Positions 1 through 41,389 of a DNA stretch of 41,389 bases are shown piece by piece. Both the position numbers and the translations under genes were made by a program. This DNA comes from Clostridiales bacterium (GTDB taxonomy: Bacteria > Bacillota > Desulfotomaculia > Desulfotomaculales > VENG01). The DNA lies in the NCBI GenBank assembly GCA_021736985.1, contig JAIPEW010000025.1:1-41389 (forward strand), read 5' to 3'. How positions within the stretch are numbered: the first letter of the stretch is position 1; every line of letters begins with the position of its first letter. The notes beneath the pieces are model-generated. The model was not told the DNA's origin. It worked only from the letters and a program-made list of their open reading frames with translations, and searched no databases.

Positions 1-3000
1 AATAACAAGAATAAACAAGTACCCGAACTAGATAATCAAAAGAACATTCTAGGTAAGTGGGCTGGTTTTTTTACTAAGAGATTCCGTATTGTACTTTTAG
101 TGATACTTGCAATCGTAGTTTGGGGAGCATCATCATATACGAAGATGCCGCGGGAACTGCAGCCCGAGATAATTCTGCCTTTTGGCCATGTGGTTACTAC
201 CTATAACGGTGCGGCACCGGAAGAGGTTGAAAATTTAATTACAGATAAAATAGAAAGTAAAATGGACGAGTTGGAGAAGGTAGACGAGATCGAATCTACA
301 TCTGCTTTTGGTTATTCCTCGGTACTTGTTGAGTTTGAACCGGGTGTTGAAATTGATGATAAGGTCTCTGATATGCGTGAAAAGGTTTCTAACATACAGT
401 CACAACTTCCTGATGATGCTGATACGCCTATGGTATATAAGATAGAGACGAATAATTCACCCATTATGGTGATTAATATAACCGGGGATTATGATTTTAT
501 AAACTTAAAAAATTATGCTGAAGATATAAAAGAAGATATAAATAAGCTGAAAGAAATATCAGATGTGCAGGTAATAGGCGGTTTGGAGCGGGAGATTCAA
601 ATATTTGTCGATCCCCAGAAGTTATCTCAATACAACATATCAATGGCCCAGATTAAAAATGCCATAAAGGGCTCCCATGTTAATTTTCCAGGTGGGGATC
701 TGGACATGGACAGCAAAAACTATAACATCCGGACTGTAAGTGAGCTGGAAGATATAAATGAATTAAAGAATGTAATAATCAGTTATACAGATAATAGGCC
801 ACTGTTTTTAAAGGATATAGCTGAAATAAAAGACGGTTATGAAGATCCGGAGTCTTTTTCCAGGCTATCTTCAGGCGTAGGCGTAGGTAGCGATAATCCA
901 ACTACCAAAAGGTCAGTGGCCCTGTCTGTTAAGAAAAAAGAGTCTGCCGATGTTATTAAAACAAGCGATAAAATACATGATCTTATGGCAGGAGCAAGAG
1001 GAGAGGTATACCCGGATGATCTGCAGGTGGAAGTAAGCGGGGATACTGCAGTTTATGTCAAAGATCAGCTGGGAGATGTTACCCGGAATGCCCAGTCGGG
1101 GCTGCTCCTGGTGTGTATTGTTTTATTGATATTTATAGGTTTAAAAGAGTCTTTAGTAGTTTCTATAGTTATTCCAATGTCTGTTTTTACAGCCTTTGGG
1201 CTGATGAGTGCCAATGGAATGACCTTTAATAATCTTAGCCTGTTTTCTTTAATACTGGCTGTAGGTATGCTGGTCGATAACGGCATAGTAATCATGCAGA
1301 ATATTGCCCGGATAAGATCTCTGGGCTTACCGGCACAGCAAGCTGCTGAAACAGCTACGAACCAGATTGCACCGGCAGTAGGTGCATCAACTTTAACAAC
1401 ACTGGCAGCTTTTTTCCCAATATTGATAACGCCGGGGATCATGGGGCAGTTTATTAGAACTATTCCCCAGACAGTAATGTTTGCATTAAGCGCCTCATTT
1501 ATAGTGGCTATAACTATTACTCCGGCCCTGTGTGCCATAGCTTTAAGAAAATATGGCAATGGCAAGGAAATAAACAGGCCGCTGTTTAAAAAACTTTCTA
1601 ATGTATGTTCTGTGCTTTTTGTTTTTACACTGGCCATGATCGCTTTTAGAGGAGAAACAGGCGGTATAGCCGGTTTTGGCCTGTTATCTTTTATTTTTGG
1701 TACTGCATTTGCCGGTGCAATGATAATAAAGCTGTTTAAGAAAGGAAATGGTGCGCAGGGGTCTTATATAATAGATCGTTATGGAAAGTTTTTACACGGT
1801 GTTTTGAGCAGTAAGTCTAAAAGGCGGTTGATTATAGCTGGAACGCTGGCAGCATTTGTTTTCAGTATTAGCTTGATACCGCTGGGAGCACTTAAGATTC
1901 AGATGTTTTCCAAGACTGATTACACCAGGTTGTATGTTAATATCGAGACTCCCAGGGGAACTTGTTTAGATGATACATCAGCAGTCGCTGCAGAGGTGGA
2001 AAGAAGGCTGCTGGCTGTTCCGGGTATTAAAAGCTTTGTTTCCAATATCGGTATGACCGGGGCGGACAGTTTTGAATCCTTTGGCGGGGGCTCGGGGGGC
2101 ACCCCGAATAAAGCCCGGGTTGTCATTGATTTATATGAAAGAGAAGATCGGGAAAAAACGAGTATGCAAATAGCAACTCATTTGCGCGATGTTTTAAAAG
2201 ACATTCCCGGCGCGGAAATTGAAGTTACCGAGATGCAAAACGGGCCCCCCTCCGGTGGAGCAGTTGCTGTTGAATTAACAGGTGAGAACCTGGAAGATTT
2301 AAAGCTGGCAAGTGAAAACATAGAAAACTCTTTAAAAGAAATCCAGGGTACCAGGGATATTAGTAACAGCATGGAAGAAGGCTCGCCAGAGCTGCAGGTA
2401 AAGGTTAAAAAAAATAAAGCAGCGCTGCTGGGCCTTAGCGACATGGATATTGCCATGGGTATAAGAAATGCAGTTCACGGGATAGAAGCAGCTTCTTTTA
2501 ACATTGACCAGGATGAAATAGATATAATTATTCGAACTACCCGGGAAAAACTTGAATCAGCTGAAGACCTGGAAAAGCTCTATTTTTATAACCGGTCCGG
2601 CGTTCCCATTTCTTTTTCGCAAGTTGCCGGGGTAGTTAAGACTAAAAGTTTTTCTTCCATTAAGCACCAGGATTTAAAACGCTCGGTGGATATTACTGCG
2701 GGCCTGGATGAAGGATTCATAGCTGCTGATGTTTTCAAGGAATTAAAAGAAAAGGTGTCCAATTACTCTTTACCCGAGAGTGTCACTGTTAACTACGGTG
2801 GAGAAATGGAAGAGATCCAGGAATCTTATACAGATATGTTTACTAACATGATTATTGCAATAATACTGGTATTCTTTATCCTGGCTGTACAGTTTAATTC
2901 TCTTTCTCAACCTTTTATAATAATGCTTTCACTTCCCCTGGCTATGATTGGTGTAATGCCGGGACTTGTACTAACGGGAAACAATTTTGAGTTCGTATCT

Positions 3001-3390
3001 TTTATCGGGGTTGTTGCCCTTGTCGGAATAGCTGTTAATAACTCTATATTATTGCTGGATTATATTAATTATTTAAGAAAGAAAGGCTACGAGTTAATTG
3101 ATGCGGTAACTAAAACCGGGTTGACCAGGTTCTTACCTGTTATGTCAACAACCATAACTACTTCCGGCGGTATTTTACCCATTACCATTAAACAGCCTTT
3201 ATTTGGTCCCATGGGCTATGCATTAATATTCGGGTTAATTGTTTCTACAATGCTGACCCTGGTATTTATACCAGTTATCTATACAATGCTGGAGGAATTT
3301 AAGTTGAAAAGAGCAATGAAGAAAAATAAAGCCTTATCCGGGGAGGTAGAAGTAGATGAAGAAGATAATCATCCTGTTTTTTCTAATTAG
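1..3390 (+). CDS. RND-family efflux permease (5' end outside the window)
   Basis: Membrane permease of the resistance-nodulation-division superfamily (AcrB/HAE type), which exports drugs or other hydrophobic compounds using the proton gradient. The frame is open from base 1. The first start-like codon (GTG at 100) lies inside the first membrane helix (VLLVILAIVVWGASSY), so the real start is left of the window; 1129 residues are present. Two extracytoplasmic loops alternate with two helix clusters (about bases 1080-1720 and 2830-3290), the usual duplicated RND layout. The TM4 motif reads VGMLVDNGIV, keeping one of the two acidic residues seen in AcrB (VDD), as is common in this branch. The last 35 bases overlap the adaptor gene, so translation is probably coupled. 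The substrate cannot be told from sequence. Confidence 0.93.
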   Translation, partial: NNKNKQVPELDNQKNILGKWAGFFTKRFRIVLLVILAIVVWGASSYTKMPRELQPEIILPFGHVVTTYNGAAPEEVENLITDKIESKMDELEKVDEIESTSAFGYSSVLVEFEPGVEIDDKVSDMREKVSNIQSQLPDDADTPMVYKIETNNSPIMVINITGDYDFINLKNYAEDIKEDINKLKEISDVQVIGGLEREIQIFVDPQKLSQYNISMAQIKNAIKGSHVNFPGGDLDMDSKNYNIRTVSELEDINELKNVIISYTDNRPLFLKDIAEIKDGYEDPESFSRLSSGVGVGSDNPTTKRSVALSVKKKESADVIKTSDKIHDLMAGARGEVYPDDLQVEVSGDTAVYVKDQLGDVTRNAQSGLLLVCIVLLIFIGLKESLVVSIVIPMSVFTAFGLMSANGMTFNNLSLFSLILAVGMLVDNGIVIMQNIARIRSLGLPAQQAAETATNQIAPAVGASTLTTLAAFFPILITPGIMGQFIRTIPQTVMFALSASFIVAITITPALCAIALRKYGNGKEINRPLFKKLSNVCSVLFVFTLAMIAFRGETGGIAGFGLLSFIFGTAFAGAMIIKLFKKGNGAQGSYIIDRYGKFLHGVLSSKSKRRLIIAGTLAAFVFSISLIPLGALKIQMFSKTDYTRLYVNIETPRGTCLDDTSAVAAEVERRLLAVPGIKSFVSNIGMTGADSFESFGGGSGGTPNKARVVIDLYEREDREKTSMQIATHLRDVLKDIPGAEIEVTEMQNGPPSGGAVAVELTGENLEDLKLASENIENSLKEIQGTRDISNSMEEGSPELQVKVKKNKAALLGLSDMDIAMGIRNAVHGIEAASFNIDQDEIDIIIRTTREKLESAEDLEKLYFYNRSGVPISFSQVAGVVKTKSFSSIKHQDLKRSVDITAGLDEGFIAADVFKELKEKVSNYSLPESVTVNYGGEMEEIQESYTDMFTNMIIAIILVFFILAVQFNSLSQPFIIMLSLPLAMIGVMPGLVLTGNNFEFVSFIGVVALVGIAVNNSILLLDYINYLRKKGYELIDAVTKTGLTRFLPVMSTTITTSGGILPITIKQPLFGPMGYALIFGLIVSTMLTLVFIPVIYTMLEEFKLKRAMKKNKALSGEVEVDEEDNHPVFSN

Positions 3391-4447
3391 TTTGCTTGGT
3401 GCAGGGGGCTGTGGTGGTAAAGAAGAAGCTGGGACCCCGGAGGAGAAATCAAAAATAGATGTAACATATGTTAAGGTCGGTGCTGCCGGTACTGCTGATT
3501 TTACAAACAGCCTGTCTTTGCCGGGCGTTTTAAAACCTTACAAGAAAGTAGTTATTACTTCCAGTGTGAACGGTACTGTTGATAGTGTTCATGCTGATAT
3601 AGGAGATCGAGTTCAGGCAGGTGAGCTTCTTTGCAAACTTGATGATTCTACTTTTAGTATTCAACATGACCAGGCTAAGACAGCTCTAAATTTGCAGCAG
3701 ATATCTTTTGATGATGCTGAGAAAAATTATCAAAGGCGAAAACAGCTTTATGAAAAAGATGTTATATCAAAGGTGGAATTTGAAGCTGCAGAAAAACAGT
3801 ATAAAATGGCAGAAGAGCAGCTAAAAAATGCCGAGTACAGTTATGATCTGGCAACAAAAAACCTAAATGATACCAGCATTACTTCTCCTATCAAGGGGAC
3901 AGTAGGTTTTAAAGATGTTTCTACCGGGGAAAATATAGGCCCGTCCAGGCCACTTTTTAAAGTTGTTAGGACTAACCCCATGTATATTGAAACGGGTGTT
4001 GCTGAAAAAAATATAGGGGATATCAAAAAGGGTCAGACGGTATTGATTAATGTTGATTCTATAGGTGGGAAACAATTAGAAGGCAAGGTAACTCATATCG
4101 GGCCCGTACCGGGTCAACAAAATAACACTTATCCCATAAAAATATTGGTTCAAAATGACGGGCGTTTAAAACCAGGCATGGTTGCTGTTATTAATGTTGT
4201 CATTGCTGAACATAAAGATGCGTTAGTAGTTCCCCAGAAGGCCATAATTAATGAGAATAATAAAGATTATGTTTTTATAGTTGAAAACGGTAAAGCCGTT
4301 AAAAAAGAAGTGAAAACCGGGCTTACTAAGCCGGGAGTTTCTGTTGACCGGGTTTGTGAAATAATAGAGGGCCTGGAAAAAGGTGAAAAAGTAGTATTTG
4401 TGGGTAATGACGGGCTGAAAGACGGCAGCCCGGTAGAAACCAGGTAG
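3356..4447 (+). CDS. RND efflux periplasmic adaptor (membrane fusion protein), lipoprotein
   Basis: HlyD/AcrA-type adaptor that links an RND permease to an exit channel or delivers substrate to it; 363 residues. The N-terminus is a lipoprotein signal peptide (MKKIIILFFLISLLGAGGC) with a lipobox-like AGGC, so the protein should be lipid-anchored. Next come a lipoyl/barrel-sandwich half (about residues 60-95, VHADIGDRVQAGELLCKLDD), a coiled-coil hairpin rich in K, E, Q and A (about 98-165), the second half with TSPIKGTVGF, a beta-barrel domain and a membrane-proximal domain (DALVVPQKAII). ATG at 3356 follows GGGGAGG at 3340. It overlaps the permease end by 35 bp; the order permease then adaptor is the reverse of the acrAB order. 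No outer-membrane channel gene is visible. Confidence 0.92.
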   Translation: MKKIIILFFLISLLGAGGCGGKEEAGTPEEKSKIDVTYVKVGAAGTADFTNSLSLPGVLKPYKKVVITSSVNGTVDSVHADIGDRVQAGELLCKLDDSTFSIQHDQAKTALNLQQISFDDAEKNYQRRKQLYEKDVISKVEFEAAEKQYKMAEEQLKNAEYSYDLATKNLNDTSITSPIKGTVGFKDVSTGENIGPSRPLFKVVRTNPMYIETGVAEKNIGDIKKGQTVLINVDSIGGKQLEGKVTHIGPVPGQQNNTYPIKILVQNDGRLKPGMVAVINVVIAEHKDALVVPQKAIINENNKDYVFIVENGKAVKKEVKTGLTKPGVSVDRVCEIIEGLEKGEKVVFVGNDGLKDGSPVETR

Positions 4448-4616
4448 CCATCTGATACTTTCGTTAACAACCTTTATCTCGATTATATTTTTCTTGCACC
4501 GGTTAATCCTTTTACTTAAGATGTTTTTAATATTTAGTTCAGTTTTTGCAGCAACCAATTCTTTGTTATTGAAACAGGTATAATTTGGAATAATGATTAT
4601 AGAGGGGGTATAATAT

Positions 4617-4817
4617 ATGTCTGAAACAATACTTAAAGTAGAAGGAATGGGCTGTAATCAATGCAAGGCGGCTGTAGAAAATGCATTGAAAGGGATAGGC
4701 GGTGTAGAAAGTGTGCAGGTGGACCTGGAAGAAAAAGAAGTTGAGGTAAAAGGTTCTGCAGAGCGTGAACAGCTGGTTAAAGCAGTAGAAAATGTTGGTT
4801 ATAATGTAGTGGGTTAA
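4617..4817 (+). CDS. Heavy-metal-associated (HMA) domain protein, CopZ-like
   Basis: 66-residue single-domain protein of the ferredoxin-fold HMA family. It has the metal-binding motif GMGCNQC (MxCxxC, residues 11-17) and the usual beta-alpha-beta pattern (VESVQVDLEEKEVEVKG, then AVENVGYNVV). Family members are cytosolic copper chaperones (CopZ) or detached domains of metal ATPases; other soft metals are possible. ATG follows AGAGGGGG at about 4601. It stands alone between the efflux operon and a strong terminator. No Cu-ATPase or CsoR gene is next to it, so its partner is unknown. A TATAAT at 4579-4584 could be the -10 of its own promoter, but no good -35 is seen. Confidence 0.88.
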   Translation: MSETILKVEGMGCNQCKAAVENALKGIGGVESVQVDLEEKEVEVKGSAEREQLVKAVENVGYNVVG

Positions 4818-4820
4818 TTT

Positions 4821-4866
4821 AAGAAGCATGCCGCGGGGATTAATGCCCCTGGCATGCTTCTTTTTA
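4821..4866 (+). terminator. Intrinsic terminator after the HMA gene (probably bidirectional)
   Basis: Outer stem AAGAAGCATGCC (4821-4832) pairs with GGCATGCTTCTT (4851-4862); an inner GGGG/CCCC stem closes the loop, and a T run follows. It sits between convergent genes (HMA plus strand, glucosaminidase minus strand) and could serve both. Confidence 0.85.
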
Positions 4867-4915
4867 ATTAAATCCATGAGCTTTGTTTCACTGCGAAGCA
4901 TGAAAAATCCGGAGA

Positions 4916-7006
4916 TTAAATACCGACATGATCCAAGCGGTGCAGGTTTTGTTTTTCTATAATATTGATTAATTTCAGGGGGTACTGGGAGTCCGTTGCA
5001 TACCCGTCCCGCCTTAATGCCCAGGCTCCATTGAGGCTGTTATGCATAACTGCCCTGTACTGGTCGTACCACTTGGCGTTGAGCAGGAGTTCTTTGTGGT
5101 CTGCCCAGCTTCCTTTGGGATCGTTGTAGGCCCGGAATTCCGCGTCTATGTGGTATACTTTTCCGTTGTATTCTTCCCACGTGTTGGAAGTTACCGAACC
5201 TGCGGGTCCCTGTCCTTTAATACCAAAAAGGTTATACGACGTCTTCCCGGAATACTTGTCCACGGGTGAGTGCTGTCCCCAGCCCGTTTCTAAAATAGCC
5301 TGGGCGGTCTGCAGTGCTGCTGACATCCCGGTCTTTCGTTGAGATTCTTGGGCCAATTCCGAGGCAAAATCCAGGAACTTGCTTTTTTCTATTACAGGTT
5401 TTGAGCTGTATACCTTTCCGGTGTATACCCGTACCGGGATTGATTCACTTGTAATTACCCTGGAAGCAGTGGTTCCTACGGCTTGAATCTGCCAGTTCCC
5501 GGAATCATTGTTCCCGGGAGTCCAGGTGTATTTTTTACCGGGGCTGCTGCCGCCGGCAATAACTTTTTTATCGCCGCCGGGGGATATGAGCCTGTATTCT
5601 ATCTTGTTTAAGGGAACATTGGCCGAAGACTTTAATTCGACCTGGCCGGAAAGGACCTGGTTGGGCCCTATGGAATTTAACAACAGCCTGGATTTTTCGG
5701 GCACGTGTACAGTTATGGGGTTGGTAGTAAATGTTGTACCCGCGCTGTCCTTAACCCTGGCTGCCAGCTGCCATGTTCCTGCCTTTTCCGGTGCCGGGAA
5801 CCAACTAAAACTTGAATACCCGCTGGCACGTTTCAGAGTTGTTTCTTTACTGGTCTGTGGGTTAGTTAAGTAATATTCTACTTGACTGACTGAAAAATTC
5901 TTGGAAAGCCATAGTGTGACCGGTTTCTCGATTTCAGCACCGGAAGATACTCCTTTTAAAGCCAGTTTTTTGTCAACGCTTACATTCACTTCAACCGGGG
6001 GACTGTAATGTGCTTGTCCCAGCCGGTCATATGCTTTGACCCGGATAGAAGTATTGCCGTTATCCCAGTACTGCGGGGCCCAGCTGTAAGTTCCCTGGGG
6101 ATCAGCTTTTCTTGTTACAATTACGTTACCCGTGTCTTTATTGGTGATTTCGTACTTTACATAACTGGCGACAAAGTTTAATCCGGGTTTTAAGGAAGCA
6201 GTACCCGTGATTTGCTGGTGGTTTTCCAGGCCTTCTAATGTTACTTGTGGTTTGACATTTAGCTTAACAGAGACTACATCACCGGCAAGGAAATTCCCCT
6301 GGCTGTCGTAAACAGCGGCGGCTAAAATTCGCGATCCTTCATAAAAGGGGTCAGGTACCCACTGGTGTATGCCTGTTATGCTGTTTCCCCTCGCAATGAT
6401 GGGCCCCTTACCTGTTTCCGGGTCCAGCAGCAGAAAGCGAATTTCTGAAGCACTGCCTCTAAAACTGGCCTGCAGTCCGGTTGACTCGGTAATAACCTGC
6501 CCCGGGTTAATGTCCTGTATCTTCATGTCAAAAAACGGTTCTGTATCTGCAGGTTTGTTTGAATTAATATATACGGTCTTGGAAGCAGCGTCCCATCCTA
6601 CTGATACTCCCAGGGCATTGCTTACCAGCCTTAAAGGGACAAAGGTGCGGCTGTCAAAAATTTGCGGCGGGACGTCAGAAAGCCCGTATGTGGTGTTATA
6701 ATCAACTAACCTGTTGTTAATCCTCAGCTTAATAGAACTATTATCTTTGGTGATATCAACGGTCTTGTTTTCTTGATTCCATTTTACCCGGGCCCCCAGG
6801 GTTTCAGAAACCAGGCGGACTGGAACCAGGGTTCTCCCATTTTTTATTACAGGCGGGGGAGATGAGTTGATTTTTTCACCGTCAATTACCAGCGTTGTTT
6901 TTTTGGCTGCTGCTCCCTGGGAAGCTCCGCATGCCAGTACAACCATTACTGTGATTAATGCTAGTATCGTTAACCTGCTTTTCAAATTTTCAGCCTCTTT
7001 CTGCAA
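4916..7006 (-). CDS. Secreted GH73 glucosaminidase with copper-amine-oxidase-type N-domain and Ig-like repeats
   Basis: Cell-wall hydrolase of 696 residues that should cleave the N-acetylglucosaminyl bond in peptidoglycan. N-terminal signal peptide (SRLTILALITVMVVLACGAS), then a copper amine oxidase N-terminal type domain (two repeats with GRTLVPVRLVSETLGA and SRTFVPLRLVSNALGV; residues about 38-150; usually a wall-associated domain, not an oxidase). About four Ig-like repeats of 85-90 residues follow, each ending in a W-containing strand. The C-terminal GH73/FlgJ-like domain begins near residue 540, with the likely catalytic Glu in AILETGWGQHS and the family motif YNLFGIKG. The TTG at 7006 has AGGAG 8 bases upstream; a second TTG (codon 8) would give a more compact signal peptide and also has a GAGG. 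No gene partner is visible. Confidence 0.87.
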   Translation of the reverse strand: MQKEAENLKSRLTILALITVMVVLACGASQGAAAKKTTLVIDGEKINSSPPPVIKNGRTLVPVRLVSETLGARVKWNQENKTVDITKDNSSIKLRINNRLVDYNTTYGLSDVPPQIFDSRTFVPLRLVSNALGVSVGWDAASKTVYINSNKPADTEPFFDMKIQDINPGQVITESTGLQASFRGSASEIRFLLLDPETGKGPIIARGNSITGIHQWVPDPFYEGSRILAAAVYDSQGNFLAGDVVSVKLNVKPQVTLEGLENHQQITGTASLKPGLNFVASYVKYEITNKDTGNVIVTRKADPQGTYSWAPQYWDNGNTSIRVKAYDRLGQAHYSPPVEVNVSVDKKLALKGVSSGAEIEKPVTLWLSKNFSVSQVEYYLTNPQTSKETTLKRASGYSSFSWFPAPEKAGTWQLAARVKDSAGTTFTTNPITVHVPEKSRLLLNSIGPNQVLSGQVELKSSANVPLNKIEYRLISPGGDKKVIAGGSSPGKKYTWTPGNNDSGNWQIQAVGTTASRVITSESIPVRVYTGKVYSSKPVIEKSKFLDFASELAQESQRKTGMSAALQTAQAILETGWGQHSPVDKYSGKTSYNLFGIKGQGPAGSVTSNTWEEYNGKVYHIDAEFRAYNDPKGSWADHKELLLNAKWYDQYRAVMHNSLNGAWALRRDGYATDSQYPLKLINIIEKQNLHRLDHVGI

Positions 7007-7089
7007 AATTTTTTACTCCTGTTATATTTGACCGGTTAAAAAGTTAAAAAGTTCCCGGTAACCTTTAAAAAATTTTGGGTGACATGGGG

Positions 7090-7155
7090 GTGACACGGGG
7101 ACGGGGTTATTGACACATCACGCGTGATGTGTCAATAACCCCGTCCCCGTGTCAC
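7090..7155. repeat. Perfect 66-bp palindrome, REP-like
   Basis: Every base from 7090 to 7122 pairs with 7155 down to 7123: two 33-bp arms with no spacer, centred on ACGCGT. Each arm contains GACACGGGGACGGGGTTATT followed by GACACATCACG. This wording (GGGGACGG...TTGACAC) resembles repetitive extragenic palindromes linked to IS200-like REP-associated transposases in clostridia; that link is from memory and no transposase is in the window. A palindrome without a loop can form a cruciform or act as a bidirectional transcription stop. It contains the pabC stop codon and its last seven codons. Confidence 0.9.
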
Positions 7156-7962
7156 ATAACACATTAATTTTTTTGTTATGTTTCCTAGTTTGCCTGTTCC
7201 TATGTTTTTATTGTTGAAACATACCAGGGGCATGATTCCCATCAGCGAGTTGGTTAAAAAAGCTTCTCCTGCATCCTTTAATTCTTTCGGCTGTACAGGG
7301 CGTTCTTCTGTTTCAATACCTGCTGAATGTGCCATTTCTATAACCTTTTCTCTCGTGATGCCCGGCAGCAGTCCTGAGGATACGTCCGGGGTGATAAGTT
7401 TATTTTCTCGTACTATAAACAGGTTGCTGACGGTGCCCTCGCAGAGATTTCCGGCCGTATTTAAAAAAATACCCTCGTTCCAGCCGTTATAAGCAGCTTC
7501 CTGGCGTCCGAGTATATTTTCCATGAAGTTTAACGTCTTCAGAAAAGTGAAAAGAGAATTTTCATTGCGGCGGTTTTTTAAAAGCCCGGTTTGAAAACCT
7601 TCTTGGTAATGGCAGTCTTCATATGGTTGTCCCGGTCTGGCTGTTATAACCATGGTGGTGTTTTCCGGGCTTTCACCGGCGCTAATGGTGAGGCGCAGGC
7701 TGCCGTTATTCAGTGCATTGGCGTTTATCAATTCAAACAGCATGGAAGTTATCTCTTCTTTGTTATACGTGCAGGCAATATTAATTTGGGGTGCTGAATT
7801 GAGAAGCCTGTCCAGGTGTTTTTTTACAAAAAGCGGTTGCCCGTTATATACGCGTATAGTTTCGAAAAGCCCGTACCCGTATAAAAAACCCCTGTCGTAT
7901 ATCGATATTAATGCTTCATCTTTTTTTACAATATTGCCGTTAATGCTGGTGTACCAGGCCAT
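7132..7962 (-). CDS. pabC: 4-amino-4-deoxychorismate lyase (PabC)
   Basis: PLP enzyme of aminotransferase class IV (fold type IV), 276 residues. It most likely removes pyruvate from aminodeoxychorismate to give p-aminobenzoate for folate. Visible residues: the PLP lysine in FLKTLNFMENILGRQ (K142) and the conserved Glu in AGNLCEGTVSNLF (E175); the N-terminus has the family motif DRGFLYGYGLFETIRV. D-amino-acid and branched-chain aminotransferases share these motifs; the position 23 bp after pabB argues for PabC. ATG at 7962 has GAGAGGAG upstream. The final residues VTRGRGY and the stop are encoded by one arm of the 66-bp palindrome, so the native C-terminus was probably replaced when the element inserted. 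Confidence 0.9.
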   Translation of the reverse strand: MAWYTSINGNIVKKDEALISIYDRGFLYGYGLFETIRVYNGQPLFVKKHLDRLLNSAPQINIACTYNKEEITSMLFELINANALNNGSLRLTISAGESPENTTMVITARPGQPYEDCHYQEGFQTGLLKNRRNENSLFTFLKTLNFMENILGRQEAAYNGWNEGIFLNTAGNLCEGTVSNLFIVRENKLITPDVSSGLLPGITREKVIEMAHSAGIETEERPVQPKELKDAGEAFLTNSLMGIMPLVCFNNKNIGTGKLGNITKKLMCYVTRGRGY

Positions 7963-7985
7963 TTTTTCACTCTCCTCTCTTTAAT

Positions 7986-9380
7986 CTACAGTCCCAGTGC
8001 GTTTATAAGTGCCCTGGCCTTGTCCAGGGTCTCTTCATATTCCGCGAGCGGCTCTGATCCGGCAGTTATACCGCCTCCTACCTGGAAGTACAGCCTGTCT
8101 TCTTTTTTTATTATAGTACGTATTACTATGTTTAAGTCGGCACGACCGTCAAATCCTATATATCCTATCGATCCCGTGTATATGCCCCTTCTTACCGGTT
8201 CTAGTTCTTCTATGATCTCCATGGCTCTTATTTTCGGGGCCCCGGTTATCGAGCCCCCGGGGAAAGATTCTTTTAAAAGATCTACAACATCTTTTTCTGC
8301 GGGCAATTCTCCTTCTGCAGTGGAAACCAGGTGAAAGACAGTGGCGTATTCCTCCAGGCAGACAAGTTCCGGTACTTTTACAGAGCCCACACGGCAAACG
8401 CGTCCCAGGTCGTTGCGTTCTAAATCCACTATCATCATTAGCTCTGCATGATCTTTTTCGCTGTTCACAAGTTCTTCCCTGAGCATGCGCTCCTTTTCTA
8501 TCGTTTTTCCCCTGGGCCTGGTGCCTTTTATCGGCCGCGTCTGTACTTTTTTGCCGTCTACTTTCATAAAACGTTCCGGTGAGGAACTAATGACTTTAAA
8601 ATCCCCGAAATTTAGATATGAGGCAAAAGGAGCAGGGTTTATCTCCCGAAGTTTTTTATATAATTGCCAGGTGTCCCCCCTGTAGTCTGTAAAAAAACGC
8701 TGGGTCAGGTTGGCCTGGAAGATGTCGCCGGCATATATGTAATCTATAACTTTTTGTACTGCCTGCGAGTATTCTTCTTTTGTAAAGTCTCCGCGAAGTT
8801 TGCCCCTCACCGGGGTGGTTCCGCTAACATATTTGCGTGTATTTCTGTTTAAAAGGGCTTCCATTTCGTTGAGCCTTTTATCAGCCCTTTTAAGTGCTTT
8901 ATTTCCTTTTTCAGGCAAGCCGGTCGAAATAATATATACCTTATTTTCTACATGGTTTACAGCTGCAATTACGTCGTAGAATCCCAGGCTGCAGTCCGGG
9001 GTTTTTAGATCATCTTCGGTATCAACAGGCAGTTTTTCAAACTGCCGTCCCAGGTCATAGCTAAAATATCCCACGGCGCCTCCGTTTAACGGAAATCCCG
9101 TGCTGCATGCAGGCATAGCATATAAATTTAACAGGCGCTGCAGTTCGTCCACGGGTGATGCGTGATAACAATATGTGTTGTTGTTTTGATTTAACTTTAT
9201 TTTTCTGCCTTTAGCTTCAAATGTGATAAAAGGAAGTGCTCCCAGGAAAGAATGTATTCCTGATTTTTCCCCGTAAAGCCCTGAATCTAAAAGAAAACTA
9301 TAAGGTGAATTTTTAATATTTCCGTATAACTGCAGGCTGTCTGGTTTTAAATCAACCTGCTTGATCAGCGGCAGGCTCAA
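7986..9380 (-). CDS. pabB: Aminodeoxychorismate synthase component I (PabB)
   Basis: Chorismate-using enzyme of the anthranilate/ADC synthase family; with PabA it makes 4-amino-4-deoxychorismate. The diagnostic motif is TRPIKGTRPRG: a Lys in PIKGT (about residue 285) marks PabB, whereas TrpE has PIAGT. Other family signatures are SSSPERF, ELMMIVDLERNDLGRVC and PGGSITGAPKIRAMEIIEELE; the length of 464 residues is normal. An upstream GTG at 9389 is in frame, but GGAG lies directly against it. TTG at 9380 has GGAGGTG six bases upstream and is preferred here. The start lies inside the end of pabA (about 29 bp overlap, 38 with GTG), so translation is coupled and subunit ratio kept. Confidence 0.93.
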   Translation of the reverse strand: MSLPLIKQVDLKPDSLQLYGNIKNSPYSFLLDSGLYGEKSGIHSFLGALPFITFEAKGRKIKLNQNNNTYCYHASPVDELQRLLNLYAMPACSTGFPLNGGAVGYFSYDLGRQFEKLPVDTEDDLKTPDCSLGFYDVIAAVNHVENKVYIISTGLPEKGNKALKRADKRLNEMEALLNRNTRKYVSGTTPVRGKLRGDFTKEEYSQAVQKVIDYIYAGDIFQANLTQRFFTDYRGDTWQLYKKLREINPAPFASYLNFGDFKVISSSPERFMKVDGKKVQTRPIKGTRPRGKTIEKERMLREELVNSEKDHAELMMIVDLERNDLGRVCRVGSVKVPELVCLEEYATVFHLVSTAEGELPAEKDVVDLLKESFPGGSITGAPKIRAMEIIEELEPVRRGIYTGSIGYIGFDGRADLNIVIRTIIKKEDRLYFQVGGGITAGSEPLAEYEETLDKARALINALGL

Positions 9381-9963
9381 TGCGCACACCTCCGGTCATA
9401 GAAAGAAAGTTCGCCAGAAGTTTTTTACCCCCGCCGGTTAGTATAGATTCCGGGTGAAATTGTACACCTTCTACTGTATAGCGGCGGTGGCTGAGGCCCA
9501 TAATACAGCCGTCATCAGTATGTGCTGTTACTTTTAATTCTTTCGGCAGGCCCTTAGCTTTTACGGCAAGTGAGTGGTAGCGCGCTGCAAAAAAAGGGCT
9601 GGAAAGTCCATTAAAAACTCCTGTTTCCCCGTGATATACTTTTGATGCTTTACCGTGTACCGGGTGTCTTGTCTCGTATACTTTGCCGCCAAAAGCCTGG
9701 CCGATTGCCTGGTGACCCAGACATACTCCCAGCACGGGCAGTTTACCGGCGAAGTACCGGGCGACTTCTACTGAGATGCCGGCGTCTTCGGGCCCGCACG
9801 GGCCGGGAGACAGTACAATATGGGTAGGGCTCATTTCCTCGATTTTTTCTGTGGTTATCCTGTCGTTGCGAAATACCCTGGTTTCAGCACCAAGCTCACC
9901 GAGAAACTGGTAGAGGTTGTACACGAAAGAGTCATAATTGTCCACCAGTAATATCACTTTCAT
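9352..9963 (-). CDS. pabA: Aminodeoxychorismate/anthranilate synthase glutamine amidotransferase (PabA)
   Basis: Class I glutamine amidotransferase (203 residues) that supplies ammonia to PabB. The catalytic triad is visible: Cys81 in LGVCLGHQAIGQAFG, and His170/Glu172 in VQFHPES. The N-terminus ILLVDNYDSFVYNLYQFLGE is typical. ATG at 9963 is chosen because it gives this family N-terminus; the frame is open further upstream to 10056, but that stretch encodes the leader hairpin and T-run, not protein of this family. The spacing from AGGGGG to ATG is short. The same subunit may also serve TrpE if the genome has no separate TrpG. First gene of pabA-pabB-pabC, with a possible attenuator in its leader. 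Confidence 0.93.
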   Translation of the reverse strand: MKVILLVDNYDSFVYNLYQFLGELGAETRVFRNDRITTEKIEEMSPTHIVLSPGPCGPEDAGISVEVARYFAGKLPVLGVCLGHQAIGQAFGGKVYETRHPVHGKASKVYHGETGVFNGLSSPFFAARYHSLAVKAKGLPKELKVTAHTDDGCIMGLSHRRYTVEGVQFHPESILTGGGKKLLANFLSMTGGVRIEPAADQAG

Positions 9964-9996
9964 GCCCCCTGTATTATTATATTTAAATATACAAAT

Positions 9997-10024
9997 AAAA
10001 AAGACCAGCACGTATGCACTGGTC
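9997..10024 (-). terminator. Hairpin with T-run in the pabA leader (candidate attenuator)
   Basis: On the minus strand GACCAG (10024-10019) pairs with CTGGTC (10008-10003) around a partly paired loop, then comes a run of six T (10002-9997). It lies between the promoter at 10110-10138 and the pabA ATG, so it could end transcription early. A second GGCCAG at 10087-10082 can pair with the same 3' arm (one G-U), giving a mutually exclusive fold. The ligand or factor is unknown. Confidence 0.55.
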
Positions 10025-10109
10025 CTCATCCCGGTTCTCTCGAGTCGTCTCCTCATTATCTATACTTATCTCACCTGCAAACTGGCCTCAGCTTTTAATT
10101 GTTATGTAA

Positions 10110-10138
10110 AAATTATCATGTAATATATACAAAGTCAA
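10110..10138 (-). promoter_or_regulatory. Probable sigma-A promoter of pabA-pabB-pabC
   Basis: On the minus strand TTGACT (10138-10133), 17-bp spacer, TAATTT (10115-10110). Predicted start near 10103, giving a leader of about 140 nt that holds the hairpin at 9997-10024. Confidence 0.55.
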
Positions 10139-10159
10139 GATAGGTAGAGATTTTTATAA

Positions 10160-10189
10160 TTGTCACCTTTTAACTTTTTGTGTTAATAT
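10160..10189 (+). promoter_or_regulatory. Probable promoter of the aroF operon
   Basis: TTGTCA (10160-10165), 18-bp spacer, TAATAT (10184-10189) with a TG one base before the -10 (extended -10). Predicted start near 10196. It is divergent from the pabA promoter; the two -35 boxes are about 20 bp apart. The leader to aroF is about 200 nt. Confidence 0.5.
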
Positions 10190-10195
10190 TATGAT

Positions 10196-10325
10196 ACGGT
10201 AGGATGGTAGTATGGTAGGAAACTGGGAAAGTGAAATAAAATAATATATCTGAGCAGTATGGTAGAGGAGGCAGAGTAGTTTAAGCAGTTTTAAAGTATT
10301 CCTTTCCGGAGTACTTTATATTTTT
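10196..10325 (+). promoter_or_regulatory. aroF leader with G-rich repeats and terminator-like hairpin
   Basis: The gap between pabA and aroF holds this leader. At 10198-10221 GGTA occurs three times at 8-bp spacing, and a related block (CAGTATGGTAGAGGAGG) follows at 10255-10271. A 10-bp stem with one G-U pair (10293-10302 with 10308-10317, loop TTTCC) is followed by ATATTTTT. It ends about 70 nt before the aroF ATG, so it is placed to act as an attenuator. No T-box sequence is present. Confidence 0.45.
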
Positions 10326-10397
10326 CAAAAGGATTGGTTAGTCATTTTGGATATACATCATTCTACCGGAAAAAGTAAATCCGGAGGTTGGTATTGT

Positions 10398-11423
10398 ATG
10401 ATAGTTATAATGAATCAGAACGCAGGGCAAGAACAGGTTGATAGTTTGATTTCTCTGCTGCAGGACTCGGGTTTTGGTGTACATCTCTCCCGGGGAGTGG
10501 AGCGCACTGTAGTAGGTGTTATTGGTGAAAGAACGCGCATGGAAAAATTGGCACTCGATGCCAGGGCAGGAGTGGACAGGGTTTTGCCGGTTTCAGAACC
10601 GTATAAGCTAGCTAGCAGGACATTTAAACCTGAAGATACAGTAGTGCAGGTGCGGGATCTTAAAATAGGCAGAGATAATATACTGGTTATGGCCGGGCCC
10701 TGTGCCGTAGAAAGCAGGGAGCAGATATTAGCTTCTGCCCGGGCAGTAAAAAATGCTGGTGCCGGTGTGTTAAGGGGCGGTGCTTTTAAACCGCGCACAT
10801 CACCGTACTCGTTCCAGGGATTAAAACAGGAAGGCATGGAATTGCTGGAAGAAGCCAGCCGGGAAACTGGATTGCCGGTTGTTACAGAAGTTATGGACAG
10901 TAGTACTCTTCCACTGGTGGCGCGGCATGCCGATATACTGCAGATAGGGGCAAGAAATATGCAGAATTTCAGCTTGCTCAGTGAAGTCGCCAATGCAGGA
11001 AAGCCGGTTTTGTTAAAGCGCTCACCCTGTGCTGCCATCGAAGAATGGCTGTTAGCTGCCGAGTATATATTAAAAGAGGGAAACGGCCAGGTTATACTCT
11101 GTGAGCGGGGAATTAAAACTTTTGAGAAATTTACCCGCAATACCCTTGATTTAACAGCAGTTCCTGTTCTAAAACATCTTACTCATTTACCGGTAGTAGT
11201 AGACCCCAGCCATGCCATAGGAAAATGGCGTTATATAAGGCCCATGTCCCGGGCAGCCATAGCTGCAGGGGCGGACGGTTTATTAATAGAAGTTCATCCT
11301 GAGCCGGATAAGGCATTGAGTGACGGCCCGCAGTCCCTGACTCCAGAAAATTTTCAGGCAGTTATGCAAGATGTTACACGTACTGCCCTGGATATGCATA
11401 AAGTTGTAGGGTCGGTGTCTTAA
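10398..11423 (+). CDS. aroF: 3-deoxy-7-phosphoheptulonate (DAHP) synthase with N-terminal ferredoxin-like domain
   Basis: First enzyme of the shikimate pathway: joins phosphoenolpyruvate and erythrose 4-phosphate. 341 residues. An N-terminal ferredoxin-like regulatory domain (about 1-70) precedes the KDSA/DAHPS barrel, as in Bacillus and Thermotoga enzymes of this class, in which that domain mediates feedback inhibition by tyrosine or phenylalanine. Signatures: [56 protein letters not shown] and [11 protein letters not shown]. The frame opens at 10347, but ATG 10398 (GGAGG about 10 bases upstream) gives the normal N-terminus. Its stop shares one base with the tyrA start (TAATG), so the two are translationally coupled. 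Confidence 0.95.
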
Positions 11424-12280
11424 TGAAAATTTTTAATAATGTAACTGTAATTGGCCTGGGGTTGATTGGTGGTTCGCTTGCCCGGGCAATAAAACAGCAA
11501 AAACTGGCCTGCAAAGTAACAGGTGTGGACCCAAATGCGGATAATTTGCGAGCAGCCATAGAACAGGGTGCTGTTGATGAAGCAGGAGAGTCTATAGAAT
11601 GTGCAGGCAGCTCGGATTTAATAATTATAGCTGCACCGGTTAACGCAACTCTGCGTATTTTAAAGGATATCGGCCCGCATCTTTTATCCGGGACAATAAT
11701 AACGGATGTTTGCAGTTCTAAAAAACAGTTAATGTCCTTTACTTCGTCTGTTTTGCCCGCCGGAACATGTTTTATCGGCGGGCACCCCATGACAGGGTCG
11801 GAAAAAAGTGGTTTTACAGCTAGCAGCCCCTACCTTTTCAAAAATTCTTATTACGTGTTAGTACCTGCAGAGACCAGCTGCAGTGAAGCATTTGACAAAA
11901 TGGTTTCTTTGGTTAAGGGGATTGGAGCAGTCCCTGTAGAGTTGTCCCCGGAATTGCATGATGCAGCAGTTGCTGCAGTAAGCCATCTTCCTCATTTAAC
12001 AGCTGCAGCGCTCTTAAATACCCTGGGTACACTCAGCGAGTTTAACACAGCTTACCCGCTTGCAGCCGGGGGTTTTAGCGATACTACCCGGGTTGCTTCA
12101 GGAGACCCCTGGATGTGGCAGGAGATATTGCTTTCAAATCGAAAAGAAATAGTTAATATATTAAATATATTCTTAAATGAGCTGCAAAAATACAAGGCGG
12201 CCCTTGAAAACAATGATGAAGAAAGTATACTGGAACAATTGACACTGGCAAGAGAAATTCGTTCACGGATAAAGTTATAA
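11423..12280 (+). CDS. tyrA: Prephenate dehydrogenase (TyrA)
   Basis: Converts prephenate to 4-hydroxyphenylpyruvate with NAD(P)+, the committed step to tyrosine. 285 residues: a Rossmann domain with VIGLGLIGGSLARAI at the N-terminus, the substrate motif GGHPMTGSEKSGF (His near 118) and an all-helical dimerisation domain with AAVSHLPHLTAAAL and ASGDPWMWQEIL. There is no C-terminal ACT domain, unlike the longer Bacillus subtilis enzyme, so feedback by tyrosine may rest on AroF. The start overlaps the aroF stop by one base. Confidence 0.95.
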   Translation: MKIFNNVTVIGLGLIGGSLARAIKQQKLACKVTGVDPNADNLRAAIEQGAVDEAGESIECAGSSDLIIIAAPVNATLRILKDIGPHLLSGTIITDVCSSKKQLMSFTSSVLPAGTCFIGGHPMTGSEKSGFTASSPYLFKNSYYVLVPAETSCSEAFDKMVSLVKGIGAVPVELSPELHDAAVAAVSHLPHLTAAALLNTLGTLSEFNTAYPLAAGGFSDTTRVASGDPWMWQEILLSNRKEIVNILNIFLNELQKYKAALENNDEESILEQLTLAREIRSRIKL

Positions 12281-12339
12281 AATCTTAAAGAAAAAGGGAT
12301 TGCAGTTAAAAAAATATATTTATTATGTTGGAGATGAGT

Positions 12340-13644
12340 ATGAAAAGCGCTCTAAATATTAAACCTGTAAAATCTATAAAAGGAACATTAACAATCCCTG
12401 GCGACAAGTCTATATCTCACAGGGCAGCAATATTTGGGGCCCTGGCACACGGGTCTACTTGTATAAGTAATTTTTTAAATGCCGGGGATTGTTTATCAAC
12501 GCTGGACTGTTTGAGGCAGCTGGATGTAGAAATTGAAGGACCAGCTGGAGATAGTAATGATATTGTAGTACATGGTGCAGGCTTTCATGGAATAAAGGAA
12601 CCGGCAGATGTATTGTATGCTGGAAATTCAGGCACAACAATCAGGCTCATGACCGGCTTGCTCGCCTCGTTCCCCCTGTATGCCGTTATTACCGGTGACC
12701 ATTCTCTGCGGGAGCGCCCCATGGACAGAATTATTAAACCGCTTACTAAAATGGGGGCGTGTATAAGCGGGCGCATGGAAAATACTTATCCACCCCTTTC
12801 TATAAAGGGAAATGGACGTTTAAGTGGTTTATGTTATAAATCTCCTGTTGCCAGCGCGCAGGTTAAATCAGCAATACTTCTGGCCGGTCTGCAGGCCAAC
12901 GGGGAAACCTCTGTCGAAGAGCCGTTGTTGTCCAGGGATCATACTGAACGCATGCTGGAACATTTTGGTGTCGAGGTAACTCGCAGTAACCGGGGTGTAG
13001 CAGTAAAAGGCCCTGCTGTTCTTTCAAGACGCAACTTTACAGTACCGGGCGATATATCATCTGCTGCATTTTTTATGGTAGCTGCTTCAATAATACCGGG
13101 TTCCGATGTTTGTATCAGGGGAGTTGGCGTGAATCCTACCCGCACTGGTGTTATAGAGGTATTGCAAAAAATGGGAGCCGGTATAATACTGCAAAATGAA
13201 CGGGAAGAATGTGGAGAGCCGGTTGCAGATATACGAGTACACTGCGCTTCCTTAAAAGGTGTGAGCCTGGGAAGCGATATTGTGCCCAGGATTATTGATG
13301 AAATTCCTGTGCTGGCGGTTGCAGCAGCAATGGCACGAGGTAAAACAGAAATATACGGTATTGAGGAATTAAAATATAAAGAGACTAACCGGGTTGAAGC
13401 TATTATAATGCAAATGCACAATATAGGTGTTAATGTTGAAGAAATTGAAGGCGGTATAAGGATAAACAGCACTGAAAGTATTGCCGGTGGTAAATGCTGT
13501 AGCTGTGGAGATCACCGCATGGCAATGGCAATGGCAGTTGCAGGTATGGCAGCCCGGCACGAGACTGTTATAGAAGAGCCTGACTGCATAGGAATTTCTT
13601 TTCCCGGGTTTTATGATGTATTAAAATCTATTGCAGTAGAATAA
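12340..13644 (+). CDS. aroA: 3-phosphoshikimate 1-carboxyvinyltransferase (EPSP synthase)
   Basis: Adds the enolpyruvyl group of PEP to shikimate 3-phosphate. 434 residues with the two-domain repeat fold. Motifs: IPGDKSISHRAAIFGALA (N-terminal Lys and Arg), LYAGNSGTTIRLMTGLLA, PVASAQVKSAILLAGLQA, SRDHTERML, DEIPVLAVAAA and GDHRMAMAMAVAG. Three in-frame ATGs lie at 12325, 12334 and 12340; the third has GGAG six bases upstream and the expected N-terminus. The NSGTT stretch has Ala before the Gly (YAGNSGTT), as in many class II enzymes; glyphosate response was not judged. It lies 59 bp after tyrA, probably in the same operon. Confidence 0.95.
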   Translation: MKSALNIKPVKSIKGTLTIPGDKSISHRAAIFGALAHGSTCISNFLNAGDCLSTLDCLRQLDVEIEGPAGDSNDIVVHGAGFHGIKEPADVLYAGNSGTTIRLMTGLLASFPLYAVITGDHSLRERPMDRIIKPLTKMGACISGRMENTYPPLSIKGNGRLSGLCYKSPVASAQVKSAILLAGLQANGETSVEEPLLSRDHTERMLEHFGVEVTRSNRGVAVKGPAVLSRRNFTVPGDISSAAFFMVAASIIPGSDVCIRGVGVNPTRTGVIEVLQKMGAGIILQNEREECGEPVADIRVHCASLKGVSLGSDIVPRIIDEIPVLAVAAAMARGKTEIYGIEELKYKETNRVEAIIMQMHNIGVNVEEIEGGIRINSTESIAGGKCCSCGDHRMAMAMAVAGMAARHETVIEEPDCIGISFPGFYDVLKSIAVE

Positions 13645-13684
13645 TACAGGATAGAACAGATTTATTTTTTGATCTAAGAGGATA

Positions 13685-13713
13685 TTGCATTTCAATGTCG
13701 AAACAGGTAATAT
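13685..13713 (+). promoter_or_regulatory. Probable sigma-A promoter of cmk-plsC-ispH/rpsA
   Basis: TTGCAT (13685-13690), 17-bp spacer, TAATAT (13708-13713); predicted start near 13720, just before the cmk ribosome-binding site GGAGATG. The spacer contains AATGTCGAAA (13694-13703), 8 of 10 bases of a Spo0A box. Confidence 0.5.
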
Positions 13714-13742
13714 AGTTTGTACTAAATTAGCGGAGATGTCTT

Positions 13743-14420
13743 ATGGAGCATGATTTTCAAATAGCTATTGACGGGCCGGCCGGCGCTGGTAAAAGTACCG
13801 TTGCGGTACAAGTTGCCGTAAAGCTCGGTTTTTTATATATAGATACTGGAGCTATATACAGGGCAGTAACTTTTGCTGCCGTGAAAAGTGGAATAGATTT
13901 AGCAGATAGTGATGCTGTTGCTGCTGCAGCAGCAAAGTTAAATGTGGAAATGTATTTTGACCGGGAAAAACTGTACCGTATTTACATAGATGGCGAGGAT
14001 GTTACTGGTAATATTCGTACTCCTGAAATATCTCGCAATGTTTCTACAGTAGCTCAGATCCCTGCTGTACGTGAGGCCTTACTGGATAAGCAAAGAAATA
14101 TGGCTGCAGGCGGCCGCGTAGTTATGGAAGGTAGGGATATTGGGACTTCAGTTCTCCCCCGGGCTGAGTACAAATTTTTCCTGACTGCAAGTTCCCGGGA
14201 AAGGGCAATGCGGCGTCACAGGGAACTTGTTTCACAGGGGTATGGTGTTACGTTTGAAAGTATGCTGGAAGATATACAGCAAAGGGATAATGCTGACAGC
14301 TTACGAAGCATTTCGCCGTTGAAGCCTGCCCCGGATGCCATTCATATAGATTGTTCTGAAACTAATGTGGAACAGGTGGTTGATTTTATTGTTCTAAAAG
14401 TTACAGGGGGTAAAATTTAA
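13743..14420 (+). CDS. cmk: Cytidylate kinase
   Basis: Phosphorylates CMP and dCMP with ATP in the cytosol. 225 residues, the usual length. P-loop DGPAGAGKST near residue 10; IDTGAIYRAVTFAAVK and the MEGRDIGTSVLP motif identify the CMK family; the RDNADSLRSISPL stretch is the LID region. ATG 13743 follows GGAGATG at 13732. Its stop overlaps the plsC start (TAATG). The order cmk-plsC-ispH/rpsA is common in clostridia and puts nucleotide, lipid and isoprenoid/translation genes in one transcript. Confidence 0.95.
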   Translation: MEHDFQIAIDGPAGAGKSTVAVQVAVKLGFLYIDTGAIYRAVTFAAVKSGIDLADSDAVAAAAAKLNVEMYFDREKLYRIYIDGEDVTGNIRTPEISRNVSTVAQIPAVREALLDKQRNMAAGGRVVMEGRDIGTSVLPRAEYKFFLTASSRERAMRRHRELVSQGYGVTFESMLEDIQQRDNADSLRSISPLKPAPDAIHIDCSETNVEQVVDFIVLKVTGGKI

Positions 14421-15013
14421 TGTTTTACCGTATTGCCAGGATAATATGCAGGGCAATACTGTTGTTATTGCGCCGCTGGGATGTCCGGGGAGTTGATAAT
14501 ATGCCGCGTGATGGCGGCGTCATTGTTGTGTCTAATCATATAAGTTATTGGGACCCTGTTATAGTAGGATGTGCCTTTAATCGAAAAATAAACTTTATGG
14601 CTAAACTGGACCTTTTTAAGGTCCCCCTGGTTAATATAATTATTAAGAATTTGGGGGCTTTTCCAGTAAAAAGAAAAGGTACTGATACAGGTGCTATACG
14701 TCATTCCCTGAAATTGCTTGCCCGTGGTGAAGTGCTGGGTATTTTTCCTGAAGGTACTAGAAGTACTTCACAGGAATTAATGGAATTTCACATGGGGGGC
14801 GCTATGCTTGCTGTAAAAGGGAATGCACCTGTTCTCCCGGTAGCAATAGAGGGTAGCCCTGGATTACTAGGAAAAGTGCGTGTTTCAATAGGAGAGCCTT
14901 TAAGTTATTCATCACAGGAAAACCAGCAGGAAACCCAGAAAGCAAGAATTAAAAAGCTTAGTGAGCAGGTTATGCAGGAGCTTACATGTCTTAAAAAAGG
15001 TATTTCAAAATAG
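14420..15013 (+). CDS. plsC: 1-acyl-sn-glycerol-3-phosphate acyltransferase (PlsC family)
   Basis: Membrane-bound acyltransferase that converts lysophosphatidate to phosphatidate, the precursor of phospholipids. 197 residues. The catalytic HX4D motif is SNHISYWDP (about 37-45), and the substrate motif FPEGTRS is present about 80 residues later; a hydrophobic, basic N-terminus (RIARIICRAILLLLRRW) should anchor it to the membrane. It overlaps the cmk stop by one base and ends 10 bp before ispH. It pairs functionally with plsY further along the window. Confidence 0.93.
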   Translation: MFYRIARIICRAILLLLRRWDVRGVDNMPRDGGVIVVSNHISYWDPVIVGCAFNRKINFMAKLDLFKVPLVNIIIKNLGAFPVKRKGTDTGAIRHSLKLLARGEVLGIFPEGTRSTSQELMEFHMGGAMLAVKGNAPVLPVAIEGSPGLLGKVRVSIGEPLSYSSQENQQETQKARIKKLSEQVMQELTCLKKGISK

Positions 15014-15023
15014 TGGTGGTAAA

Positions 15024-17252
15024 ATGAGAGTATATATTGCTGCAAAAGCAGGATTTTGTTTTGGCGTAAAAAGAGCTATTGATATGGCAGTTCAATCAGC
15101 AAGAAATAGAGATGGTCCTTTGTGTTCACTGGGCCCGCTGATCCATAATCCCCAGGTGGTAAACTCCCTTTCCAAGCAGGGGATAAATGTAATAGAGGAT
15201 GTGGAACAGGCTGGTATCGGAAGTGCTCTTGTTATACGATCACATGGTGTTGCGCCGGAATTACACCGGCGGGCTGAGAACTTAAACATAGAAGTAATTG
15301 ATGCCACATGCCCGTTTGTTTCCAAGGCTCAACAAACTGCACAGAAGTTAATGCAGGAAGGGTTCCAGGTGGTCATTGTAGGTGAAAAAAGCCACCCTGA
15401 AGTGCGGGGCCTGGTAGGTTGGTCATCAGGCACTGCAATAGTAGTTAAGGATGAGCATGAAGCTGGTCTGTTGAGCAATTTCGATTCTATAGGAGTAATT
15501 GCTCAAACTACTCAATCGCGGGAGCGTTTTCATAAAGCAGTAGAAGTTTTAAAAAGTAAGTGTGACAGGATTCAGGTGTGGGATACTATTTGCCATGCTA
15601 CAGGAGAACGCCAGCAAGCGGCCGTGGAATTGGCCGAACAAGTAGGCATAATGATTGTTGTTGGCGGTTATAACAGTGCAAATACAAAAAAATTAGCCAT
15701 GCTTTGCCGTACTACTTCGACTCCAACATATCATGTTGAGGTTGCAGAAGAATTAAACCCTCAGTGGTTTAAAGGCGTTAAAGACGCCGGGTTAACGGCA
15801 GGAGCATCTACACCTGACTGGATTATAGAGGAGGTTTATAGGTATATGAAAGCAATTGATGATTTTAACAAGAATGAAAGTGAAGAGGAGGTACAAACAC
15901 CAGAGGCCCCGTCAGGTTCAGAAGAGCAAGCAGCTGAAGAAACACCAGAGCCGGTAGTTGAAGAAACACCAGAACCGGTAGTTGAAGATACGCCAGAACC
16001 GGCAGCTGAAGATACTCAAACGGACCAGGGAATGGATGAGGCTGTTGATGTGAAGTCCCTCCGGCCAGGAGACATTGTGAAGGGTACTGTAGTTCAAGTA
16101 GCTAATGACGAAGTCCTTGTTGATGTAGGGGTTAAGTCTGAGGGCGTAGTTCCGTTAAAAGAACTTTCTTGTTACAGCATAAACTCTCCCCAGGAAATTG
16201 TTCAACAGGGAGATGAAATAGATGTGCTGGCCTTAAAAAATGAAGACAGTGAAGGCAGGTTGATTCTTTCCAAACAGCGGGCAGATGCTGAAAAATCCTG
16301 GCCCGTTTTAAAAGAAAAAATGGATAACGGTGAACCTGTTGAAGGTGTTGTTCGCGAAGTTGTTAAGGGCGGCCTTTTAGTCGACCTGGGTTTAAGAGCT
16401 TTTCTACCGGCTTCGTTGGTAGAAATTGGTTATGTAGAAGATTTGCAGCAGTATGTAGGTCAAGATATTATGGCCAAGGTTATAGAGCTAAACCGCTCCA
16501 GGAAAAAAGTTATTCTCTCTAGAAAAGAGATGCAGGAAGAAGAAAAAGCCCAAAATCGCAAGGAAATATTAGAAGATCTAGAAGAGGGCGATACTGCAGA
16601 AGGTGTAGTCCGGCGTCTAACCAATTTCGGTGCTTTTATAGATATCGGCGGTATTGATGGTTTGCTGCATATTTCAGAGATGGCATGGTACCGGATTGAG
16701 CATCCTTCCGACGTTGTTAACGTTGGGGATGAACTGAAGGTAAAAATTTTGCGCCTGGACAAAGAAAATGAAAAAGTATCCCTGGGCCTCAAACAGGTAC
16801 TTCCCAGCCCGTGGGAAGGTGTTGATCAGAAGTACCCTGTTGATAGCGAGGTAGAAGTTGAAGTAGTTCGCCTTGCACCGTTCGGGGCTTTTGTAAGATT
16901 AGAGCCAGGAGTAGAAGGTTTGGTTCATATATCGCAGCTGGCAGAGCATCATGTATCTGAGCCAAGTGAGATAGTAAGTGAAGAAGATAATATTACAGTA
17001 AGAGTGTTGAGTGTTGATACTGAAGAGAAAAGAATACGCTTATCTCTTAAAGATGCAGGAAAGATAGAAAAGGAAAGGCAAAAAGAACCGGAGAAGCCTG
17101 CACGGGCCCCTAAGAAAGAACAGCCCAAGGCCCAGCCTAAAAAAGCTCCCCAGCAAGGATATTCACAGGATAACTCCGATGAAAGCGACGGTGGAGCAAT
17201 CACCATTGGTGAAATGGTTGGCGATATCTTTAAGGACAAAAATTATAAATAA
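15024..17252 (+). CDS. ispH: Fusion of 4-hydroxy-3-methylbut-2-enyl diphosphate reductase (IspH) and ribosomal protein S1-like domains
   Basis: 742-residue fusion. Residues 1 to about 285 are IspH/LytB, the last [4Fe-4S] enzyme of the MEP isoprenoid pathway, with cluster Cys12 (GFCFGVKRAI), Cys96 (DATCPFVSK) and Cys190 (WDTICHATGERQ) at the Escherichia coli positions, and active-site SHPEVRG. An acidic linker holds three 8-residue repeats (EETPEPVV and variants). Four S1 RNA-binding domains follow, starting near VKGTVVQVANDEVLVDVG, VEGVVREVVKGGLLVDLG, AEGVVRRLTNFGAFIDIG and VEVEVVRLAPFGAFVRLE, then a basic tail. Such fusions are known in Clostridia. The frame is open from 14961, but ATG 15024 (GGTGG just upstream) gives the exact IspH N-terminus. 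The S1 part probably takes the place of an RpsA-like protein. Confidence 0.95.
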   Translation: MRVYIAAKAGFCFGVKRAIDMAVQSARNRDGPLCSLGPLIHNPQVVNSLSKQGINVIEDVEQAGIGSALVIRSHGVAPELHRRAENLNIEVIDATCPFVSKAQQTAQKLMQEGFQVVIVGEKSHPEVRGLVGWSSGTAIVVKDEHEAGLLSNFDSIGVIAQTTQSRERFHKAVEVLKSKCDRIQVWDTICHATGERQQAAVELAEQVGIMIVVGGYNSANTKKLAMLCRTTSTPTYHVEVAEELNPQWFKGVKDAGLTAGASTPDWIIEEVYRYMKAIDDFNKNESEEEVQTPEAPSGSEEQAAEETPEPVVEETPEPVVEDTPEPAAEDTQTDQGMDEAVDVKSLRPGDIVKGTVVQVANDEVLVDVGVKSEGVVPLKELSCYSINSPQEIVQQGDEIDVLALKNEDSEGRLILSKQRADAEKSWPVLKEKMDNGEPVEGVVREVVKGGLLVDLGLRAFLPASLVEIGYVEDLQQYVGQDIMAKVIELNRSRKKVILSRKEMQEEEKAQNRKEILEDLEEGDTAEGVVRRLTNFGAFIDIGGIDGLLHISEMAWYRIEHPSDVVNVGDELKVKILRLDKENEKVSLGLKQVLPSPWEGVDQKYPVDSEVEVEVVRLAPFGAFVRLEPGVEGLVHISQLAEHHVSEPSEIVSEEDNITVRVLSVDTEEKRIRLSLKDAGKIEKERQKEPEKPARAPKKEQPKAQPKKAPQQGYSQDNSDESDGGAITIGEMVGDIFKDKNYK
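15936..16007 (+). repeat. 24-bp tandem repeat (3 copies) in the IspH-S1 linker
   Basis: Three direct copies of a 24-bp unit (GAAGAAACACCAGARCCGGT...) at 15936-15959, 15960-15983 and 15984-16007, followed by a partial fourth. They encode E-E/D-T-P-E-P-V/A-V/A. Such in-frame repeats can change copy number by slippage, changing linker length without a frameshift. Confidence 0.85.
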
Positions 17253-17260
17253 GATTAATA

Positions 17261-17283
17261 AAGCCCTTCGGGGCTTTTTTTTT
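17261..17283 (+). terminator. Intrinsic terminator after ispH-rpsA
   Basis: AAGCCC, TTCG loop, GGGCTT, then nine T. A classic short stem with a stable UUCG tetraloop, 8 bp after the stop codon. Confidence 0.95.
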
Positions 17284-17358
17284 GCATATATAACATTTAC
17301 CTGGGTAATCTAATTAAGGCAAATTATAAAAAAAATGCAGGGGGAGGTAAATGTTATC

Positions 17359-18105
17359 ATGACCGAGCTGCCTATAGGCCTGCTTGTTTTAATAGTTGTC
17401 TCTCTATTGATTTATTTCGGGTTGGCCCAGAGAGTATTAGATAGGTTAAGGCTGTCTGACAGGTCAGCGTTAATTATAATTGGTGCACTTATAGTTGGAA
17501 GTTTTATAACTATACCTGTTTCCAGTGGGAATTATGATGTATCAATTAATGTAGGCGGAGGAATAATACCCCTGGTTCTTGCAGGTTATTTATTAGTAAA
17601 AGCAAGAAGTTACAGCGCTTTTTATAAGGCTGGATTTGCTACAATTGTTACAGCAGGGGTAATTTACGGTGCTGGGTCATACTGGGGTGCAGGAGATACC
17701 GAGCCCGGTGGACAGATTTTTGGTTTTTTAGATGCTGTATGGGCATATCCATTAATTGCAGGGGTAGTAGCATATATAACAGGCAGGTCGCGCCGTGCTG
17801 CTTTTATAGCTGCAACACTTGGAGTAATGTTGACAGACGTGGGTTACTTAATCTGGCTTGTTACAGGCGGCCAGGCAATTGGCACAGTAGCAATAGGTGG
17901 CGGGGGCGCTTTTGACACTATTGTGTTGTCTGGTATTGTGGCAGTGCTGTTGGCCGAAATTATCGGTGAAGTACGTGAGCGGGCACAGAAAATACAATCA
18001 CACCAGGGGCAAGAGGCAGCTTTAAAGGGACTAAAAAAACCAGTTAGCAATGTTGATGAACCAGCAGAAAAGAGCAGCAGGGACAAGGAGGGGAGTCCCG
18101 AATGA
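17359..18105 (+). CDS. DUF1614-type multi-pass membrane protein
   Basis: 248-residue integral membrane protein with about six hydrophobic segments (first LPIGLLVLIVVSLLIYFGLA) and a charged C-terminal tail of some 40 residues. The pattern GLAQRVLDRLRLSDRSALIIIGALIVGSFITIPV and the Gly-rich NVGGGIIPLVLAG match what I remember of the DUF1614 family; the function is not known. The frame opens at 17335, but ATG 17359 has GGGGAGG about 11 bases upstream. Its stop overlaps the ATG of the SpoIIP gene (AATGA), so the two should be co-translated; a role in the sporulation envelope is plausible by context only. Confidence 0.75.
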   Translation: MTELPIGLLVLIVVSLLIYFGLAQRVLDRLRLSDRSALIIIGALIVGSFITIPVSSGNYDVSINVGGGIIPLVLAGYLLVKARSYSAFYKAGFATIVTAGVIYGAGSYWGAGDTEPGGQIFGFLDAVWAYPLIAGVVAYITGRSRRAAFIAATLGVMLTDVGYLIWLVTGGQAIGTVAIGGGGAFDTIVLSGIVAVLLAEIIGEVRERAQKIQSHQGQEAALKGLKKPVSNVDEPAEKSSRDKEGSPE

Positions 18106-19271
18106 AAAAGTGCCGCAGTTTAGCAATATCAGTTATTAGTTTATTAATAATATGTACTGTTTTTTTTGTAAATGGCGGCAGCAAGCCGGGTTATGCTGCT
18201 ATGCCAAACTTACCGCTGGCTAATTCCTTGCAGACACTACATGAAGATGGCAGAGTTTTTACTATTAAAAATAAAAAAGATAAATTAGTAAGCAAAATGA
18301 GCCGCATAGTTTCCGTGGGAGACAAAATAATTACTAATAAAGGTGAAATTTTTCGTGTAGATAAGGTTAAAGGTGAAAGTGCTACTGCAGTGTTTTTAGG
18401 TACAGATGGTAGTTTTAAAGCATGGCAAGAGAACCTTTCTAATCCCAGTGTACCCGTACTTAACCAGGTGAGTAAAAAGAAAAAAAATAACAAAGTAGGG
18501 ATATATCATACTCATAGTGAAGAATCTTATATTCCTTCTGACGGAAAAAGGAGTATTCCTGGGAACGGGGGCGTTTTTAAGGTTGGTGAAACTCTTGCTG
18601 CAAGCTTTAAAAAACAGGGAGTTGAAGTTATACACGAAAAGGCAGATCACGGGCCCAGGGACAAAAATGCTTATAATCGCTCTCGCCGCACGGCATCAGC
18701 ATTATTAAGGAAAAACCCGGCAGCTATTATAGACATTCACCGCGACGGCATTCCAGATCCTGATTATTATAATAAAACAATAAAAGGTAAAGAAGCTACA
18801 CAGCTCCGGCTTGTAATAGGACGGCAGAATCCTAACAAGGAATCTAACAAGGATTTTGCCAGAAAAGTAATGGCAGAAGTTAACCAGCAGTATCCTGAGC
18901 TGATTAAAGAAATTTTTATAGGCAAAGGCAATTACAATCAAGATCTTTCACCTACTGCACTGCTGGTGGAAGCAGGGACTTACACTAACGAAAGAGAAAG
19001 GGCAGAACAAGCAATCCGCTTTCTTGGCGACGCGCTTCCTGGAGTACTGGGGATTGGAAAAGCTGGGGCCCAAAAAGGCAGTTACGGTGATCCCAAAACA
19101 AACACACCCGGGGGATGGCTGGCTTTATTAACAATCCTGGCTATTATAGTTATAGGCGGAGGAGCTTACCTTGTAATAACCTCCGGCGGTTTTTCTGCTG
19201 CCAGGGAAAAAATAAGCAAGTATTCTAGCAAGGAGTTCTCCCATATTTTTACTCCGAGACGTAGAAAATAA
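18102..19271 (+). CDS. spoIIP: Stage II sporulation protein P (SpoIIP) family amidase/endopeptidase
   Basis: 389-residue peptidoglycan hydrolase. In the SpoIID-SpoIIM-SpoIIP engulfment machine, SpoIIP removes stem peptides and cuts cross-links. Signal/anchor at residues about 5-30 (LAISVISLLIICTVFFVNGG). The hydrolase domain (about 128-325) shows the zinc-ligand regions YHTHSEESYIPS and IIDIHRDGIPD, and LLVEAGTYTNERERAE near its end. A second hydrophobic segment near residues 345-365 (LLTILAIIVIGGGAYLVI) and a basic tail are unusual for the classic Bacillus protein, so this may be one of several SpoIIP paralogues. Starts within the stop of the DUF1614 gene; no spoIID or gpr is nearby. Confidence 0.88.
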   Translation: MKKCRSLAISVISLLIICTVFFVNGGSKPGYAAMPNLPLANSLQTLHEDGRVFTIKNKKDKLVSKMSRIVSVGDKIITNKGEIFRVDKVKGESATAVFLGTDGSFKAWQENLSNPSVPVLNQVSKKKKNNKVGIYHTHSEESYIPSDGKRSIPGNGGVFKVGETLAASFKKQGVEVIHEKADHGPRDKNAYNRSRRTASALLRKNPAAIIDIHRDGIPDPDYYNKTIKGKEATQLRLVIGRQNPNKESNKDFARKVMAEVNQQYPELIKEIFIGKGNYNQDLSPTALLVEAGTYTNERERAEQAIRFLGDALPGVLGIGKAGAQKGSYGDPKTNTPGGWLALLTILAIIVIGGGAYLVITSGGFSAAREKISKYSSKEFSHIFTPRRRK

Positions 19272-19292
19272 GTCTATCTCGTAAGTACAAAC

Positions 19293-19321
19293 TTGACTTA
19301 AGTGAACATGTATTAGATAAT
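19293..19321 (+). promoter_or_regulatory. Probable sigma-A promoter of the DUF512 gene
   Basis: TTGACT (19293-19298), 17-bp spacer, GATAAT (19316-19321); predicted start near 19328. An 8-bp inverted repeat, TCTCGTAA (19277-19284) and TTACGAGA (19335-19342), brackets it and could be an operator or chance. Confidence 0.6.
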
Positions 19322-19353
19322 ATTAACATAATTTTTACGAGAGGAGTGTCCCC

Positions 19354-20697
19354 ATGGGGGGCTCACAGCTGAAAGTACAATCCGTTTCCCCTGATGGTAT
19401 TGCCGCAGAAATGGGAATAGAACCAGGGGATTTTATTTTGCGTATTGATGACCGTGAAGTTTTTGATATTATAGATTACCGTTTTTATATAGCAGAAGAT
19501 AAACTAAATGTACTGCTTGAAAAGCAAGACGGTGATCTCTGGCTGCTGGATATAGAAAAAGACTGGGATGAAAACCTGGGAATAGTTTTTGAAAATGATG
19601 GGCTGGGTAAAATAAAAAGGTGCCGCAATAAATGTATTTTTTGTTTTGTAGACCAGCTGCCGCGTGGAATGAGAAAAAGCCTGGGGATTAAAGATGATGA
19701 TTACAGGCTGTCTTTTTCACACGGTAATTTTATAACTTTAACTAATGCCAATCATGAGGATTTGCAAAGAATTGCCAGCATGCGAATTACTCCCCTCTAC
19801 ATATCAGTACATACTACCAACCCGCGCCTTCGTGCTGAAATGATGCGAAATCCCGGGGCCGGTAAAATACTTGAGCAGCTTGAATTCCTAGTTCGGGAAG
19901 GTATAGAAATACATGCACAGGCAGTACTGTGCCCGGGAATCAACGACGGGGAAGAATTAGAAAAAACAGTCCGGGACCTGGCCGGCCTGTGGCCCGGTGT
20001 GCGTTCACTAGCCCTGGTTCCTGTAGGGCTTACTGGATACCGTGAAGGACTCTATGATTTAAAGAGTTTTACTATCCCCGGGGCACGGGAAATACTATAT
20101 AAGGTAGAGAAGTGGCAGGAGGAGTTTGTAGATAGTTTTGATTATCCTTTTGTCTTTGCTGCTGATGAATTTTACCTGCTTGCGGGAAAAAGTTTTCCTA
20201 TTGCAGATTGCTACGGGGGGTTTCCCCAGGTAGAAAACGGTGTTGGATTAAGCAGGCTTTTTGAGGACCGGTGGAATGAAATTAAACGCAATTTACCCCT
20301 GAGTATTTCTGTTCCTGCTGAAGTTAAGGTGGTTACCGGGCAGCTTGCTTTGCCGGTTTTACAAACGGCAGTAGAAGATCTTAACAAGATACAAGATCTT
20401 CATGTGCAGCTAGTGCCGGTAGAAAATAATTTTTGGGGTCGCGAGGTAACTGTGAGCGGATTATTGACCGGTAGGGATATAATGGAACAGGTGGATTCTT
20501 CTGGTGTAGATATTGTAATTGTACCTGCGTCTGCTTTAAAAGCAGATGCTCCGGTGTTTTTAGATGATATTACTCTGGAGGATCTGTCCTGTAAGCTTGG
20601 TATACCTGTTAAAGCAGCTGAAACTGCCGGTGAACTTGTAGAGGCAATTACAGGACAGGTAGTAGAAGAAGAGACTGCAGAGGAGTATTTCTTTTAA
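19354..20697 (+). CDS. DUF512 family protein: PDZ-like domain plus Fe-S (radical-SAM-like) core
   Basis: 447-residue protein of unknown function. Residues 1-60 form a PDZ-like domain (VQSVSPDGIAAEMGIEPGDFILRI). Then comes a cysteine motif CRNKCIFCFVDQLPRG (C-x3-C-x2-C, about residues 90-97), the [4Fe-4S] signature of radical SAM enzymes, followed by barrel-like segments (ITPLYISVHTTNPRLRAEMM, QAVLCPGINDG) and the DUF512 C-terminal region. The substrate is not known. Start ATG 19354 is preceded by GAGGAG; the start codon sits at the centre of CCCCATGGGG. It has its own promoter and stands between spoIIP and der, as in many spore-forming clostridia. Confidence 0.88.
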   Translation: MGGSQLKVQSVSPDGIAAEMGIEPGDFILRIDDREVFDIIDYRFYIAEDKLNVLLEKQDGDLWLLDIEKDWDENLGIVFENDGLGKIKRCRNKCIFCFVDQLPRGMRKSLGIKDDDYRLSFSHGNFITLTNANHEDLQRIASMRITPLYISVHTTNPRLRAEMMRNPGAGKILEQLEFLVREGIEIHAQAVLCPGINDGEELEKTVRDLAGLWPGVRSLALVPVGLTGYREGLYDLKSFTIPGAREILYKVEKWQEEFVDSFDYPFVFAADEFYLLAGKSFPIADCYGGFPQVENGVGLSRLFEDRWNEIKRNLPLSISVPAEVKVVTGQLALPVLQTAVEDLNKIQDLHVQLVPVENNFWGREVTVSGLLTGRDIMEQVDSSGVDIVIVPASALKADAPVFLDDITLEDLSCKLGIPVKAAETAGELVEAITGQVVEEETAEEYFF

Positions 20698-20718
20698 TTT
20701 TAAAATTCCTGAAAGTCT

Positions 20719-20792
20719 TAAACGCAGGTAACGATCTGCAAAGTTAAAGGGCCGGAGGATTTCCGGATGGTAGCGGAGTCTGGGTGCGCTGC
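20719..20792 (+). ncRNA. Possible structured leader RNA upstream of der (GEMM/c-di-GMP-I-like, weak)
   Basis: The gap between DUF512 and der holds GCAAAG (20738-20743), GTTA that can pair with TAGC in GGTAGC (20769-20774), a hairpin CCGGA/TCCGG (20752-20766), and CGCA/TGCG closing the ends. The GCAAAG...GG...GGTAGC wording resembles the 3' half of the cyclic-di-GMP-I aptamer, but the usual P1b hairpin between GGCAAAC and GCAAAG is missing. It may be a degenerate riboswitch or chance. Confidence 0.25.
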
Positions 20793-20917
20793 ATGTCCCT
20801 GGGGATTAAATTTCAAATTATTGCTTATTGCAGCAGGAACTAAGTGTATAAGGGTAACTGGTGAACTCTATATAAACTTTTAGTTTTAAAAATGAAACAT
20901 AGAAGCTGGTGATAATA

Positions 20918-22249
20918 ATGTCGAAACCGGTAGTAGCTATGGTAGGTCGGCCAAATGTCGGTAAATCTACCCTTTTTAATAGAATAATAGGTGAAAGAAA
21001 AGCTATCGTGGAAAGTAAACCGGGTGTAACCCGGGATAGGCTGTACCAGGAAGCCGAGTGGAACGGGACAGAATTTATGCTTATAGATACGGGCGGCATG
21101 GAACCCGGCAGTTCTGGTAATTTTATTGACGAAGTTTGCAAGCAGGCCTACCTGGCTATAAATGAATGTGAAATTATAATGTTTCTGGTAGATGCCAGGG
21201 CGGGAATAACACCGGTAGATGAAGAAATTGCTGCTATTTTGCGCAGTGCTGGTAAGCCTGTTATTTTAATAGCCAACAAGGTGGAAAATTTCCTGGATAA
21301 TACCGGTTACATGGAATTTTATAAGCTGGGTCTTGGTGAACCTGTACCTGTATCAGCAGCGCAAGGCTTTAATTCAGGTGACCTGTTGGATATGTTGGTT
21401 GCCGGGCTTCCCCGTCCAGTAGAAGAAGATAACGATGTTAATGAAATAGATCTTGCAGTAATCGGGCGTCCAAATGTGGGTAAATCTTCGCTCGTAAATA
21501 TGCTTCTGGGTGAAGATCGGGTTATTGTCAGCCATGTTCCCGGTACAACCAGGGATGCTATAGATACCTTTTTTTATTCAGATCAGCAGTCTTACAAAAT
21601 TGTTGATACTGCTGGAATTCGCAGGAGAAGTCGTATCAAGCAATCTACGGAAAGGTTCAGCATAAGCAGGTCTTTTAAGGCAGTGAACAGGTGTGAAATT
21701 GCTCTTATGATGATAGATGCTGTTGAAGGAGTAACTGACCAGGATAAGAGAATTGCTGGATATGCTCATGATAGGGGAAAAGCCAGTATAATATTAATTA
21801 ATAAATGGGATTTACCGGAAAAAGATGAAAAGGCGGCTTCCCGGTTTATTGAACATGTTAGATCCAACCTCCCTTTTATGTCATATGCTCCCATTCTTTT
21901 TATAAGCTGTCTTACGGGGCGCGGGATGAACAAGGTTTTAGACATGGTAAATTATGTGGCTGACCAGGCAGCATTGAGAGTTAGTACTTCCCAGTTAAAT
22001 AAAATTATTGAAGATGCAGTTCTTCATAACCCACCCCCGGCTAGAAAAGGGAAGAGCCTGAAGATATATTATGCTACGCAGGGTGGTGTGAACCCGCCTA
22101 CCTTTTTATTGTTTTGCAATAACTCGCAGTTAGTCCATTTTTCTTACCTGCGTTATTTGGAAAACCAGTTTAGAAATGTTTACGGGTTCGAGGGTACACC
22201 TATGAAATTAGTTTTTCGTGAGCGTGAAAAGTCTGCTTTTACAAAATAA
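20918..22249 (+). CDS. der: Ribosome biogenesis GTPase Der (EngA)
   Basis: Double GTPase needed for 50S subunit maturation. 443 residues. Two G domains, each with its own P-loop: VGRPNVGKSTL at residue 9 and IGRPNVGKSSL near 180; G3 motifs DTGG and DTAG, G4 motifs NKVE and NKWD. The C-terminal KH-like domain contains IYYATQGGVNPPTFLLFCNN. The frame opens at GTG 20909, but ATG 20918 gives the family N-terminus; the ribosome-binding site is weak. First gene of der-plsY-gpsA, all close together on the same strand. Confidence 0.96.
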   Translation: MSKPVVAMVGRPNVGKSTLFNRIIGERKAIVESKPGVTRDRLYQEAEWNGTEFMLIDTGGMEPGSSGNFIDEVCKQAYLAINECEIIMFLVDARAGITPVDEEIAAILRSAGKPVILIANKVENFLDNTGYMEFYKLGLGEPVPVSAAQGFNSGDLLDMLVAGLPRPVEEDNDVNEIDLAVIGRPNVGKSSLVNMLLGEDRVIVSHVPGTTRDAIDTFFYSDQQSYKIVDTAGIRRRSRIKQSTERFSISRSFKAVNRCEIALMMIDAVEGVTDQDKRIAGYAHDRGKASIILINKWDLPEKDEKAASRFIEHVRSNLPFMSYAPILFISCLTGRGMNKVLDMVNYVADQAALRVSTSQLNKIIEDAVLHNPPPARKGKSLKIYYATQGGVNPPTFLLFCNNSQLVHFSYLRYLENQFRNVYGFEGTPMKLVFREREKSAFTK

Positions 22250-22271
22250 TATTTTTTTTCAGGGGTGAATT

Positions 22272-22868
22272 ATGCACTTTTTAATAGCTGTAGTCATCAG
22301 TTACTTGATTGGATCTGTACCGGTAGGTTTTATAGTTTCCAGGCTAAAAGGTGTTGATATAAGGCAGTACGGCAGCGGTAATATTGGCACAACTAATGTA
22401 TGGCGCAGCCTGGGCCCGGTTCCCGGTCTTCTAACTTTTCTGGGTGATACTGCAAAAGGTGCTGTATCGGTATTTATAGGATTAAAAGCCGGCGGCCAGG
22501 GAATAGAATTGCTTTGTGGAATAGCTGCAATATTAGGTCACAGCTGGCCTGTTTATTTGCGTTTTAAAGGTGGAAAGATTATAGCCACGGGGTTGGGTGT
22601 TCTGGCTGCTTTATCCTGTAAAACGGCATTGCTGGCTGTACTGGTATGGTTGGTAACAGTTGGAGTAAGCAGGTACATATCCCTGGGATCTATACTGGCA
22701 GCTCTTTCTGTACCCTGCTGGATGTATCTTTTCCAATTAGAGAGAATGTATTTTTTATTCGGTATATTGACAGCTTTTTTTGCTGTAATAAAACACCGGT
22801 CAAATATAGTAAGGTTATTCAGTGGAAAAGAATTTAAAATAGGTAATAATAATAAAAAAGATGAATAA
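22272..22868 (+). CDS. plsY: Glycerol-3-phosphate acyltransferase PlsY
   Basis: Membrane enzyme that transfers an acyl group from acyl-phosphate to glycerol 3-phosphate, the first step of phospholipid synthesis in most bacteria. 198 residues with about five membrane helices. Family motifs: [30 protein letters not shown] (substrate-binding) and [22 protein letters not shown] 22272 follows AGGGGTG. It ends 16 bp before the gpsA start; PlsY uses the product of GpsA, so the pair makes functional sense. Confidence 0.95.
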
Positions 22869-22884
22869 GAAAGGGGGAACAGCC

Positions 22885-23934
22885 ATGAATAACAAGATAG
22901 CAATAATAGGTGCAGGGAGCTGGGCCACTGCTCTGGCTGTATCTCTGGCCCGCCACCGTTCTGATATATATATATGGGCTAGAAGACAAGAACATGTGCT
23001 TGAGATAAACCGGGAGCATAAAAATAGCAAATATTTACCTGGTATAGAGCTCCCTTCCAGGGTGTTTGCTTCTAATTCCCTGGAAGATACCCTTTCAGGA
23101 GCAAAAATGACTGTAATGGGAGTTCCTTCGCATTCTTTTCGCAAAGTATTGAAAGAAATAAAACCTCTTTTGAATTCAGATACCCTGATTGTAAATACGG
23201 CCAAGGGGCTTGAAGAAGATACTCTTTTGCGCTTGTCCGAGGTATTCAAGGAGGAAATGGGAGAAAAAGAACTTTACAGGTACATAGTATTATCCGGACC
23301 CAGCCACGCCGAGGAAGTAGCGCGCGATATTCCTACTGCAGTCGTGGCAGCATCTATGTCTATAGAATCAGCACAAAAAGTGCAGGATCTGTTTATGGAC
23401 CGCTGCATGCGTATATATACAAACCCGGATACCATAGGGGTAGAACTGGGCGGGGCCCTGAAAAACATAATTGCCCTGGGTACTGGAATAGCAGATGGCC
23501 TGGAATTTGGGGATAATACAACTGCAGCGTTAATTACTCGTGGATTAGCCGAAATAACACGCCTGGGAATAAACCTTGGTGCTAACCCGCTCACTTTTAA
23601 CGGCCTGGCAGGAGTCGGTGATTTAATGGTTACCTGTACCAGCCAGCACAGCCGCAACCGCAGGGCTGGCAGAGAAATAGGCCAGGGAGCCAGCCTGGAA
23701 CAAGCACTGGAAACAGTTAATATGGTAGTTGAAGGAGTGCGTACTACCAGGGCAGCAGTGAAATTAGCCCACAAGTTGGATGTTGAAATGCCTATTACTG
23801 AACAGATGCATAAAGTCCTTTTTGAAAACCTGTCCCCCAGGACTGCTGTTATTAATCTAATGAGCCGCGGCGGGCGCCATGAATTGGAAGAAGCTGCGCT
23901 ATCAAGCGTTAAATTCTGGACATCTGAGATTTAA
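22885..23934 (+). CDS. gpsA: NAD(P)-dependent glycerol-3-phosphate dehydrogenase
   Basis: Reduces dihydroxyacetone phosphate to glycerol 3-phosphate for phospholipids. 349 residues. Rossmann motif [18 protein letters not shown] at the N-terminus, the NTAKGLEE motif, [16 protein letters not shown], and the catalytic Lys region [22 protein letters not shown]. An upstream in-frame ATG at 22861 overlaps plsY; ATG 22885 with AAAGGGGGAA about 7 bases upstream gives the normal N-terminus and is preferred. Last gene of der-plsY-gpsA, closed by hairpins at 23936-24030. Confidence 0.96.
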
Positions 23935-23935
23935 T

Positions 23936-23972
23936 TAAGAATAAGTTGGTGACAGGCACTAACTTATTCTTA
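23936..23972. repeat. REP-like stem-loop after gpsA
   Basis: TAAGAATAAGTTGGTG pairs with CACTAACTTATTCTTA (16-bp arms, one G-U, 5-nt loop ACAGG). The tip GGTGACAGGCACT resembles repetitive hairpins of the GGTGCCTGTCACC type scattered in clostridial genomes; this likeness is from memory. No T-run follows. Confidence 0.55.
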
Positions 23973-23983
23973 ACATTATAAAC

Positions 23984-24030
23984 ACCGTTAAACTATGACC
24001 AATATAAGATTATGTTTAACGGTATTTTTT
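23984..24030 (+). terminator. Intrinsic terminator after gpsA
   Basis: ACCGTTAAAC (23984-23993) pairs with GTTTAACGGT (24014-24023), 20-nt loop, then ATTTTTT. Confidence 0.85.
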
Positions 24031-24304
24031 ATATTTAACTGCTGTAAATATTTTACATATACATATGATAAAAATAAAGTACTGGTTGTCTGGGCAATTT
24101 CTAAGCAAATTAGACAAAAATTTTTTGTTAATTAATTCCTGTAAAACGAGCTTTGATGTAATAATTACAATAAATATACATATATATATATTGTTAATGT
24201 GTGCCATCATTAAGAAAAAATACATTCTATAAGCCGGAATAGGAATACCGGGTTAAGAATGTTAAAACTAAAGCTTTTATCTTTTACAAGGGGGGAGTGC
24301 GTGA
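24031..24304. other. AT-rich gap upstream of spoIVA
   Basis: Very AT-rich. An open frame on the minus strand here has no ribosome-binding site. I expected a sigma-E promoter for spoIVA; AATACATT at 24219-24226 recalls a sigma-E -10, but no -35 at the right distance is convincing. Otherwise nothing recognised. Confidence 0.4.
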
Positions 24305-25783
24305 ATGGAAAAACAGGATATTTTCCGTGACATTGCTGAGCGTACAGGTGGAGATATTTACCTCGGCATTGTTGGCGGAGTTCGTACGGGAAAATCAACT
24401 TTTATTAAAAGGTTTATGGAGCTTTTAGTAATACCTGAGATTGAAAATGAGTATGACCAGGAAAGGACAACTGACGAGCTTCCTCAGAGTGGAGCAGGAC
24501 GTACTGTAATGACAACCGAGCCTAAATTCATACCTAACGAGGCCGTAGATATAGAAATAACCCCGCAGCTACAAGTAAAAATGCGCATGGTAGATTGTGT
24601 AGGCTACCGTGTAGAAGGTGCCCTGGGGTATGATGAAGAAGAAGGCCCGCGCATGGTTTCTACACCATGGTACGAAGAACCTATATCCTTTGAAGAAGCT
24701 GCAGAAATTGGTACGCGCAAAGTTATTAGTGAACATGCTACCATGGGTATTGTAATGACAACTGACGGTTCTATTACTGACATTGAACGTAATAATTACG
24801 TAGAAGCTGAGGAGCGAGTAATAGAAGAATTAAAAGATATTCACCGTCCTTTTTTAATTATTTTGAATTCTACCCATCCTCATGATGAAGATACTATAAC
24901 ACTTGCCGATGAAATTACTGAAAAATATGATATCCCAGTAATTCCTTTAAACGTAATGGAAATTACCCAGCAAGATATTTACATGGTAATGGAGAAAGTA
25001 TTGTATGAATTTCCTGTTAATGAAGTAAACATAAATTTACCGTCCTGGATTGAAGAGTTGGAAAACAGCCACTGGCTGCGCCGCCAGTTTGAAGATGCAA
25101 TACAGGAAAATGCACAAAAAGTACAGCGAGTACGGGACGTGGACCAGGCGCTGGATAACCTGGGCAGTTATGATTTTGTAAATTCAGTAGACCTGGAAAA
25201 TATGGATATGGGCATGGGTTCTGTAGCTATTGATCTAACATCACGCCCGGACCTGTTTTATCATGTGCTGGAAGAAGAAACCGGTTTTACCCTGGAAAGT
25301 GAAAAGGAACTTTTTAAACTGGTAAGAGACCTGGCTGTAGCCAAGCGAGAGTATGATAAAATATCGCCGGCACTGGAGGAAGTATCAGAAAACGGGTACG
25401 GGGTGGTTACACCTCATGTGGAAGAGATGACCCTCGATGAACCTGAGCTTATTCGCCAGGGAAGCAGGTTTGGAGTTAAACTTAAGGCAAGCGCTCCTTC
25501 TATGCATATTATAAAAGCAGACATTACGACTGAAATTACTCCCATAATTGGTACGGAAAAACAGTGCGAGGAACTGGTAAGCTATATGCTTAATCAATTT
25601 GAAGAAAACCCAACTAAATTTTGGAATTCAGAGATCTTTGGTAAGTCTGTGAATGACCTGGTACGGGAAGGAATTCAGAATAAACTTTACCGCATGCCGG
25701 AGAATGCACAGCATAAATTACAGGAAACGCTGCAGAAAATTGTAAACGAAGGCAGCGGTGGACTTATCTGTATAATTATTTAA
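24305..25783 (+). CDS. spoIVA: Stage IV sporulation protein A (SpoIVA), spore coat ATPase
   Basis: Morphogenetic ATPase that polymerises on the forespore outer membrane and forms the base layer of the coat. 492 residues, the family length. The Walker A motif is GGVRTGKSTF (about residues 22-31), with the P-loop NTPase domain up to about residue 235 and the middle and C-terminal domains after it. The hydrophobic C-terminus GSGGLICIII is the end needed for localisation in Bacillus. ATG 24305 follows GGGGGGAG at about 24291. It is single, between terminators. Its presence says the organism makes endospores. Confidence 0.96.
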   Translation: MEKQDIFRDIAERTGGDIYLGIVGGVRTGKSTFIKRFMELLVIPEIENEYDQERTTDELPQSGAGRTVMTTEPKFIPNEAVDIEITPQLQVKMRMVDCVGYRVEGALGYDEEEGPRMVSTPWYEEPISFEEAAEIGTRKVISEHATMGIVMTTDGSITDIERNNYVEAEERVIEELKDIHRPFLIILNSTHPHDEDTITLADEITEKYDIPVIPLNVMEITQQDIYMVMEKVLYEFPVNEVNINLPSWIEELENSHWLRRQFEDAIQENAQKVQRVRDVDQALDNLGSYDFVNSVDLENMDMGMGSVAIDLTSRPDLFYHVLEEETGFTLESEKELFKLVRDLAVAKREYDKISPALEEVSENGYGVVTPHVEEMTLDEPELIRQGSRFGVKLKASAPSMHIIKADITTEITPIIGTEKQCEELVSYMLNQFEENPTKFWNSEIFGKSVNDLVREGIQNKLYRMPENAQHKLQETLQKIVNEGSGGLICIII

Positions 25784-25807
25784 CCGGTTGGAAATACCGG
25801 TTTTTTT
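25782..25807 (+). terminator. Intrinsic terminator after spoIVA
   Basis: AACCGG (25782-25787) pairs with CCGGTT (25797-25802), 9-nt loop, T-run to 25807. The stem begins in the stop codon. Confidence 0.8.
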
Positions 25808-25830
25808 CTTGTTATGGCTTTTTTAAGGTG

Positions 25831-25860
25831 TTGCGACAAAATATTAATTAGTGGTATAAT
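25831..25860 (+). promoter_or_regulatory. Probable sigma-A promoter of the hom operon
   Basis: TTGCGA (25831-25836), 18-bp spacer, TATAAT (25855-25860); predicted start near 25867, about 30 nt before the hom GTG. No leader long enough for a riboswitch or attenuator. Confidence 0.7.
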
Positions 25861-25897
25861 TTCTCTTATGCATGGTGCAAACAAAAGGGGAGATACC

Positions 25898-27199
25898 GTG
25901 TCAAAGGAAAAAATAAATATAGGATTACTGGGTTTAGGTACAGTAGGCTGTGGAGTTTGCCGCATACTTGAAAACAATTATGATAATATAGAGCAAAAAA
26001 CTGGCCTACCACTTGAGATTACTAAAGTTCTTGTGAAGGATATTGTAAAGGACAGGGATGTTGAGTTAGGCCCCGGGGTGTTGACTACAGATGTTAACGA
26101 TATTATTGATAACCCGGCTATTGACATTGTAGTTGAAGTCATGGGTGGTACAGATACTGCGACCTGCTATGTAAAAAAAGCCCTATCCAACGGTAAAAGT
26201 GTGGTTACGGCAAACAAGGATATGATGGCCCTATATGGAAAAGGGCTTTTTGAAGCGGCAGAGGCAAATTTTGCCGACCTTCTGTTTGAAGCCAGTGTTG
26301 GCGGTGGTATTCCGATTATTCGTCCACTGAAACAGTGCCTGGCTGCTAACCGCATCAAGCAGTTAATAGGAATTATAAATGGTACCACTAATTATATGCT
26401 TACTAAGATGACAGCCGAGGGGATACCGTTTGACCAGGTATTGAGCGAAGCCCAGTCAAAAGGGTATGCAGAAGCAGATCCCAGCTCTGACATAGAAGGA
26501 TATGATGCTGCACGAAAATTAGCTATACTGGCATCGATCGCTTTTAACAGCAGAGTTACGCTGGATGATGTGTATGTTGAAGGCATAACTGGGATTAGTA
26601 CTACTGATATTGCTTATGCTGAAAAACTGAATTATATTGTAAAATTGCTGGGTATAACAAAAGAAACACCGGAAGGAATTGAAGCAAGGGTTCACCCTGC
26701 ACTGATTCCTACGGGTCACCCTCTTTCTGCTGTAAAAGATGTTTTTAACGCTGTTTTTGTCAAGGGAGATGCAGTAGGAGAGACAATGTTTTACGGGCAA
26801 GGAGCAGGCGAAATGCCTACTGCTAGTGCAGTAACAGCCGACATTATGGATGCTGCCCGTAATATTAGCAAAGATGTTCCTGGTTTGATAGGATGTACTT
26901 GCTATAAAGAAAAGCCTGTAAAAGAAATGGGATCAGTAGAATCAAAATACTTTTTGCGCCTGCGCGTGCTGGATCGTCCCGGAGTATTAGCATCAATTAC
27001 TTACATTTTTGGTGATAAGGAAGTTAGCCTGGCTTCGGTTATACAAAACCAGTTTGAAGATAATGATACCGAGGCGGAAATAGTAATGATTACTCACAAG
27101 GTTAAAGAAAGAAATCTTACGGAAGCCCTGGAAATGATCAGGCATTTATCGTCTGTAATTGATGTTTGCAGCTTAATAAGAGTAGAAGAAGACTATTAA
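25898..27199 (+). CDS. hom: Homoserine dehydrogenase
   Basis: Reduces aspartate semialdehyde to homoserine, the branch to threonine and methionine. 433 residues, three parts: Rossmann domain (INIGLLGLGTVGCGV), catalytic domain (ANKDMMALYGK, GIINGTTNYMLTKM, EGYDAARKLAILA) and a C-terminal ACT domain (YFLRLRVLDRPGVLASITYIFG) for feedback by threonine or a related amino acid. GTG 25898 with AGGGGAG just upstream is preferred over ATG 25868 and the frame opening at 25814, because the predicted transcription start is near 25867. First gene of hom-thrB-lysC-PGM-like. Confidence 0.95.
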   Translation: MSKEKINIGLLGLGTVGCGVCRILENNYDNIEQKTGLPLEITKVLVKDIVKDRDVELGPGVLTTDVNDIIDNPAIDIVVEVMGGTDTATCYVKKALSNGKSVVTANKDMMALYGKGLFEAAEANFADLLFEASVGGGIPIIRPLKQCLAANRIKQLIGIINGTTNYMLTKMTAEGIPFDQVLSEAQSKGYAEADPSSDIEGYDAARKLAILASIAFNSRVTLDDVYVEGITGISTTDIAYAEKLNYIVKLLGITKETPEGIEARVHPALIPTGHPLSAVKDVFNAVFVKGDAVGETMFYGQGAGEMPTASAVTADIMDAARNISKDVPGLIGCTCYKEKPVKEMGSVESKYFLRLRVLDRPGVLASITYIFGDKEVSLASVIQNQFEDNDTEAEIVMITHKVKERNLTEALEMIRHLSSVIDVCSLIRVEEDY

Positions 27200-27233
27200 A
27201 TATTATTATATGCAGCAATAATGGAGGTTGAAA

Positions 27234-28136
27234 ATGGTACGCGTGCAGGTACCGGCCAGTACGGCTAACCTGGGCCCGGGATTTGACTGCCTGGGTATGG
27301 CATTGAACCTATATAACATTGTTGAAATCACAGAAACACCTGCCGGATTGGATATAGAAATTACCGGATTGGGTAATGATTCTATTCCCAGGAATAAGGC
27401 AAATATTGTATACAAATCTGCCATGCACGTATTTAATAAAGCCGGTTATAATCCGCCAGGTTTAAAAATAAAATTAAATAACAATATTCCTGTTTCCAGG
27501 GGACTCGGAAGCAGTGCTTCTGCTATAGTGGGCGGTGTTGTAGCGGCGAATAAAATATGTGGAAATATATTAAGTACGTACCAGTTATTAGAAATTGCTG
27601 TTAAAATAGAAGGACATCCTGATAACGTTACCCCGGCGTTATTAGGTGGAATCACTGTACATGCGCGTTTTCAGGAGGATATACATTATTTAAAAATTAT
27701 ACCGCCGGCTGAATTAAAAGCAGCTGCTGCTATCCCTGATTTTCATTTATCTACGAAATCAGCCCGTAAAGCACTGCCTGGACGGCTTGATTTTGCAGAT
27801 GCCGTTTTTAATGTTGAACGAACGGCACTTCTTGTTGCAGCACTTCAAAAAGGTGAGCTGCAGCATTTGGAATTAGCCATGGAAGATAGGCTGCACCAGC
27901 AATACAGGGAAAGTATGATCCCCGGTATGAAAAAAGTATTCGCGGCAGCAAAGTTAGCAGGAGCCAGGGGTGTTGCTGTAAGCGGGGCAGGGCCTACTTT
28001 GATTGCGCTGGCAGATAAAAATCAAAAATATATTGCCGGGGAAATGCAAAAGGCTTTTCAGCAATGCGGTATTCAGGCTGACCTGGCAGTTTTAGAACTT
28101 AGCCCGGATGGAGCAAGAGAATTAAAAACAATATAA
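27234..28136 (+). CDS. thrB: Homoserine kinase (GHMP family)
   Basis: Phosphorylates homoserine with ATP in threonine synthesis. 300 residues, family length. GHMP signatures: PASTANLGPGFDCLGMAL at the N-terminus, the ATP-binding PVSRGLGSSASAIVGG near residue 85, and GVAVSGAGPTLIAL near the C-terminus. ATG 27234 has GGAGG at 27223; TTG 27228 is in frame but too close to it. It lies 34 bp after hom. No threonine synthase (thrC) gene is in the window. Confidence 0.95.
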   Translation: MVRVQVPASTANLGPGFDCLGMALNLYNIVEITETPAGLDIEITGLGNDSIPRNKANIVYKSAMHVFNKAGYNPPGLKIKLNNNIPVSRGLGSSASAIVGGVVAANKICGNILSTYQLLEIAVKIEGHPDNVTPALLGGITVHARFQEDIHYLKIIPPAELKAAAAIPDFHLSTKSARKALPGRLDFADAVFNVERTALLVAALQKGELQHLELAMEDRLHQQYRESMIPGMKKVFAAAKLAGARGVAVSGAGPTLIALADKNQKYIAGEMQKAFQQCGIQADLAVLELSPDGARELKTI

Positions 28137-28166
28137 TATTATAATATATACGGGGAGTGGGACCAA

Positions 28167-29408
28167 ATGCTAGTTGTGCAGAAATACGGGGGAAGCAGTG
28201 TCGCAAACTCAGAAAGAATACGCAGAGTTGCCAGGCGTGTGGTTGATAGGTACAGGGAAGGTTGTAAAATGATAGTTGTGGTTTCTGCCATGGGAGACAC
28301 AACAGATAATTTGATTGATATGGCCAGGGATATTTCCAACTCGCCTTCTAAGCGGGAGATGGATATGCTGATATCTACTGGTGAGCAGATGTCAATAGCT
28401 CTTCTGGCAATGGCTGTAAGGAGTTTAGGCGAGAATGCTGTTTCTCTTACCGGGCCGCAGGTCAGTATAAATACTGATGATAATCACTGTAATGCAAAGA
28501 TCAGGCATATGAATACCGGCCGGCTGGAAAGTGAATTAAACAGGGGTAACATAGTAGTTGTTGCTGGATTTCAAGGAATCAATCAATTAAATGATGTGAC
28601 AACATTAGGACGCGGCGGGTCAGATACTACTGCTGTAGCGCTAGCTGCTGCTGTAAAAGCTGATACCTGTGAAATATATACGGACGTAGACGGCGTCTAT
28701 ACTACAGATCCCAGGGTAGAGGTTAAAGCACGTAAACTGGATTGTATTACATACGATGAGATGCTGGAACTTGCCAACCTGGGTGCATCAGTGCTGCATC
28801 CCCGGGCAGTTGAATACGCCAAGCTGCATAATATACCTGTGCATGTACGTTCAAGCTTTAATTATAACAAAGGAACCATTGTCAAGGAGGTTAATGACAT
28901 GGAGATGGACCTGGTGGTTACCGGGGTAACTTACGATCTGAATACAGCAAAAATTGGTATCTTTGATGTTCCGGATAAACCCGGTACAGCTTATAGGATT
29001 TTTGATGCACTAGCAGAAGCCAAAATAAATGTAGACATGATTATTCAAAGTGCAATGCGAAACCAGGTGAATAATATAGCTTTTACGGTTACTCATGATG
29101 ATCTTAGTAAAGCCTTAAATGTTGTGGAGTCTATACAAAACGAGGTAGGCTTTAAAGGGTATACTCACGATGAAAGTGTAGCCAAAATATCAATAGTAGG
29201 GGCTGGTATGGCAAGCAATCCTGGAGTTGCTTCTACTATGTTTGAAGCCATGATGCGGGAAAGCATAAATTTAGAAATGATAACTACCTCTGATATCAAG
29301 GTTTCATGCATAATTAAGGAAGATCTTACTCAAATTGCAGTAAAGTCGCTGCATAAGTTTTTCAACTTGGAATTTAAAGATAATCATGCAGGGGTAATTA
29401 ATGAATAA
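28167..29408 (+). CDS. lysC: Aspartate kinase, alpha subunit
   Basis: Phosphorylates aspartate, the first step to lysine, threonine and methionine. 413 residues. Catalytic domain with [41 protein letters not shown] and [15 protein letters not shown]; the C-terminal regulatory part has two ACT domains (from about residue 260). This is the class made in Bacillus as an alpha2-beta2 enzyme, with beta from an internal start in the same frame; such a start is visible here at 28899. ATG 28167 follows GGGGAGTGGG. Confidence 0.95.
28899..29408 (+). CDS. lysC: Aspartate kinase beta subunit from an internal start inside lysC
   Basis: The sequence AAGGAGG at 28884-28890 is a perfect Shine-Dalgarno site, 8 bases before an in-frame ATG (28899) inside lysC. 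It would make a 169-residue protein ([10 protein letters not shown]...) of just the two ACT regulatory domains. Bacillus subtilis lysC is known to make its beta subunit (about 160 residues) in this way. The site inside a coding region is otherwise hard to explain. Inferred; the protein has not been seen. Confidence 0.65.
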
Positions 29409-29434
29409 CCGTAAATTAAAACGGGGTGGTTATA

Positions 29435-30649
29435 ATGAAATATATAGTTATACTTTCTGACGGCATGGCCGATGAGCCTTGCAGTGTTTTGAACGGGAAA
29501 ACGCCTCTTCAATATGCATCTACACCGAATATGGACTTTTTAGCAAGTGCCGGTGAAGTGGGTACGGCGAGAACTGTTCCGGAAGGATATCCTCCGGGGA
29601 GTGATGTTGCAAATCTCTCGGTAATGGGATATGATCCCCGCGAGTATTATACGGGGCGCTCTCCACTGGAAGCAGTGAGTATGGGTATTGATTTGGGGCC
29701 CGGAGACATATCTTTCAGGTGCAACCTGGTAACTTTATCAGGTGAAGGCAGTTATGAAGAAAAATTTATGGAAGACTATTGTGCCGGCGAGATATCTTCT
29801 GAAGAATCCGGAGAACTTATTGAATTAATCAATAGTAAATTGGGATCCAGCGAACATAAGTTTTACCCGGGGGTTAGTTACCGTCATTTAATGGTTTTAA
29901 AGGGTGGAAACATAGAAGGTAATTTAACTCCTCCCCATGATATACACGGCCAGGAGATATTATCTTACCTTCCTGCAGGGGAAGGTAATGAAAAGTTAAA
30001 GCAAATGATGAAAGACAGCTATGATTTATTGAATAACCACCCGGTTAATATGTCCCGGTTGGATAATTCTCTTAATCCTGCCAATTCTATCTGGTTGTGG
30101 GGAGAAGGGAAAAAGCCCTCTCTTGCATCTTTTACGGAAAAATATAATCTGCGCGGTGCAGTTATCTCGGCAGTAGACCTGATTAAAGGTATAGGTATGT
30201 GTGCTAACATGGAAGTTGTTGAAGTTCCGGGTGCTACTGGTAATGTGCATACTAATTTCCAGGGTAAGGCGCAAGCAGCATTAAAGACATTAGAGCAGGG
30301 GGCAGATTTTATTTATATTCACCTGGAAGCACCAGATGAAGCCGGGCACCAGGGTAACCTGCAGGATAAGATAACAGCAATTGAAGAAGTTGACGAAAAA
30401 GTGCTCGGGAAAATACTAAAGAGTTTAAAAGGCACTGAATTTAAAGTAATGGTGCTTCCTGATCACCCTACTCCAATGAGGACAAGAACTCATTCTACGG
30501 ACCCGGTACCGTTTGTTATATATAATTCACTTAATGAAAAAAGTACAGACAAGAATTTTAATGAAGATACAGCTCGCGAATGTTCTTTAAAGTTAGAATA
30601 CGGGTATACATTAATGGATTATTTCTTGGGTAAAACTACCTGCATGTAG
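29435..30649 (+). CDS. Phosphoglycerate-mutase-like metalloenzyme ('proposed homoserine kinase' type)
   Basis: 404-residue member of the alkaline phosphatase superfamily, close to cofactor-independent phosphoglycerate mutases of the archaeal (apgM) type. Metal-site motifs: VILSDGMADEP at the N-terminus, GSDVANLSVMGYDP with the nucleophile Ser, FIYIHLEAPDEAGHQGN and VLPDHPTPMRTRTHS. A subfamily next to hom genes has been proposed to be an alternative homoserine kinase; here the gene follows hom, thrB and lysC, which fits. But a normal thrB is present too, so it may instead be a true mutase or act on another phosphate. The frame opens at GTG 29426; ATG 29435 has GGGGTGG at a better distance. 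Confidence 0.85.
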   Translation: MKYIVILSDGMADEPCSVLNGKTPLQYASTPNMDFLASAGEVGTARTVPEGYPPGSDVANLSVMGYDPREYYTGRSPLEAVSMGIDLGPGDISFRCNLVTLSGEGSYEEKFMEDYCAGEISSEESGELIELINSKLGSSEHKFYPGVSYRHLMVLKGGNIEGNLTPPHDIHGQEILSYLPAGEGNEKLKQMMKDSYDLLNNHPVNMSRLDNSLNPANSIWLWGEGKKPSLASFTEKYNLRGAVISAVDLIKGIGMCANMEVVEVPGATGNVHTNFQGKAQAALKTLEQGADFIYIHLEAPDEAGHQGNLQDKITAIEEVDEKVLGKILKSLKGTEFKVMVLPDHPTPMRTRTHSTDPVPFVIYNSLNEKSTDKNFNEDTARECSLKLEYGYTLMDYFLGKTTCM

Positions 30650-30883
30650 TTATATCTCGTCTTCTACATGCTGCTGCAGCCTGTGTAAAAACAGGCCCAC
30701 TCTTGTATTTAGCTGTTCCAGGTGCTGAAGTTGACCGGGATCAATAGTACTTTGAGTTAGTTGTGAAATATATTCTCCCATTTCCATGGATGCATTCTGG
30801 GCATCGCGCAGCTGATAAAAAAGCTGCTCCTTTTCTATTTCTTTATTAGGTGTATGAAGCATTAAGTTTTTTATCCAGCTCAA
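30650..30883 (-). CDS. Small hypothetical helical protein
   Basis: 77 residues, no family recognised. It looks mostly alpha-helical and is rich in Gln, Leu and Glu (KEQLFYQLRDAQNASMEMG, HLEQLNTRVGLFLHRLQQ), with no signal peptide or Cys; coiled-coil or dimer formation is likely. Start TTG 30883 is supported by AAAAAGGAGA at 30891-30900, 7 bases upstream, which makes a real gene likely. It ends tail-to-tail with the PGM-like gene (stops touch at 30649/30650) with no terminator between, so the two transcripts may overlap. Confidence 0.65.
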   Translation of the reverse strand: MSWIKNLMLHTPNKEIEKEQLFYQLRDAQNASMEMGEYISQLTQSTIDPGQLQHLEQLNTRVGLFLHRLQQHVEDEI

Positions 30884-30999
30884 AATATATTCTCCTTTTT
30901 CTTAAAAAATCTCTTTTATAAGTTTTTGCGAGTTGATAAAATAGTATTTAATAAAATTGCCGGCCAATTTTTGGAGATTGAAAAAGGGGATGTTTATAA

Positions 31000-31356
31000 A
31001 TGGTTAAAAGTTTTAACCAGAAAAGGCCAAATTTTAACCAGTTCCGCAGCCTGTTTCTGGTAGTAATAGCTGAAAACCTGGATCAGGATGCAGAGAATTA
31101 TTCCAATTGGCTTTTATGCGGAGATGAAAGAGAACGCACATTGCTTTTGGCTAAGTTCAGGGACAGGCTTGTGCAGGAGTACAACATGGGAGAAGATCTT
31201 GAGATTCAACCTCAGCAAATTAACCTTGATGGTACACTGGAAAGCGTAATAACGCAGTTATTTCACAAGTTTTCTACCATGAGCCTGGTTGAACATATAA
31301 ATGAAAGTATACTGGGAGATTACAAGGGAAAATACAATAATGATTCTGATAATTAA
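31000..31356 (+). CDS. Hypothetical protein, 118 residues
   Basis: No family recognised. Soluble and acidic, with an N-terminal helix pattern (FNQFRSLFLVVIAENLDQDAENYSNWLL) and a single Cys. ATG 31000 has AAGGGGA about 9 bases upstream, and an excellent terminator begins at its stop codon, so it is a single-gene unit. It is divergent from the 77-residue gene; the 116-bp space between them must hold both promoters. No function is proposed. Confidence 0.7.
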   Translation: MVKSFNQKRPNFNQFRSLFLVVIAENLDQDAENYSNWLLCGDERERTLLLAKFRDRLVQEYNMGEDLEIQPQQINLDGTLESVITQLFHKFSTMSLVEHINESILGDYKGKYNNDSDN

Positions 31357-31384
31357 AGGACTGGCTCTGGCCGGTTCTTTTTTT
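31356..31384 (+). terminator. Intrinsic terminator after the 118-residue gene
   Basis: AAGGACTGGC (31356-31365), loop TCTG, GCCGGTTCTT (31370-31379): 10-bp stem with two G-U pairs, then seven T. Confidence 0.92.
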
Positions 31385-31490
31385 ATGCGCATAAATTAAC
31401 AATTTTTAGCTTTATTATTAATTTATAGAAGAATATTTAAGCAGTACAGACAATAAAATGGAAATATAAACCTTTGGAGGGGCGGTTGGA

Positions 31491-32702
31491 ATGGTTAATA
31501 AGAGTTATGAACAAGCTCAAAATACGGGGCTTTACCAGAAACCTCTAAGCCTGGTCGGTAAATATGATAATGTCCGCAGGTTTTGGGAGGACGAGGTTAC
31601 CAGGTTATTTCTAAAACCATACTTAAAAAAAATACGCTCTGAAGCTGCCGGGGATAAAAGAAAAATACGCATAATGGACCTGGGATGCGGAAGTGGAGAT
31701 GGTTATGAATTGCTTGCAGGTACAACCTGTCGGGATAAGGGCCCTGAAAGCAGCAATATTAACATTTTAGATGAAGATGAAATAGAAGTTTACCTTGGTG
31801 TTGATCTAAATACTGGTTTAATTGAACAGGGAGAAAATGTATTTAAAAGCAAAGATAATGTTCAATTTAAAGAAGCAGATTTTCTGGCAGGGCTTCCTGT
31901 TGAAGAGGGAGATAAACCTTTTGATATATATTTCAGTAATTATGGAACATTTTCTCACTGTAATGATAGTAATGCAGTAAAAATTTTTGCAGAGATTGCC
32001 TCGCACGCAAATACGGGGTCAATAATAGTAGCAGATTGGCTGGGATGGCAGTCTTACGAATGGCAAAATTTTTGGACTAAAGATCTCGAAGAAGACCAGG
32101 TACTGCACTATTCAATGTCTTATCTCTTGTCAGATGTTGATGGTGAGGCAGATCCTTTTAATTTAAGGCTGATGAATAAAAGTACAATAGAATCATTAGT
32201 AGAAAGAGCATCAGATCAATCAAGTAAAAAATTAAGAATATTGAATATATTTGACCGGTCTGTTCTTATCGGGAGACATATGGAAACAGGTGAGTTTAAT
32301 AATTATCCCTGTCTTCTGCGCAGTGGGGTGAATTCTCTTTTAGAACCAGGAGAAAGAACAAATTTAAGTAGTTTGCTGTTTAATTATTTACCTGTAGATG
32401 GCTTTTTAGATGCTAACAGGTATTTTAAGCATCTAACCTGGTGCTGGAACCAGCTGGTTAAATACGTGGATGATTTAATGCAGGGAAGAGAAGTATTTCC
32501 CCCTGGTAATCACCCTGTACTACAGAGAGCAGCAGGTGCCATGCAGCAGCTTATTAGCTTAACTGGTGAAGTAAACATGGAGGATGCCAGGGCTAACATT
32601 ATTGAACCGCAGCTGGCTTATCAATTAAGAAATTTAGAAACATCTCTTCAAGAAGGCAATGGCAGGTCACACGGGATAGTAGCTGTTTTAGAAGTAATAT
32701 AA
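31491..32702 (+). CDS. Class I SAM-dependent methyltransferase with a C-terminal helical extension
   Basis: 403 residues. Methyltransferase core in the first 240 residues: motif I IMDLGCGSGDGYELL (61-75), acidic motif II VYLGVDLNTGLIEQG, and FDIYFSNYGTFSHC as motif IV. The last 130 residues (from PVDGFLDANRYFKHLTWCWN) form a helical extension I do not recognise. The substrate is unknown. ATG 31491 follows TTTGGAGGGG. It is the first gene of the corrinoid operon, 25 bp before the MttB-family gene, so it probably acts with that system, perhaps by making the methylated substrate or by linking SAM to the cycle. An 8-bp inverted repeat lies upstream (31391-31398, 31419-31426). Confidence 0.8.
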   Translation: MVNKSYEQAQNTGLYQKPLSLVGKYDNVRRFWEDEVTRLFLKPYLKKIRSEAAGDKRKIRIMDLGCGSGDGYELLAGTTCRDKGPESSNINILDEDEIEVYLGVDLNTGLIEQGENVFKSKDNVQFKEADFLAGLPVEEGDKPFDIYFSNYGTFSHCNDSNAVKIFAEIASHANTGSIIVADWLGWQSYEWQNFWTKDLEEDQVLHYSMSYLLSDVDGEADPFNLRLMNKSTIESLVERASDQSSKKLRILNIFDRSVLIGRHMETGEFNNYPCLLRSGVNSLLEPGERTNLSSLLFNYLPVDGFLDANRYFKHLTWCWNQLVKYVDDLMQGREVFPPGNHPVLQRAAGAMQQLISLTGEVNMEDARANIIEPQLAYQLRNLETSLQEGNGRSHGIVAVLEVI

Positions 32703-32727
32703 ATATGTTTACAGGGAGGAATAAGTT

Positions 32728-34233
32728 TTGCGGGGATTAGAAGCCGGGCAATATCGCCCGCTTACAGAGAGTGATATTCATTCGATAAATGAAACCAGTA
32801 TTGATATACTGCAGGAACCAGGGGTGCAGTGTAATAACATAAGAGCCCTGGATATGTTTGAAAAAAACGGGGCTGTTGTAGATAGAGAAACTAAGAAAGT
32901 AAGAATACCGCGGGGTATGCTGGAGGATGCTATAGCTTCAGCTCCTTCCCGGGTGACCTTGTGTGGTAGGAATGATAAGGATGATCTTTTATTGGAAGGC
33001 AAAAGAACACACCTGGGTACAGGAGGGACAGTTCTCAATGTTTTAGACATGGAAACTGGAAAAAGGCGTCAAACTGTTATTGAAGACATGAAAAACTTTG
33101 CCCGCCTGGTTGATGCACTGGATAATGTGCACTTTTTTATGCTTCCGCTGTATCCCAATGATATAGACGTAGAGGATGTGGATGTAAATCGTTTCTGGTG
33201 GGCAATGGCCAATACTACCAAGCACGTCATGGGGGGAGTTTATACAATTGATGGTGTTCGAAATGTTATAAATATTGCTGAACACGTAGCAGGCAGTGCA
33301 AACAAGCTGCGGGAGCGTCCTTTTATTTCCATGGTAACCTGTATGATGAGCCCGCTGATTATTGACGATACTTATGGCGGTCTACTCATGGAAGTTGCCA
33401 GTCATGGTATTCCCGTGGTATGTCCTGCAGAACCCCTTGCCGGGGCAACGGGCCCCATAACGCTGGCTGGAACGGTAGCTGTTTCCAATGCCGAAAGCCT
33501 TGCCGGAGTTGTACTGGCCCAGTTGACTAACAGGGGTACACCGACAATTTATGGAACTGTAGCTACTACTATGGATATGAAAAGCGGGTATTACTTATCC
33601 GGCAGTATTGAGAGCGGGCTGATTAACGCAGCCTGTGCACAGATGGCCCAGTTCTATCAACTGCCTGTTTATGCTACTGCAGGTATGTCAGATTCTAAGC
33701 TGCCAGATATTCAAGCAGGATATGAAAAAATGGCTACTAATATAATTACAGCCCTGGCCGGGGCTAACTATATACACGATGCTGCAGGGTTCCTGGAGTT
33801 TTGTACTACTATTTCATATGAACAGATGGTAATAGATGATGAGATAATAGGCATCTGTATGAGAGCAGTAAAAGGTATCGATACATCTCTGGATTCCCTG
33901 GCCAGAGACGTTATTAAAAGCGTAGGTGCCGGCGGCAATTTTTTAACCAGCACTCACACGATGAAGTACTGCCGCAGTGAATTTCTTAACCTCTCTTTGG
34001 GTGATAGAAAAAGCCGCAAAAGGTGGGAAAAAGATGGTGCTAAAGACTGTGCTGAAAGAGCAAAAGAAAAAGCCAGGAGAATTCTTGCTGAACACAGTCC
34101 GGAACCAATTCCCAGTGAAATATTGGAAAATATAAGATCTGTCTATCCGCAGTTAAATATACAGTACAGCAGTGGGGGTGTGCAGAGTCTTAATAATAGG
34201 AGAATTAATAAACGGCAGCAGGACGGTTGTTAA
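32728..34233 (+). CDS. MttB-family (trimethylamine methyltransferase superfamily) protein, non-pyrrolysine
   Basis: 501-residue barrel methyltransferase of the COG5598/MttB superfamily, which moves a methyl group from a quaternary or tertiary amine to a corrinoid protein. Family features: N-terminal INETSIDILQEPGVQC, HLGTGGTVLNVLDMETGKRR, PLAGATGPITLAGTVAVSNAE and PVYATAGMSDSKLPDIQAGYEKM. The frame is full length with no internal TAG, so it does not depend on pyrrolysine; characterised relatives of this kind (MtgB, MtpB, MtcB) demethylate glycine betaine, proline betaine or carnitine. The substrate here is unknown. Start TTG 32728 with AGGGAGGA 7 bases upstream. Its last 62 bases overlap the next gene. 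Confidence 0.9.
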   Translation: MRGLEAGQYRPLTESDIHSINETSIDILQEPGVQCNNIRALDMFEKNGAVVDRETKKVRIPRGMLEDAIASAPSRVTLCGRNDKDDLLLEGKRTHLGTGGTVLNVLDMETGKRRQTVIEDMKNFARLVDALDNVHFFMLPLYPNDIDVEDVDVNRFWWAMANTTKHVMGGVYTIDGVRNVINIAEHVAGSANKLRERPFISMVTCMMSPLIIDDTYGGLLMEVASHGIPVVCPAEPLAGATGPITLAGTVAVSNAESLAGVVLAQLTNRGTPTIYGTVATTMDMKSGYYLSGSIESGLINAACAQMAQFYQLPVYATAGMSDSKLPDIQAGYEKMATNIITALAGANYIHDAAGFLEFCTTISYEQMVIDDEIIGICMRAVKGIDTSLDSLARDVIKSVGAGGNFLTSTHTMKYCRSEFLNLSLGDRKSRKRWEKDGAKDCAERAKEKARRILAEHSPEPIPSEILENIRSVYPQLNIQYSSGGVQSLNNRRINKRQQDGC

Positions 34234-34987
34234 ACAGGCCGTTGTTGAACATGATGAAACTGTTATAAGAGATTTAGCTGTACAACAGGTAGAGGCTGGT
34301 GCAGATTATATAGATGTTAATATATCCGTGGGACAGGGGGATAAAGAAGCAGAAGATATGGTCTGGGCAATAAAATTAATCGAGGAAGTTACTACTGTCC
34401 CCCTTGCCGTGGACAGCGCCAACCTGCAAGTTATGGAAGCGGGGTTAAGGGCCCGCAAAAACACTGTGCTAGTTAATTCAGTTAGCGCTGAAAAACACCG
34501 CATGGAACCATTTTTAGACCTGTGTGCAGAATATAATGCTGCTGCTGCAGCACTGCCAATTAAAGACAGTGGAATACCACCTGCCCCGGAGGAAAGGTTG
34601 GAGATATGTCAGCTGCTGGCAGAAAAAGCGCGGGATAGAAATATTCCAGTGGAAAACATGTATTTTGACCCGCTTGTTTTGCCCCTTGGCGTTGATACCT
34701 ATAATTCTTATGCAGCAATAGAAACTATAAAAAAACTAAAAAAAACTATTCCGGGTGTCAAAACAACAGCAGGAATAAGTAATGTATCTTACGGGCTGCC
34801 CGGGAGGAAGTTGTTAAACCAAGTATTCTTAGTATTATGCATGCAGGCCGGTCTTGACGGGGCTATTTTAGATCCTACAGATCAGGGTTTAATGGCTGCG
34901 GTGAAAACTACAGAAGTTCTTTTAAATAAAGATAAAATGTGCATGAATTACCTGCAGGCATATAGAAAGGGTTTGCTAAATAATTGA
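34172..34987 (+). CDS. Methyl-corrinoid:tetrahydrofolate methyltransferase (MtgA-like, pterin-binding)
   Basis: About 271-residue barrel of the pterin-binding family (MeTr/MtgA), which passes the methyl group between the corrinoid protein and tetrahydrofolate. Signatures: LIIGELINGSR, AGADYIDVNISVGQGDKEAEDMVW, TTVPLAVDSANLQVMEAGLRA, VLVNSVSAEKHR, PLVLPLGVDTYNS and TTAGISNVSYGLPGRK. The start is uncertain: the frame has only GTG at 34172 and 34178 before the conserved LIIGE, and the nearest purine-rich site (GGGGGTG 34174-34180) overlaps both. Translation may rely on coupling to the upstream gene, which it overlaps by 62 bp. Confidence 0.9.
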   Translation: MGVCRVLIIGELINGSRTVVKQAVVEHDETVIRDLAVQQVEAGADYIDVNISVGQGDKEAEDMVWAIKLIEEVTTVPLAVDSANLQVMEAGLRARKNTVLVNSVSAEKHRMEPFLDLCAEYNAAAAALPIKDSGIPPAPEERLEICQLLAEKARDRNIPVENMYFDPLVLPLGVDTYNSYAAIETIKKLKKTIPGVKTTAGISNVSYGLPGRKLLNQVFLVLCMQAGLDGAILDPTDQGLMAAVKTTEVLLNKDKMCMNYLQAYRKGLLNN

Positions 34988-35003
34988 GGGAGAGGGTGGT
35001 ATT

Positions 35004-35630
35004 TTGTACCAGAAAATAAGTCTTGCTGTTCAGGAGGGTGAAATAGAAGAAGTTGATCAATTAACAATAAAATCTCTAGAAAAAGGTAACGATCCCCTGG
35101 ATGTATTGAATAATGCATTAATGTCTGGAATAGAGATAGTAGGACAGAAGTTTGCTGACGGGGAACTGTTTATTCCCGAAGTTATGATGTGTGCACAGGC
35201 ACTGCAGGCGGGAATTGATAGGTTAAATCCTTTTTTAAAACAGGATGAAAATCCTCACAGGGCTAAAATTGTAATAGGGACTGTTGCCAATGATGTGCAC
35301 GACCTGGGTAAAAACCTGGTTAAAATGATGTTAACTGCAAACGGCTATGAAGTAATTGACATGGGAGTTAATGTGTCAGCTGAAGAGTTTGCCGGGGCAG
35401 TAAGGGGACACAACCCGGATGTTGTTGGTATGTCTGCTCTTATTACTACTACCATGCTAGAAATGTCAAAAACTATAGAATATATTAAAACACAAGGACT
35501 TCATAACGGTTCTCTAAAAATACTGGTCGGTGGGGCCCCGGTAACAGAAAAGTTTGCTAAAGAAATAGGGGCGGACCTGTATGCTGATGACGCTATCGAA
35601 GCAGCAAGGATTCTTAGAGAAATACTGTAA
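35004..35630 (+). CDS. Corrinoid (B12-binding) methyl-carrier protein, MttC/MtgC-like
   Basis: 208-residue carrier that holds the methyl group on cobalt. N-terminal helical cap domain (1-85), then the B12-binding Rossmann domain with the base-off/His-on motif DVHDLG (His99 is the lower cobalt ligand), VVGMSALITTTM and GGAPV (173-177). Start TTG 35004 with GAGAGGGTGG upstream. It sits directly between the pterin-binding methyltransferase and the MetH-activation-like protein, 16 bp from each, so all should be made together. Confidence 0.94.
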   Translation: MYQKISLAVQEGEIEEVDQLTIKSLEKGNDPLDVLNNALMSGIEIVGQKFADGELFIPEVMMCAQALQAGIDRLNPFLKQDENPHRAKIVIGTVANDVHDLGKNLVKMMLTANGYEVIDMGVNVSAEEFAGAVRGHNPDVVGMSALITTTMLEMSKTIEYIKTQGLHNGSLKILVGGAPVTEKFAKEIGADLYADDAIEAARILREIL

Positions 35631-35647
35631 GACGGGGGTGATAGCAA

Positions 35648-36322
35648 GTGATAATTGCCAATCCAAATGATATCCCCATAAATAAATCCAAGGTCCTTTG
35701 TTATCTTGGGTATAAGATTGATAAAAATAAAGTAAAAGATATAATATTTGAACTGTTAGATGAACAATTGGAGAAAGCTCGTACTTTAATTGTTCCCCGT
35801 GGAGTATATCGTGTATTAGAAAAAAACGATCTTGTAAACCATAAGTTGTTTTTTGATGCTCAAAAGATAGCTTTTGGTGTCTGTACAATTGGAAACGAAT
35901 TAGAGCAAGAAGTAAAAAGACTTTTTGCTTGCAGAGAATATACGAGGGGAGTACTCCTAGATTCAATTGGTTCCGTAAGTGCAGAGGCAATTACAGACAT
36001 AGTTAATGATGAATTAAATAATTATGCGCGCCAGGCAGGTTTAAACATAACCAGGCGCTTCAGCCCGGGATACGGCGAGTGGGATGTTCAAGAACAAAAA
36101 CTATTGTTTAATTATATGGGCAACTTAACTGCGGGTGTACGTATGTTACCGTCGGGATTGATGCTGCCTATAAAATCTGTAAGCTTTGCTTGCAAGATCA
36201 GCAATTTTAAAATGAAAGAGGTAAATAAGGGAGATAAATGCTTAACATGCAATATGCGCCATAAATGCTTATATAACCAGGCAAGCAAGGAATACAAAAA
36301 AGAAGCGAAACCTGGGAACTAG
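35648..36322 (+). CDS. Stand-alone methionine-synthase (MetH) activation-domain-like protein
   Basis: 224 residues, related to the C-terminal activation domain of cobalamin-dependent methionine synthase. In MetH that domain binds SAM and helps to re-methylate inactive cob(II)alamin. The SAM-binding signature is RRFSPGYGEW (136-145), equivalent to the RxxPGY of MetH. The C-terminus carries Cys182, Cys198, Cys201 and Cys207 (KCLTCNMRHKC), which could hold an Fe-S cluster. Start GTG 35648 after GGGGGTG. Last gene of the operon; the usual ATP-dependent activator (RamA type) is not present, so this protein probably reactivates the corrinoid protein. Inferred. Confidence 0.85.
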   Translation: MIIANPNDIPINKSKVLCYLGYKIDKNKVKDIIFELLDEQLEKARTLIVPRGVYRVLEKNDLVNHKLFFDAQKIAFGVCTIGNELEQEVKRLFACREYTRGVLLDSIGSVSAEAITDIVNDELNNYARQAGLNITRRFSPGYGEWDVQEQKLLFNYMGNLTAGVRMLPSGLMLPIKSVSFACKISNFKMKEVNKGDKCLTCNMRHKCLYNQASKEYKKEAKPGN

Positions 36323-36355
36323 AAGGCGGGGTAATGTAAAAACCCGCCTTTTTTT
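36323..36355 (+). terminator. Intrinsic terminator of the corrinoid operon
   Basis: AAGGCGGG (36323-36330) pairs with CCCGCCTT (36343-36350), followed by a T-run to 36355. Confidence 0.95.
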
Positions 36356-36360
36356 ATTAA

Positions 36361-36388
36361 TTGACAATAATAAAATTTGTAATAAAAT
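36361..36388 (+). promoter_or_regulatory. Promoter of tRNA-Val
   Basis: TTGACA (36361-36366), 16-bp spacer, TAAAAT (36383-36388); predicted start about 8 nt before the tRNA. TATAAT at 36395 is too close to the tRNA to be its -10. Confidence 0.6.
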
Positions 36389-36402
36389 AAATTTTATAAT
36401 AT

Positions 36403-36477
36403 GGGGACGTAGTTCAGCGGGAGAGCGCTTGACTCACATTCAAGAGGCCGGTGGTTCGAAGCCACTCGTCCCCACCA
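36403..36477 (+). tRNA. tRNA-Val (anticodon CAC)
   Basis: Cloverleaf read by eye: acceptor GGGGACG/CGTCCCC, discriminator A and encoded CCA (36475-36477). Anticodon stem CTTGA/TCAAG with loop CTCACAT, so the anticodon is CAC (36434-36436), reading GUG valine codons. T-arm GGTGG-TTCGAAG-CCACT with one G-U pair. No intron. It has its own promoter and terminator. It stands directly left of the parM-parR genes, a classic type of integration site, but no integrase or repeated 3' end is seen. Confidence 0.95.
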
Positions 36478-36485
36478 GAAATTTT

Positions 36486-36520
36486 AAATTCTCCTTAGTC
36501 ACTAAAGGAGAATTTTTTTA
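36486..36520 (+). terminator. Intrinsic terminator after tRNA-Val
   Basis: AAATTCTCCTT (36486-36496) pairs with AAGGAGAATTT (36505-36515), followed by more T. Confidence 0.9.
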
Positions 36521-36534
36521 AAAAAAACACCAAA

Positions 36535-36571
36535 CAAACATTTGCCAGTACGTACATATGTTTGCTATAAT
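36535..36571 (+). promoter_or_regulatory. Probable parM-parR promoter with overlapping operator-like repeats
   Basis: TTGCCA (36542-36547), 18-bp spacer, TATAAT (36566-36571). An inverted repeat CAAACAT (36535-36541)/ATGTTTG (36558-36564) covers the promoter, and the spacer holds AGTACGTACA (36547-36556), which also occurs in the 11-bp repeat array at 38946-38955. This fits autoregulation by the ParR-like protein. Confidence 0.5.
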
Positions 36572-36656
36572 ATGTATAAGATTTAGAGCAGATTAAATTA
36601 ATAGCAAAACACTATTTTATTGTGTATTTAAGTAATTTAAAGAAAGGATGTTAATT

Positions 36657-37622
36657 ATGAAGGTTGTTTCTGTTGATTTAGGTTATTCCACGGTAAAAGG
36701 TATAAATTCAAATGGCTGTTCTGTAAACTTTAATAGTTATGCAGCACCATACGTTAAATATCCCATGGAAGAAGATTTAAACGGTGTAGTAAGTGTCAGC
36801 AGTTTTAACTCGGAATCAAAATATTTTTATGGTAAAAAAGCAATTAGAGAAGGCGACAAATGCGGCGGGTTTACCATGGATCAAGAAAAACATACCCATC
36901 CTTACCATGATATTTTAATGCTTACAGCAGCAGGATTGCTAAATTACAAGCCAGGTGATGTATTAGCAGTAGGTGTTCCTATCTCGTACAGGAATCAGAA
37001 GAGCATTTTAAAAGAGCACTTGCAAAAACTTCATGCTTTTGTTGGAGTAGATGGAAAGGGATCTACACGAATTTCATTTAATGACATCGTTGTATTAACC
37101 CAGGGCATAGTAGGTTTTTCATTATTAGATAACCTGCCTGAAGGTATACTAGTATCAATTGACAGTGGGGAAAAGACAACGGATATATCTGTTGTAGAAC
37201 ATTATGATGGGGATATTCAACCTGTTCCTGCAAAGTGTTTTTCAATCGAAACGGGTTTTTATTCTGTAATTGATAATATTGCAATGCTTTTCCAGGAGCA
37301 AACTGGTTATCCCATATCTTATGTAAAGGCTCGTGAGATAGTAGATAAAGGTTGTATAACTTTTAAAGGTAAGAAAATAGATTTTAATAAAACTATTCAT
37401 AAAGTAAAAAAGGATTTAACACGTTCTATTGTGAGTTCTATGTACTCGCACCTGGGAGAAACAGCAGATTTTACAGCAGGATTTTATTTGCTGGGCGGGG
37501 GTGCAGATGCACTGCCTTTCAGCAGTTTCATCAATGCTGAACTAATGCAGGACCCGCAAATGGTAACAGCAAAAGCTTATTTGAACTTAGTTGAAGAATC
37601 ACTGGGAGAAGAAGCGGTTTAG
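36657..37622 (+). CDS. Actin-like ATPase, ParM/StbA family
   Basis: 321-residue actin fold protein. Nucleotide-binding motifs in order: phosphate-1 SVDLGYSTVKG (residues 5-15), phosphate-2 SIDSGEKTTDISVV (near 168) and the adenosine motif YLLGGGADALPF (near 281). Relatives are ParM of plasmid R1, Alp proteins and archaeal Ta0583-type actins; ParM filaments push apart plasmids bound by ParR at parC. ATG 36657 has AAAGGA about 9 bases upstream; ATG 36648 is in frame but too close to it. 57 bp before a ParR-like gene. On a chromosome its role could be segregation of an integrated element or a host function; there are no replication genes nearby. Confidence 0.88.
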   Translation: MKVVSVDLGYSTVKGINSNGCSVNFNSYAAPYVKYPMEEDLNGVVSVSSFNSESKYFYGKKAIREGDKCGGFTMDQEKHTHPYHDILMLTAAGLLNYKPGDVLAVGVPISYRNQKSILKEHLQKLHAFVGVDGKGSTRISFNDIVVLTQGIVGFSLLDNLPEGILVSIDSGEKTTDISVVEHYDGDIQPVPAKCFSIETGFYSVIDNIAMLFQEQTGYPISYVKAREIVDKGCITFKGKKIDFNKTIHKVKKDLTRSIVSSMYSHLGETADFTAGFYLLGGGADALPFSSFINAELMQDPQMVTAKAYLNLVEESLGEEAV

Positions 37623-37679
37623 CATTTATATACTGTTTAACTATTGTACATGCTTTGTAAACAACGGGGGGGACTGGTT

Positions 37680-38006
37680 ATGGGTAGGAAAATTAAAGGG
37701 AAAAAAGGCAAGAGGTTTGATCTCTGGTTATCTGAAAATCATCCTTTTTTTAATATTCCACCGGGGGAACGCAGCCGGTGGCTGCGGTTTGTTATTGAAG
37801 AAAAGCTGGGTGTGGCGAGTACTACGCATCAAGCTCCTGCCCTGGTTAATACTTCGCCTGCAAACGGTGAAAATAAACCATCTTATTATGCAGATAACCA
37901 GTTATCTAATAATACCAGCAGGATATTTGAGCCCGGCAGAGATAAGATTCAACAAGGAAAGCCAGTAGAGCCGAAAAAAAAGAACGAAGCATTATTAAAC
38001 TTTTAA
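37680..38006 (+). CDS. Small ParR-like ribbon-helix-helix DNA-binding protein
   Basis: 108 residues. The N-terminal half (KRFDLWLSENHPFFNIPPG then ERSRWLRFVIEEKLG) matches the shape of ParR proteins: one strand, then helices with the GERSxxLRxxI pattern typical of ribbon-helix-helix repressors. The second half is Asn-, Pro- and Ser-rich and probably disordered, ending in a basic-hydrophobic tip (PKKKNEALLNF) as in ParR tails that contact ParM. ATG 37680 follows CGGGGGGGA at 37665; another frame opening at 37644 adds residues of no known use. Identification as ParR rests on pattern and on its place 57 bp after parM. Confidence 0.72.
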   Translation: MGRKIKGKKGKRFDLWLSENHPFFNIPPGERSRWLRFVIEEKLGVASTTHQAPALVNTSPANGENKPSYYADNQLSNNTSRIFEPGRDKIQQGKPVEPKKKNEALLNF

Positions 38007-38022
38007 AAAAAACATATTTTAA

Positions 38023-38060
38023 ACCGAAAAAAAAGACCACCGGTTGATGGTCTTTTTTTT
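38023..38060. terminator. Bidirectional terminator between the ParR-like and NAD-binding genes
   Basis: GACCA (38035-38039) pairs with TGGTC (38048-38052); A-run before and T-run after (T to 38060) extend the stem and serve both converging genes. Confidence 0.88.
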
Positions 38061-38061
38061 T

Positions 38062-38745
38062 CTATAATTTTTCTTCTTTTTCTAGTTCAGCTAATAACTC
38101 CAGAGCAAACGGGCCAATGTCATTATAGGCATAGGATTTAATTGACCCGGCAGCAGCAGCTCTTATGGCAGAATTAATAACTTCATCTGTAAAACCTTTT
38201 TTAGATAAGATTTTTTGTATCCTGAGACCTGCCCGGAAAGCTTCGCGAGTAGCTAACGTGTTGACCTCTTCTACTTGACTTTCATCACCTTCTACAACCT
38301 GTCCCAGGACGCTAAAAATTTCTTTTGCAACAGTTAAACTTTTTTCACTTTCAGCATCAACTATTATTACTGGAGACTCGTTCATTTCCCTGTAATGCGT
38401 TACCATTTTTGCCCCTACCAGATTTTCTGGATAACTGCATACAGGTTTTAGTTCATTTTTTAGTACGGTAGTAGCAATATTGATAACTACAGTATCCTTG
38501 TTTAAGTATTTATCAACATTTTTTAAAGCATCTGCCGTGACTTTTGGGGGGAGTGCTAAAATTAATACTTTACAATCAGTCACTTTAGATGAAGGAGCAT
38601 AAGTGCCGCCAACTTTTGAAGCAGTATCCCTGCCTTTTTCTTCATTTTCATCATAAACAAAGATTTCACAGCGTTCATTAATACCACTGGCAATAATGCT
38701 GCCCATGCGTCCAGTTCCCATAATTAGTACTTTCATTTTTTCCAT
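38062..38745 (-). CDS. NAD(P)-binding oxidoreductase, ProC/F420-dependent-reductase-like
   Basis: 227-residue Rossmann protein. Dinucleotide motif VLIMGTGRMGSIIASGI at the N-terminus, the ALPPKVTADALKNV strand-helix and a C-terminal helical domain with TREAFRAGLRIQ and AIRAAAAGSIKSY. The pattern is closest to pyrroline-5-carboxylate reductase (ProC) and the coenzyme-F420-dependent NADP oxidoreductase family, but it is short for ProC (about 265-270) and lacks a clear proline-site motif, so the substrate is open. ATG 38745 with GGAGG 7 bases upstream. It is convergent with parM-parR and downstream of the 11-bp repeat array. Confidence 0.78.
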   Translation of the reverse strand: MEKMKVLIMGTGRMGSIIASGINERCEIFVYDENEEKGRDTASKVGGTYAPSSKVTDCKVLILALPPKVTADALKNVDKYLNKDTVVINIATTVLKNELKPVCSYPENLVGAKMVTHYREMNESPVIIVDAESEKSLTVAKEIFSVLGQVVEGDESQVEEVNTLATREAFRAGLRIQKILSKKGFTDEVINSAIRAAAAGSIKSYAYNDIGPFALELLAELEKEEKL

Positions 38746-39193
38746 GAGTAGACCTCCAAGTAGATATATTTATGTTACATACATCATGTGTTTATGACGT
38801 GTATAGATTTAGAATTTTAGGGATAAAAAGGTAAAGTCATTAAATCAATATGTATCTAATTAGTTATATAATATATTATTAATTAATGTTTATCAAGATA
38901 ATTTAATATTCTTAATTATATGATTAATATATATATACGCATAAAGTACGTACAATCTCCGTACAATATCCGTAAGTTGTCCCGGTAGTATACGTATGAG
39001 TTCCGTAATTATTATAACTGTTAGATTGTAACTCAAAAAAATTTTTTTGCTGAACATGGTAATTTATGGGTATTACACCGGCCTTATTTAAAAATGTGTT
39101 AACAATCTGCCCCCTGGGACTTCACTCACGCCAGAAAAGTTTACATGTTTTGTTGTGAGCAATTCAAGTCAATAACTGTCCCCATGCTATATT
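38746..39193. other. Gene-free region between the NAD-binding and zinc-ribbon genes
   Basis: 448 bp. From left to right: the ribosome-binding site of the minus-strand NAD-binding gene; an imperfect inverted repeat ATACATCAT...ATGACGTGTAT (38780-38804); a very AT-rich stretch (38840-38938); the 11-bp repeat array (38939-39015); and a REP-like remnant (39167-39185). No open reading frame with a ribosome-binding site. Confidence 0.7.
38939..39015. repeat. Array of 11-bp direct repeats, parC-like iterons
   Basis: Seven consecutive 11-bp units in register: GCATAAAGTAC, GTACAATCTCC, GTACAATATCC, GTAAGTTGTCC, CGGTAGTATAC, GTATGAGTTCC, GTAATTATTAT. The clearest common form is GTAnnnTnTCC (units 2, 3 and 4); units 1, 5 and 7 are degenerate. 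One helix turn per unit places sites on one face of the DNA, as in the parC site of plasmid R1, which is built of 11-bp ParR-binding repeats. The ParR-like gene is 0.9 kb away. Confidence 0.6.
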
Positions 39194-39514
39194 TTACATT
39201 GACATTATTGCTCCTAAGAACATGCCCAGGATCATGCACGCACTGTTTACAATCATCAAGGTTGTGCCTGTACCTTCATTGCCATATTTTTTAACTTTGT
39301 AACCAAGGTATATACCAAGTCCTCCTAAAAGAGGTGGAATAAACACAAGTGCTGTAATTGCAAGTATAATAGAAGAAAAACACAGCCATCCTGTTTTAGA
39401 CTTGTTGTTATCTGTATTTTGTTCAACTTCATTTGTGCAAGATAAGAATTCACCACAGTTAGGACAGTAATTCATGTTTTTTTCCACATTTTTTCCGCAG
39501 TTTGGACAGTGTAT
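39194..39514 (-). CDS. Zinc-ribbon membrane protein (double CxxC, DUF4190-like tail)
   Basis: 106 residues if read from 39514. Two zinc-finger halves, HCPNCGKN and NYCPNCGEF, form a treble-clef-like ribbon. Two membrane helices follow (LCFSSIILAITALVFIPPLLGGLGI and TTLMIVNSACMILGMFLGAIM). The first CPNCG lies before any ATG/GTG/TTG: the frame begins after a stop at 39518-39520 and the first usable codon is ATA (39514), 8 bases after AGGTGG. A start at GTG 39487 would lose half the ribbon. It may use the rare ATA start, or be a decayed gene. Function unknown. Confidence 0.65.
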   Translation of the reverse strand: MHCPNCGKNVEKNMNYCPNCGEFLSCTNEVEQNTDNNKSKTGWLCFSSIILAITALVFIPPLLGGLGIYLGYKVKKYGNEGTGTTLMIVNSACMILGMFLGAIMSM

Positions 39515-39634
39515 AGCTCACACCACCTTTTCAATTATATATTTATAATTATGACTTATTGACTGTGAATTTGATCAGTTATATAAATTTTTAAAAATGA
39601 TTTAGTTATAGTATTTTTTATTAGTTGGATAATT

Positions 39635-39642
39635 GTTATAAT
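39635..39642 (+). promoter_or_regulatory. Possible extended -10 promoter of the FCD regulator gene
   Basis: TGT followed by TATAAT (TGTTATAAT region, -10 at 39637-39642), about 50 bp before the ATG; no clear -35. Confidence 0.35.
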
Positions 39643-39693
39643 AAAAAATGTTTTTAAATAACAAATCGAATGTATCTCTTGGGTGGTGGACAC

Positions 39694-40440
39694 ATGAAAA
39701 ATGTTAGCGAGCAGGAATACGAAATTTTAAGGATATTAGACAAAGAAGAAAATTTCATCGGATCAGGTTATCTTTGTAAATTACTAAATGATCAGGGGAT
39801 AAATATAAGTGAAGCAACTGTTGGAAGAGTCTTAAGTGAAATGGATCGCAGAAGTCTAACTATTAAGTACGGGTATAAAGGGCGGGTTATTTCCTCAGAA
39901 GGTAGACAAGCACTTGAGTATATTGTCAATATAAAGAGACAAAACATGTGTGGAGAGCGCATTTTAAATATTGTTAATTCCAATAAGAAGCAGGATATTA
40001 TAGATATACTTGTTGCTAGAAGGGCTATTGAGAGAGAATTATCAAGGCTTGCTGCCGTTAATGCTTCAGAGGAAGAAATTGAAATAATGAAAAAAGTTCT
40101 TCACGAGCAGGAAGAATGTGTTTTGAAAAATGTAATGACAGCTGAAAAAAATGAAAAGTTTCACAAACTAGTAGAAAGGGCAGCTAAAAACAAGTTTTTA
40201 GCTGCTTCTATGAATTTAATACGCCAGGGAAAACAAATATCTTATATCCTGGAGAATATAAGAAAAGAAGTAAAGGGGACCCTGGCTGTAGAGCATACAG
40301 CTATTTTAAAAGAGATTATAAATCGCAATCCCGAAGGAGCAGAAGAAGCTATGATTGCGCATATAGAAAGCCTTGTTTCTGACGTGGATAAGTACTGGGA
40401 AAATAAATATTGCAGGGATGATGTAAAAAAACAGGAGTGA
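39694..40440 (+). CDS. Transcriptional regulator: winged helix plus FCD ligand domain
   Basis: 248 residues. The N-terminal winged helix (about 1-75; EILRILDKEENFIGSGYLCK...SEATVGRVLSEMD) is of the NrpR/RNase R 'HTH_12' kind, not the usual GntR wing. The C-terminal 150 residues form an FCD domain as in FadR-type regulators: all helical, with candidate metal ligands His in EKFHKLV, AVEHTAIL and MIAHIESL. Such domains bind carboxylic acids or other small metabolites. ATG 39694 with GGTGGTGG upstream; the frame opens at 39670. Its target is not known; the divergent zinc-ribbon gene and the corrinoid genes are candidates by closeness only. Confidence 0.82.
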   Translation: MKNVSEQEYEILRILDKEENFIGSGYLCKLLNDQGINISEATVGRVLSEMDRRSLTIKYGYKGRVISSEGRQALEYIVNIKRQNMCGERILNIVNSNKKQDIIDILVARRAIERELSRLAAVNASEEEIEIMKKVLHEQEECVLKNVMTAEKNEKFHKLVERAAKNKFLAASMNLIRQGKQISYILENIRKEVKGTLAVEHTAILKEIINRNPEGAEEAMIAHIESLVSDVDKYWENKYCRDDVKKQE

Positions 40441-40455
40441 TGCTCCTGATTTTTT
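40432..40455 (+). terminator. Intrinsic terminator overlapping the end of the FCD regulator gene
   Basis: CAGGAG (40432-40437) pairs with CTCCTG (40443-40448), loop TGATG containing the stop codon TGA, then six T. Confidence 0.85.
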
Positions 40456-40497
40456 ATATGGTATAATTAACCTCTGATTACAAAAGCAGCGTTCTTA

Positions 40498-40507
40498 TTT
40501 GTCGAAA
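40498..40507 (+). promoter_or_regulatory. Perfect Spo0A box
   Basis: TTTGTCGAAA, the consensus binding site of the sporulation master regulator Spo0A. It lies 5 bp before a TATAAT (40513-40518) and 20 bp before the TTGACA of the next promoter, upstream of the Spo0E-like gene. Confidence 0.65.
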
Positions 40508-40526
40508 TTTGATATAATCTTGTTCC

Positions 40527-40555
40527 TTGACACTGTTTTAATAAAATAACATAAT
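40527..40555 (+). promoter_or_regulatory. Probable sigma-A promoter of the Spo0E-like gene
   Basis: TTGACA (40527-40532), 17-bp spacer, CATAAT (40550-40555); predicted start near 40562, leader about 165 nt. The leader holds CTCAT/ATGAG (40621-40635) and TCAT/ATGA small inverted repeats around 40686-40698. Confidence 0.65.
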
Positions 40556-40728
40556 ACAAGTAAGTTAAGAAAAAATTAACATGGATGTTTATAGCAGTCC
40601 TTTTTTTAAAGCAAAACCTCCTCATTTTTGATGAGCATGTTTTGTATAAGTTTTAAAGTAGTTAAATTTTTTTATAATTTTAGCTCATCAATGATGAAGA
40701 GCATTATTGCAGAAGAGGGGGGATTGTT

Positions 40729-40929
40729 CTGAAGACTTCCGAGTATATATACAGCGAGTTTAAAAGGGAACAGCATAAGCTTAATATGATGGACAGGTTT
40801 GACCCGGGTATAATTTTTCAATCCCAGAAAGTTGATAAACTACACATTGAGTTTGAAAGACAACTTGAAAAGGAATTGAAACATAATTTTGTACCCGACA
40901 ATAAAATTATTGGCAACACTGCTCCGTAA
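40729..40929 (+). CDS. Spo0E-like aspartyl-phosphate phosphatase (CTG start)
   Basis: 66-residue protein, the size of the Spo0E family, which dephosphorylates Spo0A~P or other response regulators and so delays sporulation. The signature SQxxD is present (FQSQKVDKLHIEFERQLEKE), inside the second of two helices, with a charged first helix (SEYIYSEFKREQHKLNMMDR). The frame has no ATG before Met19; CTG 40729 is 6 bases after AGAGGGGGG, which is an excellent spacing. ATT at 40723 is a less likely start. Upstream lie a perfect Spo0A box and a good promoter, so feedback control by Spo0A is likely. Confidence 0.75.
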   Translation: MKTSEYIYSEFKREQHKLNMMDRFDPGIIFQSQKVDKLHIEFERQLEKELKHNFVPDNKIIGNTAP

Positions 40930-41013
40930 GGAGTTAAATAATAAATTTCTTAGCACGCGAAACAGAATTCTCGCAGGAGCTAGTGTAAGTAAAAATTGTA
41001 GGAGGGATGTTTT

Positions 41014-41389
41014 TTGTACGAGGCAAAATTAAAAGAACTGGGCATAGAACTGCCGGAACCGCCGAAGCCAGTTGCTGCCTACGGTCCTGCTGTAAAAATG
41101 GACAACCTGGTATTCTCTGCCGGGCAGATTCCTATTGTAGACGGAGAACTCAAATACAAGGGTAAAGTAGGAGAAGAACTGACAGAAGAAGACGGCTACA
41201 ATGCAGCCCGGACATGTATCTTAAACTGCCTTAGCGTAGTAAAAAGCGTCGCAGGCAGCTTAGACAATATTGAACAAATAGTAAAAGTAGTAGGTTTTGT
41301 AAACAGTGCCCCGGGCTACCAGAGGCAGCCATTTGTAATCAACGGGGCCTCAGAGCTGCTGGGAGAGATATTCGGCGACGCTGGTTATC
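41014..41389 (+). CDS. ridA: RidA (YjgF/TdcF) family enamine/imine deaminase, 3' end outside the window
   Basis: First 125 residues of a RidA-type protein; the frame runs off the right edge with no stop. Family members hydrolyse reactive 2-aminoacrylate and other enamines. Motifs: AAYGPAVKMDNLVFSAGQIPIVDGEL, NCLSVVKSVAGSLDNIEQIVKVVGFVNSAPGYQRQP. The C-terminal catalytic Arg region (usually near 105-110 in 128-residue RidA) is not in the standard spacing, since this one has an extra N-terminal stretch (KLKELGIELPEPPKPV) seen in the longer RidA subgroup. Start TTG 41014 with AGGAGGGA 7 bases upstream. Confidence 0.88.
   Translation, partial: MYEAKLKELGIELPEPPKPVAAYGPAVKMDNLVFSAGQIPIVDGELKYKGKVGEELTEEDGYNAARTCILNCLSVVKSVAGSLDNIEQIVKVVGFVNSAPGYQRQPFVINGASELLGEIFGDAGY

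Follow-up and report, generated by a model that had tools for sequence, protein, structure and literature searches.

Gene organization of the parM-parR locus

The stretch of DNA analyzed here (the window, 41,389 nucleotides) corresponds to contig C24 in a draft genome of 2.84 Mb. Core chromosomal genes are found on it, including those for EPSP synthase, homoserine dehydrogenase and an amino acid kinase as well as cmk, ispH-S1, der and spoIVA, and the parMR locus is therefore chromosomal. The genes are arranged in the order tRNA-Val, parM, parR, a minus-strand ProC-like gene and an AT-rich gap that holds an array of short direct repeats. Upstream of the tRNA gene we observed a corrinoid methyltransferase cluster (32728-35630), whose products are a trimethylamine methyltransferase-like protein, a methyltetrahydrofolate methyltransferase and an MtgC/MtbC-like corrinoid protein. 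The features of the locus are the following:

36542-36571, plus strand: parMR promoter-like sequence, TTGCCA-18-TATAAT with a TG before the -10 (consensus scan, pattern match only)
36549-36559, plus strand: lone TACGTACATAT unit within the -35/-10 spacer of the parM promoter (sequence)
36657-37622, plus strand: parM, actin-like ATPase, 321 aa (Pfam, PHROG and structure-profile matches)
37623-37679, plus strand: parM-parR gap, with no TMCGTA or CCGG unit, unlike in relatives
37680-38006, plus strand: parR, 108 aa, predicted ribbon-helix-helix protein (homology to genes next to parM in relatives)
38026-38061, plus strand: terminator-like stem-loop 3' of parR (consensus scan)
38062-38745, minus strand: NADP-binding, ProC / F420-oxidoreductase-like gene between parR and the array (PF03807, TIGR00112)
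38923-38955, minus strand: part of the array plus its AT-rich left flank, aligned in inverted orientation to the parM-parR gap of a second locus on contig C51 (local alignment; blastn 85% over 33 nt)
38936-39012, plus strand: candidate parC / ParR-binding array of seven 11-bp units (shuffles, genome-wide pattern search, match to the C51 gap)

An earlier note on this DNA had placed a ParM actin and a ParR-like gene close to the repeats, with a minus-strand gene in between, and the coordinates above agree with both statements. ParM resembles actin-like families over its whole length and matches PF17989 (ALP_N, 7.9e-20), PF21522 (5.1e-27) and the partition protein family PHROG 691 (1.2e-35). Among solved ParMs, the closest by sequence profile is pCBH ParM, followed more weakly by Dh-cParM1. 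A search for viral or plasmid relatives of this ParM found none. An alternative in-frame ATG start lies at 36648, and an AF2 model computed from two sequences was unusable (pLDDT 38).

The 108-residue ParR has no Pfam or NCBIfam match and is homologous to the genes directly 3' of parM in the C51 locus, in Desulforamulus putei and in the genomes G052 and G088. A strand-turn-helix pattern, with the strand KRFDLWL, is visible in its sequence. A weak AF2 model (mean pLDDT 61.5) contains helices at residues 22-25 and 28-43, and a fold search with this model returned nothing significant. The protein ends in a hydrophobic tail (EALLNF), conserved as ALLNF/ALLEF/ALLDF, which is a plausible candidate for a ParM-binding peptide. 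Concerning membership in type II partition systems, an actin-like ParM ATPase is present and a small ParR-like gene adjoins parM, while the repeated sites lie about 930 bp downstream of parR, near the operon and not adjoining it. The lone TACGTACATAT unit in the parM promoter may be a ParR autoregulatory operator; as a single copy it could also have arisen by chance. The ProC-like protein matches PF03807 (3.5e-10) and TIGR00112 (6.1e-12), the latter below the TIGR00112 cut-off.

An array of seven 11-bp units

The array consists of seven 11-bp units with the core TMCGTA, which read in order TACGCATAAAG, TACGTACAATC, TCCGTACAATA, TCCGTAAGTTG, TCCCGGTAGTA, TACGTATGAGT and TCCGTAATTAT. Six of the seven contain a TMCG(T/C)A core, and unit 5 (TCCCGG) is weak. 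The iterons that had been claimed at 38939-39015 are real, in the same register offset by 3. Self-identity reaches 0.55 at lag 11 and 0.50 at lag 22, compared to approximately 0.13-0.37 at the other tested lags, and no 11-bp array within the 41-kb window scores better. The array could still be a chance or non-specific AT-rich, microsatellite-like repeat, since degeneracy is seen in unit 5 and in the outer flanks and the conventional tandem-repeat score is low (Tandem Repeats Finder detects just the best 2.4 copies). However, none of 300 dinucleotide shuffles of the region 38746-39190 equaled the 7-copy score, and 2000 shuffles yielded at most two in-register TMCGYA cores against the six observed. 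Together with the independent match to C51 described below, this makes a chance origin very improbable. A reading of the array as an RNA structure was dropped, because its folding was no improvement over shuffles and Rfam has no family at the site, the upstream tRNA being the sole Rfam match.

The gap around the array had been described as AT-rich and featureless. It is AT-rich, but it holds promoter-like sequence to the left of the array and a genome-repeated stretch to its right. The latter comprises the short repeat GAGCAATTCAAGTCAA and its neighbors at about 39138-39183. This repeat has five copies in the genome and is also found beside the C51 parM (L031:530-574) and on contigs C2, C4 and C9 of G000; it might have mediated a rearrangement of the array. 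The promoter-like sequence to the left (TTGATA-17-TATTAT, consensus scan) is that of the minus-strand ProC-like gene and lies about 40 bp from the array. Such a position upstream of a promoter is typical for regulator sites and counts against a parC. Accordingly, an ordinary transcription factor that controls the ProC-like gene could use the array as an upstream activating site or operator. PhoB-type regulators bind 11-bp direct repeats, and a gene for an FCD-domain regulator is located at 39670-40440, 0.66 kb to the right of the array, so that a PhoB/OmpR-type regulator or this FCD-domain protein would be possible candidates. We return to this explanation below.

A second parMR locus carries the same motif

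The genome encodes at least three parMR loci. The one on contig C51 (5.9 kb) is the closer paralogue, with ParM 77% and ParR 53% identical to the proteins of the window. Comparison of the two parM genes gave a dN of 0.15 and a dS of 1.9 (dN/dS about 0.08), which indicates strong purifying selection and a retained function. The third locus (L032, about 7111-8669) encodes a ParM with 39% identity and has TGTCCGGACA-type repeats in its parM-parR gap.

A genome search for further iteron copies had been proposed. Across all 2.84 Mb, the pattern TMCGTA-N5-TMCGTA was found at four places, of which three belong to the array and one to the C51 parM-parR gap; the reversed control pattern has no occurrence. 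A longer version of the pattern, searched in 113 genomes of the order, matched exactly only in the source genome, and its matches with one mismatch in the other genomes were at control level. In the own genome, pairs with one mismatch were likewise at control level and revealed no further arrays. We also noted two degenerate triplets of TMCGTA-like units with 11-bp pitch (G000:C23:45507-45534 and G000:C28:80283-80310), which may represent additional, weak binding sites for ParR or have arisen by chance in coding sequence.

When the C51 gap was locally aligned to the whole 41-kb window, the array was the best match with a score of 39, followed by 26 for the next one, and none of 1000 shuffled gaps did as well. 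The matching 33 bases lie on the opposite strand; among them are the variant CGCATAA unit, TACGTACAA as the unit that follows, and a flanking ATTAAT. We read this as common descent of the array and the C51 gap with inversion and relocation, while a likeness due merely to the sharing of a binding motif is the weaker alternative. The unit comparison rests on local alignment, because a MAFFT alignment of single units misplaced two reverse-strand C51 units. Syntenic conservation, sought through the ProC-like gene, yielded distant matches only.

A possible correspondence between gap motif and ParR beta-strand

Most relatives have, between parM and parR, a repeated motif that is over-represented and specific to the locus. 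The closest relatives, D. putei, G052 and G088, carry TCCGGAC sites there, many of them in 11-bp pairs such as GTCCGTACATT-GTCCGATTCTA. Further relatives have TTACCGGTAA, TTCCGGAA, GGTGTGAC or TGTCCGTACA as gap motif. In an exploratory comparison, the gap motif appeared to follow the strand of ParR that is predicted to contact DNA. All 16 loci with Glu at position 3 of this beta-strand have a CCGG-rich gap, against 3 of the 15 loci with another residue (Fisher p 3e-6, a value that is too strong since several of the compared rows are orthologues of each other or duplicates). An Asp-x-Trp strand is found in the ParR of the window, of C51 and of the distant G058. The two other Asp-x-Trp loci, C51 and G058, have CCGTAC sites in their parM-parR gaps, and the array shares this CCGTAC core, whereas the gap of the window itself has no such site. 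The pairing of Glu with CCGG and of Asp-x-Trp with CCGTAC is exploratory because the loci that suggested it also served to test it. A weight matrix built from the CCGG sites of relatives did not single out the array, as the core base differs, and a 7-mer enrichment test was blind to both the C51 gap and the array because their units vary.

These data bear on the transcription factor explanation introduced above. Elsewhere in the genome the exact paired motif is found only at the paralogous parM-parR gap, seven units are long for a regulator of this type, and the motif fits the strand type of ParR. We therefore consider control of the ProC-like gene by an ordinary regulator as quite unlikely. 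In favor of a parC-like site, as the earlier note had read the array, speak the motif of the same 11-bp pitch in the C51 gap, the inverted C51 match and the agreement between ParR strand and motif. Against it stands the distance of about 930 bp from parR down to the array, with an opposing gene in between, while the repeats of relatives sit in the parM-parR gap. This displacement is unusual. Of the two origins that had been offered, a rearranged or a new system, the location of the relatives' repeats favors rearrangement.

Chromosomal location and relation to mobile elements

The spoIVA gene lies on the same contig as the array. In ten genomes of the order, its position, worked out by hand from genome coordinates, corresponds to about 49-98% of the distance between dnaA and the point facing it on the circle, and consequently the array is probably located in the terminus half. 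Since the genome also contains a ParB homologue, a role of the array as centromere of the main chromosome is unlikely.

In G052, the parMR genes are situated within a region (L034 2129-14538) that also encodes a tyrosine integrase, a TraG/VirD4 coupling protein, an HD-domain protein and topoisomerase III. This setting resembles a conjugative element, and the chromosomal parMR described here may thus descend from one. A scar of an integrated element at tRNA-Val was considered and rejected: no attachment-site duplication of the adjacent tRNA was detected, its 3' end being present once in the genome, and the rest of the annotated window consists of core chromosome genes.

Hence, the array could be bound by ParR and still not act as a centromere, either as a regulatory or titration site together with the unit at 36549, or as the remnant of a plasmid or conjugative element that became integrated and has ceased to move DNA. 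The conjugative-element-like setting in G052 would fit, and with a contig probably in the terminus half and a ParB in the genome a centromere is not obviously needed. On the other hand, parM is under strong purifying selection, the length and regular register of the array fit a filament-docking assembly better than a lone operator, and no duplicated attachment site was found at the tRNA-Val. We regard a non-centromeric function as unlikely.

A model for the displaced array

Taken together, we propose that a chromosomal ParMRC system uses the array as its parC-type, centromere-like site, to which its ParR would bind, and assign a probability of roughly 0.74 to this sequence-based interpretation. 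One dimer of the predicted ribbon-helix-helix ParR would occupy each TMCGTA unit, at a spacing of 11 bp. Neighboring dimers would share roughly one face of the DNA and form a short ParR-DNA assembly. If the system resembles R1 and other ParMRC systems, the C-terminal tails of ParR would grip the end of a ParM filament, and the filament might push or position the piece of chromosome that bears the array. The array itself would be a relocated and inverted descendant of the parC that is located between parM and parR in relatives. Since the C51 system has the same motif, either ParR could bind either site. With two ParMR paralogues and one motif at two presumed chromosomal sites, ParM filaments might even link or space chromosome regions. 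We consider this doubtful, but if true, such linking of two sites would be a chromosome-organizing use of an actin rather than plasmid partition.

Chromosomal ParMs polymerize in vitro, and a recent report gives a ParR-bound chromosomal parC for one of the two systems that it characterizes (PMC12270681). The locus described here offers a concrete candidate parC along with a same-motif paralogue as internal control, and the relation between the ParR strand residue and a CCGG or CCGTAC core might provide a simple rule for finding the parC of other chromosomal ParMR loci. Thus, what chromosomal ParMs act on becomes directly testable. Whether a chromosome has adopted a plasmid-style machinery for moving DNA could be tested at this locus.

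Comparison with known ParMRC systems

In plasmid R1, parC lies upstream and overlaps the parM promoter. Unlike in R1, at most one unit (36549) is found in the parM promoter here, so that the array itself has no overlap with it, the array is located downstream and the repeat sequence is different. Common to both are 11-bp direct repeats, which in R1 are the ParR sites (PMC9426499), and at least two such repeats are required for binding by R1 ParR (PMC9426499). The pCW3-family ParMRC systems of Clostridium perfringens show family-specific ParR-parC recognition, and one family has two 8-bp repeats 3 bp apart, hence the same 11-bp pitch as the window (PMC9426499). In contrast to our locus, these systems are plasmid-borne, with parC upstream of parM and a different motif (PMC9426499).

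Closer are D. putei (L039), G052 and G088, with ParM about 48-50% and ParR about 30% identical to those of the window and with 11-bp paired sites. Unlike the array, their sites are TCCGGAC, lie inside the parM-parR gap and are separated by spacers of various lengths.

The chromosomal systems Dh-cParMR-1 of Desulfitobacterium hafniense and Cb-cParCMR of Clostridium botulinum (J Biol Chem 2025, PMC12270681) are likewise chromosomal parM-parR pairs of anaerobic Firmicutes with a predicted ribbon-helix-helix ParR. D. hafniense has several parMR loci per genome, as found here, and the passages of PMC12270681 that were consulted contain no parC description for Desulfitobacterium. The ParR of C. botulinum binds a chromosomal parC with repeats in EMSA; this parC comprises three palindromic repeats adjoining the operon, compared to seven contiguous 11-bp units here. 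Its position is after parR in a figure legend and "immediately upstream of Cb-cParMR" in the text (PMC12270681), and by the legend a downstream position has some precedent. Different from both systems, as far as described there, our array lies about 930 bp past parR with an opposing gene between, and its motif is common to a second parMR. The suggestion of a new chromosomal type II system therefore holds for a variant with a displaced array and not for a new kind of system, since chromosomal ParMR and an EMSA-bound parC have been published (PMC12270681). Chromosomal ParMR and a ParR-bound chromosomal parC (PMC12270681) as well as 11-bp ParR sites (PMC9426499) are already known; new here is the displaced, contiguous 11-bp array together with a paralogous locus that carries the same motif.
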